Shown here: piece after piece, positions 1-64,000 of the stretch
Position numbering within the stretch: position 1 is the first letter of the stretch
Layout of the letters: every line of letters begins with the position of its first letter
From: Arenibacter arenosicollis
GTDB taxonomy: Bacteria; Bacteroidota; Bacteroidia; Flavobacteriales; Flavobacteriaceae
DNA: 64,000 nt
Direction of reading: 5' to 3'
Assembly (NCBI RefSeq): GCF_014397245.1
Contig: NZ_JACLHY010000001.1
Location: 434,001 to 498,000, forward strand
Translations under genes and position numbers: made by a program
The notes under the pieces: generated by a model
What the model saw: only the letters and a program-made list of their open reading frames with translations
The model's database searches: none
What the model was told of the DNA's origin: nothing

Positions 1-1331
1 TTCTGACAGGCCATTTTATTTACATCCTCGATAGTCTCGTCTGTGGACACATATTTATCATAATAAAATGCCTTTACTCCCCATAGCAAGTTAAGTTGTG
101 TAAGAATTCTTTTATTGGAGGTAAATACCAGGATATGGGCCTTTGGTCTCCAAGCGGATATTTGAAAGGCAGTATAACCACTATTGGTCAAGGTAGATAT
201 TGCCTTGGCCTTAATTTCATTCGCCATATTGGCAGCATGGTAACAAATAGATTTGGTAATATATCTATTGGTCCTAACCTGTGGTGGTTCATGCGGTACC
301 TTAATTAATTCTGAATTCTCTACACTTACCAGGATACTGGCCATTTTCTCTATAACCTGAACAGGATAATTTCCAACGGAAGTCTCTCCAGAAAGCATTA
401 CGGCATCTGCTCCATCCATTACGGAATTGGCCACGTCGTTCACCTCTGCACGGGTAGGAGTAAGGCTTGTAATCATTGTTTCCATCATCTGGGTGGCAAT
501 AATTACAGGTATTCTTGCTTTTTTGGCCCTTAACACCAATTGTTTTTGAATAAGAGGCACTTCCTGTGCTGGAACTTCAACTCCCAAATCTCCCCTGGCA
601 ACCATCAATCCGTCACAATAGGCCACAATCTTATCGATGTTTTCTACGGCTTCCGGCTTTTCAATTTTTGCTATAATCGGGATTTTATGAGCAGAATGTT
701 CCTTAATAATATTTTGCAGGTCTATTAGATCTTGGCTAAATCTTACAAAGGAAAGTGCTATCCAATCCACGTCTTGTGAAATTGCAAAAATAGCATCCTT
801 AATATCCTTTTCCGTTAGAGCGGGTAATGAAATATTGGTGTTAGGCAAGTTTACGCCCTTTTTGGACTTTAAAGGTCCCCCTTGGATTACTTTTGCCTTT
901 ACCTCATCCTTGGAATTGGTGGAAATCACCTCGAACATCAACTTTCCGTCATCCAATAGAATACGCTCACCAGCTTTTACATCTTTAGGGAAATTGGCAT
1001 AGTTCATATACACCTTCTCCGCATTCCCCTCAAAAGGCTTACCGGTTACAAAAGTTATTTCGTCTCCAGGAGCAACGACCACTTCTCCGGCCATTACACC
1101 TACCCTTAATTTTGGTCCTTGCAGATCCGCAAGAATCGAGGTATTAGTACCTAATTCGTCATTTAATTCGCGAATCATCTTAATACGCTCTGCAACATCT
1201 TTATAATCGGCATGGGAAAAGTTTACCCTAAAGACATCCACCCCAGCCTCAATCATGCTCTTTAGAACACTCTTCGTACTAGTAGCTGGTCCTAAGGTTG
1301 CTACTATTTTTGTCTTTTTGTTTGTTGACAT
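1..1331 (-). CDS. pyk: Pyruvate kinase, C-terminus cut by window edge
   Basis: Last step of glycolysis: phosphoenolpyruvate plus ADP gives pyruvate and ATP, in the cytosol. About 443 residues are visible from the ATG at 1331; the rest runs off the left edge. Seen: N-terminal ATLGPAT, the RVNFSH strand, the B-domain insert, the catalytic lysine region IAKIEKPEA near residue 220, the MVARGDLG metal/PEP signature near 242, and the MLSGETSVG strand. Start supported by the N-terminal lysine-rich TKIVATLGP typical of the family. It begins 4 bp after the IPExxxVDY gene stop, so the two are probably co-transcribed; this neighbourhood (rnc, IPExxxVDY, pyk) is common in Flavobacteriia. Confidence 0.97.
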   Translation of the reverse strand, partial: MSTNKKTKIVATLGPATSTKSVLKSMIEAGVDVFRVNFSHADYKDVAERIKMIRELNDELGTNTSILADLQGPKLRVGVMAGEVVVAPGDEITFVTGKPFEGNAEKVYMNYANFPKDVKAGERILLDDGKLMFEVISTNSKDEVKAKVIQGGPLKSKKGVNLPNTNISLPALTEKDIKDAIFAISQDVDWIALSFVRFSQDLIDLQNIIKEHSAHKIPIIAKIEKPEAVENIDKIVAYCDGLMVARGDLGVEVPAQEVPLIQKQLVLRAKKARIPVIIATQMMETMITSLTPTRAEVNDVANSVMDGADAVMLSGETSVGNYPVQVIEKMASILVSVENSELIKVPHEPPQVRTNRYITKSICYHAANMANEIKAKAISTLTNSGYTAFQISAWRPKAHILVFTSNKRILTQLNLLWGVKAFYYDKYVSTDETIEDVNKMACQ

Positions 1332-1335
1332 TATT

Positions 1336-1800
1336 TTAAAATATTAAATTATTTTTAGATTTTAATTTACTGGCATCCACTATATAAGCCGTTATAATCT
1401 TTGGGATTGCCAGTACCGACTTCAAAATTTCTTCCTCCACGTCAATTTCATCGTGTTCTATCTTTAAAAAATAGTCCACATCCCTGTATTCCGGAACCAA
1501 ATGATATTTCGTAAATGAGGGTTGGTCTTGAAAAAGATTTCCTATACTTAATTCCTCTTCCTTTACATCATTATTGCTAACAAGTGTAAAATAGCGATCA
1601 TTTACCTCGTCTCTCCAATCAAATATTGGGAACGATCCACTTTGTGATATCTCCAAATCGTTCACGGACCTCTTCAACTTCGTTTTTAGACAAGAATTAA
1701 GTGCATATACCAGCATAAAATCTTCGATACTGCTGTGCAAAGCGATTAAAGTGAAAGTTTCTTCATAAAAATCTTCCGAAATTTTGTGTATCGCTGCCAT
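1336..1800 (-). CDS. IPExxxVDY family protein
   Basis: A 154-residue protein of unknown function. The name-giving motif is present as VPEYRDVDYFLKI near residues 101-113 (V instead of I at the first position). The family is restricted to Bacteroidota and usually sits between rnc and pyk, exactly as here. No signal peptide or membrane segment; the protein is acidic and probably cytosolic. The gene is followed within 4 bp by pyk, suggesting translational coupling. Family assignment rests on motif plus context; no biochemical role is known to me. Confidence 0.85.
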   Translation of the reverse strand: MAAIHKISEDFYEETFTLIALHSSIEDFMLVYALNSCLKTKLKRSVNDLEISQSGSFPIFDWRDEVNDRYFTLVSNNDVKEEELSIGNLFQDQPSFTKYHLVPEYRDVDYFLKIEHDEIDVEEEILKSVLAIPKIITAYIVDASKLKSKNNLIF

Positions 1801-1975
1801 ACTTTCCGTGAAAGGCGTAAATATAGGATTAATAACGAAACCAGCCTATCCATTTTAGCTATAAAACGTTGTGAAACCTACGAAAACGTTGGAGTTAAAC
1901 AAATTTTGATGTCTACTGCTCCATTGCAAAGTTTGCTTAACAAATTTTAACATCAATCCGTAAATTTCAGATTCT

Positions 1976-2719
1976 TTACTCTTTGGATTTATCCATTTTG
2001 TCCTGTAAGGCGAAGTAGGCTCTCTTGGACGCTCTTTCTTCAGCCTTCTTTTTTGAGGTTGCCCTAGCCTTGGCCACAATTTTACCCCCAATGGATAATT
2101 TCACTGCAAAATGCTTAATTACATCATTACCTGTGTCCTCGTATATATCGTAATTAAAGGATTTTTTTTGTTTTTGGCACCATTCAATGACCAGGCTCTT
2201 GTAACTTATAACCTTACCTTCAAGTTGTTCTATATCCACATAGGGATCTATAATTCTTTTACTTATAAACTTTTCACAATATTTATACCCTCTGTCCAAA
2301 TAGATGGCTCCTACCAGGGCCTCAAAAACATTGCCGTGGATATTGTCCCCAAAGCGGGATTTGGGAATTCTGCTCTCAACGAAATCTATAAGTTTAAGAT
2401 CTTTCCCCAATTCATTGAGATGTTCCCTACTTACAATTTTAGACCTCATTTTGGTCAAATATCCTTCGTCGCCATCCGGAACCTTGCTGTACAAATGTTT
2501 GGAGATTATTGTCCCCAGCATGGCATCGCCCAGAAATTCCAAGCGCTCATAGTTCATAGGGAAGCCATCTTTATCTTTTCTGTTAGCAGAACGATGAACG
2601 AACGCTTTTTGATAAATTTCCAGGTTTTTAGGCTTAAAGCCTAGAATTTTTTTCATTCCCAAAAAAAAATCCCCATCCTGTTTTGAATGGGAATTAAATA
2701 AATTGGAAAAAGCGTTCAT
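1976..2719 (-). CDS. rnc: Ribonuclease III
   Basis: Double-stranded-RNA endonuclease for rRNA and mRNA processing. 247 residues, the usual length for Bacteroidota. The RNase III signature ERLEFLGDAMLG lies near residues 58-69, with the second acidic cluster in NVFEALVGAIYLDRG near 130-145; a C-terminal dsRNA-binding domain (about residues 175-240) ends in the alanine/lysine-rich helix KKKAEERASKRAYFAL. The start ATG at 2719 lies 8 bp after the fabF stop, so acpP-fabF-rnc form a fatty-acid/RNA-processing operon as in many Flavobacteriia. Confidence 0.97.
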   Translation of the reverse strand: MNAFSNLFNSHSKQDGDFFLGMKKILGFKPKNLEIYQKAFVHRSANRKDKDGFPMNYERLEFLGDAMLGTIISKHLYSKVPDGDEGYLTKMRSKIVSREHLNELGKDLKLIDFVESRIPKSRFGDNIHGNVFEALVGAIYLDRGYKYCEKFISKRIIDPYVDIEQLEGKVISYKSLVIEWCQKQKKSFNYDIYEDTGNDVIKHFAVKLSIGGKIVAKARATSKKKAEERASKRAYFALQDKMDKSKE

Positions 2720-2727
2720 ATTTCGAA

Positions 2728-3978
2728 TTAGCTGATTTTTTTAAATATCACACATGCATTATGTCCCCCAAATCCAAAAGTATTGCTCAGAGCAACATTT
2801 ACCTCTCTTTTTTGCGCCTTGTTAAGGGTCAGGTTTAATTTGGGATCAATATTTTCATCTACCGTTGTATGGTTTATGGTCGGAGGCACCAAACTATGTT
2901 CCATTGCCAAAATTGAGGCTATTGCCTCAATGGCACCAGCTGCACCCAAAAGATGCCCTGTCATTGATTTAGTGGAATTTATATTTATATCCTTGGCATG
3001 TTCGCCAAAAACCTTACTGATAGCTTTTAATTCGGCTACATCGCCTAAAGGAGTAGAAGTACCATGAGTATTAATGGTATCCACATCCTCGGGTTTTAAT
3101 CCTGCATCCTTTAAACAATTCTCCATAACGCGTACTACCCCAATTCCGTCAGGATGTGGTGCAGTCATATGGTAAGCATCACTGGACAAGCCACCGCCTG
3201 CAACTTCTGCATATATTTTAGCTCCTCTTGCCACGGCATGCTCATATTCTTCAAGTATCAAAGAACCAGCTCCTTCTCCAAGAACAAATCCATCCCTGGT
3301 GGCATCAAATGGCCTAGAAGCCGTCTCTGGACTTTCATTACGTGTAGAAAGGGCGTGCATGGCTCCAAAACCTCCCATCCCGGCTATGGTGACGGCTGCC
3401 TCACTACCTCCTGTAACAACAACATCACAATACCCTAACCGAATAGTGTTCAAGGCATCAATAATAGCATTGGCGGAAGATGCACAAGCTGAAACCGTTG
3501 TATAATTGGGTCCCATAAAACCGTGCTTTATGGAAATATTCCCAGGTGCAATATCTGCTATCATTTTGGGAATAAAGAATGGATTAAACCTTGGGGTACC
3601 ATCGCCTGCGGCAAAATTTAAAACTTCGTTCTGAAAAGTTTCCAATCCGCCAATACCAGCTCCCCAAATTACTCCAACTCTAAATTTGTCTATCTTATCA
3701 AGATCCAATCCTGAATCTTTAATGGCCTCATCAGAAGAAATTAAAGCATATTGGGCAAACCTGTCCAATTTTCTGGCTTCTTTTCTATCAAAATAATCTT
3801 CTGCATTATAGTTTTTTAATTCGCATGCAAATTTTACTTTAAACTTCTCCGTATCATAATAAGTAATGGGTGCAGAACCACTTTTTCCGCTCTTTAAACC
3901 TTCCCAATACTCTTCAATATTATTGCCAATAGGTGTCAAAGCACCTAGACCAGTAACTACAACTCGTTTTAATTGCAT
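2728..3978 (-). CDS. fabF: 3-oxoacyl-[acyl-carrier-protein] synthase II
   Basis: Elongating condensing enzyme of type II fatty acid synthesis, using malonyl-ACP and acyl-ACP. 416 residues. Catalytic triad visible: Cys in TVSACASSAN (about residue 165), His in NTHGTSTPLGD (about 305) and His in TGHLLGAAGAIEA (about 342). N-terminal VVVTGLGALTPIG and C-terminal NTFGFGGHNA are standard for FabF. Its acyl carrier partner acpP is directly upstream, separated by a hairpin that could partly terminate transcription, which would give more acpP than fabF mRNA. Confidence 0.97.
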   Translation of the reverse strand: MQLKRVVVTGLGALTPIGNNIEEYWEGLKSGKSGSAPITYYDTEKFKVKFACELKNYNAEDYFDRKEARKLDRFAQYALISSDEAIKDSGLDLDKIDKFRVGVIWGAGIGGLETFQNEVLNFAAGDGTPRFNPFFIPKMIADIAPGNISIKHGFMGPNYTTVSACASSANAIIDALNTIRLGYCDVVVTGGSEAAVTIAGMGGFGAMHALSTRNESPETASRPFDATRDGFVLGEGAGSLILEEYEHAVARGAKIYAEVAGGGLSSDAYHMTAPHPDGIGVVRVMENCLKDAGLKPEDVDTINTHGTSTPLGDVAELKAISKVFGEHAKDININSTKSMTGHLLGAAGAIEAIASILAMEHSLVPPTINHTTVDENIDPKLNLTLNKAQKREVNVALSNTFGFGGHNACVIFKKIS

Positions 3979-4023
3979 TGAACTAAATTTTTGTTTAACT
4001 TAATAAGTTAGGTGTAAATTAAA

Positions 4024-4063
4024 AAAAATTATCCATGCAGCGTCTTTACCACATGGATAATTT
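4024..4063 (-). terminator. Intercistronic hairpin between acpP and fabF
   Basis: Perfect 13-bp stem (arms 4024-4036 and 4051-4063) with a 14-nt loop. On the minus strand the stem is followed by a run of U, the form of a Rho-independent terminator. It lies inside the acpP-fabF gap, so it probably attenuates read-through from acpP rather than ending the operon. Confidence 0.75.
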
Positions 4064-4089
4064 TGAAACTTGTTCAAGAAATCATAAAA

Positions 4090-4323
4090 TTACTTGGCTT
4101 CTTCTATATAACTTATAGCTTGACCAACTGTAGCAATGTTTTCCGCTTGATCGTCTGGAATTTGAATATCGAATTCCTTTTCGAACTCCATAATCAACTC
4201 AACAGTATCCAATGAATCTGCCCCTAAGTCGTTGGTAAAGCTAGCCTCTGTAACAACTTCATTCTCGTCAACACCTAATTTATCTACGATGATAGCTTTT
4301 ACTCTTGATGCAATGTCTGACAT
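4090..4323 (-). CDS. acpP: Acyl carrier protein
   Basis: Carries growing acyl chains on a phosphopantetheine arm. 77 residues, acidic, typical length. The modification serine is in [15 protein letters not shown] (DSL motif, about residue 36). Ends EEAK. Start ATG at 4323 gives the expected N-terminal helix. It has its own good promoter just upstream and is followed by a strong hairpin before fabF. Confidence 0.97.
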
Positions 4324-4356
4324 AATAATATCGGTTTTAAAAATTTAAATTGATGG

Positions 4357-4386
4357 CAAAAATAAAAAACTTTGGTTTAATAACAC
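4357..4386 (-). promoter_or_regulatory. acpP promoter
   Basis: On the minus strand a TATTTTTG -7 box (4357-4364, matching TAnnTTTG) is preceded by exactly 19 nt and then GTG (consensus TTG, 4384-4386). This is the Bacteroidota primary sigma-factor pattern. Transcription would start near 4346, about 23 nt before the acpP ATG. Confidence 0.6.
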
Positions 4387-4482
4387 TATTTGTCGTTAAA
4401 ATGTGATGTAATTTAATAAAATTAAATACAAGAGTGCTATTTTAGCCCAAAATAATTTTCTGTCCTAACCCCAAAAAATTAC

Positions 4483-5052
4483 ATGAAAAGTATTGTCCTA
4501 TTCGCTTCTGGCTCTGGTTCCAACGTTGAAAACATATTTCATTATTTTCAAACAAATACTGAAGTATCAATTAGCTGCGTACTATCCAACAAAAGGGACG
4601 CCAAAGTTTTTGAAAGGTGTAATAGGTTAAATATTAATGCATTATATTTTAATAAACACTCCTTTTATAATTCGGACTGTGTTTTAAATGTCCTTAAATC
4701 CCTAAGTCCAGACCTTATAGTGTTGGCAGGATTTCTATGGAAAATTCCAGATAACCTCATCAATAGCTACCCCAATAAAATTATTAATATTCATCCCGCC
4801 TTACTTCCCAAATACGGTGGTAAAGGAATGTACGGCATGCATGTGCATGAATCGGTAAAGGCCAATAACGAGTCTGAAACAGGCATAACCATCCATTATG
4901 TAAACGAAAATTACGACGAAGGTGCCATTATTAAGCAGGCAAAAGTTGCTTTGAACCCGAACGACACCCCTGAAATGATAGCAGAAAAGGTTCATCATTT
5001 GGAATATGAGCATTTTCCCAAAGTAATAGAACAGGTATTAATGGGGGAATAA
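4483..5052 (+). CDS. purN: Phosphoribosylglycinamide formyltransferase
   Basis: Third step of purine synthesis: transfers formyl from 10-formyl-THF to GAR. 189 residues. Seen: N-terminal FASGSGSNVENI phosphate loop, NIHPALLPKYGGKGMYG with the catalytic His, the HESVKANNESETGITIHYVNENYDEGAII segment with the catalytic Asp (described in parts), all in family order. The stop overlaps the ATG of the RNase HI gene by one base (TAATG), so the two are translationally coupled. Two further genes downstream include a PurF-like protein, giving a loosely purine-related context. Confidence 0.95.
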   Translation: MKSIVLFASGSGSNVENIFHYFQTNTEVSISCVLSNKRDAKVFERCNRLNINALYFNKHSFYNSDCVLNVLKSLSPDLIVLAGFLWKIPDNLINSYPNKIINIHPALLPKYGGKGMYGMHVHESVKANNESETGITIHYVNENYDEGAIIKQAKVALNPNDTPEMIAEKVHHLEYEHFPKVIEQVLMGE

Positions 5053-5687
5053 TGGCCAAAAAGGATAAATTTTATACGGTTTGGAAAGGGAGCCGTCCCG
5101 GTATTTACACCAGCTGGAAAGACTGTAAGGCAGCAATCACCAATTATAAGGGCGCACAATATAAATCTTTCCCCACCTTTGAGGCTGCAAAAAAAGCCTT
5201 CAACGGCAAATATGAAGATTACAAGGGCAAGAAAATCGATGCCTCCACACTAAGCCAAGAACAATTACAGAAAATTGGTGAACCCAATTACAATTCAATT
5301 TCTGTAGATGCCGCCTCCAGTGGAAATCCAGGTATAATGGAATACCGAGGGGTGGACACAAAAACCAAAAAAGAACTTTTTAAACAAGGCCCGTTTAGGC
5401 AAGGCACCAACAATATAGGTGAATTTCTGGCCTTGGTTCACGGACTGGCGTTTTTAAAACAACAGAATAGTGATCGAATAATATATACGGATTCCAAAAC
5501 AGCAATGAGTTGGGTCCGAAAAAAAACATGTAATTCCAAATTGCCCGAGACTCCTGAAAATAAAGTGGTTTTCGATCTGGTACGGCGCGCCATTACGTGG
5601 CTGGAAAAAAACTCATACAGTACTAGCATAGTTAAATGGGAAACTAAGGCCTGGGGTGAAATTCCAGCAGATTTCGGTAGGAAATAG
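5052..5687 (+). CDS. rnhA: Ribonuclease HI with N-terminal viroplasmin domain
   Basis: Degrades RNA in RNA-DNA hybrids. 211 residues: an N-terminal viroplasmin/caulimovirus-VI-type hybrid-binding domain (KFYTVWKGSRPGIYTSW, about residues 5-48) and an RNase H fold (about 75-211). Catalytic acids visible: Asp in SVDAASSGNPG, Glu in NIGEFLAL, Asp in YTDSKTAM, and the final Asp in IPADFGRK. This two-domain form is typical of Bacteroidota and of eukaryotic RNase H1. Translationally coupled to purN. Confidence 0.93.
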   Translation: MAKKDKFYTVWKGSRPGIYTSWKDCKAAITNYKGAQYKSFPTFEAAKKAFNGKYEDYKGKKIDASTLSQEQLQKIGEPNYNSISVDAASSGNPGIMEYRGVDTKTKKELFKQGPFRQGTNNIGEFLALVHGLAFLKQQNSDRIIYTDSKTAMSWVRKKTCNSKLPETPENKVVFDLVRRAITWLEKNSYSTSIVKWETKAWGEIPADFGRK

Positions 5688-5774
5688 CCATATAAGCATT
5701 TTTTGAAATTTGATTTCCAATGCTATGGAAATGGCAGTTCAAAAACCTATCTTTGCAGCAAATTTCATAATTTA

Positions 5775-6701
5775 ATGGGCAAACTTTTAATTGTAGGCAC
5801 CGTTGCCTTTGACGCTATAGAAACCCCTTTTGGCAAAACCGATAAAATCTTGGGAGGGGCCGCCACTTTTATAGGTTTGGCAGCTTCCCAGTTTAAAGTA
5901 GAATCTGCCATTGTTTCTATTGTAGGCGAAGATTTTCCACAGGAATATTTAAATCTATTGACCGATAAAAATATTGATATTTCTGCCTTACAGGTTATAA
6001 AAGGGGGCAAAACTTTCTTTTGGAGTGGCAAATATCACAACGATCTTAATTCCAGGGATACCTTATCCACTGAATTAAACGTTCTTGCCGACTTCAACCC
6101 GGTAGTTCCAAACAATTTTAAAGATGCAGACGTATTAATGTTGGGAAATTTACACCCAGACACTCAATTGAGTGTAATTAATCAGATGGAAGAACGACCA
6201 AAACTTATAATCTTGGATACCATGAACTTTTGGATGGACCATGCCCTTGATGAATTGAAAGAAGTTATAAAACATATAGATGTTATCACCATTAACGATG
6301 AAGAAGCCAGACAGCTTACCAGTGAGCATTCCTTGGTAAAAGCTGCTGAGAAGATCCATATAATGGGCCCTAAATTTGTAGTAATTAAAAAAGGAGAACA
6401 CGGAGCCTTGTTATTTCACAAATCGAAAGTGTTTTTTGCGCCCGCTTTGCCCCTGGAAGAAGTTTTTGATCCAACCGGAGCTGGTGATACCTTCGCTGGA
6501 GGATTTGCTGGATATTTGGCAGAATCGGAAAACATAAGCTTTAACAATTTAAAAAGTGCAGTTATCCACGGTTCCAACTTGGCTTCATTTTGTGTTGAAC
6601 GTTTTGGCACACAAAGAATGGAAAAATTAGAAAAGAAAGAGGTAAACAACAGGTTGCTCCAGTTTAAGGAGCTGACCCAGTTTGATATTGAATTACAATA
6701 A
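5775..6701 (+). CDS. PfkB family carbohydrate/nucleoside kinase
   Basis: Sugar or nucleoside kinase of the ribokinase superfamily; substrate not determinable here. About 308 residues from the ATG at 5775; an upstream TTG at 5703 would add 24 residues with no family resemblance, so 5775 is preferred because MGKLLIVGTVAFD is the normal first strand. The anion-hole/catalytic signature DPTGAGDTFAGGFAGYL sits near residues 230-246. It is the last gene before a clear terminator and follows purN and RNase HI; a role in nucleoside or ribose salvage is possible but only inferred. Confidence 0.88.
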   Translation: MGKLLIVGTVAFDAIETPFGKTDKILGGAATFIGLAASQFKVESAIVSIVGEDFPQEYLNLLTDKNIDISALQVIKGGKTFFWSGKYHNDLNSRDTLSTELNVLADFNPVVPNNFKDADVLMLGNLHPDTQLSVINQMEERPKLIILDTMNFWMDHALDELKEVIKHIDVITINDEEARQLTSEHSLVKAAEKIHIMGPKFVVIKKGEHGALLFHKSKVFFAPALPLEEVFDPTGAGDTFAGGFAGYLAESENISFNNLKSAVIHGSNLASFCVERFGTQRMEKLEKKEVNNRLLQFKELTQFDIELQ

Positions 6702-6706
6702 ATATG

Positions 6707-6735
6707 TGCCCTAGTCTAACAGGGCATTTTTAATT
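6707..6735 (+). terminator. Rho-independent terminator after the PfkB gene
   Basis: TGCCCT (6707-6712) pairs with AGGGCA (6721-6726), followed by a T-rich tract. It separates the purN-rnhA-PfkB unit from the PurF-like gene. Confidence 0.7.
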
Positions 6736-6745
6736 TAAAGTTACC

Positions 6746-8644
6746 ATGAGCGACGCTATTAAGCATGAATGTGGAATTTCCTTAATCCGGTTATTAAAAC
6801 CGTTGGAATATTATCAAGAGAAGTACGGGTCTGCCTTTTACGGGGTAAACAAGATGTACTTGATGATGGAAAAGCAGCATAACCGCGGCCAGGATGGTGC
6901 CGGTTTTGCAAGTATTAAATTGGATATGGAGGCCGGGGAGAGGTATATGAGTCGGGTACGATCCATAGACCAACAGCCTATACAGGACATTTTTGCCCAA
7001 ATAAATGAACGTATAAACACTTCATTTAAAGAAAATCCAGAATACATAAACGACGTAGCCAAACAAAAAAAGCACATACCTTATATTGGGGAAGTACTTT
7101 TGGGACACGTACGTTACGGAACTTTTGGCAAAAACAGTATAGAAAGTGTACATCCCTTTTTAAGACAGAACAACTGGATGCACCGTAACCTGATAGTTGC
7201 CGGTAATTTTAACATGACCAATGTTAATGAACTTTTCGACAATTTGATTCAAATAGGGCAGCACCCCAAGGAAAAAGCAGATACCGTAACGGTAATGGAG
7301 AAAATTGGACATTTCTTGGATGATGCAGTAGCCCAGCTCTACAAGGATATAAAAAAAGAAGGTTTTAATAAAAGAGAAGCCTCGCCAATAATTGCTGAAA
7401 GATTAAATGTTGCCAAAATTTTGAGAAGAGCGGCAAAAAACTTTGATGGTGGCTATGCTATGGCAGGTATGTTGGGGCATGGTGATTCATTTGTACTCCG
7501 AGACCCAGCAGGAATAAGACCAGTCTATTACTATCAAGATGACGAAATTGCCGTGGTAGCCTCAGAAAGACCAGCTATACAGACGGTTTTCAATGTTAGT
7601 TTCGAAGATGTTAAAGAACTTGATCCAGGACATGCCATTATCATCAAAAAAAATGGTAAGGTTAAATTCAAGAAAATTTTAGAACCTACCGAAAGAAAGG
7701 CCTGTTCCTTTGAACGTATTTATTTCTCTAGAGGAAGTGATAAGGAAATCTACCAGGAAAGAAAGATGTTGGGGAAATTGCTTTTTCCCTTGATCCTGAA
7801 GTCCATAGATGACGATATAAAAAACACTGTATTTTCATATATTCCCAATACTGCAGAAACCTCCTTTTTCGGAATGGTAATCGCGGCACAGAATTACATG
7901 AACAAGAAGAAAGAAGAACAGATACTTTCTATTGGCAGGAAAATAACAAGGGAAGAACTTCATGAAATCTTAGAGGTAAGGCCCAGGATAGAGAAAGTGG
8001 CCATAAAGGATGCCAAACTCCGGACCTTTATAACACAAGACAGTAGTAGGGACGACTTGGTTGCCCATGTTTACGACATTTCCTATGGATCTGTGAAGGA
8101 AAACGATAATTTAGTTATCATAGATGACAGTATAGTTCGTGGAACAACCCTCCAAAAAAGTATACTTAGAATTCTTGACCGACTATTGCCAAAAAAAATA
8201 ATAGTGGTCTCTTCCGCCCCTCAAATCCGTTATCCGGATTGCTATGGAATAGACATGGCCAAACTGGAAGATTTTGTTGCATTTAAGGCCGCTTTGGCCC
8301 TACACGAAGAAAGAAATACAATGCACCTTGTAGAGGAAATCTATAAAAAATGTTTAAAGCAAACCGATACGCATGATTCAGAAGTTGTTAATTATGTGAA
8401 GGAATTCTACAAGCCTTTTACAGCGGATGAAATCTCCGATAAAATTGGTCAATTATTAAGTCCACCCGATATTAAAGCAGAGGTTCAGATTATATATCAA
8501 AACATTGAAAACCTTCATGAAGCCTGCCCAAAAAACTTGGGAGATTGGTATTTTACAGGAAATTACCCTACTCCAGGGGGCAATAGGGTAGTAAACAGGG
8601 CGTTTATCAACTTTTTTGAAGGCAAGAACGAACGAGCATATTAA
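6746..8644 (+). CDS. Amidophosphoribosyltransferase-like protein (PurF family, long form)
   Basis: 632 residues, well above the ~500 of canonical PurF. N-terminal Ntn glutamine amidotransferase: nucleophile Cys9 in KHECGISL after a short propeptide, HNRGQDGAGFAS, LGHVRYGTFG and RDPAGIRPVYYY. C-terminal PRTase with the PRPP loop VIIDDSIVRGTTL near residue 463. Extra sequence is inserted in the glutaminase half and at the C-terminus (about 100 residues). This long paralogue is common in Bacteroidota and may coexist with a standard PurF elsewhere; whether it makes phosphoribosylamine or another product cannot be told from sequence. Followed at once by a perfect 19-bp hairpin. Confidence 0.9.
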   Translation: MSDAIKHECGISLIRLLKPLEYYQEKYGSAFYGVNKMYLMMEKQHNRGQDGAGFASIKLDMEAGERYMSRVRSIDQQPIQDIFAQINERINTSFKENPEYINDVAKQKKHIPYIGEVLLGHVRYGTFGKNSIESVHPFLRQNNWMHRNLIVAGNFNMTNVNELFDNLIQIGQHPKEKADTVTVMEKIGHFLDDAVAQLYKDIKKEGFNKREASPIIAERLNVAKILRRAAKNFDGGYAMAGMLGHGDSFVLRDPAGIRPVYYYQDDEIAVVASERPAIQTVFNVSFEDVKELDPGHAIIIKKNGKVKFKKILEPTERKACSFERIYFSRGSDKEIYQERKMLGKLLFPLILKSIDDDIKNTVFSYIPNTAETSFFGMVIAAQNYMNKKKEEQILSIGRKITREELHEILEVRPRIEKVAIKDAKLRTFITQDSSRDDLVAHVYDISYGSVKENDNLVIIDDSIVRGTTLQKSILRILDRLLPKKIIVVSSAPQIRYPDCYGIDMAKLEDFVAFKAALALHEERNTMHLVEEIYKKCLKQTDTHDSEVVNYVKEFYKPFTADEISDKIGQLLSPPDIKAEVQIIYQNIENLHEACPKNLGDWYFTGNYPTPGGNRVVNRAFINFFEGKNERAY

Positions 8645-8646
8645 TA

Positions 8647-8692
8647 ATTTCATCGATGAAGTGCAGGTTTTTATGCACTTCATCGATGAAAT
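8647..8692. repeat. Perfect 19-bp inverted repeat with 8-nt loop
   Basis: Arms 8647-8665 and 8674-8692 are exact reverse complements and enclose an 8-nt loop GGTTTTTA; each arm also contains the palindrome CATCGATG. It starts 3 nt after the PurF-like stop. There is no U tract directly after it in either direction, so it is not a standard terminator; it may protect the mRNA 3' end or be a protein site. Confidence 0.8.
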
Positions 8693-8736
8693 ACACTCTT
8701 TAACGTAATTTTGATCAAAAACCTGCCGTGCACATG

Positions 8737-8744
8737 TACATTAG
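8737..8744 (+). promoter_or_regulatory. -7 box of small-RNA copy 1
   Basis: TACATTAG, a degenerate TAnnTTTG box, ends 5 nt before the conserved small-RNA core. The aligned position in copy 3 is TATTTTAG, so copies 1 and 3 share this subtype of promoter. Confidence 0.45.
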
Positions 8745-8747
8745 TAG

Positions 8748-8822
8748 TGCCATAGCATAAGTAGGTTAAGTTCATGGTAAGATTTGGGGCAAAAAAGGTG
8801 GAGACTTCTCCACCTTTTTTAT
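8748..8822 (+). ncRNA. Small-RNA-like repeat, copy 1
   Basis: Conserved core starts CCATAGCATAAGTAGG at 8750 and ends ATTTGGGGC at 8790. It is followed by a terminator hairpin GGTGGAG/CTCCACC (about 8797-8814) and six T. The core is identical or one base different in three other places in the window; the hairpin sequence is not conserved but its pairing is. CCAT and ATGG inside the core can form a short stem. No conserved protein-coding potential. Expected RNA about 75 nt. Function unknown; could match an existing Rfam flavobacterial motif I cannot check. Confidence 0.65.
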
Positions 8823-8954
8823 TGGATCAAATTAAGATCCCTTTATTGCACATGTATTATATCCTGCATTTCCTACTGTTTATCGAACAAGCTGTATTTC
8901 AACTTATTAAAGAGACATTCATCTAAAACCTTTTCACCACGGCTTGGATTACTA

Positions 8955-8962
8955 TACTTTTG
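8955..8962 (+). promoter_or_regulatory. -7 box of small-RNA copy 2
   Basis: TACTTTTG, a perfect TAnnTTTG box, followed by GAGGA and then the conserved core. The same TACTTTTGGAGGA precedes copy 4 on the other strand 44 kb away. Confidence 0.6.
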
Positions 8963-8966
8963 GAGG

Positions 8967-9040
8967 ACCATAGCATAAGTAGGTTAAGTTCATGGTAAGA
9001 TTTGGGGAAAAAGGTAGAGCTATGCTCTGCCTTTTTATTT
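8967..9040 (+). ncRNA. Small-RNA-like repeat, copy 2
   Basis: Second copy of the ~40-nt core (8968-9007), here followed by hairpin GGTAGAGC/GCTCTGCC (one G-U pair) and a T tract to about 9040. Placed about 218 bp downstream of copy 1 in the same orientation, with its own promoter-like box, so the two are probably separate transcripts rather than one. Confidence 0.68.
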
Positions 9041-9223
9041 TAAATAAAGTCTGTAATGGGAATGAGATAAGAATCTGAAAACTTATTCCGGAATTTTAAT
9101 AGCCCACGATATACCAAATTCTAGAAATTATTCCCCAAGCCAATTGGACCAAGCAGGGGCTTTATACAAAGCAAAATGAGTTACATTTAACGGGTAAGAA
9201 TTTCCAAACCTAAAATCTTTCCT

Positions 9224-9814
9224 CTAAACATGCTTTCCTTTTTCCCAACCATATTTTTCCAAATAATGTTTTCCACTCTCAATCGCCCCTTCCTCCAAGT
9301 GGGTGGCCATGGTATCATTCCACCTATTTAGAAATCCGAAGAGAGATATAACCCCCAACATTTCCACAATTTCGCCTTCATCCCAGTGCTTGTATAACTC
9401 TTTCTTTATTTTAAGATTCATAGTATTGGGCACTTGGGAAGCCGCCAATGCAAAATCTAGGGCGGCACGCTCGGCCTCAGAAAATGCCGCATGCGTTCTA
9501 TACTCCCAAATATTATCTAATTGCTCCTGATCTGCTCCATAACGCTCGGCTGCCCGAATAGCATGTGCCTGACAATAGCGACAACCGGTGGCATTACTAC
9601 TTACCCAGGCCATCATTCGTTTTAAAGCGGAGCTAACCTTACCTTCATTTGCCATAACCGCCTTGTTGAGACTAATAAAGGCCTTGGAAATAGCTGGTCG
9701 ATGTTGCATTGTTAATACAGAATTGGGACAGAATCCCAAAGTTTCATTGAAAAATTCAGCCAACTTTTTGGTCTCTGAATCATGATCGGCATCTAAAGGA
9801 TCTACAAGGGACAT
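9224..9814 (-). CDS. Peroxidase-related AhpD/carboxymuconolactone decarboxylase family protein
   Basis: 196 residues of the all-helical AhpD fold. Redox motif CRYC followed by QAH (ATGCRYCQAHAIRAA, about residues 76-90) is the peroxidase-related CxxC-x3-H signature. Such proteins reduce peroxides or act as disulfide reductases in the cytosol. Divergently transcribed from the OsmC gene, whose N-terminal region abuts it; both act in thiol/peroxide chemistry, so a shared response to oxidants is plausible. Confidence 0.88.
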   Translation of the reverse strand: MSLVDPLDADHDSETKKLAEFFNETLGFCPNSVLTMQHRPAISKAFISLNKAVMANEGKVSSALKRMMAWVSSNATGCRYCQAHAIRAAERYGADQEQLDNIWEYRTHAAFSEAERAALDFALAASQVPNTMNLKIKKELYKHWDEGEIVEMLGVISLFGFLNRWNDTMATHLEEGAIESGKHYLEKYGWEKGKHV

Positions 9815-9869
9815 GGTTCGTGAATTATGTGTATTTTTGACCTATACAAGTAACGAAAAAAACACCTAC

Positions 9870-10292
9870 ATGACAAATCAAATCACTACCAAATGGCTTG
9901 GTAATATGGCCTTTGAAAGCAACAATCCTTCAGGGAACAACCTTGTTATAGATGTAGCTCCTGAAAATGGGGGAGAAGGCATGGGATATAGACCCAAAGC
10001 ACTTATGCTAACTGCTTTGGCGGGTTGTTCTGGACTGGATGTAGCTTCACTTATTAAAAAAATGAAATTGGAGGTTGAAGAGTTTAGAATAGAAACTATT
10101 GCCAACCTAACGGAAGAGGACCCCAAATTTTACGATAATGTATTAATAGAATATCATTTTAAGGGCAGTAACCTAAACGAAAAAAAATTGCAACGGGCAG
10201 TTGATCTTTCAGTTGAAAAATATTGTGGGGTGATGGAAATGTTCCGACAATTCTCGAAAATGGAGATTAAAACATATTTCAATAAAGAGTAA
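9870..10292 (+). CDS. OsmC family peroxiredoxin-like protein
   Basis: About 140 residues from the ATG at 9870; an upstream in-frame ATG at 9813 would overlap the divergent AhpD-like gene and adds residues unlike the family, so 9870 is preferred. The two OsmC cysteines are in LTALAGCSGLDV and EKYCGVME. OsmC proteins reduce organic hydroperoxides with the two cysteines. Pairs with the divergent AhpD-like gene. Confidence 0.87.
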   Translation: MTNQITTKWLGNMAFESNNPSGNNLVIDVAPENGGEGMGYRPKALMLTALAGCSGLDVASLIKKMKLEVEEFRIETIANLTEEDPKFYDNVLIEYHFKGSNLNEKKLQRAVDLSVEKYCGVMEMFRQFSKMEIKTYFNKE

Positions 10293-10311
10293 TTACGCTT
10301 TCCACTTTCCC

Positions 10312-10531
10312 ATGATCAAAAAAGTTTTATTTCTATTAATTGGTTTCCTATGGACCCTTCGAAGTATAAAGGTCAAATTTTAAGGGATAACATGGATGCA
10401 GGTTACTTTCACACTGGTTATGAGGACAACAAAGCACCAGGATGGAAGGTTACAGTAGATTCGAAATAACTTATGCCAAAGCTATTGCTGAGCCGCTGGC
10501 ATTATATAATAAGATCTATGACGGCAAGTAA
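10312..10531 (+). pseudogene. Remnant of a small secreted-protein gene
   Basis: Begins with a signal-peptide-like stretch MIKKVLFLLIGFLW (ATG at 10312) that runs into a stop. A second reading frame opens at 10350 (MDPSKYKGQILRDNMDAG...) and stops at 10470; a third frame continues as EITYAKAIAEPLALYNKIYD to a stop at 10531. Three consecutive protein-like pieces in different frames suggest a gene broken by frameshifts or deletion. Parent family not recognised. Confidence 0.4.
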
Positions 10532-10569
10532 GTGTTTAAAAATAAAATTTAGCTTAAGGAATAATTGCC

Positions 10570-12288
10570 ATGCGCTGGACCATTAAACCAAAACCTGAAC
10601 AACCACAAATAGATGCATTGGCGACTTCGCTAAAGGTAGACGAATTGGTTGCCCAATTATTATTGCAGCGTGGCATTACCAACTATGAGGATGCCAAGAG
10701 GTTTTTTAGACCACAGCTTTCGCACCTGCACGATCCCTTTTTAATGAAGGATATGGACAAGGCCGTAGAAAGGATAGAAAAGGCTATAACTCAGGAGGAA
10801 AATATATTGGTATTTGGGGACTACGACGTTGACGGCACCACTGCAGTGGCCTTGGTTTCATCTTATTTGGAAAGCTCTTATCCAAACGTGGCCACCTATA
10901 TCCCAGACCGGTACAATGAGGGTTATGGAGTTTCTTACCAAGGAATAGATTTTGCCGAGGATAATGGATTTTCCTTAATAATTGCATTGGATTGCGGGGT
11001 AAAAGCGATCGACAAGGTTGCCTATGCAAAAGAAAAAGGAATCGATTTTATTATATGTGACCACCACAGGCCGGGTAAAACTTTGCCCGATGCTGTAGCC
11101 GTATTGGATCCAAAAAGAGCAGATTGCTCCTATCCTTATGATGAACTGTGCGGCTGTGGGGTGGGATTTAAATTGATACAGGCGCTAGGTAGCAAAAAAG
11201 GGGAGACTACGGAGGATTTAATTCCATATCTAGATTTGGTAGCTACCGCTATCGGGGCAGATATCGTCCCAATTACAGGGGAAAATAGGGTTATGGCCTA
11301 CTGGGGGCTTCAGGTAATAAACCAAGAACCTAGGGTTGGATTTAAGGCCATTATCAATCAGATAAAAAAACAAGTCCTTACCATCACCGATGTAGTGTTT
11401 ATAATTGCACCACGAATTAATGCCGCCGGACGTATGGAGCATGGGCAGCACGCGGTTAACCTCCTTAAAGAAACCGATTTGGAACGGGCGGAATTTTTTG
11501 CCGCCGAAATAGAGAAATACAACACGGACCGAAGGAATCTGGATCAAGAAATTGCAAAGGAAGCTCTGCTACAGATTCAGGAAAACAAGGAAGAAAAAGG
11601 TTTTACATCAGTGGTCTACAAGGAAACTTGGCATAAGGGAGTGATCGGAATTGTTGCATCCCGACTAATTGAAACGTATTATAGACCCACTTTGGTTTTT
11701 ACAAAGAGTGGCAACAAATTGGCGGCATCTGCACGATCTATTAAAGGTTTCGATGTGTATGAAGCCTTGGAAGGTTGCTCGAATACCATTGAACAATTTG
11801 GAGGACATATGTATGCGGCGGGACTTACCCTTCTGGAAGAAAATTACGAAGCTTTTAAAGCTAAATTTGAGGAAGTGGTTTCCAGTACCATGGACCCCAC
11901 TCTACTATCTCCCGAAATTATGGTGGACGCCATAATTAGCTTAGATCAAATTACCCCTAAATTAATGCGGATCATTAAGCAATTTGCCCCTTTTGGACCA
12001 GGAAATTTGACCCCCGTTTTTATGGCAGAAAATCTTAAGGATACTGGTTACGCAAAAGTAGTTGGGCAAGAAGGTAAACACCTAAAATGTAAGCTTTTCG
12101 ATAAAAATAGTGGCTCTAAAAGGGCTGCCATTGATGCAATTGGATTTAATTTAGGTCAGAATCTACCTACAATTACCAATGCATCAGTAAGTGCCGTTTT
12201 TTCTTTGGATGAAAATGAATGGCAGGGAAATATATCGCTTCAAATGAAGTTAAGGGACCTAAAAGAGCAAGTTGGTTATCAATATTAA
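10570..12288 (+). CDS. recJ: Single-stranded-DNA-specific exonuclease RecJ
   Basis: 5'-3' ssDNA exonuclease in RecF-type recombination and mismatch repair. 572 residues. DHH phosphoesterase motifs: VFGDYDVDGTTAVAL (about residues 80-94), LDCGVKA, ICDHHRPG (about 162-169) and DLVATAIGADIVPI; DHHA1 motif with GGHMYAAGLTL near 415. C-terminal OB domain. Complete, no internal disruption. Works with the AddAB-like proteins encoded further along in the window in DNA end processing, though not in the same operon. Confidence 0.96.
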   Translation: MRWTIKPKPEQPQIDALATSLKVDELVAQLLLQRGITNYEDAKRFFRPQLSHLHDPFLMKDMDKAVERIEKAITQEENILVFGDYDVDGTTAVALVSSYLESSYPNVATYIPDRYNEGYGVSYQGIDFAEDNGFSLIIALDCGVKAIDKVAYAKEKGIDFIICDHHRPGKTLPDAVAVLDPKRADCSYPYDELCGCGVGFKLIQALGSKKGETTEDLIPYLDLVATAIGADIVPITGENRVMAYWGLQVINQEPRVGFKAIINQIKKQVLTITDVVFIIAPRINAAGRMEHGQHAVNLLKETDLERAEFFAAEIEKYNTDRRNLDQEIAKEALLQIQENKEEKGFTSVVYKETWHKGVIGIVASRLIETYYRPTLVFTKSGNKLAASARSIKGFDVYEALEGCSNTIEQFGGHMYAAGLTLLEENYEAFKAKFEEVVSSTMDPTLLSPEIMVDAIISLDQITPKLMRIIKQFAPFGPGNLTPVFMAENLKDTGYAKVVGQEGKHLKCKLFDKNSGSKRAAIDAIGFNLGQNLPTITNASVSAVFSLDENEWQGNISLQMKLRDLKEQVGYQY

Positions 12289-12443
12289 TATATTAATAAC
12301 TAATAATTATCAATAAAACTAAATATTAACAGGTCTTGATTTCAAAATATAGTATGGAATAGACTACATTTAAATTTTGTTTCACCCACCTTTACCCTTT
12401 TTTCGAATTTCGTTTAAGTTTTTTTGAAAATACCCTTCTAATT

Positions 12444-13220
12444 TCAGCTCACTGTGGACTTAAATTTTTTCAAGGATAAGGTAGAACCATCAAATTCGCC
12501 ATAGGTAAAATAAGAAATCCAATCCCCTAAATTTACATAGGTAGATTGATCGTTCAAGGTAATTTCCAAAGGTAGGTGCCTATGTCCAAAAACAAAATAA
12601 TCATAGTGCTGCTGCTCCAATTTCCGCTTGCAATATTGCACCAACCATTCGTTCTCCTCCCCTAGAAATTTAATATCCTCATCTCCGGAAATCATTTTGT
12701 TCTTTACGGAAAGATATTGCGCTAATTTTACCCCAAAATCTGGATGTAACCAATTGTAAAGCCATTTGGAAACCGGATTGGTGAATACTTTTTTCATTCG
12801 CTTATATCCCTTGTCCCCAGGTCCCAGACCATCTCCATGCCCAATTAAAAAAGAAGTCCCGTTTAAAAGAAAAGATTCTGGTCTATGAAATACGGGAATA
12901 TTCAACTCATCTTCAAAATATCCGTTCATCCATAAATCATGGTTGCCCACAAAATAATAAACCGGAATACCCGAATCTGTAATTTCTGCAAGTTTACCCA
13001 AAGTACGGGTAAAGCCCTTAGGCACCACCGTTTTATATTCAAACCAAAAATCGAACAGATCCCCAAGGAGAAAAATTGCCGCAGCATCCTGTTTTATGGT
13101 ATCCAACCAAGCCACAAACCTTTTTTCGCGAGGAAAACTAAGGTCTTTGGTAGGAGCTCCTAAATGATTATCACTTGAGAAGTAAATCTTTTTGCCCTTG
13201 GGAACGTCAATAGTTTTCAT
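12444..13220 (-). CDS. lpxH: UDP-2,3-diacylglucosamine diphosphatase
   Basis: Lipid A pathway: cleaves UDP-2,3-diacylglucosamine to lipid X and UMP at the inner membrane face. 258 residues. Calcineurin-type metal motifs in order: FSSDNHLG (DxH), LLGDLFDFWFEYK (GDxxD), VGNHDLWM (GNHD), IGHGDGLG and FGHRHLP (GHxH). Length and FDFWFEY segment fit the Bacteroidota LpxH-type group. Stop-to-start gap of about 11 bp to queD suggests an operon. Confidence 0.9.
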   Translation of the reverse strand: MKTIDVPKGKKIYFSSDNHLGAPTKDLSFPREKRFVAWLDTIKQDAAAIFLLGDLFDFWFEYKTVVPKGFTRTLGKLAEITDSGIPVYYFVGNHDLWMNGYFEDELNIPVFHRPESFLLNGTSFLIGHGDGLGPGDKGYKRMKKVFTNPVSKWLYNWLHPDFGVKLAQYLSVKNKMISGDEDIKFLGEENEWLVQYCKRKLEQQHYDYFVFGHRHLPLEITLNDQSTYVNLGDWISYFTYGEFDGSTLSLKKFKSTVS

Positions 13221-13231
13221 TCAGGGCCTTT

Positions 13232-13681
13232 TTAATTATCAGAAGCATACCATTCTGCAAAGGAGGTATCTGTTTCTTGTAGTTTTAGAGAATGTAAGCT
13301 GATATTTTTCGGCAATCTGGCCATTATTTTATCTGCAAAATCCAAAACCATATTTTCACTTGTAGGTTGGTAATCGGCCAATATCACATTGTGCCCCCTA
13401 TCCGTTAATTCTTGAGCCAATTCCACATGGGGTGTATTTTTGTTAAAAACTGTGGCATGATCAAATTGGTCCACAATTTCTTCCTTGACAATTTTCTTTA
13501 AATCCCCAAAATCTATAACCATTCCCAATTTAACATGGGCCGTATCCGTAATAGGCCGTCCAATTACGGTTACGGAAAGTTTATAACTGTGGCCATGTAC
13601 ATTTCTACATTTCCCGTCATAACCATACAATGCATGTCCAGTTTCAAAATTAAACTGTTTGGTAATACGAATGTTGCCCAT
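13232..13681 (-). CDS. queD: 6-carboxy-5,6,7,8-tetrahydropterin synthase
   Basis: Converts 7,8-dihydroneopterin triphosphate toward queuosine (or tetrahydropterin). 149 residues. Zinc and catalytic motif CRNVHGHSYKL carries the Cys and HGH histidines; the earlier His is in NFETGHALYG. The CxxxHGH spacing is the QueD/PTPS-I form. Also seen: DFGDLK and FDHATVFN. Transcribed just ahead of lpxH. Confidence 0.92.
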   Translation of the reverse strand: MGNIRITKQFNFETGHALYGYDGKCRNVHGHSYKLSVTVIGRPITDTAHVKLGMVIDFGDLKKIVKEEIVDQFDHATVFNKNTPHVELAQELTDRGHNVILADYQPTSENMVLDFADKIMARLPKNISLHSLKLQETDTSFAEWYASDN

Positions 13682-13721
13682 AATATTTATTTGGACTGCA
13701 AAGGTAATTTATTCTTGGAAA

Positions 13722-14930
13722 CTAATCGTTGAGCACGGGTTGTGTCCAAGCGGATTCGTATTTTATATCTTCAATAGGGTTTTCCTGAAGTTTTGAAGAA
13801 GTAATTTTGCTTCTAACAAAGAGAATATCGTCCGTTATATCAAAATTGGCCGTATTACCTTCAACAGATTTAAACTCCTTGACTTCGGTTTCCCCTTTAA
13901 GGCAGCCAAGAAAGCTTATGGTATATTTAACTCCGGTTTCTGGCTCTACTTCCACCTTCAAATTTTTCTTTCCAGATTCCAAGGCTTTTAGCGTAACCCC
14001 TGTCGTAGAATAAAAATTCCCCTTTTCCATGGCCTCGATTAATGCAGGTGCGGACAAGGTGTCGGCTTGCACCATCACCCAACCCCTTCCGGAATTACTC
14101 CATTTATGTCCTATTTTATGGTAATTGTGCGAATCATCGGTTGCCAAACCATACATAATGGGCTTTTTACTATTGATATAGGAAATATTGATCTGGTCCC
14201 ACATTTCTTCCATGGAAATATGGGTCGAATCTCCCATATTGTGAACCATGGGATGACCGTTATACACCTCAAAAAAACGCTCTCCCTTTAAAGATATCAT
14301 ATCTTCCAAGCTTATGCTGTAAAAAAAGTTGGGATGATTAATATGGGGCATAATAGGCACTCCTGTTTCCTTTCGTTGTTTAAGCACAGCATTTAGATTG
14401 TTTTGCATGACTTCCGGTATACTGTTGCCTCCCTGAGGATCTATCTTTTTCTGAATATTTGTAGCATTCATATGAACATGTTTGTCCTCATATCTGTCCG
14501 TAATTTCCTCCGAATGAATCACCAAAAATTCTCCGGCCTTTTCAAACAGATCGCTATATTCGGCATAGGTCTTTAATTTCACCTCTACTTTTCCAGAGTC
14601 CATTTTATAATCTACCCAATCCTCACCATAGGTTTCCAAATATTTCTTAAAGCTATTTTGATAAATGGAATCTTCCCGAACCGGTATCCACTTCTCCTCC
14701 ATAGAAATGGTATTATGATCCGATAAGGCTATAAATTGATAGTCGTGCGACTTATACCAGTCTAAAATAATCTCAGGAAACTCGTCCCCATCACTCCAAA
14801 ACGAATGGGTATGCAAATTTCCCTTGTACCACCTTTTATTCTCGGTTTTGTACGTGCTTTTATTATTATCTCTACAGCTTCCCAGTATTATAGCCACAGA
14901 GAACAAAATTGAAGGTAAAATATATTTCAT
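13722..14930 (-). CDS. Secreted PHP-domain phosphoesterase lipoprotein
   Basis: About 402 residues from the ATG at 14930 (an ATG 30 bp further up adds ten residues before the signal peptide). Signal peptide with lipobox ILGSC, so probably anchored in the outer or inner membrane facing the periplasm or surface. PHP metal motifs: GNLHTHSFWSDGD near the start, IALSDHN, VIHSEE, MPHINHP and ATDDSHN. The family includes histidinol phosphatases, but an exported form points to hydrolysis of extracellular phosphoesters; substrate unknown. Confidence 0.85.
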   Translation of the reverse strand: MKYILPSILFSVAIILGSCRDNNKSTYKTENKRWYKGNLHTHSFWSDGDEFPEIILDWYKSHDYQFIALSDHNTISMEEKWIPVREDSIYQNSFKKYLETYGEDWVDYKMDSGKVEVKLKTYAEYSDLFEKAGEFLVIHSEEITDRYEDKHVHMNATNIQKKIDPQGGNSIPEVMQNNLNAVLKQRKETGVPIMPHINHPNFFYSISLEDMISLKGERFFEVYNGHPMVHNMGDSTHISMEEMWDQINISYINSKKPIMYGLATDDSHNYHKIGHKWSNSGRGWVMVQADTLSAPALIEAMEKGNFYSTTGVTLKALESGKKNLKVEVEPETGVKYTISFLGCLKGETEVKEFKSVEGNTANFDITDDILFVRSKITSSKLQENPIEDIKYESAWTQPVLND

Positions 14931-15124
14931 TTTTAGTGTTATTTCGTATTTGAACCTCAAAAGTTAATGAAAAAGTATTAAAAACCTAGGATTAAGCCAA
15001 AAATCGATCATAAACATTATCTTACTACAATAGATTGTTTGGGAAGTTCATATAGACTTAATACATTATGTAAAACCAATCTTATTTTCATCTATTTTTG
15101 CCCGATTTTTAAAACGTCAAAACC

Positions 15125-15769
15125 TTGGTAGAACTTTTTGAGCAATTGGCATTTAAGGAGAATCCACTTTTCGAAAAAGTGATCGAGGATATCCTAATTC
15201 AGAAATACAGTATTGTCGACGATTTTTTCTCTGTGGAAGAAGTAGCCCAATTACGGGAATCCCTACTTGCAAAATATGAAGAGGACGAGTTTAAGAAAGC
15301 TGCTATTGGAAATCGGGTGAACGAATTGATCGTGAAGGCGATCCGTGGCGATTTCATTCTTTGGATGGATGAGAAAAGCAATGATGTTTTGGAACAACAA
15401 TTTTTCTTAAAAATCAACGAATTGGCCCATTATCTAAACAAAACCTGTTTTATGGGAATTATGTTCAAAGAATTCCACTATGCCATTTATCCGGATGGTA
15501 CTTTTTACAAGAGACATTTGGATACCTTTCAAAACGACGACCGCCGCAAACTATCCATGGTCTGTTATTTGAATGAACCAGACTGGGTACCTGAAAAAGA
15601 TGGTGGTGAGTTGGTACTTTACCTACCCACAGAAAATGGCGAAGAGGCAAAACATATCACCCCCTTTCCTGGGAAGGTAGTTATTTTTGAAAGTCAGGAA
15701 TTGGAGCATGAAGTAAAACCTGCCCATCGTGAACGCCTGAGTATCACTGGGTGGTTAAAAACCAGATAA
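15125..15769 (+). CDS. 2OG-Fe(II) oxygenase (prolyl 4-hydroxylase-like)
   Basis: 214 residues starting at TTG 15125, the only start codon between an in-frame stop at 15110 and the first conserved region. Jelly-roll motifs: YKRHLDTFQNDDRRKLSMV (first HxD), GGELVLYLP, and FESQELEHEVKPAHRERLSI with the distal His and 2-oxoglutarate-binding Arg. Probably hydroxylates a protein or small-molecule target; the target is not identifiable. Monocistronic on the plus strand. Confidence 0.85.
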   Translation: MVELFEQLAFKENPLFEKVIEDILIQKYSIVDDFFSVEEVAQLRESLLAKYEEDEFKKAAIGNRVNELIVKAIRGDFILWMDEKSNDVLEQQFFLKINELAHYLNKTCFMGIMFKEFHYAIYPDGTFYKRHLDTFQNDDRRKLSMVCYLNEPDWVPEKDGGELVLYLPTENGEEAKHITPFPGKVVIFESQELEHEVKPAHRERLSITGWLKTR

Positions 15770-15774
15770 CCTAA

Positions 15775-15888
15775 TTACCTTTTATATTTTCTATTGTTTT
15801 TAATTCGATTAAGGAAATAAACCACAAGTAAAACTAGGGCTAATAGAGGGAAAACAAAGTTCCCGTTTAAGAACGATAAAATATCCAT
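15775..15888 (-). CDS. Small single-pass membrane protein (37 aa)
   Basis: ATG at 15888, stop at 15775; 37 residues. MDILSFLNGNF is followed by a hydrophobic segment VFPLLALVLLVVYFLN and a basic tail RIKNNRKYKR, a classic positive-inside small membrane protein. It lies just downstream of the DUF4199 gene on the same strand (41 bp gap), so may be co-transcribed. No name; the membrane topology pattern is what supports it. Confidence 0.55.
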   Translation of the reverse strand: MDILSFLNGNFVFPLLALVLLVVYFLNRIKNNRKYKR

Positions 15889-15928
15889 TACAAAAGTTTA
15901 AAAAAAATAAAACGATCAACAAGGTCGG

Positions 15929-16405
15929 TTATTGTTTCTTCACAAAAAAAGCTACAATGGCCGAGGTAACGATTCCCATGGTCAATGCGCCAAAAACACT
16001 CTGAATCACGTAACTTTTCAGACTAAAATAATTTTCGGCAGCTTCCTGGGTCATTTTACCAGAATCCACGGCAAACTTAATAATATTTGTGAAATATTCA
16101 GGAGTAATAAAGGTGCTGGTTATATATTGGGTCACCGGACTTAATAAAGATATAATTACACTTAAAATGATACCACTGATAAATCCCTGTTTCCAGTTCA
16201 TTTTCCCTTTATAATCTACTTTTCTTTTGTCCAATAATGCCAAGACATAAACGGTGATGGCTATGATTGCAAAAAAGTTGGTATATATCGCGTGCTTTTC
16301 TATAAGTACGTCATGCCAACCCATAGATTTCTCAAAGGCCATCCAAAGTAGGGTCGCCAGTGAAAAAATAATGGCCCATTTAATTTCGATGCGGAACTTG
16401 CTCAT
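15929..16405 (-). CDS. DUF4199 domain membrane protein
   Basis: 158 residues with four predicted transmembrane segments (about 10-25, 38-55, 72-92, 132-155). The start KWAIIFSLATLLWMAFEKSMGWHD and the segment MNWKQGFISGIILS match DUF4199 proteins of Bacteroidota; function unknown. Close behind the enoyl-CoA hydratase gene (7 bp), so probably its operon partner. Confidence 0.85.
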   Translation of the reverse strand: MSKFRIEIKWAIIFSLATLLWMAFEKSMGWHDVLIEKHAIYTNFFAIIAITVYVLALLDKRKVDYKGKMNWKQGFISGIILSVIISLLSPVTQYITSTFITPEYFTNIIKFAVDSGKMTQEAAENYFSLKSYVIQSVFGALTMGIVTSAIVAFFVKKQ

Positions 16406-16412
16406 AATACTT

Positions 16413-17180
16413 CTATTTCTTAAATTTTGAGAGTGCGTTTTTGGTTTCTTCAGAAATCGCCAAACGTCCTGTAATTTCAGCCCTATTGGTTAATAGCGTG
16501 TCCCAATGGCCAGTCCCTTCCCACAGCACTTTCTTCCATTCTTGCAAGGCTTCTGGATTGTACTTAGCTAATTTTTCAGTGAAAATTTCCAATTCCTTGT
16601 CCAACTCTTCCAGCTTATTAAAAACCTTGGAGAACAATCCTTTTTCCTGCGCCCAATAGGCATTTTTCCATTCATTGGGTGAGAGTGAGAGTTCCGATAA
16701 GCCAGCAATCCCAATTTTTCGCTGTACTGCTGGGGCAATTACCATGGGAGCTATACCTATGGTGAGTTCGGACAACCGTATGGCCGCTGCCTCGGCGGCA
16801 AACACATAATCACATGCAGATATAATTCCTACTCCACCTCCTACTGCCTTACCTTGCACCCTTCCTACAATTAGCTTTTTGCAGCTTCTCATGGCATTGA
16901 TTAGATGGGCAAATCCGCCAAAGAAAATTTTTCCTTCAGATAAATTACTCACTTCCACCAATTCATCAAAGGATGCGCCAGCACAGAACGCCCTATCCCC
17001 TTCAGATTTTAATACTATTACCGATACCTCATCATTTACTGATAATTCCCCCAAAGTTGCGGTAAGTCTTTCCAAAAGTTCCGCAACGAATGAATTACTG
17101 GCAGGATGCCCAAATTCTACAGTAGCAACCCTATTTACAATGTTGGTATATAAACTTCCGTTTGATCGGGTAGTGCCCAT
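16413..17180 (-). CDS. Enoyl-CoA hydratase/isomerase family protein
   Basis: Crotonase fold; hydrates or isomerises an enoyl-CoA. About 255 residues from the ATG at 17180; an upstream ATG at 17222 is possible but adds a 14-residue leader with no family match. Seen: DRAFCAGASFDEL oxyanion hole region and GKAVGGGVGIISACDYVFAAEAA second oxyanion motif, with the Glu of RLSELTIGIAP. Exact substrate (possibly methylglutaconyl-CoA or a fatty acyl-CoA) cannot be told. Confidence 0.85.
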   Translation of the reverse strand: MGTTRSNGSLYTNIVNRVATVEFGHPASNSFVAELLERLTATLGELSVNDEVSVIVLKSEGDRAFCAGASFDELVEVSNLSEGKIFFGGFAHLINAMRSCKKLIVGRVQGKAVGGGVGIISACDYVFAAEAAAIRLSELTIGIAPMVIAPAVQRKIGIAGLSELSLSPNEWKNAYWAQEKGLFSKVFNKLEELDKELEIFTEKLAKYNPEALQEWKKVLWEGTGHWDTLLTNRAEITGRLAISEETKNALSKFKK

Positions 17181-17263
17181 ATTATTCTTGTTAGTTGTTA
17201 TCCTTCCTAAATTTACTCCCATACCTAAAATTATGGGTCAAAGTTAAAAGGGGTATTTCAAAA

Positions 17264-18631
17264 TTAAACGTTTTGAAGAAGCGGACGAAACTTTCGTCTA
17301 AATTTCCATACCAATGCACCTCCCCTAATAAACATCCAAAGGGTAAATGAAAGCCAAATACCATATAGCCCCCAACCAAGATATTTACCTAGAAAGAGCA
17401 AAGGAACAAAACCTAGGAAGGTTGCTACCAGCAAGACATTCCTGAGATATTTCATTTCTCCCAAACCTTTAAAAAGTCCGTCGAAAACAAAGGCAACCAT
17501 ATTCATAGGTATACCAAGAATCAAGATAAAGAATATGGAATAGAAGGTTTGCAATACTGTAATGTCATTGGAAAATATACGCCCTATAGGCCTGTAAAAT
17601 ACAAAACCTGCCGCAACAAGAATTAAACTTATAATTAACCCGTACAGCATGATTTTTTTGGCCAATTCCCAAAGTCCGTCGTAATTCTTGGCACCCAACA
17701 ACTTACCGCCCATTATATTCCCGGCAGCTCCATAGCCATCAATAAAGAAAGCTGAAAAAAGCCAAAGGTTTATTGCTATAGTATGGGCACCTATATACTT
17801 GTCACCTAATGCAGTTGCCTCCCTTACCGCCAAAATTAAGGCAGTATTTAAAGCCAATGCCCTAACAAACAGGTTTAGGCTCATTACCACTAATCTACCC
17901 AGTTCAGGATGTAATGGGAATTTAAGGGTAAGGCTTATACTTGTTTTTGTAACCAGCAATACAAATGCCATTAAAGCCATTATGCCTTGGGCAATTAAAC
18001 TAGCCCAAGCCGCACCTTCCAAATACATCGGAGAAATAATCCCTTCCACACCGTATACGAATACAAAATCAAGGACTATATTTAAAACCGCCCCCGTGAT
18101 GGCAATCAACATAGGGTAAAATGTATTCTGCAAACCTCGAAAAATACCCATTACCGCGAATACAAATAAGGTCAATGGAAAGCCCCAAACCCGAATGGAG
18201 TAGTAAGAAATACAGAGCTCCAGGATTCTGCCTTTGGCATTGAGCAAAACAAATATTTCCTCCACTATAAAAATGGTAGAAAGGAGAATAACAATACTTA
18301 ACAGAATGTTTAGGAAAATGGCCTGTGCCGGGAGTGTTTTAACCCTATCCAACTTCCCCGCACCCAAGTATTGTGACAATATCGCGGAAATTGCGCTACG
18401 TGTCTGGCCCAATATCCATATTAACATTGATAAAAAGGAACCCACTATTCCCGCCGCTGCCAAGGACTCCATCCCATCTTGGGGTATGTTGCCCACTATC
18501 GCAGTGTCCGTAATAGATAGTATTGGCTCCGCAATGCCCGCTATGGTTGCAGGAATGGCAAGATTATTAATGGTTTTAAAATTTATTACTGTCTTCAAAA
18601 AGAAATGTTTTACAATACTAGTTCGAAACAA
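17264..18631 (-). CDS. MATE family efflux transporter
   Basis: 455 residues, 12 predicted membrane segments, multidrug and toxin extrusion fold (DinF-like branch). Seen: NLAIPATIAGIAEPILSITDTAIVG N-terminus, conserved GAVLNIVLDFVFVYG mid-region. The ATG at 18631 overlaps the GNAT stop by 22 bp; a TTG at 18598 would avoid overlap and start nearer the first conserved residues. Exports drugs or metabolites using Na+ or H+; substrate unknown. Confidence 0.9.
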   Translation of the reverse strand: MFRTSIVKHFFLKTVINFKTINNLAIPATIAGIAEPILSITDTAIVGNIPQDGMESLAAAGIVGSFLSMLIWILGQTRSAISAILSQYLGAGKLDRVKTLPAQAIFLNILLSIVILLSTIFIVEEIFVLLNAKGRILELCISYYSIRVWGFPLTLFVFAVMGIFRGLQNTFYPMLIAITGAVLNIVLDFVFVYGVEGIISPMYLEGAAWASLIAQGIMALMAFVLLVTKTSISLTLKFPLHPELGRLVVMSLNLFVRALALNTALILAVREATALGDKYIGAHTIAINLWLFSAFFIDGYGAAGNIMGGKLLGAKNYDGLWELAKKIMLYGLIISLILVAAGFVFYRPIGRIFSNDITVLQTFYSIFFILILGIPMNMVAFVFDGLFKGLGEMKYLRNVLLVATFLGFVPLLFLGKYLGWGLYGIWLSFTLWMFIRGGALVWKFRRKFRPLLQNV

Positions 18632-19110
18632 TGAAAGGGAAATTGACTCTGTTTGGGGAAATAAATATCTCCAACAGTTTTGTAACCTCTAACCGAATAG
18701 AATTTATTGTTACGGCTATTTTTGCTAAAAGTATCAAGTCTTACGGATATATAACCCGCTTTCCTGGCATATTCCTCTGCAAAATCCATTAATTTCACGG
18801 CATACCCTTTTCTTTGTTGCTCTGGATGAACGGCCAACCGATGAATATAAATATTCCTTCCATTTGGGGTTAACCAGTTAATTGGATCATATTCAGAATC
18901 CATTAGGGTGGAGACCACTACTGATCCAATTAATTTTCCTTTTTCTTCCAAAACATAAAGTTCCTTTCGGGCAACATCTAACTTAAAGGCCTCTAGTGAA
19001 GGATAATATTCGTTCCATTGATAAATGCCCTGTTCTATCATATTATTGGCGCAAGCCTTAGTAATATTAAGAATGTCGGGAATTTCCAATATCTTTGCCA
19101 ATCGAATCAT
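18610..19110 (-). CDS. GNAT family N-acetyltransferase
   Basis: 166 residues. Acetyl-CoA binding motif A is clear: RLAVHPEQQRKGYAVKLMDFAEEYA (Q-x-x-G-x-A type, seen in two parts). Ends CFELVL. Acetylates an unknown small molecule or protein. Upstream of and overlapping the MATE exporter gene, so the pair may modify and export the same compound, but that is only inference. Confidence 0.88.
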   Translation of the reverse strand: MIRLAKILEIPDILNITKACANNMIEQGIYQWNEYYPSLEAFKLDVARKELYVLEEKGKLIGSVVVSTLMDSEYDPINWLTPNGRNIYIHRLAVHPEQQRKGYAVKLMDFAEEYARKAGYISVRLDTFSKNSRNNKFYSVRGYKTVGDIYFPKQSQFPFHCFELVL

Positions 19111-19322
19111 GCACGGTTAAATTTAATTTGTAAATTTATGCTATTCATGAACAATCGTATCAAGTAAAGGCACAGCCATTTTATAAACATTAACCAAAAT
19201 ATTAATTACGCCATGTCTGACCAACGAACTAGTAAAGGCGTTAAAAACAATTAAGACTGAACTTATGAAATGAGCCATAACGATTTTGGAAGCTAACCGA
19301 AATGATTAATATGGCGAATTAC

Positions 19323-19340
19323 TCCCGATAGGTATCGGGA
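19323..19340. repeat. Extragenic palindrome TCCCGATA-GG-TATCGGGA
   Basis: Exact 8-bp inverted repeat with a 2-nt spacer, 29 bp before the universal stress protein start. Lacks a U tract. Short palindromes of this CCCGATA/TATCGGG type recur in flavobacterial genomes; only one was noticed here. Could be an operator. Confidence 0.5.
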
Positions 19341-19368
19341 TGACCAACCATAAAATAAATATAAACAG

Positions 19369-20166
19369 ATGAAAAATATCCTAGTTCCGATTGGAACCTC
19401 TGAAAATGCACACGAAACATTACAATACGCGGTGGACTTCGCAACCGAATTTGGTTCCAATATTTTTGTAATGGAAGTATTTAGTGTTAGTGCCAGTGCC
19501 AGTACTTTGGCGAACATCAGGGAAAAACTTGCAGAAAGCAGTAAAGAGCATATAAAGGCGGTCATTGAAAAGGTGGATTCCAAAAATGTAACTATTAAAA
19601 TGGCCACTTATAATGGAGATATCGTGGACGGACTAAAGGACATAGACAAAGATTTAGGGATTGACCTAATTATTTTGGCTCCAAGAAGTAACGACATACA
19701 AGAGGAATTGTATTTAGGAAATACTTCTGGAAAAATTGTAAAACAAACGGATATACCTACTCTTATTGTTCCAAAGGGGACTGTTTTTAAACCGTTTAAA
19801 ACAGTATTGACAGCCTTTAAATCTGGAGTATTGAAGCAGAAGAGTATTTTATACCCTTTGATTGAAATTAAGAAAAAGTTTGAGTCCAAGGTTAGTCTCT
19901 TATTTGTAAAAACGCCAGGCTACACCAAGGAAGATCTAAAGATAAATATGTCATTAATGGGATTGAGTGCAGAACTTATCCAATCTGAAAATCCTTCTAC
20001 ATATTTAGGGGTATTACAGCATTTTGAAGCAAAACACCCAGACTTACTTTGTGTTTTCAGAAGAAAAAGAGGTTTCTTTAAAAAACTATGGGAAAAAAAC
20101 ACAATTCCCAAATCGGAATTTTACGCTCCAGTGCCAGTTTTGGTGTTAAGTGTGAAAAAAGATTAA
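19369..20166 (+). CDS. Universal stress protein (two UspA-type halves)
   Basis: 265 residues. First half is a clear Usp domain: MKNILVPIGTSENAHETL, the ATP-loop-like tail GNTSGKIVKQTDIPTLIVPKG (seen in parts; consensus G2xG9xG[S/T]). The second half has the same length but is degenerate and lacks an obvious ATP loop. Cytosolic stress or energy-state protein. It has no FNR-like site upstream, unlike the second Usp gene at 41845, so the two are probably controlled differently. Confidence 0.87.
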   Translation: MKNILVPIGTSENAHETLQYAVDFATEFGSNIFVMEVFSVSASASTLANIREKLAESSKEHIKAVIEKVDSKNVTIKMATYNGDIVDGLKDIDKDLGIDLIILAPRSNDIQEELYLGNTSGKIVKQTDIPTLIVPKGTVFKPFKTVLTAFKSGVLKQKSILYPLIEIKKKFESKVSLLFVKTPGYTKEDLKINMSLMGLSAELIQSENPSTYLGVLQHFEAKHPDLLCVFRRKRGFFKKLWEKNTIPKSEFYAPVPVLVLSVKKD

Positions 20167-20235
20167 TAATTTTGGAATAAGCTTAAATTGTACTTTGATA
20201 GTGTCAGAAAAAGTATTTTCTTTGCGGCAGCCAAA

Positions 20236-20313
<78 letters not shown>

Positions 20314-20317
20314 GATC

Positions 20318-20345
20318 AAACGCAATTGGTTTTGCGTTTTAAAAC
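20318..20345 (+). terminator. Terminator after tRNA-Ala
   Basis: AAACGCAA pairs with TTGCGTTT across a TTGG-containing loop, then T-rich sequence; first hairpin downstream of the tRNA. Confidence 0.6.
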
Positions 20346-20350
20346 TAAGG

Positions 20351-20380
20351 AAAGCCACTCAAGTTTATTTGAGTGGCTTT
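20351..20380 (+). terminator. Second strong hairpin downstream of tRNA-Ala
   Basis: 12-bp perfect stem AAAGCCACTCAA/TTGAGTGGCTTT with a 6-nt loop. Backs up the tRNA terminator or ends a lost neighbouring gene. A further exact 8-bp inverted repeat (AGGCCTAT/ATAGGCCT) follows at 20392-20411. Confidence 0.6.
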
Positions 20381-20448
20381 CGTGTTTTAAAAGGCCTATG
20401 CCAATAGGCCTAACCAATTGCATTTGCAGGATTGGATATTTTGCGGAG

Positions 20449-20531
20449 CAACACAGTTACTCCGGTATTCTCCACCAAGTAAACACAAGGCTTCAAGAGT
20501 TTTTAACTTTTGAAGCCCTTTTTTTTTGTGC
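20449..20531 (+). repeat. Decayed tRNA 3' end plus terminator, left copy
   Basis: Contains the last 17 nt of the tRNA-Ala T arm/acceptor (ACTCCGGTATTCTCCAC, 20459-20475) without the rest of the tRNA. It is followed by a terminator hairpin GGCTTCAA/TTGAAGCC and a long T tract. An aligned copy lies at 27263. Together they bracket about 6.8 kb, as attachment-site duplications at a tRNA gene do. Confidence 0.6.
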
Positions 20532-20803
20532 GCAATTTTCACGCTAATTAAGTTAAAAATTATTTGGACATCAAATGACCTCTGCAATGGTACCTAAAAC
20601 ACCATTAGTACATCAAACCTGGACTTACCTCCTTTTCCGTATCCAATAAATGGGATGCCAAAAAGTTATTCGCCTTGGCCCTTGAAATCAATTCGATGTT
20701 GTGGGATTACATCAATATATAATGTATTTGAGCAATGCCTTATTGGAATCTATATATATTTTAGAAGGTATTTAAAATTAGATGTGGATAATAGTTTAGA
20801 AAA
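20532..20803 (+). other. Gene-poor stretch with possible coding remnant
   Basis: No intact gene. Two short protein-like runs in different frames, MTSAMVPKTPLVHQTWTYLL from about 20578 and KWDAKKLFALALEINSMLWD from about 20650, could be remains of one small gene broken by a frameshift. The rest is AT-rich upstream sequence of the sugar dehydrogenase gene. Confidence 0.3.
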
Positions 20804-22072
20804 ATGAAAATCCTAACAAGTATACTATTCATTGTGGTAGCCTTCTTCTGTAGGTCACAAACGGTAGATTCGCTTCCCCCATTGACAGCATCCAAATCGG
20901 TGTCCAACTATTCCAAAGTAATCGGTTGGAAGAACGGCCGTGTACCGAATGCCCCTAATGGCTTTAATGTAACAAAATATGCGGATGGATTTAAAAATCC
21001 CCGGTGGATGTACACAGCCCCCAACGGCGATGTGCTGGTAGCCCAGAGCAATTCCAATTATCCGCTATGGAAGAAAATTGGGGCCTGGCTCATAGGTGCC
21101 TCAAGGTCCAAAAGCTTTAAAAACAGCGCGGATGTCATCACACTATTACGCGATACAGACCATGATGGCAGTCCTGATATACGGCAAACCTTTCTTAAAC
21201 ACGAACTCAATCAGCCTTTTGGAATGCTTATAATGGGCAAGTGGTTCTATGTCGCCAATACAGATGCGGTATTACGCTTTCCTTACGACACAGGACAATT
21301 GAAAATTAGCGGACCGGCAGAACGGATCATCGATTTGCCTGCTGGAAAAGCCAACCGTCACTGGACCCGAAATATTGTTTCTAACGACGACAACTCGAAA
21401 ATCTACATTGCAGTGGGAAGTGGTAGTAACATAGCTGAAAAAGGTTTGGAAAAGGAGGTGTTGAAAGCTAATATCTTAGAGATAAACCCGGATGGAACAG
21501 GTCTTCGGGTCTTTGCCTCTGGACTACGTAACCCTGTAGGCATGGATTGGCAACCTGAAACCGAAACCTTGTGGACGGCGGTCAACGAGAGGGACGGTTT
21601 GGGCAATAATTTGGTGCCCGATTATCTTACCCAGGTCAAAGAAAATGGATTCTATGGATGGCCCTATGTCTACTATGGCCAAAATGAAGATCCCAGGGTC
21701 AGCTACATCAAACCTGCAAAAATAAAGGAAACCCTGCTACCCGATGTCAACCTAGGCCCTCATACCGCTTCTTTGGGCTTGCTTTTCTACAGAGGGGAAA
21801 CATTTCCTGAAAAATATCGTCACGGGGCTTTTGTAGCCCAGCACGGATCTTGGAACAGGGACAAATTGTCCGGCTATAAAGTCGTATTCATTCCGTTCAA
21901 AAAGGGGAAACCTTCGGGCGATCCCGAGGATTTCCTAACCAGTTTCATAGTTGATTCCGAAAAGGACAAAGTTTATGGGCGCCCCGTGGGACTGGCGATG
22001 TTGCCCGATGGCTCCCTACTGGTGACCGATGATGTCACCAATACGATTTGGAGGGTAAGCGCTGAAGAATAA
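20804..22072 (+). CDS. Sorbosone dehydrogenase-like / soluble quinoprotein glucose dehydrogenase family
   Basis: 422 residues with an N-terminal signal peptide (MKILTSILFIVVAFF), so periplasmic or secreted. Six-bladed beta-propeller motifs: GDVLVAQSNS, RNIVSNDDNSKIYIAVGSGSN, ILEINPDGTGLRVFASGLRNPVG (in parts), GHGSWNR-like QHGSWNRDKLSGYK and LLVTDDVTNTIWRV at the end. Family members oxidise sugars with PQQ, but many Bacteroidota homologues have no known substrate. It is on the opposite strand from the ATP-grasp cluster in the tRNA-fragment-flanked segment. Confidence 0.85.
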   Translation: MKILTSILFIVVAFFCRSQTVDSLPPLTASKSVSNYSKVIGWKNGRVPNAPNGFNVTKYADGFKNPRWMYTAPNGDVLVAQSNSNYPLWKKIGAWLIGASRSKSFKNSADVITLLRDTDHDGSPDIRQTFLKHELNQPFGMLIMGKWFYVANTDAVLRFPYDTGQLKISGPAERIIDLPAGKANRHWTRNIVSNDDNSKIYIAVGSGSNIAEKGLEKEVLKANILEINPDGTGLRVFASGLRNPVGMDWQPETETLWTAVNERDGLGNNLVPDYLTQVKENGFYGWPYVYYGQNEDPRVSYIKPAKIKETLLPDVNLGPHTASLGLLFYRGETFPEKYRHGAFVAQHGSWNRDKLSGYKVVFIPFKKGKPSGDPEDFLTSFIVDSEKDKVYGRPVGLAMLPDGSLLVTDDVTNTIWRVSAEE

Positions 22073-22224
22073 TTTGCTCAAGAGCACAGCCTAATAAAGA
22101 ACTCTCGAATCCCGTACTTGCTATAGATTTAAATTGTATTAGTAAAATAAGGCAACCTATTGGTTATGTTATACGTCCGTTTCCAAAACTTGTTTCGTTC
22201 TACACTCAAAAAGTCTCCGACGAA

Positions 22225-23070
22225 TTAATGATGCAGTTTAATTTTTAGACTTGTTGTAAGAATTGAAATCGCATTTCCCCTTACCGACCCTGAAACGGGC
22301 ATGGTATTCAAATAATTGGCACTTGAGGATACTGGAAAATACATATTCGATGTTCTAATACCGTTGCTGGGATCATAGCCTATCCACCCTGCACCGGGCA
22401 GGAACACTTCTGTCCAACCATGAAGCTCGTATTTAGGATTATCTACCTCAACGTAAAAATACCCGCTTACAAAACGCGCTGCGATACCTAGGTGACGCAA
22501 TAGTTGAATTTGCATCCATGCAAAATCCCGGCATGACCCTTTTTTCAATTCAAATGTTTGATCAGGCTGGTAGGGTTCTCCTATTTCTCGTATTTCCAAG
22601 ACAAAATCCTCATGAATATGCCTGGTGAGTTCACTTAGAAAGCCAAGTGTATTGCCATTTACATCCGATAATATAACGTCGCCGTACTCTTTCAAAGATG
22701 CCCCAATAGAAATTTTCTCAACAAATGGAATTAAAAGTTTTTTTAAGGCGTCGTCATACTCAAATGGCATTTGATTAAAGCTTGGTGGATACAGTAGAAA
22801 ATTAAATGGGTTATAAGGGGTAACGGTCAATATGGATGTCGACCTGATGCTTAGTTTGGTATGCATACCTTCATACCAACTAAAATGTACTGTATTGTTT
22901 TCGGCGTCCTTCTGTTGAGAAATACCGGCTACCTTAGGAGACACTTCTAAGCCAAAACTTTTTAATTCTGCATATGGTGTTTCTCTAGGTTTGAACCTAA
23001 AGTAATGCGGTTCTAAATAGACTTCCGATTGATACTCATATTCGGTTTCGTGTATAATTTCAACTTCCAT
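22225..23070 (-). CDS. Transglutaminase-like cysteine protease family protein
   Basis: 281 residues. N-terminal bacterial transglutaminase-like beta domain and a catalytic domain with Cys in GSCRDFAWMQIQLLRHLG, His in ELHGWTEVFLPG and Asp in IGYDPSNGI. Belongs to the well-known trio with a circularly permuted ATP-grasp and an alpha-E protein (predicted peptide-bond-forming and -cleaving system). Last gene of the cluster; its ATG is 7 bp after a 36-codon frame. Confidence 0.92.
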   Translation of the reverse strand: MEVEIIHETEYEYQSEVYLEPHYFRFKPRETPYAELKSFGLEVSPKVAGISQQKDAENNTVHFSWYEGMHTKLSIRSTSILTVTPYNPFNFLLYPPSFNQMPFEYDDALKKLLIPFVEKISIGASLKEYGDVILSDVNGNTLGFLSELTRHIHEDFVLEIREIGEPYQPDQTFELKKGSCRDFAWMQIQLLRHLGIAARFVSGYFYVEVDNPKYELHGWTEVFLPGAGWIGYDPSNGIRTSNMYFPVSSSANYLNTMPVSGSVRGNAISILTTSLKIKLHH

Positions 23071-23076
23071 AAAACC

Positions 23077-23187
23077 TTATCTTTCAGGTGTAGATTTGAC
23101 ATTCCGCATAGCCTCTTTTAAGCGCTTTAATTTTACTTGCTTTTTAGCCTGTATGTTTTTTTGACCAGTGATAGGCCCTGTGCGCAT
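23077..23187 (-). CDS. Possible 36-aa basic peptide gene in the ATP-grasp cluster
   Basis: ATG at 23187, stop at 23077, 36 residues, about one third Lys/Arg and no hydrophobic stretch (MRTGPITGQKNIQAKK... to ...STPER). A GGGAG purine run lies just before the ATG, and the frame fills the gap between the alpha-E stop and the transglutaminase start almost exactly (7 bp to the next ATG). It could be a peptide substrate of the cluster, or just an open spacer; no homologue is known to me. Confidence 0.4.
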   Translation of the reverse strand: MRTGPITGQKNIQAKKQVKLKRLKEAMRNVKSTPER

Positions 23188-23231
23188 TATACTCCCAAAA
23201 CCCAATTTTAATACAGTACAAATGTAGAGGT

Positions 23232-24209
23232 TCATTGGTTTTCTATATTAAGACTTGTTTGTTGGTGTGAGTTTGCAAAAAAGGAGTCGTAAATTGCTGT
23301 AGACACCTCGTTGAGTCTTTTCTGGAAAGTATCGATATACTCATGTAAACCACTATCAAAAATGTCATTTACATCTGTGAATTCCAATTGTGACCTAAGT
23401 TTACCCAACTGTTTTTCAGCGGTATTGGTAAACCCTCCTTCATTACCAGTTATTGCGTTTAAGGACTTTTCAGCTTCAATCAAACAGAAGTTGATGGAGC
23501 GGGGAAAAACCTTATCTAAAATCAAAAATTCAGAAATATTCAAAGCGGTAAGTTTCCCATATTTTTTTCGATACATATCATATGCGGATACTGATTTAAG
23601 CAAAGCCGCCCATTGAGCCAAGTCGAAAGGAGTGCCTACGGCTTGTGGTGTTGTTAGTAAGATGTGATATTTTACATCCAAAACACGGGAAGTTTTGTCC
23701 GCACGTTCTATCAGTTGCCCTATTTTACCAAAATGCCAACCGTCGTTACGCGATATGGAGATGGCCAAAATTCCGTATAAGAGTTGACAACCTTCCTTCA
23801 CTTTTTTAAAAAATAGACGTGGGTCATTCTCTTTCCAACTCTTTTTTTCCAATTCTTCCATCACGAAATAATAAAGGTAATTGATTTGTTCCCATACTTC
23901 CTTGGTCAATTCTGGTCTAATGGCCCTTGCATTTTCCCTTGCATGCCGAATAGAGTTGTAGACCGAATTCGGGTTTTGAGGGTCGAATCCCAAGAAATAT
24001 ATGACTTTTTCCTTTTCCACGGTCTCATAGAGCGACTCATACAGATCCCAATCCCCAGTAATAACCACCAAAGGCTTCCATTGCTGAATGGCATCAGGGG
24101 TTGATTCCAAAGAAAGATTGAAATTTACATCCATGAATCTGGCATAATTTTCGGCCCTTTCAACGTACCTATTCATCCAATACATGGTATTTGCGATTCT
24201 ACTTAGCAT
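23232..24209 (-). CDS. Alpha-E domain-containing protein
   Basis: 325 residues, almost entirely helical. N-terminal MLSRIANTMYWMNRYVERAENYARFMDV is the hallmark of the alpha-E family (seen in parts), which always accompanies circularly permuted ATP-grasp ligases and transglutaminases in a predicted peptide-modifying system. Begins 10 bp after the ATP-grasp stop, so clearly co-transcribed. Confidence 0.93.
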   Translation of the reverse strand: MLSRIANTMYWMNRYVERAENYARFMDVNFNLSLESTPDAIQQWKPLVVITGDWDLYESLYETVEKEKVIYFLGFDPQNPNSVYNSIRHARENARAIRPELTKEVWEQINYLYYFVMEELEKKSWKENDPRLFFKKVKEGCQLLYGILAISISRNDGWHFGKIGQLIERADKTSRVLDVKYHILLTTPQAVGTPFDLAQWAALLKSVSAYDMYRKKYGKLTALNISEFLILDKVFPRSINFCLIEAEKSLNAITGNEGGFTNTAEKQLGKLRSQLEFTDVNDIFDSGLHEYIDTFQKRLNEVSTAIYDSFFANSHQQTSLNIENQ

Positions 24210-24218
24210 AGTTCTGTT

Positions 24219-25658
24219 TTATTTATTATCCAAGACCCAAGTATCCTTGCTGCCTCCGCCTTGTGAAGAATTTACAACCAACGACCCTTTTTTCAATGCT
24301 ACCCTGGTCAGCGCGCCTGGTATTACCTTGATATCTTTTCCATAGAGAATATACGGTCTTAGATCTACATGTCGGCCCTCTATACTATTATCACAGAGTG
24401 TTGGTACTCGGGAAAGGTTGATCATGGGCTGTGCAATATAATTCCTCGGATTATTTTTGATCTTCTTAACAAACTCGTCTTGTTCTGTTTTTGTAGCATG
24501 TGGACCTATCAACATTCCATACCCTCCAGAACCATCTGTCTGTTTGACCACTAATTCGGCAATGTTATCAATAACATATTTACAATCCTGTTCTTCAGCG
24601 CATATATATGTTTTAATGTTTGGTATTAACGCCTCCTCGCCCAAATAATATTTTATCAACCTTGGAATATAGGCATACACTGCCTTGTCGTCTGCAACGC
24701 CAGCTCCCGGTGCATTTACCAATACTACATTTCCCTTTAAATAAGCTCCGAACAACCCTGGAGTTCCTAAAAGGGAATCTTTGTTGAATACCAAAGGGTC
24801 AATAAACTCATCATCAACCCTGCGGTAGATTACATCAACTTTTTGTAGACCATAGGTGGTCATCATATATACAAAGTCATCCTTGACCACCAAATCCCCT
24901 CCTTCTACCAATTCGGCTCCCATTTGTTGTGCCAAATAAGCATGTTCAAAATAGGCTGAATTATAGATTCCAGGTGTTAATACCACAATAGAGGGCTTAC
25001 TGACTTTTGTAAGCGACTCCAGCATATCTCTTAAATAGTGCGAATAATCATGAACAGGTCTCACATTTAGTTGTTCAAACATTTCTGGGAACGTACGTTT
25101 CAAGATTTCCCTGTTTTCCAACATATAAGATACTCCGGACGGACATCTTAGATTATCTTCCAACACGTAAAACTTTCCATCTCCACCGCGTATTAGATCT
25201 GTTCCTGAAATATGGCTCCAAACATTTTCAGGCGGTTTCAGTCCAATACATTCCTTAAGATAACTGGCACTCGAAAGCACCAATTCTTTAGGAATAATTT
25301 TATCCTTTAAGACTTTTTGGTCATTATAAATATCATTGATAAACAAGTTCAGAGCCACTATTCTTTGTTTTAGACCCTTGGACAGATAGTCCCAATCCGC
25401 ACCGCTCACTATTCTTGGAATGATGTCTAAATGGAGAATACGTTCAACTCCTTGATTATCATTATATACATTAAATGTCATACCTAGAGATAGCTGTGCC
25501 CGGTCTGTTGAATGCTGAAGAAAATTTAGCTTGTTCCAACTTACTTTCTCCAAACGTTTTTTAAATAGTTCATAACTTGGGCGCACATCATGGGTATCGT
25601 TGAACATCTCATCATAAAAACCCTTTATGGTATAGTCGTTAAAATTTATTTTAGACAT
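24219..25658 (-). CDS. Circularly permuted type 2 ATP-grasp protein
   Basis: About 479 residues from the ATG at 25658 (MSKINFNDYTIKGFYDEM); an upstream ATG at 25709 adds a leader not typical of the family. Seen: DLIRGGDGKFYVLEDNLRCPSG (in parts), VVLTPGIYNSAYFEHAYLAQ, GDLVVKDDFVYM and RRVDDEFIDPLVF, VKQTDGSGGYGMLIGP. It would form an amide bond with ATP, probably on a peptide or amino acid. First gene of the alpha-E/transglutaminase unit. Confidence 0.93.
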   Translation of the reverse strand: MSKINFNDYTIKGFYDEMFNDTHDVRPSYELFKKRLEKVSWNKLNFLQHSTDRAQLSLGMTFNVYNDNQGVERILHLDIIPRIVSGADWDYLSKGLKQRIVALNLFINDIYNDQKVLKDKIIPKELVLSSASYLKECIGLKPPENVWSHISGTDLIRGGDGKFYVLEDNLRCPSGVSYMLENREILKRTFPEMFEQLNVRPVHDYSHYLRDMLESLTKVSKPSIVVLTPGIYNSAYFEHAYLAQQMGAELVEGGDLVVKDDFVYMMTTYGLQKVDVIYRRVDDEFIDPLVFNKDSLLGTPGLFGAYLKGNVVLVNAPGAGVADDKAVYAYIPRLIKYYLGEEALIPNIKTYICAEEQDCKYVIDNIAELVVKQTDGSGGYGMLIGPHATKTEQDEFVKKIKNNPRNYIAQPMINLSRVPTLCDNSIEGRHVDLRPYILYGKDIKVIPGALTRVALKKGSLVVNSSQGGGSKDTWVLDNK

Positions 25659-26018
25659 ATTTTTGAAGTGTAGTTGAAAGCTGAGTACAGGTTTTAAGGT
25701 GGAATTCAATTAAACCTGTTTGAAAAGCGTTGGTTCTTAAAGATAGTGCTAAATAATTTATTTAAACTATATATAGCGCTTTAAAGTCATCAGTATCTTA
25801 GCAAGATGGTACGGAAAGTCCTAAAATCAAAAAATGGCGATAGGCTATAAAGCCATCATTGTAAAGTTAAGCACTATACTATTGCGAATTAGAATCCGTA
25901 TTGAAGTGCGAAAGGAAACTTATTTCTTAGAAAAAATTTCTGAAACAGTAAACTTCGCATTCAGAATTCCCTGCTTTTTAGAATTAGTAATCAAATGAAA
26001 AAATATAAAGTTTAGCAA
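25659..26018. other. Intergenic gap, no gene seen
   Basis: About 360 bp between the zinc metallopeptidase stop and the ATP-grasp start, AT-rich. Probably holds the promoter of the ATP-grasp operon, but no convincing TTG-N19-TAnnTTTG match was picked out. No tRNA or strong terminator. Confidence 0.5.
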
Positions 26019-27062
26019 CTATCTTTTTGGCCATAGCAATTCGTGAATAAAAGTTATTTTTTTTACTACTCCTGGTGTAATTACAAACGGATAGACATCG
26101 GGAACTCCCATGGCCCGATTGATGCTATTGACGGCAAAAGATAATGGTATGCAGTTGTTGATTATAGTATCAAAGTCTTTTACATGGTAAGGATCGAATG
26201 TTGCCTCTATACGCATGTTTTTTGAGATTTCATTGGAATTTACTTTCAGACCAAAAAAATGCGCCGTCTCCACCATATCCATAATGTGCAGATAATGAGC
26301 CCAAGTCTCGGCCCAATCTTCCCAAGGGTGTGATGTTGCATATTTGCTTATGAAAGAGTCCTGCCAATTATCCGGTGCACCTACCTTGTAGTAGAGTTGA
26401 AGCGCATTGCTATAATCCATTTTCTCATTTCCGAATATTGTCCTGAAAGCTCGTAGCACCTCTTTGTTATTTGAAATTAAACGTTCCCAGAAGTAATGAC
26501 CTACTTCATGCCTCAAGTGGCCAATTAAGCTACGATATGGCTCTTGCAATTGCTTTCTTATTTGTTCCCTGAGAACGGAATCTGCCTCTTGGAGCAAAAT
26601 GGTGATTACACCGCTGGCATGACCGGTCATGATGTTAGGATTGTTCATTTTAACGATAAAGTCAAAACAAAAACCTTCATTGTTAACCATCTTGCTTCGC
26701 AATTCCAGACCCATTTTTTGAAGCTGATAAATAAGTCGGTGTTTAGCAACTTCCAAGTTTTTCCATTTTGGAAAGTTCTCTTTATCCGACAGATTCGGTA
26801 TCGTTCGATTAAGCTGGCATGCAGGACAATAATCATGTTTATCGTTCTTTTCGAGTAGCCAATTGCAAACTTCATATTCCTTGTTTTTACAATACTTGAA
26901 CTCGATTTTTTCGCGGTCAGAAATGAAAGAAGTGCTCAGGGGGTCAAAAGTGAGCATTATACGGTCACTGTCCCAATAACCACATAAATGTCCACAATTT
27001 TCGCATTGATGGTTTTCAAAAAACAAGGGATAATTACAATGACCACATTCGAAGACTTTCAT
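26019..27062 (-). CDS. Putative zinc-binding metallopeptidase with zinc ribbon
   Basis: 347 residues. N-terminal zinc ribbon with CGHCNYPLFFENHQCENCGH (four-Cys knuckle) and a second CxxC pair (CPAC, near residue 80). Gluzincin motif HEVGHYFWERL (HExxH) near residue 188. Matches the Peptidase_Mx-type family that travels with circularly permuted ATP-grasp, alpha-E and transglutaminase genes, which are the next genes on the same strand. Probably cytosolic; may trim or mature the product of that system. Confidence 0.88.
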   Translation of the reverse strand: MKVFECGHCNYPLFFENHQCENCGHLCGYWDSDRIMLTFDPLSTSFISDREKIEFKYCKNKEYEVCNWLLEKNDKHDYCPACQLNRTIPNLSDKENFPKWKNLEVAKHRLIYQLQKMGLELRSKMVNNEGFCFDFIVKMNNPNIMTGHASGVITILLQEADSVLREQIRKQLQEPYRSLIGHLRHEVGHYFWERLISNNKEVLRAFRTIFGNEKMDYSNALQLYYKVGAPDNWQDSFISKYATSHPWEDWAETWAHYLHIMDMVETAHFFGLKVNSNEISKNMRIEATFDPYHVKDFDTIINNCIPLSFAVNSINRAMGVPDVYPFVITPGVVKKITFIHELLWPKR

Positions 27063-27262
27063 AGATTTAATATTGATATTGAATAACGGGATTACAAATT
27101 TTAACTTATACTCCGGTAGGCATAAGGTCTTGAATTATAGGAAAAAAATGTCTGGCCAAATCAAGGAAACAAAGGTGATGTATATTTTCCACATGTCTCA
27201 TTTCAAAATATAAAAATCGCATGAAAATTAATTGGTCATTTAAGAGTTGCCTAAAAGCCGTA

Positions 27263-27343
27263 CAACACAGTTACTCCGTTATTCTCCACTAGATAAACAC
27301 AGGTCTACAAGGGTTTTTAACTTTTAAAGCCTTTTTCATTTAT
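27263..27343 (+). repeat. Decayed tRNA 3' end plus terminator, right copy
   Basis: Aligns over about 80 bp with 20449-20531. It carries the tRNA-Ala 3'-end sequence with one change (ACTCCGTTATTCTCCAC, 27273-27289) and a decayed version of the same terminator hairpin. Same orientation as the left copy. Confidence 0.55.
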
Positions 27344-27450
27344 AAGCAATTTGCCCACCATATTTGGGACAGCCCTTACTTCCCACGCTACTGTAAACTT
27401 TATTTCTTAATTTAATGCCATAATATCCAACATCCTCATCCCATTTACCA

Positions 27451-29301
27451 ATGAAAAAACATCCCGTTTACCTTTTAATAGCCTGTATTTGTACAATGGC
27501 TTGCATCAACCAACTAAATTCCCAGGATCTCCCAAATATCCTTTGGATAACCAGCGAAGACAACAGCGCATTTCTGGGTTGTTACGGAGATGAATTTGCC
27601 AATACCCCCAATCTTGACAAATTGGCGAGGGAAGGTTTTTTATACACTCATGCCTATGCCAATGCCCCTGTTTGTGCTCCTGCACGAAACACTATTATCT
27701 CGGGAATCTATGCCAATTCGGGAGGCCACTCCAATATGCGAAGTAACTACCCCAGAGGTAGCCAAGTAAAATTCCATGTAGAAGCCATGCGGGAATTGGG
27801 CTATTATTCCACCAATTCTGTCAAAACCGACTATAACACCAATGTAAATAAAGAAGTGTGGGATGAATGTAGTTCGGATGCCCATTATAAAAATGCGCCA
27901 AAGGGAAAACCCTGGTTCGCTATTTTTAATACTACCATTACCCATGAAAGCAAAATACACGAACAGTTGCCCATAAGTGAGTTGAGCCACGATCCCAAAA
28001 AAGTCCCTATTGCTCCTTACCATCCGCGTACCCCCGATATGGAACGCGATTGGGCACAGTATTATGATCGTATTCAGCAAATGGATGCTTTTGTGGGCGA
28101 ACGATTAAAAGAATTGGAAGAATCTGGAATGGCCGATAATACAATAGTAATTTATTACGCCGACCATGGTGGGGTATTGGCCCGCAGCAAACGATATGTA
28201 TACGAAACTGGAACACATGTACCCTTCATTGTGCGGATTCCCGAAAAATATAAAAAATTCTGGCCTGCCAAGGAGCCAAACTCAAAAATAGACCGTTTGA
28301 TCAGCTTTGTTGATCTATATCCCACCCTACTAAGTTTGGTCGGTGCTGAAGTGCCCGAGCAATTACAAGGTGAGGCATTTTTAGGTGAAAATATAAGCCC
28401 AGATCCAAAATATGCCTATATGTTCCGTGACCGTATGGATGAATGGTACGATATGAGCAGGGCCGTTAGAAGTAAAAAATACCGTTACATCCACAATTAC
28501 ATGCCACACAGAATTTATGCCTTACCAATAGAGTATTTGTTCCGTGCCAAGTCATTGCAATCATGGCAAAACGCCTATGAGAACGGCGAATGCAACGAAA
28601 TTCAGAGTGCCTATTGGAATACAAAACCAGTAGAGGAATTGTACGATACCGAAAACGATCCCTGGGAAATAAACAACCTCGCCAAAGACCCTGAATACAC
28701 CCATATTTTAGATGAAATGCGTGCAGCCAACCGCAAGTGGTTGACTAATATTAAGGATACTGGGTTTATGCCCGAGGATGAGCGTACAATAAGGGCAAAA
28801 GATCAGGCGATATTTGATTACTTTCAAAGTGGTAAGGTTCCTATTGAGGAAATCATTGAAGCAGCAGAGCTTGCCTCATTTGGGAAAGTTGAAAATAAAC
28901 TAAAGATGGTAGAATTCCTTAAATCCAAAGAATCGGCAATTCGTTATTGGGGTGCAACGGGTTTACTCCTGCTTGGGGAAAAAGGGAAATCTGAAATTCC
29001 CGCTTTAAAAAAGGTCATTAACGACCCTTCGGTAAATGTAGCAGTGGTAGCTGCTGAATCACTTTATAAACTTGGCGCAAAACAAGAGGCTTACAAAGGT
29101 TTTTTAAGGGCGTTAAAAACCGACAGGGAATTTGTACAAACACAGGCGATGAATTCTATTTACTTAATCGATGACAACAGCCAATTATTAAAAGAAGAGG
29201 TAGTGAATACACTAAAGCGCATGAAGACCTTAGATCGCAATCAATACAATTATAGGGCCGCCATGAACTTGGTCGATAAATGGGGACTTCAAGTAAATTA
29301 A
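27451..29301 (+). CDS. Sulfatase with C-terminal HEAT-like repeats
   Basis: 616 residues with a signal peptide (MKKHPVYLLIACICTMACI). Formylglycine signature CAPAR (VCAPARNTIISG) near residue 83; metal ligands in ITSEDNSAFLGCYGDE and YYADHGGVLARSKRYVYETG. It needs a sulfatase-maturing enzyme to convert the Cys. Closest in form to heparan/N-sulfoglucosamine-type sulfatases. The last ~130 residues resemble HEAT/armadillo repeats (YWGATGLLLLGEKGKSEIPAL). A role in breaking down sulfated marine polysaccharides is likely; no SusC/D or glycoside hydrolase neighbours here. Confidence 0.92.
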   Translation: MKKHPVYLLIACICTMACINQLNSQDLPNILWITSEDNSAFLGCYGDEFANTPNLDKLAREGFLYTHAYANAPVCAPARNTIISGIYANSGGHSNMRSNYPRGSQVKFHVEAMRELGYYSTNSVKTDYNTNVNKEVWDECSSDAHYKNAPKGKPWFAIFNTTITHESKIHEQLPISELSHDPKKVPIAPYHPRTPDMERDWAQYYDRIQQMDAFVGERLKELEESGMADNTIVIYYADHGGVLARSKRYVYETGTHVPFIVRIPEKYKKFWPAKEPNSKIDRLISFVDLYPTLLSLVGAEVPEQLQGEAFLGENISPDPKYAYMFRDRMDEWYDMSRAVRSKKYRYIHNYMPHRIYALPIEYLFRAKSLQSWQNAYENGECNEIQSAYWNTKPVEELYDTENDPWEINNLAKDPEYTHILDEMRAANRKWLTNIKDTGFMPEDERTIRAKDQAIFDYFQSGKVPIEEIIEAAELASFGKVENKLKMVEFLKSKESAIRYWGATGLLLLGEKGKSEIPALKKVINDPSVNVAVVAAESLYKLGAKQEAYKGFLRALKTDREFVQTQAMNSIYLIDDNSQLLKEEVVNTLKRMKTLDRNQYNYRAAMNLVDKWGLQVN

Positions 29302-29393
29302 AGGGAACCGAACAATATAAGCGGCGCAAAACACTACAGACAGTAGACTCCTTTACCTTTCTGATCAAATGGACCATTGGTACCTAGGCAAAA

Positions 29394-29972
29394 CTATTTT
29401 GCCTTGTTCGTCAGCTCTTTAAGCACATTGATTATTTCCAATGGGCCCATCCTTTCGGTATAATTTGCCTCAACATGTGCTGCTTCAATGATCTGGTTGG
29501 TATTGACTATGAAAGTTGCGGGGACCGGTAAGGTTTTTAATCCATCGCCATTCAATACCGTCAAATCTCGACGCCTGTGATAATCCTCCCCTGGATCAAA
29601 CTGAAGATTATAGGCTTTTATCACTTCCTGATCTGCATCACTAAGCACTTCAAATTCCAGTTCGTTTTTTTGCGTGGCCGTAAGTGCATCATCCGGCCTT
29701 TGAGGGCTAATAGCCAATAAGGTGGCCCCAAAGGACTTAATTTGAGGCAAGTGACTCTGTATTTCCCTAAGATCTAAATTACAGATAGGACACCATTCAC
29801 CACGATAGAATTTTATGATTACAATACCTGATTTTAACGCTTCAGATAGTGATACTTTTTTACCTAAGGCATTAAGTAATGTAAAATCAGGAGCTATATC
29901 CCCTTTAGAAATTCCTTTTGCTTGAGAGGCATTGGCTATAACCAACTTTTGGAAATCTTGTAATTCACCCAT
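29394..29972 (-). CDS. Peroxiredoxin-like family protein (AhpC/TSA)
   Basis: About 192 residues from the ATG at 29972; a further ATG at 29993 is possible. Thioredoxin fold; redox motif RGEWCPICNLDLREIQ has the CPxC form rather than the usual Prx T/SxxC, as in peroxiredoxin-like and thiol-reductase relatives. Cytosolic, no signal. Reduces peroxides or disulfides with an unknown electron donor. On its own on the minus strand. Confidence 0.85.
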   Translation of the reverse strand: MGELQDFQKLVIANASQAKGISKGDIAPDFTLLNALGKKVSLSEALKSGIVIIKFYRGEWCPICNLDLREIQSHLPQIKSFGATLLAISPQRPDDALTATQKNELEFEVLSDADQEVIKAYNLQFDPGEDYHRRRDLTVLNGDGLKTLPVPATFIVNTNQIIEAAHVEANYTERMGPLEIINVLKELTNKAK

Positions 29973-30055
29973 AATATATTGTTTGAAGTGCAAACTAATA
30001 AAAAGTATGAACAGCCTACAACTAGAAATAGTAATTTACCAATAATTTGGGAAGG

Positions 30056-31009
30056 CTACTGATAACCATAGATATCCTCTAGTTCCTGTTTTTCACCATT
30101 ATCATCCAAAATAGTTAGATCATATCGTATTTGGATAGGGGTATTTAGAGGGGCGTGGTAATAAATAATCCAAGCATCGGCTTCCGTAACACCTATACAA
30201 CCGTTGGAATAGGCCTTGCCCAAGCTCACTGGATTGGTGGTAGGATGTATCATTTGCCCATTTCGAATACCATTTATTTCCGTTTCTATCCAAGGAATAA
30301 TAGGCATTATGGTTGTTTTTTTATCATCCCGTTTGGTTACATAAAATCGTTTGCCGGTCACGGGATTATAAAAATTAGGGTTCCTTTCCAACCTTACTAT
30401 TTTACCCTTTCCGGTTTTGGTCCTTAAATCTGTAACGCGATCCCCCATGGCCAAATATCTTTTTCTATGTTGTCCTACCCGTATAGGGAAGGTATATAAC
30501 AGCAAGGAATCTTGATAAATACGAAGCTTGTACTCTGGAATATTTACATCTATCCAAGTATTTTCAATATTCCTTATAAGATTCTGCCCTGCGTCCGCAT
30601 CCGGTATCAATAAAGAATCATTAGCCTTGAGAACAATCATTTTTCGCTGATCATAAACAAAGGAACCCCGTGCCATTTGCCTATAATAGTCCGTGTTGGC
30701 CAAGGTATCCATTATCCACGGATTGGCTCGTACCAAGGTATGCTCGGATAAAGTATATGGCACCAAGGAATCATTCTTGTTCGCCAAAGAATCCATAAAC
30801 TTAAAATAATGACCCACTGTAATATCCCTGGTGACATATGCCTGTAGGGGATTGGTTTTCTTAAAGACAATATTTTGCTCCGTCTTTTTTTGCGTTACGG
30901 AATTGGACTTTTCAATGGAAGTATTCTTTGGTGAAATAGTTCGATTAACATTACATGAAACTACTAACTGGGCTAAAAAGCAAAGTATAATCGTATAGGC
31001 TTTAATCAT
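30056..31009 (-). CDS. L,D-transpeptidase (YkuD domain) lipoprotein
   Basis: 317 residues. Signal peptide with lipobox LVVSC, so periplasmic and lipid-anchored. YkuD catalytic block MIHPTTNPVSLGKAYSNGCIGV (His and SxGC, in parts) near residues 255-277. Crosslinks peptidoglycan stems or attaches proteins to them. A TGAC-N4-GTCA site and a perfect TAGTTTTG box lie directly upstream on the same strand, placing it in the proposed FNR-like regulon. Confidence 0.9.
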   Translation of the reverse strand: MIKAYTIILCFLAQLVVSCNVNRTISPKNTSIEKSNSVTQKKTEQNIVFKKTNPLQAYVTRDITVGHYFKFMDSLANKNDSLVPYTLSEHTLVRANPWIMDTLANTDYYRQMARGSFVYDQRKMIVLKANDSLLIPDADAGQNLIRNIENTWIDVNIPEYKLRIYQDSLLLYTFPIRVGQHRKRYLAMGDRVTDLRTKTGKGKIVRLERNPNFYNPVTGKRFYVTKRDDKKTTIMPIIPWIETEINGIRNGQMIHPTTNPVSLGKAYSNGCIGVTEADAWIIYYHAPLNTPIQIRYDLTILDDNGEKQELEDIYGYQ

Positions 31010-31036
31010 ATGGGTAGAGTTTGGTTTTGATTAAAA

Positions 31037-31079
31037 CAAAACTAGCGCTGCTATATGGATTATAAAATGACAATGGTCA
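31037..31079 (-). promoter_or_regulatory. FNR-like site 1 with -7 box (L,D-transpeptidase)
   Basis: Palindrome TGACAATGGTCA at 31068-31079. On the minus strand, 23 nt downstream, lies TAGTTTTG (31037-31044), a perfect TAnnTTTG box. Start predicted near 31033, 24 nt before the ATG. The site centre falls at about -41, the class II activator position of FNR/CRP proteins. Confidence 0.65.
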
Positions 31080-31124
31080 CTCCACCACATGACATTCCTC
31101 ATTTTAAGCCCCTAGCTTTCATGC

Positions 31125-31132
31125 TATCTTTG
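31125..31132 (+). promoter_or_regulatory. -7 box of the Mla operon
   Basis: TATCTTTG matches TAnnTTTG; transcription would start near 31136, about 28 nt before the mlaE ATG at 31164. FNR-like site 1 would be at about -63 for this promoter, so control of Mla by it is possible but weaker than for the divergent L,D-transpeptidase. Confidence 0.5.
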
Positions 31133-31163
31133 ATGAAATAGGTCCTTACAAAAGGATTTGGGT

Positions 31164-31946
31164 ATGGATAATAGATCAACGCTATTTAAAGGGGTAAAGG
31201 AATTTTTTGTAGAGATCGGTGATCTCTCATATTTTACTGCCCGATTTTTTAAGGAGGTATTAAAACCTCCTTTCGAATTTAAGGAGCTACTACGCCAATG
31301 CTATCAAATGGGGAACAGGTCCCTAGTTTTGGTAACTGTAACGGGATTTATCATTGGACTGGTACTCACCCTGCAATCCCGACCCACTCTGATTCAATTC
31401 GGTGCCGTTTCCTGGATGCCGAATATGGTCGGTATCTCTATTGTAAGGGAAATAGGACCCGTAATTACTGCCCTCATATGCGCGGGGCGAATTGCATCGG
31501 GGATAGGAGCCGAATTAGGTTCCATGAGGGTAACCGAGCAAATTGATGCCATGGAAGTCTCGGGGACCAACCCTTTTAAATATTTGGTAGTTACACGGAT
31601 AATGGCCACCACTCTAATGCTGCCAATTTTAGTTGTTTACGGAGATTTGGTTGCGCTATACGGATCGGCTCTAGTAGAGAATTTAAAGGGAGATGTTTCC
31701 TTTCAACTCTACTTTAATACGGTTTTTGATGCTTTGTCCTATGCCGACCTGGTACCGGCCACCATAAAATCGGTCTTTTTTGGATTTACAATAGGTTTGG
31801 TAGGGTGCTATAAAGGGTATTATTGTAAAAAAGGCACTGCAGGGGTTGGTATCGCTGCAAATACAGCTGTGGTCATGGCATCCTTACTTTTATTTGTGGT
31901 AGATTTTATAGCGGTATTTATTTCCGATATATTTTATGAACTTTAA
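31164..31946 (+). CDS. mlaE: MlaE family lipid ABC transporter permease
   Basis: About 260 residues from the ATG at 31164. MlaE fold with five predicted membrane segments; conserved EIGPVITALICAGRIASGIGAELGSM and TEQIDAMEVSGTNPFKYLV. Part of the inner-membrane complex that moves phospholipids between inner and outer membrane. Its stop overlaps the start of mlaF, followed by mlaD: a three-gene Mla operon as usual in Bacteroidota. Confidence 0.93.
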   Translation: MDNRSTLFKGVKEFFVEIGDLSYFTARFFKEVLKPPFEFKELLRQCYQMGNRSLVLVTVTGFIIGLVLTLQSRPTLIQFGAVSWMPNMVGISIVREIGPVITALICAGRIASGIGAELGSMRVTEQIDAMEVSGTNPFKYLVVTRIMATTLMLPILVVYGDLVALYGSALVENLKGDVSFQLYFNTVFDALSYADLVPATIKSVFFGFTIGLVGCYKGYYCKKGTAGVGIAANTAVVMASLLLFVVDFIAVFISDIFYEL

Positions 31947-32730
31947 TATGACACACCCAGACAAAATAACACCTTCAGTAGCAGCTACAAGCCTTGGAAA
32001 AGCGGTTATAGAGATCAAAGATCTTTATAAAAGTTTTGGCGACAATCACGTATTAAACGGATTTAATATGACCCTATTGGAAGGTGAAAATCTTGTGGTC
32101 ATGGGGAAGTCGGGCTCTGGTAAATCAGTAATGATCAAATGCCTCGTAGGGTTGGTAAAACCGGATAGTGGAACGGTTAAAGTATTGGGCAAGGAAATAA
32201 ACTCTTTGGAGCAGCAAACTTTGGACGAATTGCGTTCGGATATTGGATTTCTTTTCCAGGGAAGTGCACTATACGATTCAATGACGGTCCGGGAAAATTT
32301 AGAATTTCCTATGCGGAGGCACAAAGAAAAACTGGGAGTGGTTTCGGATACCGAACCCTTGGTTCGTGAAGCGCTGGAAAATGTTGGCTTGGCACATACT
32401 ATGGATTTAATGCCCGTAGAACTATCAGGAGGAATGAAAAGAAGAGTAGCCTTGGCGCGCACACTGATCCTAAAACCAAAGGTAATCCTATATGATGAGC
32501 CAACAAGCGGTTTAGACCCCATTACCTCCAAGGAGATTATAGAATTAATGCGTTCCATACAAAAGAAATACGGTACTTCCTCCCTAATAATTACCCATGA
32601 CGTGGATTGCGCCAGAGTAATATCGGAGCGGATGATCTTATTGGTAGATGGTATTAATTACGCAGAAGGCACCTATTCACAATTGTCGCAATCTACCGAT
32701 TCTAAAGTAGAAGCATTTTTTAAAAAATAA
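31936..32730 (+). CDS. mlaF: MlaF family ABC transporter ATP-binding protein
   Basis: 264 residues. Walker A GKSGSGKSVMIKCL, Q-loop FLFQGSALYDSMTV, signature LSGGMKRRVALARTL, Walker B VILYDEPTSGLDPITS, switch His in IITHDVD. Drives the MlaE permease. The start overlaps mlaE by 11 bp, suggesting coupling. An alternative downstream ATG at 31948 (MTHPDK) is possible. Confidence 0.94.
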   Translation: MNFNMTHPDKITPSVAATSLGKAVIEIKDLYKSFGDNHVLNGFNMTLLEGENLVVMGKSGSGKSVMIKCLVGLVKPDSGTVKVLGKEINSLEQQTLDELRSDIGFLFQGSALYDSMTVRENLEFPMRRHKEKLGVVSDTEPLVREALENVGLAHTMDLMPVELSGGMKRRVALARTLILKPKVILYDEPTSGLDPITSKEIIELMRSIQKKYGTSSLIITHDVDCARVISERMILLVDGINYAEGTYSQLSQSTDSKVEAFFKK

Positions 32731-32734
32731 GAAT

Positions 32735-33724
32735 ATGGCAAAGACAAAACTAGAAAATTTGAAATTAGGGATATTTGTTGTCCTCGGCACAGCCTTGCTT
32801 GTGGTAGCGGCCTATTTAATAGGGAACAGACAGAATATGTTTAGTAAAACCATTCCTATAAGCGCCATATTCAAGAATGCGAACGGACTTCAAAATGGGA
32901 ATAATGTGCGCTTTTCAGGTATAAATGTAGGCACGGTAAATAAAATAGAAATGATAAACGATACCACCATTCGCGTGCGTATGATTATTGAGGAAAAAAT
33001 GCAAAACCACATTAAGAAAGATGCTGTAGCCACCATTGGTTCCGATGGTCTTGTGGGCAGTATGCTTATCAATATAGTACCTGGGGAAGGGAAAACAAAC
33101 CATATTGGCCCAGGGGATGAATTGCAATCCTATAGCAGGGTTGCTACCCAAGATATGCTAAACACCCTAAACCTAACCAATGAAAATGCAGCCTTGTTGA
33201 CACAAGACCTGTTAAAAGTAACACGATCCTTGACACAGGGCGAAGGAACCTTTGGCATGTTGCTGAACGATTCCCAAATGGCCTCGGAACTTCACCAAAC
33301 CATTACCAACCTGAAACTTAGCAGTAGAGAAGCCAATATAATGATTGGGGAAATGAACAAAATAGTAAAACAGTTCGATTTAGACAATAGTATTGCAGGA
33401 GTTCTCTTAAAGGACTCTATTTCCGGGGATAAAATGAGAAATGTAATTTCCCATTTGGAAAATTCCAGTATCGAAATCGAAAAAATGTCCACGGATTTAA
33501 ATTCTGTAATCGGGGATATAAAAAAAGGGAAGGGAGCCATTAACTATTTGTCATCGGACACCTTACTGGTAAAGCAACTGGAAACTACCATGGAAAATGT
33601 TACGGAAGGGATTAAAAATTTCAATGAAATTACGGAAGCTTTAAAACATAATTTCTTAACTCGGCGATATTTCAAAAAGAAAGAAAAAGAGCAAAAAAAG
33701 GAGCAGGAGAAAATCAATGAATAA
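32735..33724 (+). CDS. mlaD: MlaD family MCE-domain protein
   Basis: 329 residues. N-terminal transmembrane anchor (about 10-28, LGIFVVLGTALLVVAAYLIG), then an MCE domain (about 35-115: VRFSGINVGTVNKIEM, GSDGLVGSMLINI) that forms the periplasmic lipid tunnel, then long helices ending in a highly charged Lys/Glu tail. Third gene of the Mla operon. Confidence 0.93.
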   Translation: MAKTKLENLKLGIFVVLGTALLVVAAYLIGNRQNMFSKTIPISAIFKNANGLQNGNNVRFSGINVGTVNKIEMINDTTIRVRMIIEEKMQNHIKKDAVATIGSDGLVGSMLINIVPGEGKTNHIGPGDELQSYSRVATQDMLNTLNLTNENAALLTQDLLKVTRSLTQGEGTFGMLLNDSQMASELHQTITNLKLSSREANIMIGEMNKIVKQFDLDNSIAGVLLKDSISGDKMRNVISHLENSSIEIEKMSTDLNSVIGDIKKGKGAINYLSSDTLLVKQLETTMENVTEGIKNFNEITEALKHNFLTRRYFKKKEKEQKKEQEKINE

Positions 33725-33773
33725 ATTCTTATACCCAACTATTTATTAGTTCTACGTACAGAATTTAATGCCA

Positions 33774-34994
33774 TTATTGCACCTTCTCCAATTCTATAAA
33801 GGTAATTTCGGGGCGCATGCCCAAGCGGCCAGGAAATCCCATCCACCCCAATCCTCGGCTTACATAAAGATACTGCTGGCCCAACCGGTATAATCCCGCC
33901 CAGTGTTCGTATTTGTATTTTATTGGACTCCATTTTTTATTTCTGATATTGATCCCGGCCTGCATACCATGTGTATGACCAGAAAGCGTAAGGGCTATAT
34001 TGGTTTGCTCCACTACTTCCCCACGCCAATGCGAAGGATCGTGGGACAATAAAATTTTAAACGCTATTCCGTTTACATTCAGCAGGGATTTTTTAAGGTC
34101 CCCATATTGTTTAAAGGGTGGATTGCCCCAATTCTCTACACCTACGATTGCAATTTCCTCACCATTGTTTACAATACTTTCGGCTTCATTGAGCAAAAGC
34201 TTAAAACCTATTTTGGCCTGAAAATCTTTGATATCATCAAAATTGCTTTTCCTTTCTTCCTCAGATTCCCATTTGCTATAATCCCCGTAATCATGATTCC
34301 CAAGCACAGAATATTTGCCCTGTTTGGCGCTAAGCTGCTTTAAAACATTCTCCCAACCATTCAATTCCCATGCATAGTTGTTCACCAAATCGCCCGTAAA
34401 AAAAATAAAATCGGGATTTAATTGGTTTATAGTTTTAATGGCACGGTCCAGTATATGGTAGCGATAGTTAAAACTGCCCAAATGAAGATCGGATATTTGA
34501 ACTATTCGCAAGCCGCTAAAATTTTTTGGGAGCAATTCGGATTTTATCTTAACATGGTGAACCTTAAATCTATATACCGCTCTAAAAACGGCATAAACGA
34601 TAACGAAGAAAGGCAAAAACCCAAAAAAAACACCGACCACAGGAATGATAAGTAAGGATTTCTCGCCCGAAATTAAAAAGTTGGAGAAATAGAGTATTGA
34701 GATAACCACAACAAATATTAATTTGGGAATAAAGGAGGAAACTGTTAAACCATATAAGGATGAAATAAGCAGTTGCTTTCTTTTTGGGGCTATACTTTCC
34801 AATCTGATTTTTAACACCAAAATAGAAATAATAAGTCCTATGGTAAAAAACCAAAATGCGATGAATATACTACTCCTTATAACGGAAGAAGTAATAGGTT
34901 CCATTATAGATTTAAGCCAGAAGAAAGCTAAGGTATCTATTAGTAAAATGGCCAAACATAATAGGACTATGGCAAAAAAAGTGTAAGATCGCAT
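33774..34994 (-). CDS. Membrane metallophosphoesterase
   Basis: 406 residues. About four N-terminal membrane segments (residues 5-140) and a calcineurin-type domain: VQISDLHLGSF, TGDLVNN, LGNHDYGDY, LSHDPSHW and LSGHTHGMQAG. Related to YaeI/YkuE-type phosphodiesterases of membrane lipids or UDP-sugars. Begins 14 bp after the CDP-alcohol phosphotransferase stop, third gene of a minus-strand operon. Confidence 0.88.
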   Translation of the reverse strand: MRSYTFFAIVLLCLAILLIDTLAFFWLKSIMEPITSSVIRSSIFIAFWFFTIGLIISILVLKIRLESIAPKRKQLLISSLYGLTVSSFIPKLIFVVVISILYFSNFLISGEKSLLIIPVVGVFFGFLPFFVIVYAVFRAVYRFKVHHVKIKSELLPKNFSGLRIVQISDLHLGSFNYRYHILDRAIKTINQLNPDFIFFTGDLVNNYAWELNGWENVLKQLSAKQGKYSVLGNHDYGDYSKWESEEERKSNFDDIKDFQAKIGFKLLLNEAESIVNNGEEIAIVGVENWGNPPFKQYGDLKKSLLNVNGIAFKILLSHDPSHWRGEVVEQTNIALTLSGHTHGMQAGINIRNKKWSPIKYKYEHWAGLYRLGQQYLYVSRGLGWMGFPGRLGMRPEITFIELEKVQ

Positions 34995-35008
34995 TAATAA
35001 AGGTTTTG

Positions 35009-35605
35009 CTATTGGGAATTCGTATTCTTTGGCCTTCTTTTATCACTGAGGGCCCAGAAATAGCCTTTTACATCTTCTACCCACTGATCATACATAAAGA
35101 TAAGTGTAATTTCCTCAATAGTTTCCAAAACGCCTAAAACAATCATTACATAGAACAACCAATAAACTGGTCCAAAAAACAACAACCATAAAATAAAAAT
35201 CCCCTGGGTAATAGCCGAAATTTTGGCCAAATAGGTATGAAATGCAGTTGCCTTTCCATATTTAACAAAGGCAATAAACATTTGAACCAGATATGGGACA
35301 AATGCTAAAAGTATTAGAAGATAATTTGCTTTGATAAAAGTATTTTCAAAAAAGACTAGACCGATCAACCCAATAATCAAGGTTATTTGATCTCCAAGAG
35401 AATCGAGTTGTGAGCCCCTGGCACTTGTAATTTTTAACCTCCTTGCCAAAAAACCATCAATTGCATCCGTACTATAACTTATAAGTAACATCCAACTAAA
35501 CCATTCACGTTCCCCAACCCAAATTAGGCCAAGTAATATGGGAACGGCCATAATCCGATAGAAAGAAAACCAATCGGCGATATTGAAATATTTAAAATTA
35601 TACAT
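35009..35605 (-). CDS. CDP-alcohol phosphatidyltransferase family protein
   Basis: 198 residues, several membrane segments. Signature DG-x2-AR-x8-G-x3-D-x3-D is present in DAIDGFLARRLKITSARG and GSQLDSLGD (about residues 47-70). Transfers a phosphoalcohol from a CDP-lipid, making a phospholipid head group such as phosphatidylglycerol-phosphate, or a related lipid. Between the flavodoxin-like gene and the metallophosphoesterase in one operon; lipid synthesis plus phosphatase is a sensible pairing. Confidence 0.9.
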   Translation of the reverse strand: MYNFKYFNIADWFSFYRIMAVPILLGLIWVGEREWFSWMLLISYSTDAIDGFLARRLKITSARGSQLDSLGDQITLIIGLIGLVFFENTFIKANYLLILLAFVPYLVQMFIAFVKYGKATAFHTYLAKISAITQGIFILWLLFFGPVYWLFYVMIVLGVLETIEEITLIFMYDQWVEDVKGYFWALSDKRRPKNTNSQ

Positions 35606-35644
35606 ATTTATTAATTAGCATTCCGGAATCCGACTTTAAAATAA

Positions 35645-36166
35645 CTACTGCGATGTATACAATTTTATTAACGGATTTAATTCATTAATGATTTTACCCA
35701 CATACAAGGGAGTTTCATCCAAAATGGATTCCCCCGTAATTGCGTCTATTCCTTCCATTTTGTAAGTCCCTTCACCCGAGGTTGTCAGGACAACCATTTT
35801 ACCCCTATCGTCTACGGTTCTGTCCATGAACGATTTTATCGATGCCGGTGGTTTCCACATCTCCCAGGTATGGATTATTAACAGGGCATTGTAATTGGTA
35901 GGATTCACATCTGCCAATGCCGAAACATCTATTATTTTAATATAAATAGACTCCGATTTATAATACTCCACAATAGCGGTAGTAATTGTATTTTTAAATG
36001 TACTGCCCTGTGTTGCGATAAGTAATTTGGAATTCTCCATGGGAGAATTTACCTCATACTCCTCGGCAATGTCCATGGCATATTCATTTTGATACCAAAG
36101 CATAAACAGCAAGAACACCACTACTATGGATAAAAATATGAGCGAAAACTTTTTTACCTTATTCAT
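35645..36166 (-). CDS. Membrane-anchored flavodoxin-like protein
   Basis: 173 residues. N-terminal membrane segment (about 7-25) followed by a flavodoxin-like alpha/beta domain: KLLIATQGSTFKNTITTAIV resembles the phosphate loop, then NYNALLIIHTWEMWKPPASI and MVVLTTSGEGTY. May bind FMN and carry electrons at the membrane, but motifs are diverged and it could be a non-flavin relative. First gene of the operon with the CDP-alcohol phosphotransferase; preceded by FNR-like site 2. Confidence 0.6.
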   Translation of the reverse strand: MNKVKKFSLIFLSIVVVFLLFMLWYQNEYAMDIAEEYEVNSPMENSKLLIATQGSTFKNTITTAIVEYYKSESIYIKIIDVSALADVNPTNYNALLIIHTWEMWKPPASIKSFMDRTVDDRGKMVVLTTSGEGTYKMEGIDAITGESILDETPLYVGKIINELNPLIKLYTSQ

Positions 36167-36288
36167 AATAATTCTTTAATTCAAATTCTACCCCTAATAT
36201 TAGTTGTGATATATATCGTATCATAATCCGCTGCACACTCAATTAATTCGTGAACTTGGTTAAGATGCTTTCCTAAAACTTTAAATCG

Positions 36289-36331
36289 TAAAGCTATTCC
36301 TTAACTGTACACCACCCTATGACCTTTGTCA
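36289..36331 (-). promoter_or_regulatory. FNR-like site 2 with -7 box (flavodoxin-like operon)
   Basis: TGACCTTTGTCA at 36320-36331; 23 nt further on the minus strand lies TAGCTTTA (36289-36296, 7 of 8 to TAnnTTTG, with A for the last G). Predicted start about 36285, leaving a 119-nt leader before the ATG at 36166. Confidence 0.5.
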
Positions 36332-36507
36332 GTTATAGTTGCCCATGTAGTAATAGGAGCTGTATAACACAAGGATATATTTTAGAAAAATAAAAGACAT
36401 TAGACCTTGTAATAATCGGAAATTTCCAAATAATTATCAGTAATAAAGGAGCATAGCAATGGTCAGGCACCTCTTATCAAAAAATTGAATATCAGCCATA
36501 TAGGATA

Positions 36508-36550
36508 TGATTAATATCATTTGATATTATTGGAATAGTGACTTTCTTTA
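36508..36550 (+). promoter_or_regulatory. FNR-like site 3 with -7 box (OmpA lipoprotein)
   Basis: TGATTAATATCA at 36508-36519, overlapped by a second inverted repeat AATATCATTTGATATT. The box 23 nt downstream is weak, TTTCTTTA (36543-36550), so the promoter may depend on an activator. The ATG is 33 bp further on. Confidence 0.5.
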
Positions 36551-36582
36551 TTGGATAGGAATCATCCAAATAACGTATAAAA

Positions 36583-37449
36583 ATGAAACCGCTACATCTT
36601 TACGTCCTAGCACTTACCCTTTTTACTTCTTGTGTAAGCCAAAAAAAATATACTGCTATGCAAGATCGGGCCGTAAATTGCGAAAATGAATTAAATACAA
36701 CTAAGAATCAAAATAATTTGCTTGAAGCCGGATTGGCCAATGAGAAAAACCGATCTAAATCCTTGGAGCAACAAATGGAATACTTCAAAAGTACCAATAC
36801 GGACCTGTTGGCCAGACTTTCCGATCTTTCAGTTGTGAGCAAATCTGGAGCAGAAAGCATTAAAAAATCATTGGAAGCCCTAAACGAACAGAATAAATAC
36901 ATAAAAGATCTTACAAGTTCCATACAGCGAAAAGACTCCATTAATTTAGTATTGGTGATGAACTTAAAAAGATCCTTGGACAATTTTGAAGATGAGGATA
37001 TTAACATTGAAGTGAAGAAGGGAGTGGTGTATGTATCTATTTCAGACAAGATGCTTTTCCGTTCTGGTAGTTACAACATAAGTAACAGGGCGGAGGAAGT
37101 TATTGGTAAAATTGCCAAGATCATCAATGACCATAAGGAACTGGATATTTTGGTGGAGGGGCATACAGACAATGTTCCCATTTCTACCGAATGCATGGTC
37201 GATAACTGGGATTTAAGTGTAAAAAGGGCAACGTCCATTGTACGATTAATGCAAACTAAATTTGCTGTTCAACCCCTAAGAATGACTGCTGGAGGCCGTT
37301 CTGAATACCTTCCAAAAACTACCAATGCAACAACGGAAGGTAGAGCCATAAACCGCAGGACCGAGATAATTATTTTACCCAAACTAGATCAATTCTTTGA
37401 ATTACTAGAACCGCCAACCACAAATATCGAGGGCCAGGGAAAAGGATAG
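36583..37449 (+). CDS. OmpA family lipoprotein
   Basis: 288 residues. Signal peptide and lipobox LFTSC, a coiled-coil region (about 30-125, rich in Glu/Asn/Lys), then an OmpA/MotB peptidoglycan-binding domain with LVEGHTDNVPI and RATSIVRLM and the terminal NRRTEII. Anchors the outer membrane to peptidoglycan. FNR-like site 3 lies in its promoter. Confidence 0.88.
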   Translation: MKPLHLYVLALTLFTSCVSQKKYTAMQDRAVNCENELNTTKNQNNLLEAGLANEKNRSKSLEQQMEYFKSTNTDLLARLSDLSVVSKSGAESIKKSLEALNEQNKYIKDLTSSIQRKDSINLVLVMNLKRSLDNFEDEDINIEVKKGVVYVSISDKMLFRSGSYNISNRAEEVIGKIAKIINDHKELDILVEGHTDNVPISTECMVDNWDLSVKRATSIVRLMQTKFAVQPLRMTAGGRSEYLPKTTNATTEGRAINRRTEIIILPKLDQFFELLEPPTTNIEGQGKG

Positions 37450-37523
37450 GAGACATAAAAGGAAACAGGAAATTAAGCAATCCTATTTTCTTTTTTAAAA
37501 ATCGAGAAAAAAACACACCCAAC

Positions 37524-37566
37524 TGATATATATCATTCCGAATCCAATATGATAATTATATATTGG
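37524..37566 (+). promoter_or_regulatory. FNR-like site 4 with -7 box (non-coding transcript)
   Basis: TGATATATATCA at 37524-37535; exactly 23 nt downstream is TATATTGG (37559-37566), close to TAnnTTTG. It faces a region with no gene but with a strong terminator 200 nt on. Confidence 0.55.
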
Positions 37567-37569
37567 TAT

Positions 37570-37797
37570 TATTATAAAGCAATAGTTCTTTGATAGATAT
37601 AAAAATAAAGTTTCTAAGCAGTAATGCCTTAGCGACTATACTCCGGAGCCCATGTAACTTCTTGAGCCTAATCGCCCAAACACCCTGTTCGGATGTTGCA
37701 ATTGCAACTCGCCGTCCAAGACTTGGATTAGTGTAAAAGAGCTACTTGCCCCGGACATAAAGGATTGGGATATTTAGATATCCCAATCCTTTTTATT
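37570..37797 (+). ncRNA. Candidate FNR-like-controlled small RNA
   Basis: Predicted transcript of about 225 nt from the site-4 promoter to a perfect 13-bp terminator stem (37761-37773 with 37778-37790, loop TTAG) and a T tract. No open frame longer than a dozen codons; contains other structure, e.g. the palindrome GTTGCAATTGCAAC. Its position recalls enterobacterial FnrS, but there is no sequence evidence of relation. It could also be an attenuated leader of the DUF302 gene starting 158 bp downstream. Confidence 0.5.
37761..37797 (+). terminator. Strong Rho-independent terminator
   Basis: 13-bp perfect stem with tetraloop TTAG, then TTTTATT. Ends the candidate small RNA, well before the DUF302 gene. 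Confidence 0.85.
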
Positions 37798-37954
37798 ATA
37801 TAGAGTCCCTGTTATATAAAAGGTCCACTTTACCTTATTTATGGCATAGACCGAATTAAATGGATTAAAAAAATTGAATATTATTTACCAAGTTTGAAAC
37901 CGGAGGCTTTTGCTTCCTATTCTTGTTTTTTAAAAACCCGATAAAAATATTATT

Positions 37955-38347
37955 ATGGAGTATTATTTTAATAAAACAATTGGAAATATACCTTTCGACA
38001 AGGCAGTGGAAAAAACAAAATTGGCCCTACAGGAAGAGGGCTTTGGCGTGCTAACGGAAATAGATATGAAAGCTACCCTAAAGAAGAAATTGGACGTAGA
38101 TTTCTATAATTATATGGTCCTGGGCGCATGTAACGCTCCCTTTGCCCACAAAGCACTACAGGCCGAAGATAAAATTGGTACCATGTTGCCCTGTAATGTA
38201 ATTGTTATGGAAAAGGAACCAGGACTTGTGGAAATAGCAGCGGTAAACCCCATGGCATCCATGCAGGCGGTTATAAATTTGGATTTAATGAATATAGCGG
38301 ACGAAGTGGGCGAGAAATTAAAGAAGGTGGTAGAAAAGATACACTAA
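37955..38347 (+). CDS. DUF302 domain protein
   Basis: 130 residues, single DUF302 domain: YYFNKTIGNIPFDKAVEKTKLAL, FGVLTEIDMKATL, YMVLGACNAPFAHKAL, GTMLPCNVIVME. Short alpha/beta proteins of unknown role, often near redox or sulfur genes. Follows the candidate small RNA on the same strand; no FNR-like site directly before it. Confidence 0.9.
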   Translation: MEYYFNKTIGNIPFDKAVEKTKLALQEEGFGVLTEIDMKATLKKKLDVDFYNYMVLGACNAPFAHKALQAEDKIGTMLPCNVIVMEKEPGLVEIAAVNPMASMQAVINLDLMNIADEVGEKLKKVVEKIH

Positions 38348-38350
38348 ATT

Positions 38351-38806
38351 CTAAGATCCATATTTCTTAATAATGGCCATTTGACCAGAATGATAGGTGG
38401 TGTGGGAAACTATTCTTCCAAATGCCTCCGCCTTTGTCTTTGTTCCAAATTCTTTGGTTGTAATAGTTGTTTCCCAATCCTTATCTTCCTGCTTTTCTAT
38501 TATATCCTTTATCATTAAAAATGAATGTTGTACGTATTCCAATAATTCCTCCAAATTGGTCCACTCGCCCGTATCCTTTTGAGCAATAACCGTTTTTGCA
38601 ATTACCTTTATATCCTGCGCTCCAAATACATTTTTGGCAAAAAGTAGTTCAACATCGCCTATATGTCGAATAAGAAAGCCGATACTATTGGGAGCCGGTA
38701 TTAATTTTTTGCTTAAATCGTCTTCCTTTAAATTGGACAATTGATTTGAAAACCGGGTTCTGGCTTCTTCCCACAACTCGATAAACAACTGTGTTTTTGA
38801 TTTCAT
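38351..38806 (-). CDS. DinB family protein
   Basis: 151 residues, four-helix DinB/YfiT bundle with the metal histidines in LIRHIGDVELLF and SHTTYHSGQMAIIKK. Members bind Ni/Zn and may act as thiol S-transferases (bacillithiol-type in Firmicutes); role in Bacteroidota not established. Convergent with DUF302 (3 bp between stops). Confidence 0.85.
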   Translation of the reverse strand: MKSKTQLFIELWEEARTRFSNQLSNLKEDDLSKKLIPAPNSIGFLIRHIGDVELLFAKNVFGAQDIKVIAKTVIAQKDTGEWTNLEELLEYVQHSFLMIKDIIEKQEDKDWETTITTKEFGTKTKAEAFGRIVSHTTYHSGQMAIIKKYGS

Positions 38807-38981
38807 GAAATATTAAATTAAAATATTTATCTTAAGGGATAAGGGTAGGTTGTGGAAATAATTTAGGCCATATGCACCATACTTTTTCAAACTCTTCTGG
38901 AATACTTTTTTAACAAATAGGTTATTGAATAAATACTGGCATAAATAAAAAGAGCTAGGTATAAGGTCATAATATTGGTTA

Positions 38982-39434
38982 TTAGAATATTAAATTATTA
39001 AAAATCATTCCTTTAAGATTTTTTGGAAGGCTATCCCGGATGTCGGCCATTTCTCCTTGGGAAACATATTTTCGTAAATAAATAAAGGTAGTGTTTACAT
39101 ATTCTTCCGCCACTTCATCACTGTATTCAAAATCGTTTACTGCAGCTGGTCCGTCAAATTGTCTAACCAGGTCCAAGAATTCGGGCATATTTTTAATTTT
39201 GGGTTTTTCTTGTTTTAAGGACCAACCAGTTACATAGACCCCTTTTAAAAACATAGGTAACTGCGCAATAAATTGTAGTGATTCCGCAACCGGAATAATT
39301 TCCCTTAAGGCATGGAGTATGGAAGTGAGAACCCGTCCGGCTTTGTCGGTATCCTTGCCCATATCCATTTGTTTAGTGTAATCTTTTAAGAAGGTATGTC
39401 CCTCTGTTGCATACTGATTAAAATTGAGTGCCAT
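38982..39434 (-). CDS. DUF2267 domain protein
   Basis: 150 residues. Helical pattern with GRVLTSILHALREIIPVAESLQFIAQLPMFLKGVYVTGW (seen in parts) matches DUF2267, a family of unknown function often found with universal stress proteins. Directly preceded by FNR-like site 5 with the same promoter spacing as the other members of the proposed regulon. Confidence 0.8.
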   Translation of the reverse strand: MALNFNQYATEGHTFLKDYTKQMDMGKDTDKAGRVLTSILHALREIIPVAESLQFIAQLPMFLKGVYVTGWSLKQEKPKIKNMPEFLDLVRQFDGPAAVNDFEYSDEVAEEYVNTTFIYLRKYVSQGEMADIRDSLPKNLKGMIFNNLIF

Positions 39435-39458
39435 GATTGCTTAATTTTGGGATATATA

Positions 39459-39501
39459 CAAAAATGGCTTTATCTTTTGGTTTGTAAAATGATCTTGGTC
39501 A
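39459..39501 (-). promoter_or_regulatory. FNR-like site 5 with -7 box (DUF2267)
   Basis: TGATCTTGGTCA at 39490-39501 (reads TGACCAAGATCA on the minus strand); 23 nt on lies CATTTTTG (39459-39466, 7 of 8 to the constrained bases). Start near 39455, 21 nt before the ATG. Confidence 0.6.
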
Positions 39502-39642
39502 TATTGGTAATATTGATAACCTAAGTTAAATTAAGTTTTTACTGGAAATGTCCCATCGGGCGACCAAAAATTTTCCCTTTCCTTAAAATAAGAGGCACAA
39601 TTAATGTACGGAGAATCAAAAAAAGATAGTCGAATCCCTGCC

Positions 39643-40341
39643 TTAGGCAATATTAAGGGCAATATCTATCATGTCCTGAAAAGTGGTTTCCCTTTCTATG
39701 GAATTTGATTTTTGACCCGTCACCAAAGAATCCGAAATAGTCAATATCGTTAGGGCCTTAATATTAAACTTGGCGGCAATGGTATATAATCCGGCCGCCT
39801 CCATTTCTACACAAAGGACCCCGAATTTTGCCCACAATTTATAGGAATTTGGATCATCCTCATAAAATTCATCCGAAGAAAGAACATTACCTGCCTTAAT
39901 GGCAATACCCTTTTCCTTTGCGTAAAGTGCAGCCTTAAGGAGCAAGTCAAAATCAGCGGTTGGGGCATAGTCGGCGTTAATAAATCTTGAATTATTAATT
40001 CCCGAGGTGGTGGAAGCTGCCATCGCTAATACGATATCACGTATTTTAACCTCTTTTTGATAAGAACCGGCAGTACCTACGCGAATTAGATTTTTCACCC
40101 CATAATCATTAATTAACTCCTGATAATAGATCAGAGCAGAAGGTATGCCCATACCGCTTCCCTGAACCGAAATACGTTTGCCCTTATAGGTTCCTGTATA
40201 TCCCAACATACCACGAACCTGATTATAACAGACAGGATTTTCAAGAAAGCTATTCGCTATCCATTTGGCCCTTAATGGATCCCCCGGCAATAATACAGTT
40301 TCTGCGATTTCACCCTTTTTCGCTTCAATATGTACGCTCAT
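39643..40341 (-). CDS. deoD: Purine-nucleoside phosphorylase
   Basis: Phosphorolysis of purine (deoxy)nucleosides. About 232 residues from the ATG at 40341 ([22 protein letters not shown]), preferred to the ATG at 40365 because it matches the DeoD N-terminus. Seen: [37 protein letters not shown], and the catalytic Asp in TISDSLVTG. Second gene after deoC, so ribose-1-P/deoxyribose-1-P salvage. Confidence 0.92.
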
Positions 40342-40389
40342 ATTTACTTCAATTTTTATATCCAATCCAATTCCAGAGGAAAGCCAATT

Positions 40390-41034
40390 TTACTGGTCTA
40401 TTACTATGGCAACTCCAGAAGATGTCCCTATTCGGGAAACTCCTAAATCTATATATCGTTTGGCTGTGGCAGCATCTTTAATTCCCCCAGATGCCTTTAT
40501 TTTGATTTTGTTCTTTATCACTGACTTCATCAGAACCACATCTTCAAGAGTTGCCCCTCCGGGACCAAAACCGGTTGAAGTCTTTACAAAATCAGCCTTG
40601 GCATTAACTGCCAATGTACAGGCCGTCCTTTTTTCCTCCTCGGTTAAATAACAGGTTTCCAAAATAACTTTCAATACATCGCTACCCAGCACCTTTTTCA
40701 CTTGGGTTATTTCATCTTCTACAACTGAAAATTTACCAGATTTAAGCCATCCAATATTTAGGACCATATCCAGCTCATCGGCTCCTTGTTCCATATAATC
40801 CTCTGCTTCCTGTACTTTCGCCCTAGTGGACATAGCCCCTAAGGGAAACCCTACTACTGCAACCAGCTTTACCTTAGTGCCTCTTAACAATTCTTTTGCA
40901 AGGTAGAGGTAACAACCGTTGATACATACGGCATAAAACTTATAATTTAAAGCTTCGGCGCAAAGAAGCCTAATATCTTGCTCTGTTGCCGTAGGTTTTA
41001 ATAGTGTATGGTCTATAAAATTTTCAAATTGCAT
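40390..41034 (-). CDS. deoC: Deoxyribose-phosphate aldolase
   Basis: Cleaves 2-deoxyribose-5-phosphate to glyceraldehyde-3-phosphate and acetaldehyde. 214 residues. Schiff-base lysine in ADFVKTSTGFGPGGATLEDV; second lysine region KIKASGGIKDAATA. Acts after deoD in nucleoside catabolism. FNR-like site 6 with a perfect TAnnTTTG box precedes it, which would tie nucleoside use to oxygen or redox state. Confidence 0.92.
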   Translation of the reverse strand: MQFENFIDHTLLKPTATEQDIRLLCAEALNYKFYAVCINGCYLYLAKELLRGTKVKLVAVVGFPLGAMSTRAKVQEAEDYMEQGADELDMVLNIGWLKSGKFSVVEDEITQVKKVLGSDVLKVILETCYLTEEEKRTACTLAVNAKADFVKTSTGFGPGGATLEDVVLMKSVIKNKIKIKASGGIKDAATAKRYIDLGVSRIGTSSGVAIVIDQ

Positions 41035-41089
41035 ATGGAAAAGTATATCATTTTGGTAATTCTGTGAATGGATAACGACCCTATTTTAC

Positions 41090-41132
41090 CAAAAGTAAAC
41101 TTCTTTTCCATGTTATTTTATGACAAGAATCA
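41090..41132 (-). promoter_or_regulatory. FNR-like site 6 with -7 box (deoC-deoD)
   Basis: TGACAAGAATCA at 41121-41132; on the minus strand 23 nt on lies TACTTTTG (41090-41097), a perfect TAnnTTTG. Predicted start near 41086, about 52 nt before the deoC ATG. Confidence 0.65.
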
Positions 41133-41309
41133 TCAAAAGGAAAGCCTGTAATAACTTCCAATTATCACCAATTCTTCTAGAAATGTAAAATTTGGCAATG
41201 ATTGCCGTTGTCAACAATGACTCACTCGAAATTTTTTGTAAACGCCTTTGGGTATGGCTACGGGAAAGTTGCCACGTTAGTGTTACAAAAAAACATTTTT
41301 TAGGAATAA

Positions 41310-41579
41310 TTATGCAAGGGTTGTTTCACCTCTGCCTTCATTCTGCATATTTGGACTTAACGTGGAAAGAAATTTGAAATGTCTGATGGGGTAACCAATT
41401 CTCCAAAGTTCTTGTTTTACCTGTTCCAGTGCAATTGGACTGTAGTAAAAGAAAATAAGTCTTCCGGTATCAACCTCCAGATTTATTATTCTAATATCCA
41501 TAATGCGACTCAGGTTGCGAAGAATTACTCTTTTATCACTTTCAGAGATTAGGTTTCCTATTTTTGCTATGGCTTTCAT
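41310..41579 (-). CDS. Small HMA-like (ferredoxin-fold) protein without CxxC
   Basis: 89 residues from the ATG at 41579. The frame stays open to a TTG at 41669, but FNR-like site 7 and its -7 box lie inside that upper part, so the lower ATG is favoured. Pattern ISESDKRVILRNLSRI, IINLEVDTGRLIFFYYSP, LEQVKQELWRIGYPI is that of a heavy-metal-associated domain; the metal-binding CxxC is absent. May be a degenerate chaperone domain or a sensor. Function unknown. Confidence 0.6.
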   Translation of the reverse strand: MKAIAKIGNLISESDKRVILRNLSRIMDIRIINLEVDTGRLIFFYYSPIALEQVKQELWRIGYPIRHFKFLSTLSPNMQNEGRGETTLA

Positions 41580-41631
41580 CAGGTCTTTGTTAACAACACT
41601 TATCAATTCAATTATTTGTTTACAACGATCA

Positions 41632-41674
41632 ACAATATACGCTGGCAAATTGGTATCTGAAATGACCAAGATCA
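41632..41674 (-). promoter_or_regulatory. FNR-like site 7 with -7 box (HMA-like)
   Basis: TGACCAAGATCA at 41663-41674; 23 nt on, on the minus strand, lies TATATTGT (41632-41639), near TAnnTTTG and like the TATATTGG box of site 4. Start predicted near 41628. Confidence 0.5.
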
Positions 41675-41782
41675 GTTAACATAAATTTAGGGCCAAGGAT
41701 TCCCATAGGTATTCCTCACATAAGTTAGGATTTTTGAAAAGCGATTTTTTACCATGTAAAGAATGAAAGGATATAATGGGTA

Positions 41783-41825
41783 TGACCAATATCATTGTTA
41801 TTATCAACAATAGCTTATAGTTTTA
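41783..41825 (+). promoter_or_regulatory. FNR-like site 8 with -7 box (universal stress protein)
   Basis: TGACCAATATCA at 41783-41794; 23 nt on lies TAGTTTTA (41818-41825). Start predicted near 41829, 16 nt before the ATG. Site centre at about -41. Confidence 0.6.
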
Positions 41826-41844
41826 ATTTTTAAACAAAGTAACT

Positions 41845-42687
41845 ATGAAGACGATACTTTACGCCTCCGATCGCACGGAACACTCTGTACCGGCATTAAA
41901 ATATGCATTTCACTTAAGCAGAACACTTAAAGCTAAACTGCTGGTTCTCTATGTTCACGAAATTGATCCAATAAGAGTTTCCGTTTCGCGCCCAACGTCC
42001 CAAATTGAATATCATGTAATTAAGGAACAGACAGAAATTTTGGAATCTTATTGTGAAAAGCATTTGGGCGTATCCGTAGATGGAAACAAATTGCAGGTGG
42101 AAGCGGTTCACAACGACTCGGTTTCCAGTGCCATTCTTGAGAAGACCAAGGACATGTCTACCGATCTTATTATCATTGGCAGGAAGGATAGACATACGGA
42201 CCGTGGCCTCTTTGTTGGTAATATAGGAAAGGGACTTCAAGAAAAAGCGCCTTGTCCCTTGCTTATTATACCCAACACGATCGCGGAAAAGTCCATTAAG
42301 AGTATTTTATATGCAACGGATTTTGAAGAGGCAGATGTGCTGGCACTTAAAAAATTGGTCCCAATGGCAAAAGCGCTTGGAGCCAAAATACAAATGGTGC
42401 ATATCTCAAAAGGGAAGGAAGATGCCGTAAAAGAGCAGATGACATGGTTTAAAGACTTGGTCCAGCAAGAGGTAAACGATGCCTCCATAGACTTTACCGT
42501 ACTATACTCGGATATGATCGAAGAAAAACTTAAGGCCTACGCCCGTACCATAGGCGCCAACCTATTGGTATTATTGGAAAGGGAAGAAACTGGATTTTTT
42601 CAAAAAATATTCCACAAAAGCCTGGTAGCAAAAATTGAAGAACATATTGCTATCCCCCTGCTGAGTTATAATGAGGTTAATTTATAG
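41845..42687 (+). CDS. Universal stress protein (tandem UspA)
   Basis: 280 residues, two Usp domains. First: MKTILYASDRTEHSVPALKYAFHL with the loop IIGRKDRHTDRGLFVGNIGKGL (in parts). Second starts IKSILYATDFEEADVLALKKL. The ATP loop is recognisable only in part. Usp genes are typical targets of oxygen/redox regulators, consistent with FNR-like site 8 in its promoter. Confidence 0.88.
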   Translation: MKTILYASDRTEHSVPALKYAFHLSRTLKAKLLVLYVHEIDPIRVSVSRPTSQIEYHVIKEQTEILESYCEKHLGVSVDGNKLQVEAVHNDSVSSAILEKTKDMSTDLIIIGRKDRHTDRGLFVGNIGKGLQEKAPCPLLIIPNTIAEKSIKSILYATDFEEADVLALKKLVPMAKALGAKIQMVHISKGKEDAVKEQMTWFKDLVQQEVNDASIDFTVLYSDMIEEKLKAYARTIGANLLVLLEREETGFFQKIFHKSLVAKIEEHIAIPLLSYNEVNL

Positions 42688-42859
42688 TTTTCCCTTTAAG
42701 ACAACCACAAGCACTTAGGTGATCCAGGGTTGATAACGCTTACCGCTAATTGCCTCCACGTTTTTAAGGAATTTATTTAGGCGGAGTTTAAGAAAATAAT
42801 AACGCTCAGTTTTTTAATATCTGCCCGTATAATTATAATTTCACTTAAAACTAAACAAC

Positions 42860-43573
42860 ATGAATGATTTAAAAAATAAAGTTGTCTATATTACAGGAGG
42901 TTCCAAGGGAATAGGATATGGCATTGCTTCCAAACTACTGGAGGCAGGAATGAAAGTAGCCATTAGTAGCAGGCTATTGGAAAGTGCCGAAAAAGCTGCA
43001 AAAAGCCTTGGATCGGCCGACAATGTACTGGCCATTGCCTCGGATGTTTCAAAAATTGGGGATGAAAAGTCGGCTGTAAAAAAGATTTTGGATAAATGGG
43101 GGAAATTGGATGTGGTTATCGCCAATGCAGGGGTTGGACATTTTGCTCCCGTAGATCAAATTTCCGACAATCTTTGGCATGAGATGGTAAACACTAACCT
43201 GAACGGAGTTTATCACTCCCTGAAGGCTTCGGTGGAAGCTCTAAAGAAATCCAAGGGGTATTATATAACTCTGGCTAGTTTGGCTGGTACCAATTTTTTT
43301 GCAAATGGGGCAGGATACAATGCCACAAAATTTGGAGTGGTAGGTTTTACCCAAGCTGCAATGTTAGATTTAAGGCCTTATGATATTAAAGTATCTACCA
43401 TTATGCCTGGTTCTGTAGCCACCAACTTTAATGGTAATGAACCCTCCAAAGAGGATGCTTGGAAGATACAGCCGGAAGACATTGGCGAGTTGGTTTTAGA
43501 TCTTTTGAATATGAATCCAAGGACGTTGCCCAGTAAAATAGAGGTAAGGCCTACACGACCTGATAAAAAATAA
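42860..43573 (+). CDS. SDR family oxidoreductase
   Basis: 237 residues, short-chain dehydrogenase/reductase. Cofactor motif ITGGSKGIGYGIA, NAG in IANAGVGHF, catalytic Ser in LASLAGTNFF, YxxxK in YNATKFGVVGF. NADP(H)-dependent; substrate unknown. Single-gene unit, convergent with the AddB-like gene (stops 3 bp apart). Confidence 0.92.
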   Translation: MNDLKNKVVYITGGSKGIGYGIASKLLEAGMKVAISSRLLESAEKAAKSLGSADNVLAIASDVSKIGDEKSAVKKILDKWGKLDVVIANAGVGHFAPVDQISDNLWHEMVNTNLNGVYHSLKASVEALKKSKGYYITLASLAGTNFFANGAGYNATKFGVVGFTQAAMLDLRPYDIKVSTIMPGSVATNFNGNEPSKEDAWKIQPEDIGELVLDLLNMNPRTLPSKIEVRPTRPDKK

Positions 43574-43575
43574 CG

Positions 43576-46326
43576 CTATACCTCCTTTTCTGTAAATGGT
43601 ACAAGAGGATTACCAATTTCAGAAATTAAAATTCTAATAGATTCCATAAAATGGGCAATAGTTTCTTGGGTAATGGAATTATCCTTGTTTCTACTGCCCT
43701 TCTTTTCTTTTACTGCAAATTTTAGCAGACCCGAACTTAAATTTTTAAATGAAATTATTCCTGCTTCTATTTTACCAATGGCTTGATCGTTGTTGTACAT
43801 AATGGCATAGCATAACAATTGAAAGGCTTTGCTGTAGTTGTAGTCCTGTATGGCATCCTCCCATTCCACAATTTCGACCTGGGGACTTGTCACATTACCT
43901 GTTTTATAGTCGATTATTCTTATAAGTCCGTCTTTTTCATCTATCCGGTCCAATTTTCCTTTTAGGACCACAGGAAAATCAAGTCCGGGAACAGCTATAT
44001 TCATTCGAAGTTTTTCTTCTACCCCTAATATTTTAATTCGATGTTGTTTAACTTCTGCCAATTCCATCTTTAGGAAATTTTCTATGTACCTCACCACCAC
44101 ATTAAAGGCAATCAGGTTTTTTCCTCTGGAAATATCCCCTTCTGCAAAGCTCTTCGCAAAATGACCTATTACAGTAGTCTTTATCTTCTTTTTCATTTCT
44201 TGAAGCATGGACACTTCCAGATAGGTATTCAAATAAGGTTTGTAAAGGTCCTCCAGGGTATCGTGTACAATAGTTCCAAAAGTATTGTTGGCAACGGTTT
44301 CTTCCACTTCCATAACGTCGTCTATTCCCAACAGATTTCTTTTATAAAAATCTATGGGATTTCTGATATAATTACTCAAAGAGGTGGGTGAAAAACCTTT
44401 GGAAGCATGCTCCTTGATCAAATCCATAAGGTCCGCATCCTTTGTAATGGTCTGTAAAACCTTAACTGTTGGATTTATTTCTGGCGCGGCAATAATTTCG
44501 GTAATATCCACCAATTTATTTTCATCGGTAAGGAGTTGGGTCAGAAACCTACTTCTCTCTCCTCCTTCCAAAACATCTGCCTCGGTATTGTACACCAAAT
44601 AGATGTTTTTTGCCCGTTGTAATAAGCGATAAAAATGATACGTATACACTGCATCCTTTTCCTTATAAGTAGGAAGTTTGTAATACTTTTTTAGATCGAA
44701 GGGGATAAAGGAATTATTAGACTTGCCGGAAGGAAGTATACCTTCGTTCACCGAAGTTAGAATAACGGTTTCAAAATCCAACACCCTACTTTCCAACATT
44801 CCCATTATTTGCAGTCCTTCCAAAGGTTCTCCTTGAAAATCCAGGGTTTCGTGCCTTACAATTTCCAAATAAAGGCTTTCCAATGATTGTAGGTCGTTAG
44901 CAAAAGAATATTGCTCCACCATGTCCTGAAGTTGATTGAATAAGGTGTAAAACCTATACAAATACTCCAAACCAAGGGACTCTTTGGATAGTACAAATTT
45001 CTCCCTAAGTATTTGGATAATTTGATGACATTTATGTATAAAATTGGTTCCCGAAACCTTCTCCTGAAAAAACAGTAGACTAAGCAAGTGGTCATTTCCT
45101 TCTATTGCGGAACGTAAATTATCTGAGCTTATAAATGCCCAATTTTTCAATCTAATGGCCTCACTTATAATGCCCGCAATATTTTGCTCCTTTTCGGTAC
45201 ATAGAATTTGTATGTAAGGATGTGACAAAAAATCCAACAGCTGTTGAAAATACCACCCTTGGGAATCCTTTTTTAAGTGTAGTGAAAGATATTGGGAGAA
45301 CAAACTGGCCAAGGGAGTACTTTTTAACGGATATCCCATAGTAATATTTACGGTATCCAGCTCCGAGGGTATAGCGTTCAAAAGCGGATTCAACAGGGTT
45401 TCATCACCCAAAACTATAGCCGTGTTCTTGAGAATGTTGTTGTCCTCTTCTTTAAGTTTCAACAAAAGACCCCCTACATACTTTGTTTGGGAAACGTTTT
45501 TGGGTACACCTATTATTTTAATATTCTTTTGGGCCGTATAATTGCTTTCAATTCCCTTTAGTGCTTTCCCTTTAAGATAGGGCCAAGTATTTTGATGCTG
45601 TCTAATAAAATAACTGGCATCGTGTATAGCGTCTTCCACAAAATAAGTATCGCTATCCCAAAAAATATCCCCTTTGGTTTTAGTCAATATTTCCTGAATA
45701 ATATGGGACTCCGCCGTATTTAAGGCATTAAAGCCAAGGAATATATGTGTCTTGTTTTCATTATTGGCCAAATAATCTTTTAATTGTTCACAGGCCGTGC
45801 GATAAATTAGACCCTGATGCCCCAATTTTTTGGCTTTCAGCAAATCATTAAAAGCCTTATATAGCGGTTCAAGATTATTCCAGAATTTAATATAATTCGT
45901 AATTATTTCGGATTTTTCCTTCCGTAACGACCAATGGTTTATTTCCTGGATATTGGCCAAATAGGAAAAAATATCTTTGGCATCTATTAAATATCTATCG
46001 ATCTCATTAAAATCCTGTAATAAGGTCTGCCCCCATTTAGAAAAAGTGGAGAAATTATCTTTTTCGCCATATTCCATTGCCGAATAAGCCTTGTAAAGTG
46101 TAAAAAGTTGCTCCATATTTGAAGCGGCCTCCAGTTTGGAAATATGTTCCACAAAGCCTTCTATACTGTATATTTTAGGAGAAAATATAGTTTTATTGGC
46201 TGTATTGGCCAAGGTTGTCCGTAAAATAGTCCCTGCCCGTTTGCTAGGCAATATTAAGATTATGTTGTCGAAGGAATCATAGGTCTTTAATAAATCATCA
46301 ACTACCTGTTGGAGAAAACTTTTCAT
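43576..46326 (-). CDS. PD-(D/E)XK nuclease, AddB-like
   Basis: 916 residues. N-terminal inactive helicase-like half (IILILPSKRAGTILR resembles a degenerate Walker A) and a C-terminal PD-(D/E)XK nuclease with GKLDRIDEKDGLIRIIDYKTGN near residue 785 (in parts). This is the Bacteroidota partner of an AddA-like helicase-nuclease, here encoded 2.1 kb upstream on the same strand but separated by the ompA gene. Together they would resect double-strand breaks for RecA. Confidence 0.88.
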   Translation of the reverse strand: MKSFLQQVVDDLLKTYDSFDNIILILPSKRAGTILRTTLANTANKTIFSPKIYSIEGFVEHISKLEAASNMEQLFTLYKAYSAMEYGEKDNFSTFSKWGQTLLQDFNEIDRYLIDAKDIFSYLANIQEINHWSLRKEKSEIITNYIKFWNNLEPLYKAFNDLLKAKKLGHQGLIYRTACEQLKDYLANNENKTHIFLGFNALNTAESHIIQEILTKTKGDIFWDSDTYFVEDAIHDASYFIRQHQNTWPYLKGKALKGIESNYTAQKNIKIIGVPKNVSQTKYVGGLLLKLKEEDNNILKNTAIVLGDETLLNPLLNAIPSELDTVNITMGYPLKSTPLASLFSQYLSLHLKKDSQGWYFQQLLDFLSHPYIQILCTEKEQNIAGIISEAIRLKNWAFISSDNLRSAIEGNDHLLSLLFFQEKVSGTNFIHKCHQIIQILREKFVLSKESLGLEYLYRFYTLFNQLQDMVEQYSFANDLQSLESLYLEIVRHETLDFQGEPLEGLQIMGMLESRVLDFETVILTSVNEGILPSGKSNNSFIPFDLKKYYKLPTYKEKDAVYTYHFYRLLQRAKNIYLVYNTEADVLEGGERSRFLTQLLTDENKLVDITEIIAAPEINPTVKVLQTITKDADLMDLIKEHASKGFSPTSLSNYIRNPIDFYKRNLLGIDDVMEVEETVANNTFGTIVHDTLEDLYKPYLNTYLEVSMLQEMKKKIKTTVIGHFAKSFAEGDISRGKNLIAFNVVVRYIENFLKMELAEVKQHRIKILGVEEKLRMNIAVPGLDFPVVLKGKLDRIDEKDGLIRIIDYKTGNVTSPQVEIVEWEDAIQDYNYSKAFQLLCYAIMYNNDQAIGKIEAGIISFKNLSSGLLKFAVKEKKGSRNKDNSITQETIAHFMESIRILISEIGNPLVPFTEKEV

Positions 46327-46329
46327 CGG

Positions 46330-46476
46330 TTAGATCATCATATTTTTTAAAGTCGGAACCTGCCTGCCAATAGCCATGTGCAAATCGCCGATCAAGTTTT
46401 GGTCCCAATAATCATCTGAAGTTACCTCCACCATACCTACTGGTTGCTTTACTAAAAATTTCTTCAAAACATCCAC
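46330..46476 (-). CDS. Possible small protein upstream of addB-like gene
   Basis: Open frame of 48 codons, start GTG 46476 (or ATG 46434 for 34 codons), stop 3 bp before the AddB-like ATG. Protein-like composition, with the pieces PVGMVEVTSDDYWDQNLIGD and HMAIGRQVPTLKNM. Tight coupling suggests a real small gene, but the start codon is weak and no family was recognised. Confidence 0.35.
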   Translation of the reverse strand: MDVLKKFLVKQPVGMVEVTSDDYWDQNLIGDLHMAIGRQVPTLKNMMI

Positions 46477-46639
46477 TTCAATTTTAATCCCAAGATTCTT
46501 TTAAGAATTTTAAATTTCTGTAAATATGGGGTAATTTAATTATAAAAAATAGAACGAAGGCATGCACTTCGTTCTAACATGAAAAATATAATAATTTCTG
46601 GTTAGGGAATATATTTTTGGTAATTTATCCTTGTTTATT

Positions 46640-46680
46640 TACAAACAAAAACAAAAAAAGCCCCGCTAAATAGCGGGGCT
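46640..46680 (-). terminator. Terminator of ompA
   Basis: AGCCCCGC/GCGGGGCT stem (46659-46680) with a 6-nt loop; on the minus strand followed by a long U-rich tract. Just after the ompA stop at 46711, so ompA and the AddB-like gene are separate transcripts. Confidence 0.9.
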
Positions 46681-46710
46681 CTTCTTTATAGTTTTAAAAC
46701 TACTTGGAAA

Positions 46711-48051
46711 TTACTTTACCAAGTTAATTTCAACTCTTCTGTTTTGCTTTCTACCAGCATTAGTATTGTTAGTAGCTATTGGCTTATCCTCACCGTAACC
46801 TACGGCAGATAATCTAAACTCTTCAATACCTTTATCTACTAAGAACGTTTTAACTGAAAGCGCTCTTGACTCAGATAATTTTTGGTTCAAAGAATTACTA
46901 CCTACACTGTCAGTATGACCTTCTACAGTAAATTTAGCAGTAGGATACTCCTTAAGGATGGTAATAATATCAACCATTACAGAAGTAGATTCTGCTTTGA
47001 TAGAAGATTTACCAGTATCGAACAAGATTGTTCTAGCGTATTCGTTCAATTGCTTCTGAACTTCTTCAGTAACTTCAGGACAACCTTGGTTAGCTACAGT
47101 TCCGGCAACATCTGGACATTTATCATCTTTATCCAATACACCGTCACCATCTTTATCTTGGTAAGGACATCCTTTGTTAGCAGCAGGACCAGCTTCGTTA
47201 GGACAAGCATCATCTTTATCGGCAACACCGTCACCATCAGCATCTGGACAACCAGCTAAAGCAGCAAGACCAGCTTCGTTAGGACAAGCATCATCTTTAT
47301 CAGCAACACCGTCACCGTCAGCATCTGGACATCCGTTCATTTCTTTAGAACCTGCCTCATTAGGACAAGCATCTTTGCTATCCTCGATACCATCACCGTC
47401 TGCATCTGGACATCCGTTGAAAATCTCTAAACCAGCAACTTCTGGACAAGCATCATCTTTGTCGTAGATTCCGTCACCATCTGTATCAGTACCACCAAAT
47501 TTGATAGCAATACCGGCCATATGTTGGAAATGCTTAGCTAAATAATCTTCAAAAGCATGCTTGTAAGACGTCTGTAAGGTTAAACCAATGTTTTCAGTAA
47601 ACCAAAGGTTAAGTCCAACACCACCATTTACGGTACCAGCACCAACTTCGTCTATCCAAGTATAACCACCACCAATTTCAATAAATGGATCGATTACTGT
47701 ACTTTTTAAGAAATTATATTTTATTGTACCATCAAGACCGTAGTGAGACAAATCGTCTACACTAACATCTCCCAATTTGTCAATACGGTTCAAAGAACCT
47801 CTTGCTCCAATTGAGAAGCCACTACCTACATACTTAGATACTCCTACATAAGAAATGGATGGAAGGATGTTCCAATGGTCTGTTGCATTAAAGAATTCAT
47901 TCCCAAAAGTGCTCATGTCTCCGGTAGGGTAAACGTCAATTGCGTTAGCTCCGAAACTTACTTGCCATGGGTTATTCTCGTCTTGCGCTTGTACGTTGTT
48001 AAAACCTACAATAAGTAAGGCAACAACCAATAATTTGCTAAGATGTTTCAT
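46711..48051 (-). CDS. OmpA family outer membrane protein with TSP3 repeats
   Basis: About 446 residues from the ATG at 48051 (a TTG at 48057 also opens the frame). Signal peptide ending NVQAQ; N-terminal eight-stranded beta-barrel (about 25-190); four or five calcium-binding thrombospondin type-3 repeats of the form DxDGDGVxDKDDACP (about 190-325); C-terminal OmpA peptidoglycan-binding domain with [20 protein letters not shown] and [10 protein letters not shown]. Typically one of the most abundant outer membrane proteins in flavobacteria; has a near-ideal promoter and a strong terminator. Confidence 0.95.
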
Positions 48052-48085
48052 GTTCAATTTTTTAAGTTTAAGTGTTTATTAGCTG

Positions 48086-48115
48086 CAAATGTAAGTTGTT
48101 AAAAATTATTAACAA
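48086..48115 (-). promoter_or_regulatory. ompA promoter
   Basis: On the minus strand TTG, exactly 19 nt, then TACATTTG (-7 box 48086-48093). A textbook Bacteroidota promoter; transcription starts near 48082, about 30 nt before the ATG. Confidence 0.8.
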
Positions 48116-48461
48116 AATCATTTTCTTAATTTTTTTAACGTATTTCACACGAAAAAAGACGCATTTAATCGATATTTAATGCTGTGCCTACCTTGGTAAA
48201 ACGGTTAATTCACCAATCACGTGTTCAATAACTATGGTTTAAGGCCAGTTGTAGGTTTTCCATTAAGTTCCATAGAATGGAATAATACACTCGACTAAAT
48301 AGCTTTTTCGGGCAGTATTTTGGTCTATTTCTACCTTATTTAGGCTTCATATAACATGATTCTGGACTAAAAACGGGGGTATAACAATCAATTAAATCGC
48401 CGCCAGCCCATTTCTAAGTCTATATTTTATCTACTTTACCAGATAAAAGCTTTAATACCAA
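48116..48461. other. Intergenic gap between ompA promoter and addA-like stop
   Basis: About 345 bp, AT-rich, with no open frame that looks coding, no tRNA and no strong terminator hairpin that I could find. Probably upstream control sequence of ompA. Confidence 0.45.
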
Positions 48462-51400
48462 CTAGATAAATTCCAGCGTAATTTCCTCATTGATATATAT
48501 AAGGATTTTGTTTTCAATTTCATATCCCATTGCTTCCAAGGCGTCGGCATAGGAATAGATTTGTTCGTGGTAGGCGGGATTCTTTTTACCCGTCTTATAA
48601 TCTATTATTGACGCCCTGTTATCCTTTATTACTATCCTATCTGGGCGAAGTATCTTCCCGTTTTGGGTAAGGATATCCTGTTCGTTCTTAATAAGGTTCC
48701 CTTTATCATAGTAGCTATTCAGTTTTGGATGTTCCACAATGGCCTTTATCCTTTGACCCATCCCCATGCTATCCTCTTGGGAAAGATCACCATTTCTTAT
48801 TAGACCATCTATAGCACGGTCTATATCCTCATTGGTCTCTATTAGCCCCATTATAAAATGCAATAAATTTCCTTTACTAATGGCAGTTCCCCTTTCGGTA
48901 TCCCATAGAGCGCCCGACTTGGTTAAGATCCTAAACTCTGGTCGCTCCTTAAAACTGTATAAATGGGATATCTTTTCCTGATGTTCCCCCTTGGACGGTT
49001 CATCCTGAATTTCAAGATTTCCGAATTGATAGCAAGTCTTGGCCTCCTCCCAAAAACCCTTTTCCTTTAAATAGTGTATGAATAATCCTGAGTATAAATT
49101 TGGTTTGTGCTCGCCTTTTGGTGTTAGGTCTTTTTTAGAGATCACATAAAGGCCTTTAATCGCCCTTGTCAAGGCGACATATAATAAATTAAAGGCATCC
49201 AATTCCAATTTATGCTGTTCCTCATTATAAAGTGCTTCCGCTTCTGCACCATAGCTAATCACCTCCTGCTTTTTATTGATAAGAATCTCTTCAAAACCAT
49301 TAAAGGCAATAGGATTAACAGGCAGCCATAATTTGGCATCCCTTTCTTCATATATATTGGTATTGGCAAAAGGAAAGATTACAATTGGAAATTCCAAACC
49401 CTTGGATTTATGTACGGTCATTATCTGAACGGCATCAACATTTTCCGGTGCAGTTATACTTAACCTTTCCTTTTTCTTTTCCCAATGAGCCAAAAAAACT
49501 TGGGTATTGGCACCTTCCTTTTGTTCCACTTCCAAAACAACATCCAAAAAATACGTTATATAGGCGTCAGAAATGTCTGCCAATCCAAATTTTTTAATAG
49601 CATATTCCAAACCGTCATAAACGGAGGACTGTCCCAGCATTTTTACATTAAACCCGTAGTTCTCCTGGAGCAATTGGGCAACCCTATTAATATTGGAGTT
49701 TATAAATTGATGTCTCTTTTCCTGGGCCTCGGAAAGAAAGCTCAGGATTTCATAACACCTTTCCTTCTCGTTGGGCTGAAGACTAAAATGTAATAAATTA
49801 ATCAAGAACCTTACCTTGGGATTACTGTTTAACAGCAGTGTTTCAGACGAAATGATAGGAACTTTATTTTGCATTAGGAAATCTGCCAATAAAATACCGT
49901 GTTTTTTCTTGCGGGTAAGGATACAAATATCCCTAAGGGAATAGTTCTTTTTTAAGGCTTCCTCTAAAGTGTTCAATACCGAATTACAGTACTCCTCGTC
50001 TTCATCACTGGATTCCTCAACATCAATAAAGGAAAGCTGTACCAAACCCCCTTTTTTACTATTATAGTGTTGACTATTTCCCTCCACGAACAATTTATTA
50101 TAAACACTGTTCTCCAAAAAAGGACTGGTAACCGTGAAAAAATCGTTATTGAATTTTATTACTTCCTCATGACTACGGTAATTGGCAGGGAGATTTGATG
50201 TGGTTGGCGGAATTACAAATGGATTATCCTTAAGATTGATCAGATTTAAAAACTGTTCGGCCTTTCCGCCTCTCCAACGGTATATGGCCTGTTTGGCATC
50301 GCCTACCAAAAGCAATGAACCTATTCTTCCTTGGTCGTCCACACTTTCCAATGCGTTACCGATCAAAGGAATTAGGTTGTTCCATTGCATCTCGGAAGTA
50401 TCCTGAAACTCGTCCACAAAATAATGACGGTACTTTTCCCCAATACGTTCATAAATAAAAGGGGCCGGCTGATCTTTAATCTCCTTGGAAATAATACTAT
50501 TGAAGGAAGATATGGGCAAAAGATCCCGCTCCAGTTCCAGGTTCTTAATTTCATGTTGAATAGCACTCAGAACCGTTAAGGGAACAATGTTGTTATAGCC
50601 GTTCTTGAGCAGCGACAAAACAATGGAGTTTTCCCTTATTTCATTAAACAGACTTATAAATCTTGGATGTAGTCCGTCCAGTATATCTTTAATATCCTGG
50701 CGGCAGGCCTTGGCGTATAAGGGGTCTGTTTCAAAATTTTGTTTCCACCCCGAATTGAAATCTATATTTAAATCCCCACCTGCTATTTTTGCCATAAATT
50801 TTGGAAAGTAGCCTGCTTTAAAATTATTGAATTCCAGATTATTATCCTCAATAATAGTTAGGGTTTCCTTCGCCCAGTCTATTATCTTCATTTCATGGGC
50901 CTGAATTTGCAGTACCAATTCCTTTTTTAAATCCACAAAATCCTCTATACTCTTACCTTCCAGTTTCTTTAAATGAGGAGCCTGATTCTCATTGAACAAT
51001 AAAGCACCTATTTTTTGTAGGTCAAAAGCAATATCCCAACTTTTATCACCATCTATTTTTTCCAAGGCAAAATCAATCAACACCTTGGTCAATTGGGCAT
51101 TGGCGCCAGCCTTATTGATAAGCTTGGCAATAGCTTCATCCAACAATAATTTGGTATCCAGGACCACTTCAAAATTTTGGGGAAGTTTTAAATCTTTTGC
51201 AAAAGTTCTAATTAGCCTATGGGTGAATTTATCAATTGTAGAAACATCAAAAAAGGCATAATTATGAAGAATCTCCTTTAGCACCTTCCTGGATCTATTG
51301 CGCAATGTACCTGTATCGACCCCTAATTCCTGTGATATATCGGCGAGCATGGGAGGAATTTCAAGATTATCCGACAGTTTTCCAAAATTAAAAAGACTGC

Positions 51401-51578
51401 CCAAAATCCGTTGTTTCATTTCGTTTACAGCTTTGTTTGTAAACGTAATGGCCAGAATACTGCGATAGTTCTTATTAAAATCTGAGGAAAGGATTATTTT
51501 TAAATACTCTTTTGCTAGAGTGTAGGTCTTGCCAGAGCCAGCAGAGGCGTTATAAATTTTGTAAGGAGCGTCCTGCAC
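48462..51578 (-). CDS. UvrD/REP-type helicase-nuclease, AddA-like
   Basis: 1038 residues. Superfamily 1 helicase: Walker A NASAGSGKTYTLAKEYL near residue 10, GIa ITFTNKAVNEMKQRI, DEFQDT motif II in VDEFQDTSEMQW, motif IV-VI with MTVHKSKGLEFPIV and LLYVALTRAIKGLYV. C-terminal nuclease motif IDYKTGKKNPAYHEQI. With the AddB-like protein it forms the break-resection machine. No frameshift seen over its full length. Confidence 0.92.
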   Translation of the reverse strand: MQDAPYKIYNASAGSGKTYTLAKEYLKIILSSDFNKNYRSILAITFTNKAVNEMKQRILGSLFNFGKLSDNLEIPPMLADISQELGVDTGTLRNRSRKVLKEILHNYAFFDVSTIDKFTHRLIRTFAKDLKLPQNFEVVLDTKLLLDEAIAKLINKAGANAQLTKVLIDFALEKIDGDKSWDIAFDLQKIGALLFNENQAPHLKKLEGKSIEDFVDLKKELVLQIQAHEMKIIDWAKETLTIIEDNNLEFNNFKAGYFPKFMAKIAGGDLNIDFNSGWKQNFETDPLYAKACRQDIKDILDGLHPRFISLFNEIRENSIVLSLLKNGYNNIVPLTVLSAIQHEIKNLELERDLLPISSFNSIISKEIKDQPAPFIYERIGEKYRHYFVDEFQDTSEMQWNNLIPLIGNALESVDDQGRIGSLLLVGDAKQAIYRWRGGKAEQFLNLINLKDNPFVIPPTTSNLPANYRSHEEVIKFNNDFFTVTSPFLENSVYNKLFVEGNSQHYNSKKGGLVQLSFIDVEESSDEDEEYCNSVLNTLEEALKKNYSLRDICILTRKKKHGILLADFLMQNKVPIISSETLLLNSNPKVRFLINLLHFSLQPNEKERCYEILSFLSEAQEKRHQFINSNINRVAQLLQENYGFNVKMLGQSSVYDGLEYAIKKFGLADISDAYITYFLDVVLEVEQKEGANTQVFLAHWEKKKERLSITAPENVDAVQIMTVHKSKGLEFPIVIFPFANTNIYEERDAKLWLPVNPIAFNGFEEILINKKQEVISYGAEAEALYNEEQHKLELDAFNLLYVALTRAIKGLYVISKKDLTPKGEHKPNLYSGLFIHYLKEKGFWEEAKTCYQFGNLEIQDEPSKGEHQEKISHLYSFKERPEFRILTKSGALWDTERGTAISKGNLLHFIMGLIETNEDIDRAIDGLIRNGDLSQEDSMGMGQRIKAIVEHPKLNSYYDKGNLIKNEQDILTQNGKILRPDRIVIKDNRASIIDYKTGKKNPAYHEQIYSYADALEAMGYEIENKILIYINEEITLEFI

Positions 51579-51653
51579 GTTATTTTAGTCGCAAAATAAG
51601 CAATATTAAACAGTTCTTAACAAATTATTAGGTGAATTTATATCATAAAACCG

Positions 51654-51661
51654 TAATTTTG
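51654..51661 (+). promoter_or_regulatory. sodB -7 box
   Basis: TAATTTTG, a perfect TAnnTTTG box, 36 bp before the sod ATG. No TTG at the ideal 19-nt spacing. Confidence 0.5.
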
Positions 51662-51697
51662 GGAAACAACATTTTTTAACATAAAAACTAGAACATT

Positions 51698-52306
51698 ATG
51701 GCTTTTGAATTACCTAAATTACCTTATGCGTACGACGCTTTGGAACCACATATTGATGCCAGGACCATGGAAATACACCATACCAAGCATCACAACGGGT
51801 ATACTACCAATTTAAACAACGCACTTGACGGAACTGATCTGGCAAAAAAATCTATCTTGGATATTTTGGGCAGCTTGGATATGTCCAATGCCGCAGTTAG
51901 AAACAATGGCGGAGGATTCTTTAACCACTCCTTATTTTGGGAAATCATGTCCCCAAATGGTGGCGGACAACCTTCCGGAGATCTTGCAGATGCTATAAAA
52001 TCCGCATTTGGTTCTTTCGAATCTTTTAAGGATGCTTTTGCCAAAGCCGCGGCAACAAGATTTGGCTCTGGATGGGCTTGGTTATGTGTTCATAAAGGAG
52101 GAAAACTGGAAATATGCTCTACTCCAAACCAGGACAATCCACTTATGCCGGGAACCGGCTGCGGAGGGTTTCCAATTTTAGGATTGGATGTCTGGGAACA
52201 TGCCTATTACCTAAATTATCAGAATAGAAGACCAGACTACATCAATGCATTTTTTAATGTAGTTAATTGGGATAAAGTAGCCGCTTCCTATAAGGCTAAT
52301 AAATAG
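51698..52306 (+). CDS. sodB: Superoxide dismutase (Fe/Mn)
   Basis: 202 residues. Metal ligands visible: His in [15 protein letters not shown], His in [10 protein letters not shown], and Asp/His in [19 protein letters not shown] (in parts). Converts superoxide to oxygen and peroxide in the cytosol. Fe or Mn use cannot be fixed from sequence alone. Its 3' side carries an unusual hairpin, a strong terminator and two small-RNA-like repeats. Confidence 0.96.
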
Positions 52307-52320
52307 AAGATCCCTTGGAA

Positions 52321-52387
52321 GTAACCAAAAATTATCTTGAACTATAGGCAACAATTTTTATGCTGCCTAAGGATAATTTTCGGTTAC
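52321..52387 (+). repeat. Long imperfect hairpin in the sodB 3' UTR
   Basis: Outer stem GTAACC and AAAATTATC pair with GATAATTTT and GGTTAC around one A/C mismatch; an inner stem TAGGCA/TGCCTA pairs inside it. 15 nt after the sodB stop and ahead of the terminator, so transcribed with sodB. Possible RNA-stability or regulatory structure. Confidence 0.6.
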
Positions 52388-52414
52388 ATTCTTAACGCGA
52401 TTCACGCTAAAATT

Positions 52415-52455
52415 AAAAGTCCGCCCATTAAAATTTTAATGGGCGGACTTTTTTT
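52415..52455. terminator. Bidirectional terminator between sodB and small-RNA copy 3
   Basis: Near-perfect palindrome centred at 52433/52434 with 17-bp arms (GTCCGCCCATT and AATGGGCGGAC inside), A run on the left and T run on the right. Ends sodB and can stop transcripts from the facing small-RNA copy. Confidence 0.9.
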
Positions 52456-52469
52456 GATTTCAATACATA

Positions 52470-52541
52470 GAAAAGGGTGGAGAAGCCTCCACCCTTTTCG
52501 TCCCAAATCTTACCATAAACTTAACCTACTTATGCTATGGC
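52470..52541 (-). ncRNA. Small-RNA-like repeat, copy 3
   Basis: Minus strand core from 52540 to 52501 with one change from the other copies (TTTATGG for TTCATGG), then hairpin GGGTGGAG/CTCCACCC and U tract. A TATTTTAG -7-like box lies just upstream (52546-52553), as in copy 1. Downstream partner of copy 4. Confidence 0.62.
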
Positions 52542-52679
52542 GATACTAAAATACTGGTATTGTGAGAAATAACAAAAATATTTATGAAATATTATCTATA
52601 TATTTTTTTTGCTGATAGAGGTCGTTAACAGGAAAAAGTTGTCCGATTAAGGTTAAAATACTGATATTCAGCAATAAAA

Positions 52680-52759
52680 AAGGCGAAGCTTAGCTCCGCC
52701 TTTTTTCCCCAAATCTTACCATGAACTTAACCTACTTATGCTATGGTCCTCCAAAAGTA
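52680..52759 (-). ncRNA. Small-RNA-like repeat, copy 4 (with -7 box)
   Basis: Minus strand; core 52746 to 52707, identical to copy 2 through the GGGGA end. Then hairpin GGCGGAGC/GCTTCGCC and U tract. Preceded by TACTTTTG (-7 box, 52752-52759) and GAGGA, the same as copy 2. Confidence 0.68.
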
Positions 52760-52882
52760 ACTCATAGGCAGTGGCGTAAAAAAGGTTTTAGACAAACTTC
52801 CCAATTATAGGTTGAAATACTTTTGTTACAGGGTTCTGGACGTATTGTTGGGATGTAATTAAAATCAATAGAATATTAGGGG

Positions 52883-53461
52883 TCACAAAATTCGAAGTAT
52901 ATGGGCAACCCTTTCCTGTAATACAGGTACCACCTCCGTTTGAAACCAAGGATTTTTTGTCTGCCAAAACCTATTTCTGGGAGAGGGATGGGGCAGTGGA
53001 AAATATTTAGGCAAAAATTCACGATAGTTCTTCACCGTTTCGGTCAAGGTTCTTTTTGAGCTCTTTCCTAAGTAATAATTCTGGGCATAAGTACCAATGA
53101 GAATAATCAATTCCAAGTGAGGCATATTTTCCAGCAATGCACTGTGCCATAAAGGGGCGCATTCCGGTCTAGGAGGCAAGTCTCCCCCCTTACCCCTACC
53201 TGGGTAGCAAAAGCCCATAGGCATCAGTGCTACTTTACTTTCATCATAAAAAACGGAATCCGAAATATTGAGCCATTTTCTCAACTGCCTACCGCTGGGA
53301 TCATCCCACGGAATTCCGGTTTCGTGGACCTTGGTTCCGGGAGCCTGGCCAATAATGATAATCCTGGCGTTGGGATGTGCGGCTACTATGGGTCTGGGGC
53401 CCAAGGGCAAATGTGACTTACATACTTGGCAACTTCTTATTTCCGATAATAATCGTTCCAT
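52883..53461 (-). CDS. Uracil-DNA glycosylase superfamily protein
   Basis: 192 residues. Motif 1 IIIGQAPGTKVHETGIPW and the leucine-loop-like HPSPRNRFW motif; C at MGFCYPGRGKGGD. Removes uracil or related lesions, or is a diverged member without glycosylase activity. Its ATG overlaps the rsmI stop by one base, so the two are coupled. Confidence 0.85.
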   Translation of the reverse strand: MERLLSEIRSCQVCKSHLPLGPRPIVAAHPNARIIIIGQAPGTKVHETGIPWDDPSGRQLRKWLNISDSVFYDESKVALMPMGFCYPGRGKGGDLPPRPECAPLWHSALLENMPHLELIILIGTYAQNYYLGKSSKRTLTETVKNYREFLPKYFPLPHPSPRNRFWQTKNPWFQTEVVPVLQERVAHILRIL

Positions 53462-54132
53462 TACTTTTTACCTGACACTACAATAACGATCTCGCCTTTG
53501 GGCGGATTATCCGTATAATGCTGTAAGACCTCTTTTACCGTACCCCTTATTGTTTCCTCATACATTTTTGACAACTCACGTGAAACCGAAACCAACCTAT
53601 CAGGTCCAAAAAAGGTCTCAAAATGGGACAATGTCTTAACCAGCTTATGTGGGGATTCGTAAATTATGATCGTCCTAGGTTCCTCGGCCAACAAAGTCAG
53701 TCTAGTTTGCCTTCCTTTTTTTACGGGCAAGAACCCTTCAAAGACAAATTTATCGTTGGGAAGACCACTATTTACCAATGCAGGGACAAATGCAGTTGCA
53801 CCGGGCAGGCAATCTACCTCAATCCTATTTTCTACACAGGCACGGGTAAGCAAAAAACCAGGGTCGGATATGGCCGGGGTCCCGGCATCCGATATCAATG
53901 CAATGACCTCCCCAGCTTGCAAGCGTCTTACAATACCATCTACGGTCTTATGCTCATTGTGCATATGGTGACTTTGCATTGGGGTTTCAATACTGTAATG
54001 GTGCAATAATTTGCCACTGGTTCGGGTATCCTCTGCCAAAATAAGGTCTACTTCCTTGAGCACCCTGATAGCGCGTAACGTAATATCTTCTAAATTACCT
54101 ATAGGAGTAGGTACTATATATAATTTCCCCAT
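53461..54132 (-). CDS. rsmI: 16S rRNA (cytidine(1402)-2'-O)-methyltransferase
   Basis: About 223 residues from the ATG at 54132 (MGKLYIVPTPIGNLEDITLRA); an ATG at 54183 adds a leader not found in the family. SAM-binding tetrapyrrole-methylase fold with LAEDTRTSGKLL, ISDAGTPAISDPGF and IYESPHKLVKTL. Methylates C1402 in the ribosomal P site. Confidence 0.94.
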   Translation of the reverse strand: MGKLYIVPTPIGNLEDITLRAIRVLKEVDLILAEDTRTSGKLLHHYSIETPMQSHHMHNEHKTVDGIVRRLQAGEVIALISDAGTPAISDPGFLLTRACVENRIEVDCLPGATAFVPALVNSGLPNDKFVFEGFLPVKKGRQTRLTLLAEEPRTIIIYESPHKLVKTLSHFETFFGPDRLVSVSRELSKMYEETIRGTVKEVLQHYTDNPPKGEIVIVVSGKK

Positions 54133-54235
54133 CAATTGTATTAAACACCCACTTTGCTTGAAATTGCAGGCAAGAAGTGGCAAAAATAATGAAAATCAGT
54201 GTTCAAAAATTTCGTAAGCCACCATTTATGCCGAT

Positions 54236-54922
54236 TTACGAAAATTTTCGGGCGATTACATTCATAAATCGTTGTTCGTACTCTTCTTTGCCCTCCCAAT
54301 GGTTGTAGTCAGGTTTTACCATGTTGGTAATAAAAGAAATAGAACGTTCTTCACTGTCAATGGTACTTAACTGGGACAACACCCTGTTATAATCCTCCAT
54401 ATTATTGTTGAAGAGATGCTTTACAAATGCCAAGCGATCGTTTAAATCCACTTTCAGGACTTTTTGAGAGCCGTGTTCCACCGATTGGGCCGTACCACCA
54501 GCTTTTACGGTTTTCACTTCTTTGGGCATAAATAAATCTTTATCGTTCTTTATCAAATCCGGTTTGTTGGTAAACTGGGACAAAACCTCGTCTATGGTCG
54601 TGGCACCGGGCATTTCCGATATCATGTCCTTAATGGTATCGATACCTGGAATAATAATATCCTCCTTATGTGGGTTACTTTCCGGTACAGATGAATTCGC
54701 ATTTAAAACCGAATTGGCCATTGTTTCAAATTTGGCAGCGATGGCATTCTTGGAAACATCGATCTCTACCTCGTTTAATTTCTCTTCAATATATTTAAGA
54801 ACTGCCAACTTTTCATATAACTCCCTGGCAGTTTCATATAAGGCCGAGAAATCGTTTAAGTTTCTCGAGGTTATTATTTCTGTTGATAATTTTCTCAATT
54901 CCTCTTTAAGTCTCTTTTTCAT
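54236..54922 (-). CDS. Conserved Bacteroidota protein of unknown function
   Basis: 228 residues, no signal or membrane segment. N-terminal coiled-coil-like half (about 1-65), a low-complexity middle, and a C-terminal block LNDRLAFVKHLFNNNMEDYNRVL, MVKPDYNHWEGKEEYEQRFMNVI (in parts) that recurs in Bacteroidota hypothetical proteins. Divergent from tdk, adjacent to rsmI. No function proposed. Confidence 0.85.
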   Translation of the reverse strand: MKKRLKEELRKLSTEIITSRNLNDFSALYETARELYEKLAVLKYIEEKLNEVEIDVSKNAIAAKFETMANSVLNANSSVPESNPHKEDIIIPGIDTIKDMISEMPGATTIDEVLSQFTNKPDLIKNDKDLFMPKEVKTVKAGGTAQSVEHGSQKVLKVDLNDRLAFVKHLFNNNMEDYNRVLSQLSTIDSEERSISFITNMVKPDYNHWEGKEEYEQRFMNVIARKFS

Positions 54923-55125
54923 CTGAATATATTTTTAATTAGTTGGAGCTCAATTTGAGTGCCAAAAATAACAATTCCTTATAGGTAATAATACTTGGTT
55001 ACAAAATGAAGTAATCAAGATTATCAACTTTTACCAATATTAATACTAGAAGGATTATTTTTTTAATAATTTTATCCCTCCTAAAAACAAACGGAAAACA
55101 AATTACTTTAGTCTAAAATTACAAA

Positions 55126-55770
55126 ATGTTTCTCGAAAATACTGTTAACCCTAAAGAACAATTCGGTTGGATCGAAGTAATCTGCGGTTCTATGTTCTCT
55201 GGTAAGACCGAGGAACTGATCCGGAGGTTGAAAAGAGCCACATTTGCAAAACAAAAAGTGGAGATTTTTAAGCCCATGGTAGACAAAAGATATCACGAGG
55301 AAATGGTAGTTTCCCACGATGCCAACGAAATAAGATCTACGCCGGTACCTGCAGCTGCAAATATTCGTCTTTTGGCGGATGGTTGTGACGTAGTAGGGAT
55401 TGATGAGGCACAATTTTTCGATGATGAAATCGTAACGGTTTGCAACGATCTGGCCAACAAGGGTATCCGAGTGGTGGTAGCCGGCTTGGATATGGATTTC
55501 AAAGGCAATCCGTTTGGACCTATGCCCGCGCTTATGGCTACTGCGGAATACGTTACCAAAGTACATGCCGTTTGTACACGAACAGGCAATCTGGCCAACT
55601 ATAGTTTTAGAAAAGCCAACAATAATAAATTGGTATTTCTGGGAGAAACCGAAGAATATGAGCCCCTTAGTCGTGCGGCCTACTACAAGGCCATGCTAAA
55701 GGAAAAAGTGAATGCCATTGAAGTTACTTCAGAGCAAATACTCCCCCCTCAAAAAAAATCGAATGACTAA
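55126..55770 (+). CDS. tdk: Thymidine kinase (type II), zinc cysteines missing
   Basis: 214 residues. P-loop [15 protein letters not shown], Walker B-like [10 protein letters not shown], lasso region [14 protein letters not shown] and FTYR-like [10 protein letters not shown]. The usual structural zinc ligands are gone: [11 protein letters not shown] keeps one Cys and the later pair (RxRxCY region) reads [12 protein letters not shown]. The enzyme is otherwise intact. Stop overlaps alr by 8 bp. Confidence 0.92.
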
Positions 55771-56869
55771 GGTTGGTGAAACCGTTCTGGAAATCGACCT
55801 AAGGGCACTGGAACACAATTATCATTATTTAAGGTCGAAAATTAATCCCAGTACTAAATTTCTAGGGGTGGTGAAGGCATTTGCCTATGGAAGCGATTCC
55901 ATTGCCATTGCAAAAAAACTGGAATCACTTGGAGCAGATTACCTAGCGGTAGCCTATACTTTGGAAGGAGTGGCCTTAAGGAACGCAGGTATAAAATTGC
56001 CCATTTTGGTACTTCATCCCCAACAGGTAAGTTTTGCCACAATGATAGAAAAATGTCTGGAACCAAGTCTTTATTCCCCTGCTATTTTAAGCTCTTTTTT
56101 AAAATTGGCAAAGCAACTTGGACAAAAGAATTACCCTGTACATTTAAAATTCAACACCGGTCTAAACAGGTTGGGCTTTGGAGAAAAGGATATGGAATTT
56201 ATTGCTAGTTCGCTTGAAGGAGCAGAACAGATAAAAATCAGCTCTTTGTTTTCACATTTAGCGGCCTCCGAAGATATGAATGAAAAGGAGTTTACCTTGG
56301 CACAGATACAACTTTTCGAAAAAATTAGTTCGCAACTTATTACCAAATTGAATAGCCAACCCTGGAGGCATATGCTGAACACTTCCGGTATAATAAATTA
56401 TCCGGAAGCTCAATATGATATGGTGAGAAGTGGAATTGGCATCTACGGTTTTGGCAACGAAGCCTCCGAAGATGAAAAATTAATTCCTGTGGCTACCCTA
56501 AAAACGATCATATCGCAAATTCACAAAATTGAACCAAATGAAAGTGTCGGTTATAATAGGGCATTTGTTTCCAATACGTCCATAGTAACTGCAACACTTC
56601 CTTTAGGACACGCAGATGGAATTGGCCGACAATACGGCAATCGCGTTGGACAGGTTTCCGTAAATGGAAAATTGGCGCCCATTATTGGGAACGTATGTAT
56701 GGATATGATTATGGTAGATGTCACAGGGATTGATTGTAAGGAAGGTGACGAGGTCATTGTTTTTGGCAAAAAACCCAGTGCAGAATTTTTAGCCTCTTCC
56801 GCCAAAACGATAACTTACGAGCTTCTTACTGGAATTTCGCAGCGCGTTAAAAGAATTTATATTGATTAG
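55763..56869 (+). CDS. alr: Alanine racemase
   Basis: About 368 residues from the ATG at 55763, which overlaps the tdk stop; a frame start at 55712 lies inside tdk and is not needed. PLP lysine in [11 protein letters not shown] (usual KADAYGHG is changed), RxGIxxYG in [11 protein letters not shown] and the second catalytic Tyr in VGYNRAF. Makes D-alanine for peptidoglycan. Confidence 0.92.
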
Positions 56870-57017
56870 GAATTCCTGTACCTAACTTGCCGTGTACCCT
56901 CAATGAATACTGTCAATTAAAAAATAAGTCCGATGGATAAAAAATTATTTTAACGTTTTGTTAAGACATCTTTTTAAGCTACATTGCAGATACTATTAAT
57001 TAATTAAAACACTAATT

Positions 57018-57425
57018 ATGTTCAAAGAATTTAAGGATTTTATTATGACTGGCAATGTCATTGATTTGGCTGTTGCAGTTTTATTGGCAAGTGCCGCAGG
57101 CTTGGTTGTCAGTGGATTTGTCAATGATATTATGATGCCCATAGTAGGGTATTTTACTGGAGGCGTGGATTTCTCCGATATGCAAATTGTTCTTTCAGAG
57201 GCGGTGGTGGCCGCAGACGGAACGGTTGAAAAACCAGCAAGTGCCATCCGTTATGGAGCTTGGGTAAATTCTATAATCAACTTAATTATTGTTGGTTTTG
57301 TTCTTTTTATAATTGTAAAAGCTTATAACAAAACCAAAAAACCTAAAGAGGCAGCTCCTGAAGCGCCAAAAGGTCCAAGTCAGGAAGAACTATTGACTCA
57401 AATCAGGGATTTATTAAAAAAATAA
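57018..57425 (+). CDS. mscL: Large-conductance mechanosensitive channel
   Basis: 135 residues. TM1 VIDLAVAVLLASAAGLVVSGFVNDIMMPI, loop with GGVDFSDM, TM2 GAWVNSIINLIIVGFVLFIIVKAYN (in parts), then a C-terminal helix ending QEELLTQIRDLLKK. Opens under membrane tension to release solutes during hypo-osmotic shock. Followed by a terminator. Confidence 0.95.
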   Translation: MFKEFKDFIMTGNVIDLAVAVLLASAAGLVVSGFVNDIMMPIVGYFTGGVDFSDMQIVLSEAVVAADGTVEKPASAIRYGAWVNSIINLIIVGFVLFIIVKAYNKTKKPKEAAPEAPKGPSQEELLTQIRDLLKK

Positions 57426-57498
57426 TATCACTATTTTACATATTGGACTTTGATGTCAATTCAAGGTCTAACCGCTTCACTACCAACTAACCAACAAA

Positions 57499-57541
57499 AA
57501 CCGTCAACTAAGATTCGCTATCCAAGTTGACGGTTCTTTTT
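57499..57541 (+). terminator. Terminator after mscL
   Basis: AACCGTCAACT pairs with AGTTGACGGTT (57499-57509 and 57525-57535), then TCTTTTTT. Ends the mscL transcript. Confidence 0.9.
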
Positions 57542-57542
57542 T

Positions 57543-57574
57543 ATAACAATGTGTTATTTATAACAATTTGTTAT
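57543..57574. promoter_or_regulatory. Tandem inverted-repeat operators upstream of asd
   Basis: ATAAC-AATGT-GTTAT (57543-57557) and ATAAC-AATTT-GTTAT (57560-57574), two 15-bp palindromes with centres 17 bp apart, inside the region between the mscL terminator and asd. Looks like a two-site dimeric repressor operator (MarR- or GntR-like in form). Confidence 0.6.
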
Positions 57575-57656
57575 ATTTTTAATACATTCTGATCTATGTA
57601 TTGTTTAATACCCTATTATCTGTACATTTGCCAACTGAAATTTTAATTTAATCGTA

Positions 57657-58646
57657 ATGAAAGTAGCTGTAGTTGGTGCAACAGGGATGGTAGGGGAAGT
57701 AATGCTAAAAGTATTGGCAGAACGTAATTTTCCTGTAACTGAATTATTGGTAGTAGCCTCTGAAAGATCTGTAGGCAAAAAATTAACCTTCCAAGGTAAG
57801 GAACATACTCTAATTGGCTTAGAAACTGCGGTAGCTGCCAAACCGGACATTGCCATTTTTTCTGCAGGTGGAGACATTTCTTTGGAGTGGGCCCCAAAAT
57901 TTGCAGCGGTCGGTACCACAGTAATAGATAATTCTTCAGCATGGCGTATGGATCCCTCCAAAAAGTTGGTGGTTCCTGAAATAAACGCAGGCGAATTGAC
58001 CAAGGATGATAAAATAATAGCAAATCCAAACTGTTCCACTATTCAGATGGTATTGGCACTGTCTTCCTTACATAAGACATACAATATGAAAAGGGTGGTT
58101 GTTTCTACCTACCAGTCGGTTTCAGGAACAGGTGTAAAAGCCGTTCAGCAATTGGAAAATGAAATAGCAGGAATACAGGGTGAAATGGCATATCCTTATC
58201 CCATCGGGAAAAATGCATTGCCACATTGTGACGTGTTCCTGGACAATGGCTACACCAAAGAAGAGATGAAGTTGGCCAATGAGCCACAAAAGATATTCAA
58301 TGACAGGACATTTTCCGTTACCGCTACAGCCGTACGTATCCCAACAGCCGGAGGTCATTCAGAATCGGTCAATGTAGAATTTGAAAACGATTTTGAACTT
58401 ACGGAAGTAAGGAGACTATTAAATGAAACCCCGGGAATCGTTGTTCAGGACAATACCGATACCAATACTTACCCAATGCCAATTTATGCCCATGGCAAGG
58501 ATGATGTTTTTGTAGGAAGAATTAGAAGGGATGAAACACAACCCAATACTTTGAACATGTGGATCGTTGCTGATAACCTTAGAAAAGGAGCAGCTACGAA
58601 CGCAGTACAAATTGCAGAATATTTGGTTCAGAACCAATTAGTGTAA
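57657..58646 (+). CDS. asd: Aspartate-semialdehyde dehydrogenase
   Basis: Makes aspartate semialdehyde for lysine, diaminopimelate, threonine and methionine. 329 residues. NADP loop VVGATGMVGEVM, catalytic Cys in ANPNCSTIQMVLAL, substrate-binding Arg region and the active-site His in RIPTAGGHSESVNVE. Preceded by two tandem palindromic operators, so probably controlled by a dedicated repressor. Confidence 0.95.
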   Translation: MKVAVVGATGMVGEVMLKVLAERNFPVTELLVVASERSVGKKLTFQGKEHTLIGLETAVAAKPDIAIFSAGGDISLEWAPKFAAVGTTVIDNSSAWRMDPSKKLVVPEINAGELTKDDKIIANPNCSTIQMVLALSSLHKTYNMKRVVVSTYQSVSGTGVKAVQQLENEIAGIQGEMAYPYPIGKNALPHCDVFLDNGYTKEEMKLANEPQKIFNDRTFSVTATAVRIPTAGGHSESVNVEFENDFELTEVRRLLNETPGIVVQDNTDTNTYPMPIYAHGKDDVFVGRIRRDETQPNTLNMWIVADNLRKGAATNAVQIAEYLVQNQLV

Positions 58647-58707
58647 TTAACTTACCTAATACCCTTGGTGAAAATCTAACTCTTCCGAGAGTGGAGGATA
58701 AGATGTT

Positions 58708-58744
58708 AAAACCTTTGTAACTACTTTTTACAAAGGTTTTTTTT
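58708..58744 (+). terminator. Terminator after asd
   Basis: AAAACCTTTGTAA pairs with the facing TTTACAAAGGTTTT, followed by a long T tract. Confidence 0.9.
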
Positions 58745-58777
58745 ATGCTATTTTTGGCATAAGCGTACCCCCATTTC

Positions 58778-60934
58778 ATGAAGAAATCTTTAATAATCCC
58801 ACTTGCAACTATAATTAATTCTGGCTGCGAGCCCACTCAAAAAAAAACCATCGTTTTGAATTATCCCACAACAAAAAGAGTTGATACCGTAGATACATAT
58901 TTTGGAACAAAGGTCAATGACCCATTCCGTTGGTTGGAAGACGACAGAAGCACTGAGACAGAAAATTGGGTAAAGCAACAAAATGAGACTACATATAATT
59001 ATCTGGACAAAATCCCATTTCGCAAGGATTTGAAAAAACGTTTGGAACAATTATGGAACTACGAGAAGCTGGGATCTCCGTTCAAGGAAGGCCATTATAC
59101 TTATTTCTTTAAGAACGATGGCTTGCAAAATCAGAATGTGTTGTACCGTAAGAAGGGAGATGATAAGGAAGCAGAGGTATTCCTGGATCCCAATTCCTTT
59201 TCCGACGATGCCACAACCTCATTAGCAGGAATAAATTTTTCCAAGGATGGCTCCATAGCAGCGTATTCCATATCGGAAGGCGGAAGTGATTGGCGAAAAG
59301 TACTCGTAATAAATGCCGAGGACAAATCCATTGTAGAAGATACTTTGGTAGATATAAAATTTAGTGGGGTTTCCTGGAAAGGAAACGAGGGTTTCTATTA
59401 CTCTAGTTATGACAAACCCAAAGGCAGTGAATTATCTGCCAAGACGGACCAACACAAACTTTACTATCACAAATTGGGAACCTCTCAGAAAAAGGATGAA
59501 GTGGTATTTGGTGGTATTCCATCAGAAAAACACAGGTATGTTGGTGGCTATGTTACAGAAGATGATCAATATCTAATTATTTCGGCCGCAGTATCCACCT
59601 CTGGCAATAAGTTATTTATAAAGGACTTAAACCTGCCTGGAGGCGACCTAATTACCATTTTGGATACCCCTGACACCGATAGCCAAGTTATACACAATGT
59701 GGGGTCAAAGCTGTTTATATTGACCAATAGAAATGCGCCCAATAAGAAAGTCGTTTCTGTAGATGCACAAAATCCAACTCCAGAACATTGGACAGATTTA
59801 ATTCCAGAAACGCAAAATGTTCTTTCTGTAGGCACTGCCGGGGGATATTTCTTTACAGAATATATGGTAGATGCCATTTCCAAAGTGTACCAATATGACC
59901 ATGAAGGAAATATGATTCGCGCACTTGTACTTCCAGGACTTGGAAGTGCCGGTGGTTTTAGCGGAAAAAAGAAGGAAACCGAACTCTACTTCTCTTTTAC
60001 CAACTACAATACCCCGGGATCCTCCTATAAATACAATATCACTACTGGCGAATATACGTTATACTGGAAACCTGAATTAGATTTCAATCCTGAAGAATAT
60101 GAATCCAAGCAGGTCTTCTACTCCTCAAAGGATGGCACTGAGATACCCATGATCATTACCCATAAAAAAGGAGTGGAATTAAACGGCACAAATCCGACCA
60201 TACTCTACGGTTATGGTGGATTCAATATTAGCCTAACGCCTGCCTTTAGCGTTACCAATGCGGTTTGGATGGAACAAGGAGGAATCTTTGCCGTACCGAA
60301 CCTAAGAGGTGGTGGCGAATATGGAAAAAAATGGCACGATGCCGGTATCAAAACCAAAAAACAAAATGTCTTTGACGATTTTATAGCTGCCGCTGAATAT
60401 TTGATAAATCAAAAATATACCTCCAGCGACCATTTGGCCATTAAGGGAGGTTCCAACGGTGGACTTTTGGTTGGCGCTGTCATGACCCAAAGACCAGACT
60501 TAATGAAGGTAGCCTTGCCAGCTGTAGGTGTTTTGGATATGCTTAGATACCACACCTTTACTGCAGGTGCGGGCTGGGCCTATGACTATGGAACTTCTGA
60601 AGACAACAAGGAAATGTTTAATTACCTAAAGGGATATTCCCCTATTCATAATGTTAGGGCAGGTGTGCAATACCCTGCAACCCTTATTACCACCGGAGAT
60701 CATGACGATAGGGTTGTACCTGCACATAGCTTTAAGTTTGCTGCAGAACTGCAGGAAAAGCAGTCAGGGAACAACCCTACTTTGATACGTATTGAAGTTA
60801 ATGCCGGCCATGGAGCAGGAACTCCAGTGAGCAAGACCATTGAACAAAATGTGGATATTTATGGATTCACCTTGTTCAATATGGGTTTTAAGGAACTCCC
60901 CAACAAGGGAGTTTTAAAAGATTTTAAGGATTAG
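58778..60934 (+). CDS. Prolyl oligopeptidase family serine peptidase
   Basis: 718 residues with a short signal/lipobox (IINSGC), so probably a periplasmic lipoprotein. N-terminal beta-propeller (about 80-430) and C-terminal alpha/beta hydrolase; Ser in [13 protein letters not shown] near residue 565, Asp in [13 protein letters not shown] and His in AGHGAGTPV. Cleaves after proline in peptides. Only one such gene here. Confidence 0.93.
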
Positions 60935-60961
60935 TATAAAAAAAATCAATAATTTTGTTCT

Positions 60962-60993
60962 AAGTCCGTTTCTTTTAGAAATGGACTTTTTTT
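60962..60993 (+). terminator. Terminator after the prolyl oligopeptidase gene
   Basis: AAGTCC-G-TTTCT pairs with AGAAA-T-GGACTT (one mismatch), then a T tract. Confidence 0.85.
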
Positions 60994-61025
60994 ATCCCCT
61001 ATAGTTACATTTATAGTTATAGCCC

Positions 61026-62000
61026 ATGTTACAAGTCAATTCACTTTCGTTCGCTTATGATAAAATACCGGTATTGACCGATATTAATTTTAAGGTAGCC
61101 AAAGGTGAACACATCTCCATAGTAGGGGAAAGTGGCTGTGGAAAAAGCACCTTGCTCAAAATTATTTACGGTCTACTTCAACCCAATCAAGGTGATATAT
61201 TCTGGGGGGAGAAACAGGTGTTGGGCCCTGATTTTAATCTCGTTCCCGGCGAATCCTACATGAAATACCTTTCGCAGGATTTTGATCTTATGCCTTTCAC
61301 CACTGTGGCTGAAAATGTAAGTCAATTTCTATCTGTTTTCTATCCAGAGGAATTAAAAGCGAGAACTGCCGAATTGTTGGAAATGATAGATATGGTTCCC
61401 TTTGCCAAAGTAAAGGTTAAAAACCTTAGCGGAGGCCAACAACAGCGAGTAGCATTGGCCAGAGTCCTGGCACAAAAACCGGAACTACTGCTTCTGGACG
61501 AGCCATTTGGCCATATAGACAATTTTAGAAAAAATCAACTGAGAAGAAATCTCTTCGGATACTTAAAAAAGGAAAAGATCAGTTGTATCACGGCTACACA
61601 TGACTACCAAGATATTCTACCATATGCCAATAGAATTATTGTTCTTAAAGATCAGGAAATAATGGTAGACGCCAATACCAAAGATCTTTATAACAACCCA
61701 AAAAATATTTATACCGCCACCTTATTCGGGGAAGCCAACCATATTCCTATAAACATTATAAAATCTTATGGCGATGTAGAGCGGAAAATTATTGTTTACG
61801 CCCATGAATTTAGAATCTCTAATAAATCCGGAATTCCCACCACTGTAGAAAAATGCTATTTTATGGGCAGTCATTTTTTGATAGAAGGGTTGTCCGGGGA
61901 GAATAGAATACGTTTTAATTCCGATGAATCCATACCCGAAGGCAAACAGGTCTTTCTAAACATTGCTTTAGAAACCATTAACCAACGTCTAAAACCATAA
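61026..62000 (+). CDS. ABC transporter ATP-binding protein
   Basis: 324 residues. Walker A GESGCGKSTLLKII, signature NLSGGQQQRVALARVLAQ, Walker B LLLLDEPFGHID, switch His ATHDYQDI. C-terminal TOBE-like domain (about 240-320), as in importers for sulfate, iron, spermidine or similar. No permease or binding protein next to it, so the substrate is unknown; it overlaps no neighbour but lies 7 bp before arfB. Confidence 0.9.
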   Translation: MLQVNSLSFAYDKIPVLTDINFKVAKGEHISIVGESGCGKSTLLKIIYGLLQPNQGDIFWGEKQVLGPDFNLVPGESYMKYLSQDFDLMPFTTVAENVSQFLSVFYPEELKARTAELLEMIDMVPFAKVKVKNLSGGQQQRVALARVLAQKPELLLLDEPFGHIDNFRKNQLRRNLFGYLKKEKISCITATHDYQDILPYANRIIVLKDQEIMVDANTKDLYNNPKNIYTATLFGEANHIPINIIKSYGDVERKIIVYAHEFRISNKSGIPTTVEKCYFMGSHFLIEGLSGENRIRFNSDESIPEGKQVFLNIALETINQRLKP

Positions 62001-62007
62001 TAGCCAA

Positions 62008-62412
62008 TTGAACAAGGAAGGCATCATTCAGGAGCTAAAATTTAAAGCAGTGCGGAGCAGCGGTGCCGGGGGGCAAAATGTAAACAAAGTTTCCTCCAAA
62101 GTGGAACTGACCTTTGATCTGGAAAATTCCAATGCACTGACCGAATTGGAAAAAAATAGACTTCGCAAAAAATTATCCTCCAAGCTAAGTAAAGAAAACC
62201 TTCTTTTAATGCAATGTGAGGAAACTCGTAGTCAACACAAAAACAAGGAACTGGTCATTCAAAAATTCCTTGAAACGATCCAAGTAAATTTAGTCGTCCC
62301 AAAAAGAAGAAGAAAGACCAAACCCACTAGATCGGCTATTGAAAAACGATTAAAGAGCAAAAAACGGGCTGCCCTTAAAAAGGTGAACCGCAGCAAGCCT
62401 AAATTGGATTAA
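62008..62412 (+). CDS. arfB: Alternative ribosome-rescue factor ArfB
   Basis: 134 residues from a TTG at 62008; a TTG start is rare but no upstream start fits and the N-terminus MNKEGIIQELKFKAV is the family form. Peptidyl-tRNA hydrolase GGQ motif in RSSGAGGQNVNKVSSKVEL; basic C-terminal tail (RRRKTKPTRSA..KKRAALKK) that inserts into stalled ribosomes. Frees ribosomes stuck at the end of broken mRNA. Confidence 0.93.
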   Translation: MNKEGIIQELKFKAVRSSGAGGQNVNKVSSKVELTFDLENSNALTELEKNRLRKKLSSKLSKENLLLMQCEETRSQHKNKELVIQKFLETIQVNLVVPKRRRKTKPTRSAIEKRLKSKKRAALKKVNRSKPKLD

Positions 62413-62428
62413 TCCGTTGAATCTTCTT

Positions 62429-63121
62429 TTACTCAAAAACTGCTACTGCCCTTACGGGCGACCCGGTACCTCCCCGTATTTTTAAAGGTAATCCAATAAA
62501 CCGAAATCGGCCACGGCCAATCAAGAGATGTAAATTGATCATATTTTCATAGTGGGTAAAGCCCAACTCACCACAAATTTGATGCACTTCCCTATTGGAA
62601 ATACCGGGAATTCCGGGCGACATCATTTCTACGCCAAATGCGGAAATTCCCTGTTCTCCCAACCATCTAGCCGCGGAGACGCTTAATCCAGGTCCACTGG
62701 ACCAATCCAAGCTTCCATAAGCTCTTCTATAGTGATCAGTGTACAATAAGACCGTATCTCCCTTCTTAACGGTCATATTGGACTTGGTACAGGCCGATAT
62801 TAAATCTTTGGGCTCAATTACCTCCTTTAGCCCCTTATGCGACAAATCCAAACAAATCCCCTCCGTATAAAACATGGAGAGTGGCATGGTGTCTATAGAT
62901 TGCCCCCTAAATTCACCAGCCATATGGTTCAAGGCATCCACATGGGTTCCGGTATGTTCACTCATCTCCAATTTGTATACACTTGGTGAAACCAAATTGC
63001 TATCGGTAATACCTTCCCATTGTTCATGGGAGGCATACATCTCTATCTTTACCTCGGGAAGGCTTTTATAAACGGGCATCCCGGAAAATATCTCTTGGCT
63101 AAGGTCTATGATTTCGGACAT
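62429..63121 (-). CDS. Cyclase family protein (kynurenine formamidase-like)
   Basis: 230 residues. Metal motif HTGTHVDALNHM (HxGTHxDxxxH) near residue 57, and SPGIPGIS, GLPLKIRGGTGSPVRAVA at the end. Members hydrolyse N-formylkynurenine or cyclic amides/isatin. Substrate not fixed. Convergent with arfB. Confidence 0.9.
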   Translation of the reverse strand: MSEIIDLSQEIFSGMPVYKSLPEVKIEMYASHEQWEGITDSNLVSPSVYKLEMSEHTGTHVDALNHMAGEFRGQSIDTMPLSMFYTEGICLDLSHKGLKEVIEPKDLISACTKSNMTVKKGDTVLLYTDHYRRAYGSLDWSSGPGLSVSAARWLGEQGISAFGVEMMSPGIPGISNREVHQICGELGFTHYENMINLHLLIGRGRFRFIGLPLKIRGGTGSPVRAVAVFE

Positions 63122-63180
63122 AATCTAAGCTAAATAACAGGTTTATTAATATAAACTTCGGTCACAGAAGCAAAACAAGA

Positions 63181-63636
63181 CTACTCAATTTGCCGTATTT
63201 CAATCTCTTTTGTATTAAAAATAACAACATCACCTACTTCTTTCCCCATTAACAATTTCCCAACCGGCGTATTGGGTGCAATGGCATAATAGGAAACTCC
63301 GTCTACTTTTATTTCCCCCGCACTTATTCCCAAATAATAATTTTGTTGATCGGTATATACCACACTTCCCAATCCTATGTGGGTCAAATTGGTCTTTAGG
63401 GGTATTTTCTTAAACAACTCCTTAAGTAAATTTACCTCGGAAAGCTGATTGCCCAATTTTTCACGCTCCAACTGAATCATAGCCCGACCAGTTTCATGCT
63501 TGTCCCCGGCACTACTTTTCGTCTCCGAGCTCAAGGCCTCCTGTAAGGAATCAATATTTTTTTGAATCCGCGCTAACCGACTCTCAATAAACAATTGACA
63601 AAACCCATATAGTTGTTGTTTCGGTGGTTGGTCCAT
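63181..63636 (-). CDS. GreA/GreB-like transcription elongation factor-type protein
   Basis: 151 residues. N-terminal long helix/coiled coil (ESRLARIQKNIDSLQEAL) and a C-terminal GreA-like domain ending APNTPVGKLLMGKEVGDVVIFNTKEIEIRQIE. Homologues in Bacteroidota are often misnamed 3-oxoacyl-ACP synthase. Probably binds RNA polymerase through its secondary channel, but the tip acidic residues differ from GreA, so cleavage activity is uncertain. Confidence 0.75.
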   Translation of the reverse strand: MDQPPKQQLYGFCQLFIESRLARIQKNIDSLQEALSSETKSSAGDKHETGRAMIQLEREKLGNQLSEVNLLKELFKKIPLKTNLTHIGLGSVVYTDQQNYYLGISAGEIKVDGVSYYAIAPNTPVGKLLMGKEVGDVVIFNTKEIEIRQIE

Positions 63637-63690
63637 TTAGAAATACATTAATTTAAACTTTTAAGATATTCACCATTTTTTACCTTCTGG

Positions 63691-64000
63691 CTACTTCGCC
63701 AAATTGGCCAATTCCTTTCCTATTAAACTACCGATGGCAATACCCATTCCCCCCATTCTAACCCCGCAATATACATTATTGCCCAATTGTTTTACAATGG
63801 GTTTCTTTTGTTTGCCCATACCCATAATACCACTCCATCTTAGGTCTATTTCAAAGGGCGTATTGGGTAAAATTACGGTCCGCAATATATTCTCAAGACT
63901 ATTCTGAACCAAAGTGGTCTCTCCAAAAGTGCTGGTTTCTTCACCTTTAAAATCCAGATTTCTTCCCCCTCCAAATAGAATTCGGTCTTCAATGTTCCTA
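63691..64000 (-). CDS. FAD-dependent oxidoreductase (DAO family), C-terminal end only
   Basis: About 103 residues of the C-terminus; the rest lies beyond the right edge. RILFGGGRNLDFKGEETST and GVRMGGMGIAIGSLIGKELANLAK are the DAO-type FAD-binding C-terminal features. Oxidises an amino acid or amine; substrate unknown. Confidence 0.85.
   Translation of the reverse strand, partial: RNIEDRILFGGGRNLDFKGEETSTFGETTLVQNSLENILRTVILPNTPFEIDLRWSGIMGMGKQKKPIVKQLGNNVYCGVRMGGMGIAIGSLIGKELANLAK

Follow-up and report, generated by a model that had tools for sequence, protein, structure and literature searches.

In the genome of Arenibacter arenosicollis, a stretch of 64,000 nucleotides with a GC content of 38% (hereafter the window) was noted in a preliminary description to contain eight palindromes of the form TGAY-N4-RTCA, each separated by exactly 23 nt (N23) from a box of the Bacteroidota -7 type. 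This raises the question whether the palindromes are regulatory operators and, if so, which proteins read them. We consider it probable that they serve as class II operators in a low-oxygen and energy-survival regulon that extends over the genome, read by Fnr-like and REC-Crp regulators. Each of the eight palindromes and its box was found in the place and at the spacing described, and every box is -7-like, although the strict form TAnnTTTR is present at only four of the eight sites (31068, 36320, 41121, 41783). The other four boxes are degenerate, yet were found again in congeners. The window itself was correctly said to lack a Crp/Fnr gene, as the six HTH_Crp_2 matches of the genome all lie outside it.

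The operator TGACCATTGTCA (31068..31079, minus strand; box TAGTTTTG at 31037-31044) lies 5' of a gene for an L,D-transpeptidase with a YkuD domain (30056..31009, minus strand; Pfam PF03734), the ATG of which is located about 22 nt past the predicted start site, and it occupies the same position in 5/5 congener orthologues found. Operator TGACAAAGGTCA (36320..36331, minus strand; box TAGCTTTA at 36289-36296), kept in all six congener orthologues found, precedes genes that, judging from spacing and strand, probably form one operon (33774..36166, minus strand) for a 173-aa protein, a CDP-alcohol phosphatidyltransferase and a calcineurin-like phosphoesterase. The operon had been labelled flavodoxin-like/lipid; the 173-aa 'flavodoxin-like' protein has no Pfam match. 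On the plus strand, TGATTAATATCA (36508..36519; box TTTCTTTA at 36543-36550) belongs to the gene of an OmpA-family protein (36583..37449, plus strand; PF00691), and the site with a similar box recurs in 5/5 congener orthologues found. The weakest of the eight, TGATATATATCA (37524..37535, plus strand; box TATATTGG at 37559-37566), is present in six of eight orthologues, with a box score of at least 4.5 in five of the eight. It had been assigned to a non-coding transcript, but a gene for a DUF302 protein (37955..38347, plus strand; PF03625) follows about 385 nt downstream, so that a long leader is equally likely. A search of the whole window against Rfam at the gathering threshold matched tRNA alone and nothing at the 37524 leader, which is thus explained by no known RNA.

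Operator TGACCAAGATCA (39490..39501, minus strand; box CATTTTTG at 39459-39466) is retained together with its box CATTTTTG in 6/6 congener orthologues found and precedes the gene of a DUF2267 protein (38982..39434, minus strand; PF10025). The target of TGATTCTTGTCA (41121..41132, minus strand; box TACTTTTG at 41090-41097) is deoC (40390-41034) with deoD (39643-40365), a putative operon by spacing and strand (39643..41034, minus strand; PF01791, PF01048; DeoD also has an NCBIfam match above cut-off); here the site is present in ten of ten congener orthologues and the full box in nine. Operator TGATCTTGGTCA (41663..41674, minus strand; box TATATTGT at 41632-41639) overlaps the listed TTG start of a 119-aa ORF (41310..41669, minus strand), so that this gene, if real, starts internally. 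Its small product shows a weak copper-chaperone/HMA-like match (NCBIfam CsoZ, E=0.0024, under cut-off) and none in Pfam. A palindrome with degenerate boxes at N23 stands at the matching place in 6/6 congeners (L167-L172), a comparison read from the alignment display, with five of the six under the identity threshold of the script. Finally, TGACCAATATCA (41783..41794, plus strand; box TAGTTTTA at 41818-41825), kept in 10/10 congener orthologues, precedes a universal stress protein (Usp) gene (41845..42687, plus strand; PF00582) with its ATG about 15 nt past the predicted start site. Promoters of orthologues in congeners, the comparison suggested in the preliminary description, thus retain both the site and the N23 spacing.

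The genome is AT-rich and contains many imperfect -7 boxes, which would favor a chance clustering of AT-rich palindromes, but all controls were far under the observed count. TGAYN4RTCA has 11 matches in the 64-kb window, compared to 3.2 expected from dinucleotide shuffles, and 11 or more were reached in 0/100 shuffles. A good -7-like box at N23 was looked for at the window palindromes at 18097, 29629 and 57394, and none was found. Summed over the eight sites, the TAnnTTTG score was 40 at N23 and at most 27 at the other spacings scanned (5 to 49); among 3000 random sets of eight intergenic anchors, with any spacing from 10 to 40 allowed, none had boxes at all eight anchors (maximum 7) or reached a sum of 40 (maximum 32). 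The complete 5.4 Mb genome contains 34 strict site-N23-TAnnTTTR units, compared to 0 with the reversed-pattern control. N23 accounts for 18/40 site-box pairs in this genome, for 54/101 in the four congeners listed in full, and for 190/215 in the loci of 80 named relatives (the best 80 of 580), where every other spacing occurs at most four times. The predicted over-representation of N23 is therefore strong in the genome and its relatives, against reversed-pattern as well as other-spacing controls, and the spacing spectra refute chance clustering, to which we give practically no weight. The footprint was 100% for TGAY, TCA and TA and 96% for TTTG, versus 47% for the upstream sequence and 76% for the spacer; covariation between the half-sites at the variable bases of the operator was looked for and not seen.

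A fixed spacing to the -7 box would also be expected if the palindrome were part of an alternative sigma factor promoter class instead of a regulator site. However, the element is palindromic and would be positioned at -47 to -36 beside a sigma-A-type TAnnTTTG box, it clusters with Crp/Fnr genes, and two divergent boxes can use one common palindrome. Two variant cores, GTGAC..GTCAC and TTGAT..GTCAA, also occur at N23, which is what Crp paralogues would lead one to expect. Palindromy, Crp/Fnr clustering and the variant cores led us to reject the sigma factor as sole explanation, which we regard as very improbable.

The -7 box occupies -12 to -5 in Flavobacterium psychrophilum, according to PMC9723704. 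Together with N23, this puts the predicted site center at -41.5 and supports a dimer site near the class II position, with start sites predicted from the box position in F. psychrophilum. The gene start follows 15–50 nt past the predicted start site in 27/50 site-box pairs; in 23/50 the leader is outside this range, and four pairs have no same-strand gene within 400 nt. The operator consensus is MTGAY-N4-RTCAK. In 149 genomes, one per genus, MTGAY..RTCAK had 1890 matches compared to 137 for KTGAY..RTCAM, and the operator was matched in 134 of these genomes. A dimer of the Crp/Fnr superfamily would bind this element centered at -41.5, adjoin a sigma-A promoter that retains its -7 element, and presumably activate rather than repress transcription. 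The canonical FNR site is TTGAT-N4-ATCAA. By its sequence, the operator differs from this site, the outer T/A of which is excluded: T at -1 occurs in 0/34 site-box units of the own genome (stretches examined).

Beyond the window, targets include cbb3 oxidase, hemN and Usp genes; in all, CcoS-NO-Q-P of the cbb3 oxidase, a CcoI-type ATPase, HemN, Hsp20 and eight Pfam-confirmed Usp genes are among the targets. The cbb3, hemN and Usp targets support the class II position and low-oxygen regulon originally suggested, and the sites probably mark a large gene set that is switched on at low oxygen in Flavobacteriaceae. Pta-AckA was rejected as a target, being the divergent neighbor of a common palindrome with a poor box on its own side. 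CRP/FNR homologs from metagenome-assembled genomes of Flavobacteriales and Ignavibacteria, members of the same superfamily in the same phylum, were assigned a MalR-like carbon response via a Bacteroides motif (PMC8510549); the MTGAY-N4-RTCAK operator is unreported in the part of that paper available to us. A carbon response was considered for the present sites, but oxygen accords better with cbb3 and hemN as targets.

The first candidate reader is an Fnr-like protein of 228 aa (PF00027, PF13545 and PF00325 over cut-off, with cNMP_binding and HTH_Crp_2 present), which would sense via an iron-sulfur cluster. Its gene adjoins the cbb3 oxidase genes (C76 of the genome) and has an operator at most 300 nt upstream in 73 of the 80 named loci selected above. 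Cysteines C4, C7, C53 and C106 are invariant (30/30), with the arrangement CX2CX45CX52C in 80/80 named loci. C4, C7 and C106 align with cysteines of FNR chains in the PDB, from Escherichia coli and Aliivibrio fischeri, which we take to be the cluster ligands. The Fnr-like protein resembles FNR of these species in the cNMP-binding and HTH_Crp domains, the recognition-helix Glu and Arg, and the CX2C motif with a later Cys; the predicted -41.5 position and the hemN and terminal oxidase targets add to the likeness. In contrast to the FNR arrangement CX2CX5C ... C, the third Cys is aligned to N13 and C53 is invariant instead, the score against NCBIfam Fnr (NF008365) is 106.1 bits with a cut-off of 228, and the promoters are of the Bacteroidota -7 type. 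The four invariant cysteines probably hold an oxygen-sensitive iron-sulfur cluster. The term FNR-like calls for qualification on three counts: the operator, the missing third cluster cysteine and a second type of regulator, which seems to use this site as well.

This second type is represented by two REC-Crp proteins, both with a receiver fused to cNMP_binding and HTH_Crp_2 domains, whose genes adjoin PAS histidine kinases inside a universal-stress-protein island (C2 of the genome). Of the four HTH_Crp genes that exceed the cut-off in the genome, three lie within site clusters. The helix ATE(S/T)-x-IR is common to all three regulators, with nearly identical recognition helices in the Fnr-like and REC-Crp proteins; its Glu and Arg stand at the E209 and R213 positions of E. 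coli FNR. Kinase boxes directly precede REC-Crp in 24 of the 29 loci placed (of 30); an operator at most 300 nt upstream was found in only 2/21 placed loci (of 30). A FixL-like kinase may act on the receiver of such a fusion, the output of which would be a FixK-like activator. The PAS domain of the own kinase HK503 has FixL as its best solved match (E=1.6e-13) and has His and Arg at the ligand and distal positions of FixL, but the more ordinary PAS of a relative (L066) scores alike (6e-14), so that we make no heme claim for the own kinase. The PAS of a REC-Crp partner kinase in another genome (G247) matches FixL at 5e-31. Kinase HK917, which adjoins the first own REC-Crp, is LOV-type, with a LOV domain and the heme-type PAS motif absent. 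The strict heme-PAS pattern occurs in 5/29 partner-kinase loci, many of them with incomplete upstream stretches; among 13 partner PAS sequences inspected by eye, all have His at the ligand position and five the FixL-type 'IIG' motif. Some PAS kinases beside REC-Crp appear to be FixL-type.

If the Fnr-like protein were the sole reader, a related yet distinct site would be that of REC-Crp, and sites in genomes without the Fnr-like protein would belong to other small Crp proteins, such as NO or redox regulators. The operator upstream of the Fnr-like gene and the location of this gene with cbb3 genes fit such an arrangement, as does f61, a distant family that has the Fnr-like protein and 25–30 sites per genome, and in which the best REC-Crp matches (6e-33 to 7e-31) are far below the full-length matches listed (3.6e-62 or better). 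However, five Flavobacteriaceae genomes without a close Fnr-like protein have N23 in 64/128 site-box pairs, and in the Fnr-less genomes G271 and G168 the N23 sites line the kinase/REC-Crp/Usp island. This gathering and the nearly identical recognition helices make a sole Fnr-like reader unlikely. Two kinds of reader are also favored by twelve Flavobacteriaceae without a REC-Crp match, which have the Fnr-like protein and keep 1–10 sites. Other Crp genes are present in the Fnr-less genomes as well, one of which (in G389) has a site to itself; readers besides REC-Crp are therefore possible there. Among 51 genomes of the class outside the order, the nine without either regulator still average 1.2 sites, and the 31 in which REC-Crp is the only one of the two average 2.7. 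The association of site number with regulators across these 51 genomes is modest (Mann-Whitney p 0.008), with an absent group of n=9 and uncorrected for phylogeny; presence was assigned by hand from E-values (REC-Crp <1e-60; Fnr-like <1e-38 plus a short open frame).

Alternatively, the stress part (the window with the Usp island) could be read mainly by REC-Crp and only the respiratory part by the Fnr-like protein, told apart by the bases beside the core (N4, +3). Fnr-locus and Fnr-less island logos differ at +3, +4, +7 and upstream: A at +4 and T at +7 (0.88 each) mark the former, together with an A-rich upstream region, whereas the latter shows none of these preferences and favors C at +3 (0.74). 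Each logo represents a single type of locus across many related species and is inflated by their shared ancestry, and the site set of the own genome is pooled over targets, so that we find this division somewhat unlikely. Most likely, the Fnr-like and REC-Crp readers have one operator in common. Tentatively, and with slightly more doubt than confidence, we propose that Bacteroidota respond to hypoxia via a collapsed FixL-FixJ-FixK pathway, in which a kinase (heme-PAS, or LOV/blue light in one own case) would phosphorylate the receiver-Crp/Fnr fusion, which would compete or cooperate, on the common MTGAY-N4-RTCAK at -41.5, with an Fe-S Fnr-like protein whose ligand arrangement is new. If so, oxygen and light would feed the same promoters.

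The activator-dependent promoters of the phylum are poorly mapped, and one operator resolved to the base with its spacing rule should predict such promoters, probably responsive to low oxygen, in Flavobacteriaceae and into the class. It offers a plausible mode of control for the cbb3 oxidase, hemN and universal stress genes, and two unlike candidate sensors, an unusual Fe-S Fnr and a receiver-fused Crp, can be told apart by test. In titles and the beginnings of abstracts, mostly non-subscription, we found neither an MTGAY-N4-RTCAK operator nor an oxygen regulator of the REC-Crp kind described for Bacteroidota, although an earlier description is possible. In Rhizobiales and Caulobacterales, FixLJ-FixK and FnrN/FnrL are redundant over cbb3 oxidase and hemN, a redundancy discussed in PMC4999443. 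The present system is similar in that a PAS kinase and a response regulator would act with a Crp/Fnr activator that lacks cluster cysteines, alongside a putative Fe-S protein. It differs in the fusion of receiver and Crp output into a single protein, which would itself act on the final promoters, with neither a FixJ-type HTH nor a separate FixJ, and in a regulon rich in universal stress proteins. ANR and DNR of Pseudomonas are Crp/Fnr paralogs with nearly identical boxes and Usp/anaerobic-survival, hemN and oxidase targets. Several Crp/Fnr paralogs on near-identical boxes with hemN and oxidase targets are likewise predicted here, whereas the operator, the promoter type and the REC-Crp branch are different.

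All eight TGAY-N4-RTCA palindromes (operators) that a preliminary description had placed at positions 31068, 36320, 36508, 37524, 39490, 41121, 41663 and 41783 of the window were found there, and each is indeed accompanied, at exactly 23 nt from its edge (N23), by a box resembling the Bacteroidota -7 element (TAnnTTTG type). In total, the window contains 11 such palindromes compared to 3.2 expected, and the remaining three lack a good box at that spacing. When box scores were summed over spacings of 5–49, N23 reached 40 and the next best spacing 27; none of 3000 random sets of intergenic anchors matched the N23 pattern. A genome-wide scan placed N23 far above other spacings and the reversed-pattern control: the strict unit TGAYNNNNRTCA-N23-TANNTTTR occurs 34 times in the 5.4 Mb Arenibacter genome (control 0), and with TANNTTTG as box and a free gap of 10–40, 18 of 40 pairs (control 9) have N23, every other spacing being found at most three times. 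Strict sites are clustered in this genome, with 17 at 31–123 kb of contig C2, four in the window, which spans positions 434001-498000 of contig C1, and four at 33–51 kb of contig C76. A secondary spacing of 24 nt (N24), over-represented in congeners, was seen at C1:403272, C15:3654 and C34:113799, with like sequences in two relatives (G016 and G015) among the matches listed, and may represent either a tolerated variant or the site of another factor.

Among 50 site-box pairs with a box score of at least 4.5 of 6 in the fetched stretches, 46 fall outside called ORFs, 27 have a gene start 15–50 nt past the predicted start site and four have no same-strand gene within 400 nt. Since the -7 box of Flavobacterium psychrophilum sigma-A spans -12 to -5 (PMC9723704), the operator is predicted to occupy -47 to -36, and its centre at -41.5 agrees with the previously claimed position near -41. 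The approximately 385 nt between the 37524 promoter and DUF302 (window 37567-37954), for which an Rfam search gave no match, constitute either an untranslated leader or a separate transcript.

The orthologous promoters of congeners retain the operators. Conservation was assessed in ten congener stretches picked by DeoC, a choice that left out seven of 18 genus genomes because they had no DeoC match at 1e-40. The operator was at the matching place in all congener orthologues found for YkuD (5/5), the 173-aa gene (6/6), OmpA (5/5), DUF2267 (6/6), DeoC (10/10, nine with the full box) and Usp (10/10), and the DUF302 promoter was conserved less well (6/8). From the 70 comparisons of seven promoters at ten loci, 38 with at least 58/97 ungapped identities were retained, and omission of seven pairs from the near-identical genome G009 left 31. 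In these, TGAY, TCA and TA are identical in 100% and TTTG in 96%; conservation elsewhere is 47% upstream, 76% in the spacer and 65% downstream.

Across the phylum, strict TANNTTTG units are present in 169 of 392 genomes. All 46 sampled Flavobacteriaceae, Arenibacter included, have 1–20 each (controls 0–2), and such units are absent from the majority of genomes beyond the class. Spacing lists were complete for eight of 40 relatives: four congeners, with N23 in 54 and N24 in 11 of 101 pairs, and four order relatives, with N23 in 12 of 44. A distant family outside the class (G308, G343, G417 and G421) has 25–30 strict sites per genome (control 0), together with an Fnr-like match of roughly 1e-53, directly adjoined by a second Crp match in the three genomes with places listed; the REC-Crp matches listed for this family were all weaker than the full-length ones.

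The operator logo reads (A/C)TGAY-N4-RTCA(T/G). At N23 spacing, MTGAY..RTCAK has 1890 matches in 134 of 149 Flavobacteriaceae genomes, compared to 137 in 82 genomes for the equally degenerate KTGAY..RTCAM. The canonical FNR site belongs to this minority class and is thus largely excluded. GTGAC..GTCAC and TTGATATAGGTCAA recur as minority forms with N23 geometry in the 149 genomes and are perhaps sites of Crp paralogues that differ in the base beside TGA.

Arenibacter has four HTH_Crp_2 genes above the cut-off and two further matches below it. Three of the four sit within site clusters: a 228-aa Fnr-like protein on C76 and, on C2, two REC-Crp proteins (receiver fused to cNMP_binding and HTH_Crp_2), each adjoining a PAS histidine kinase. 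All three share the recognition helix ATE(S/T)-x-IR. In the Fnr-like family, C4, C7, C53 and C106 are invariant (30/30; 80/80 in named loci); in an alignment with solved FNR chains, three of them match cysteines, C53 pairs with an alanine, and the third cysteine of FNR is absent. The label FNR-like needs a qualification: judged by its sequence, the protein is an FNR variant, but it falls below the NCBIfam Fnr cut-off, lacks the third cysteine and goes with a putative operator that largely excludes the canonical site. Full-length REC-Crp matches were confined to the class among the matches listed. MalR-like carbon sensing was proposed for homologues in Flavobacteriales in one study (PMC8510549), and a literature search judged by titles and the start of abstracts yielded nothing on the operator or on oxygen control by REC-Crp in Bacteroidota.

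Around the best 80 of 580 Fnr-like loci, of which the nearest is from Arenibacter hampyeongensis (98%), the N23 spacing accounts for 190 of the 215 site-box pairs, with at most four for every other spacing. In an order sample of 54 genomes (46 Flavobacteriaceae and eight others), the 39 with a close Fnr-like protein (E <1e-60) have a mean of 8.7 sites and the 15 without it 5.5. Five Flavobacteriaceae with only weak Fnr-like matches (1e-19 to 1e-23) and full-length REC-Crp have N23 in 64 of 128 pairs, the next spacing reaching 7. In two genomes without a close Fnr-like protein, G271 and G168, sites line a kinase/REC-Crp/Usp island; another group of sites occurs in a further G271 stretch together with genes for a Usp-like protein, DUF2267 and DeoC, where the box is good towards the Usp-like gene, degenerate for DUF2267 and missing towards DeoC. 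In G389, a palindrome with full box lies upstream of the CcoNO gene, with one small ORF between them. Conversely, 1–10 sites and an Fnr-like protein are present in each of twelve Flavobacteriaceae for which the matches listed include no REC-Crp at 1e-25. We predict with moderate confidence that REC-Crp reads the operator. However, genomes without a close Fnr-like protein carry other Crp genes, one adjoining its own site, and the class-wide association of sites with regulators is modest. A 198-aa Crp protein of G389 with an N23 site (L184:3387-5724) is a possible NO or oxygen regulator; it lies beside small proteins that by eye we take to be hemerythrin-like.

Beyond the window, operators precede CcoS-CcoNO-CcoQ-CcoP (CcoQ below the Pfam cut-off), an ATPase divergent from the Fnr-like gene and assigned to the CcoI type by domains and neighbours, HemN (TIGR00538, above cut-off), PfkB, Hsp20, a calcium-type ATPase, patatin, DnaJ/MerR_2, cytochrome c and a pyridoxamine-oxidase-like gene followed by PPDK. 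Seven Pfam-confirmed Usp targets lie there, eight with that of the window, and four more genes behind sites have Usp length. The Pta-AckA genes stand in divergent orientation behind a Usp palindrome, and the box facing them is poor. Taken together, the targets are consistent with a response to low oxygen and limited energy under putative oxygen control; cbb3 of F. psychrophilum is strongly induced under oxygen limitation, as reported in PMC9723704.

A kinase box lies directly upstream of REC-Crp in 24 of 29 placed loci, never downstream or on the opposite strand. The PAS domain of one Arenibacter partner kinase, HK503, is nearest to FixL (1.6e-13), but an ordinary PAS domain matches FixL equally well (6e-14); the PAS domain of the G247 REC-Crp partner is clearly of FixL type (5e-31). 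HK503 and all six aligned kinases have His and Arg at the ligand and distal positions of FixL, respectively. HK917, the kinase beside the first Arenibacter REC-Crp (L009:4471-7224, C2:94471-97224, minus strand), has an N23 operator upstream of its gene and a LOV domain with the flavin-related motif GKNCRFLQ, making blue light a possible input to the low-oxygen regulon. The palindrome at L010:3055 (C2:113055) has an N23 box leftwards and, rightwards, an N12 TATCTTTG box directly before kinase/REC-Crp genes. This N12 form, which may be a repressing, autoregulatory site, also occurs in G016 and G015 and, as a variant, in G003 among the matches listed.
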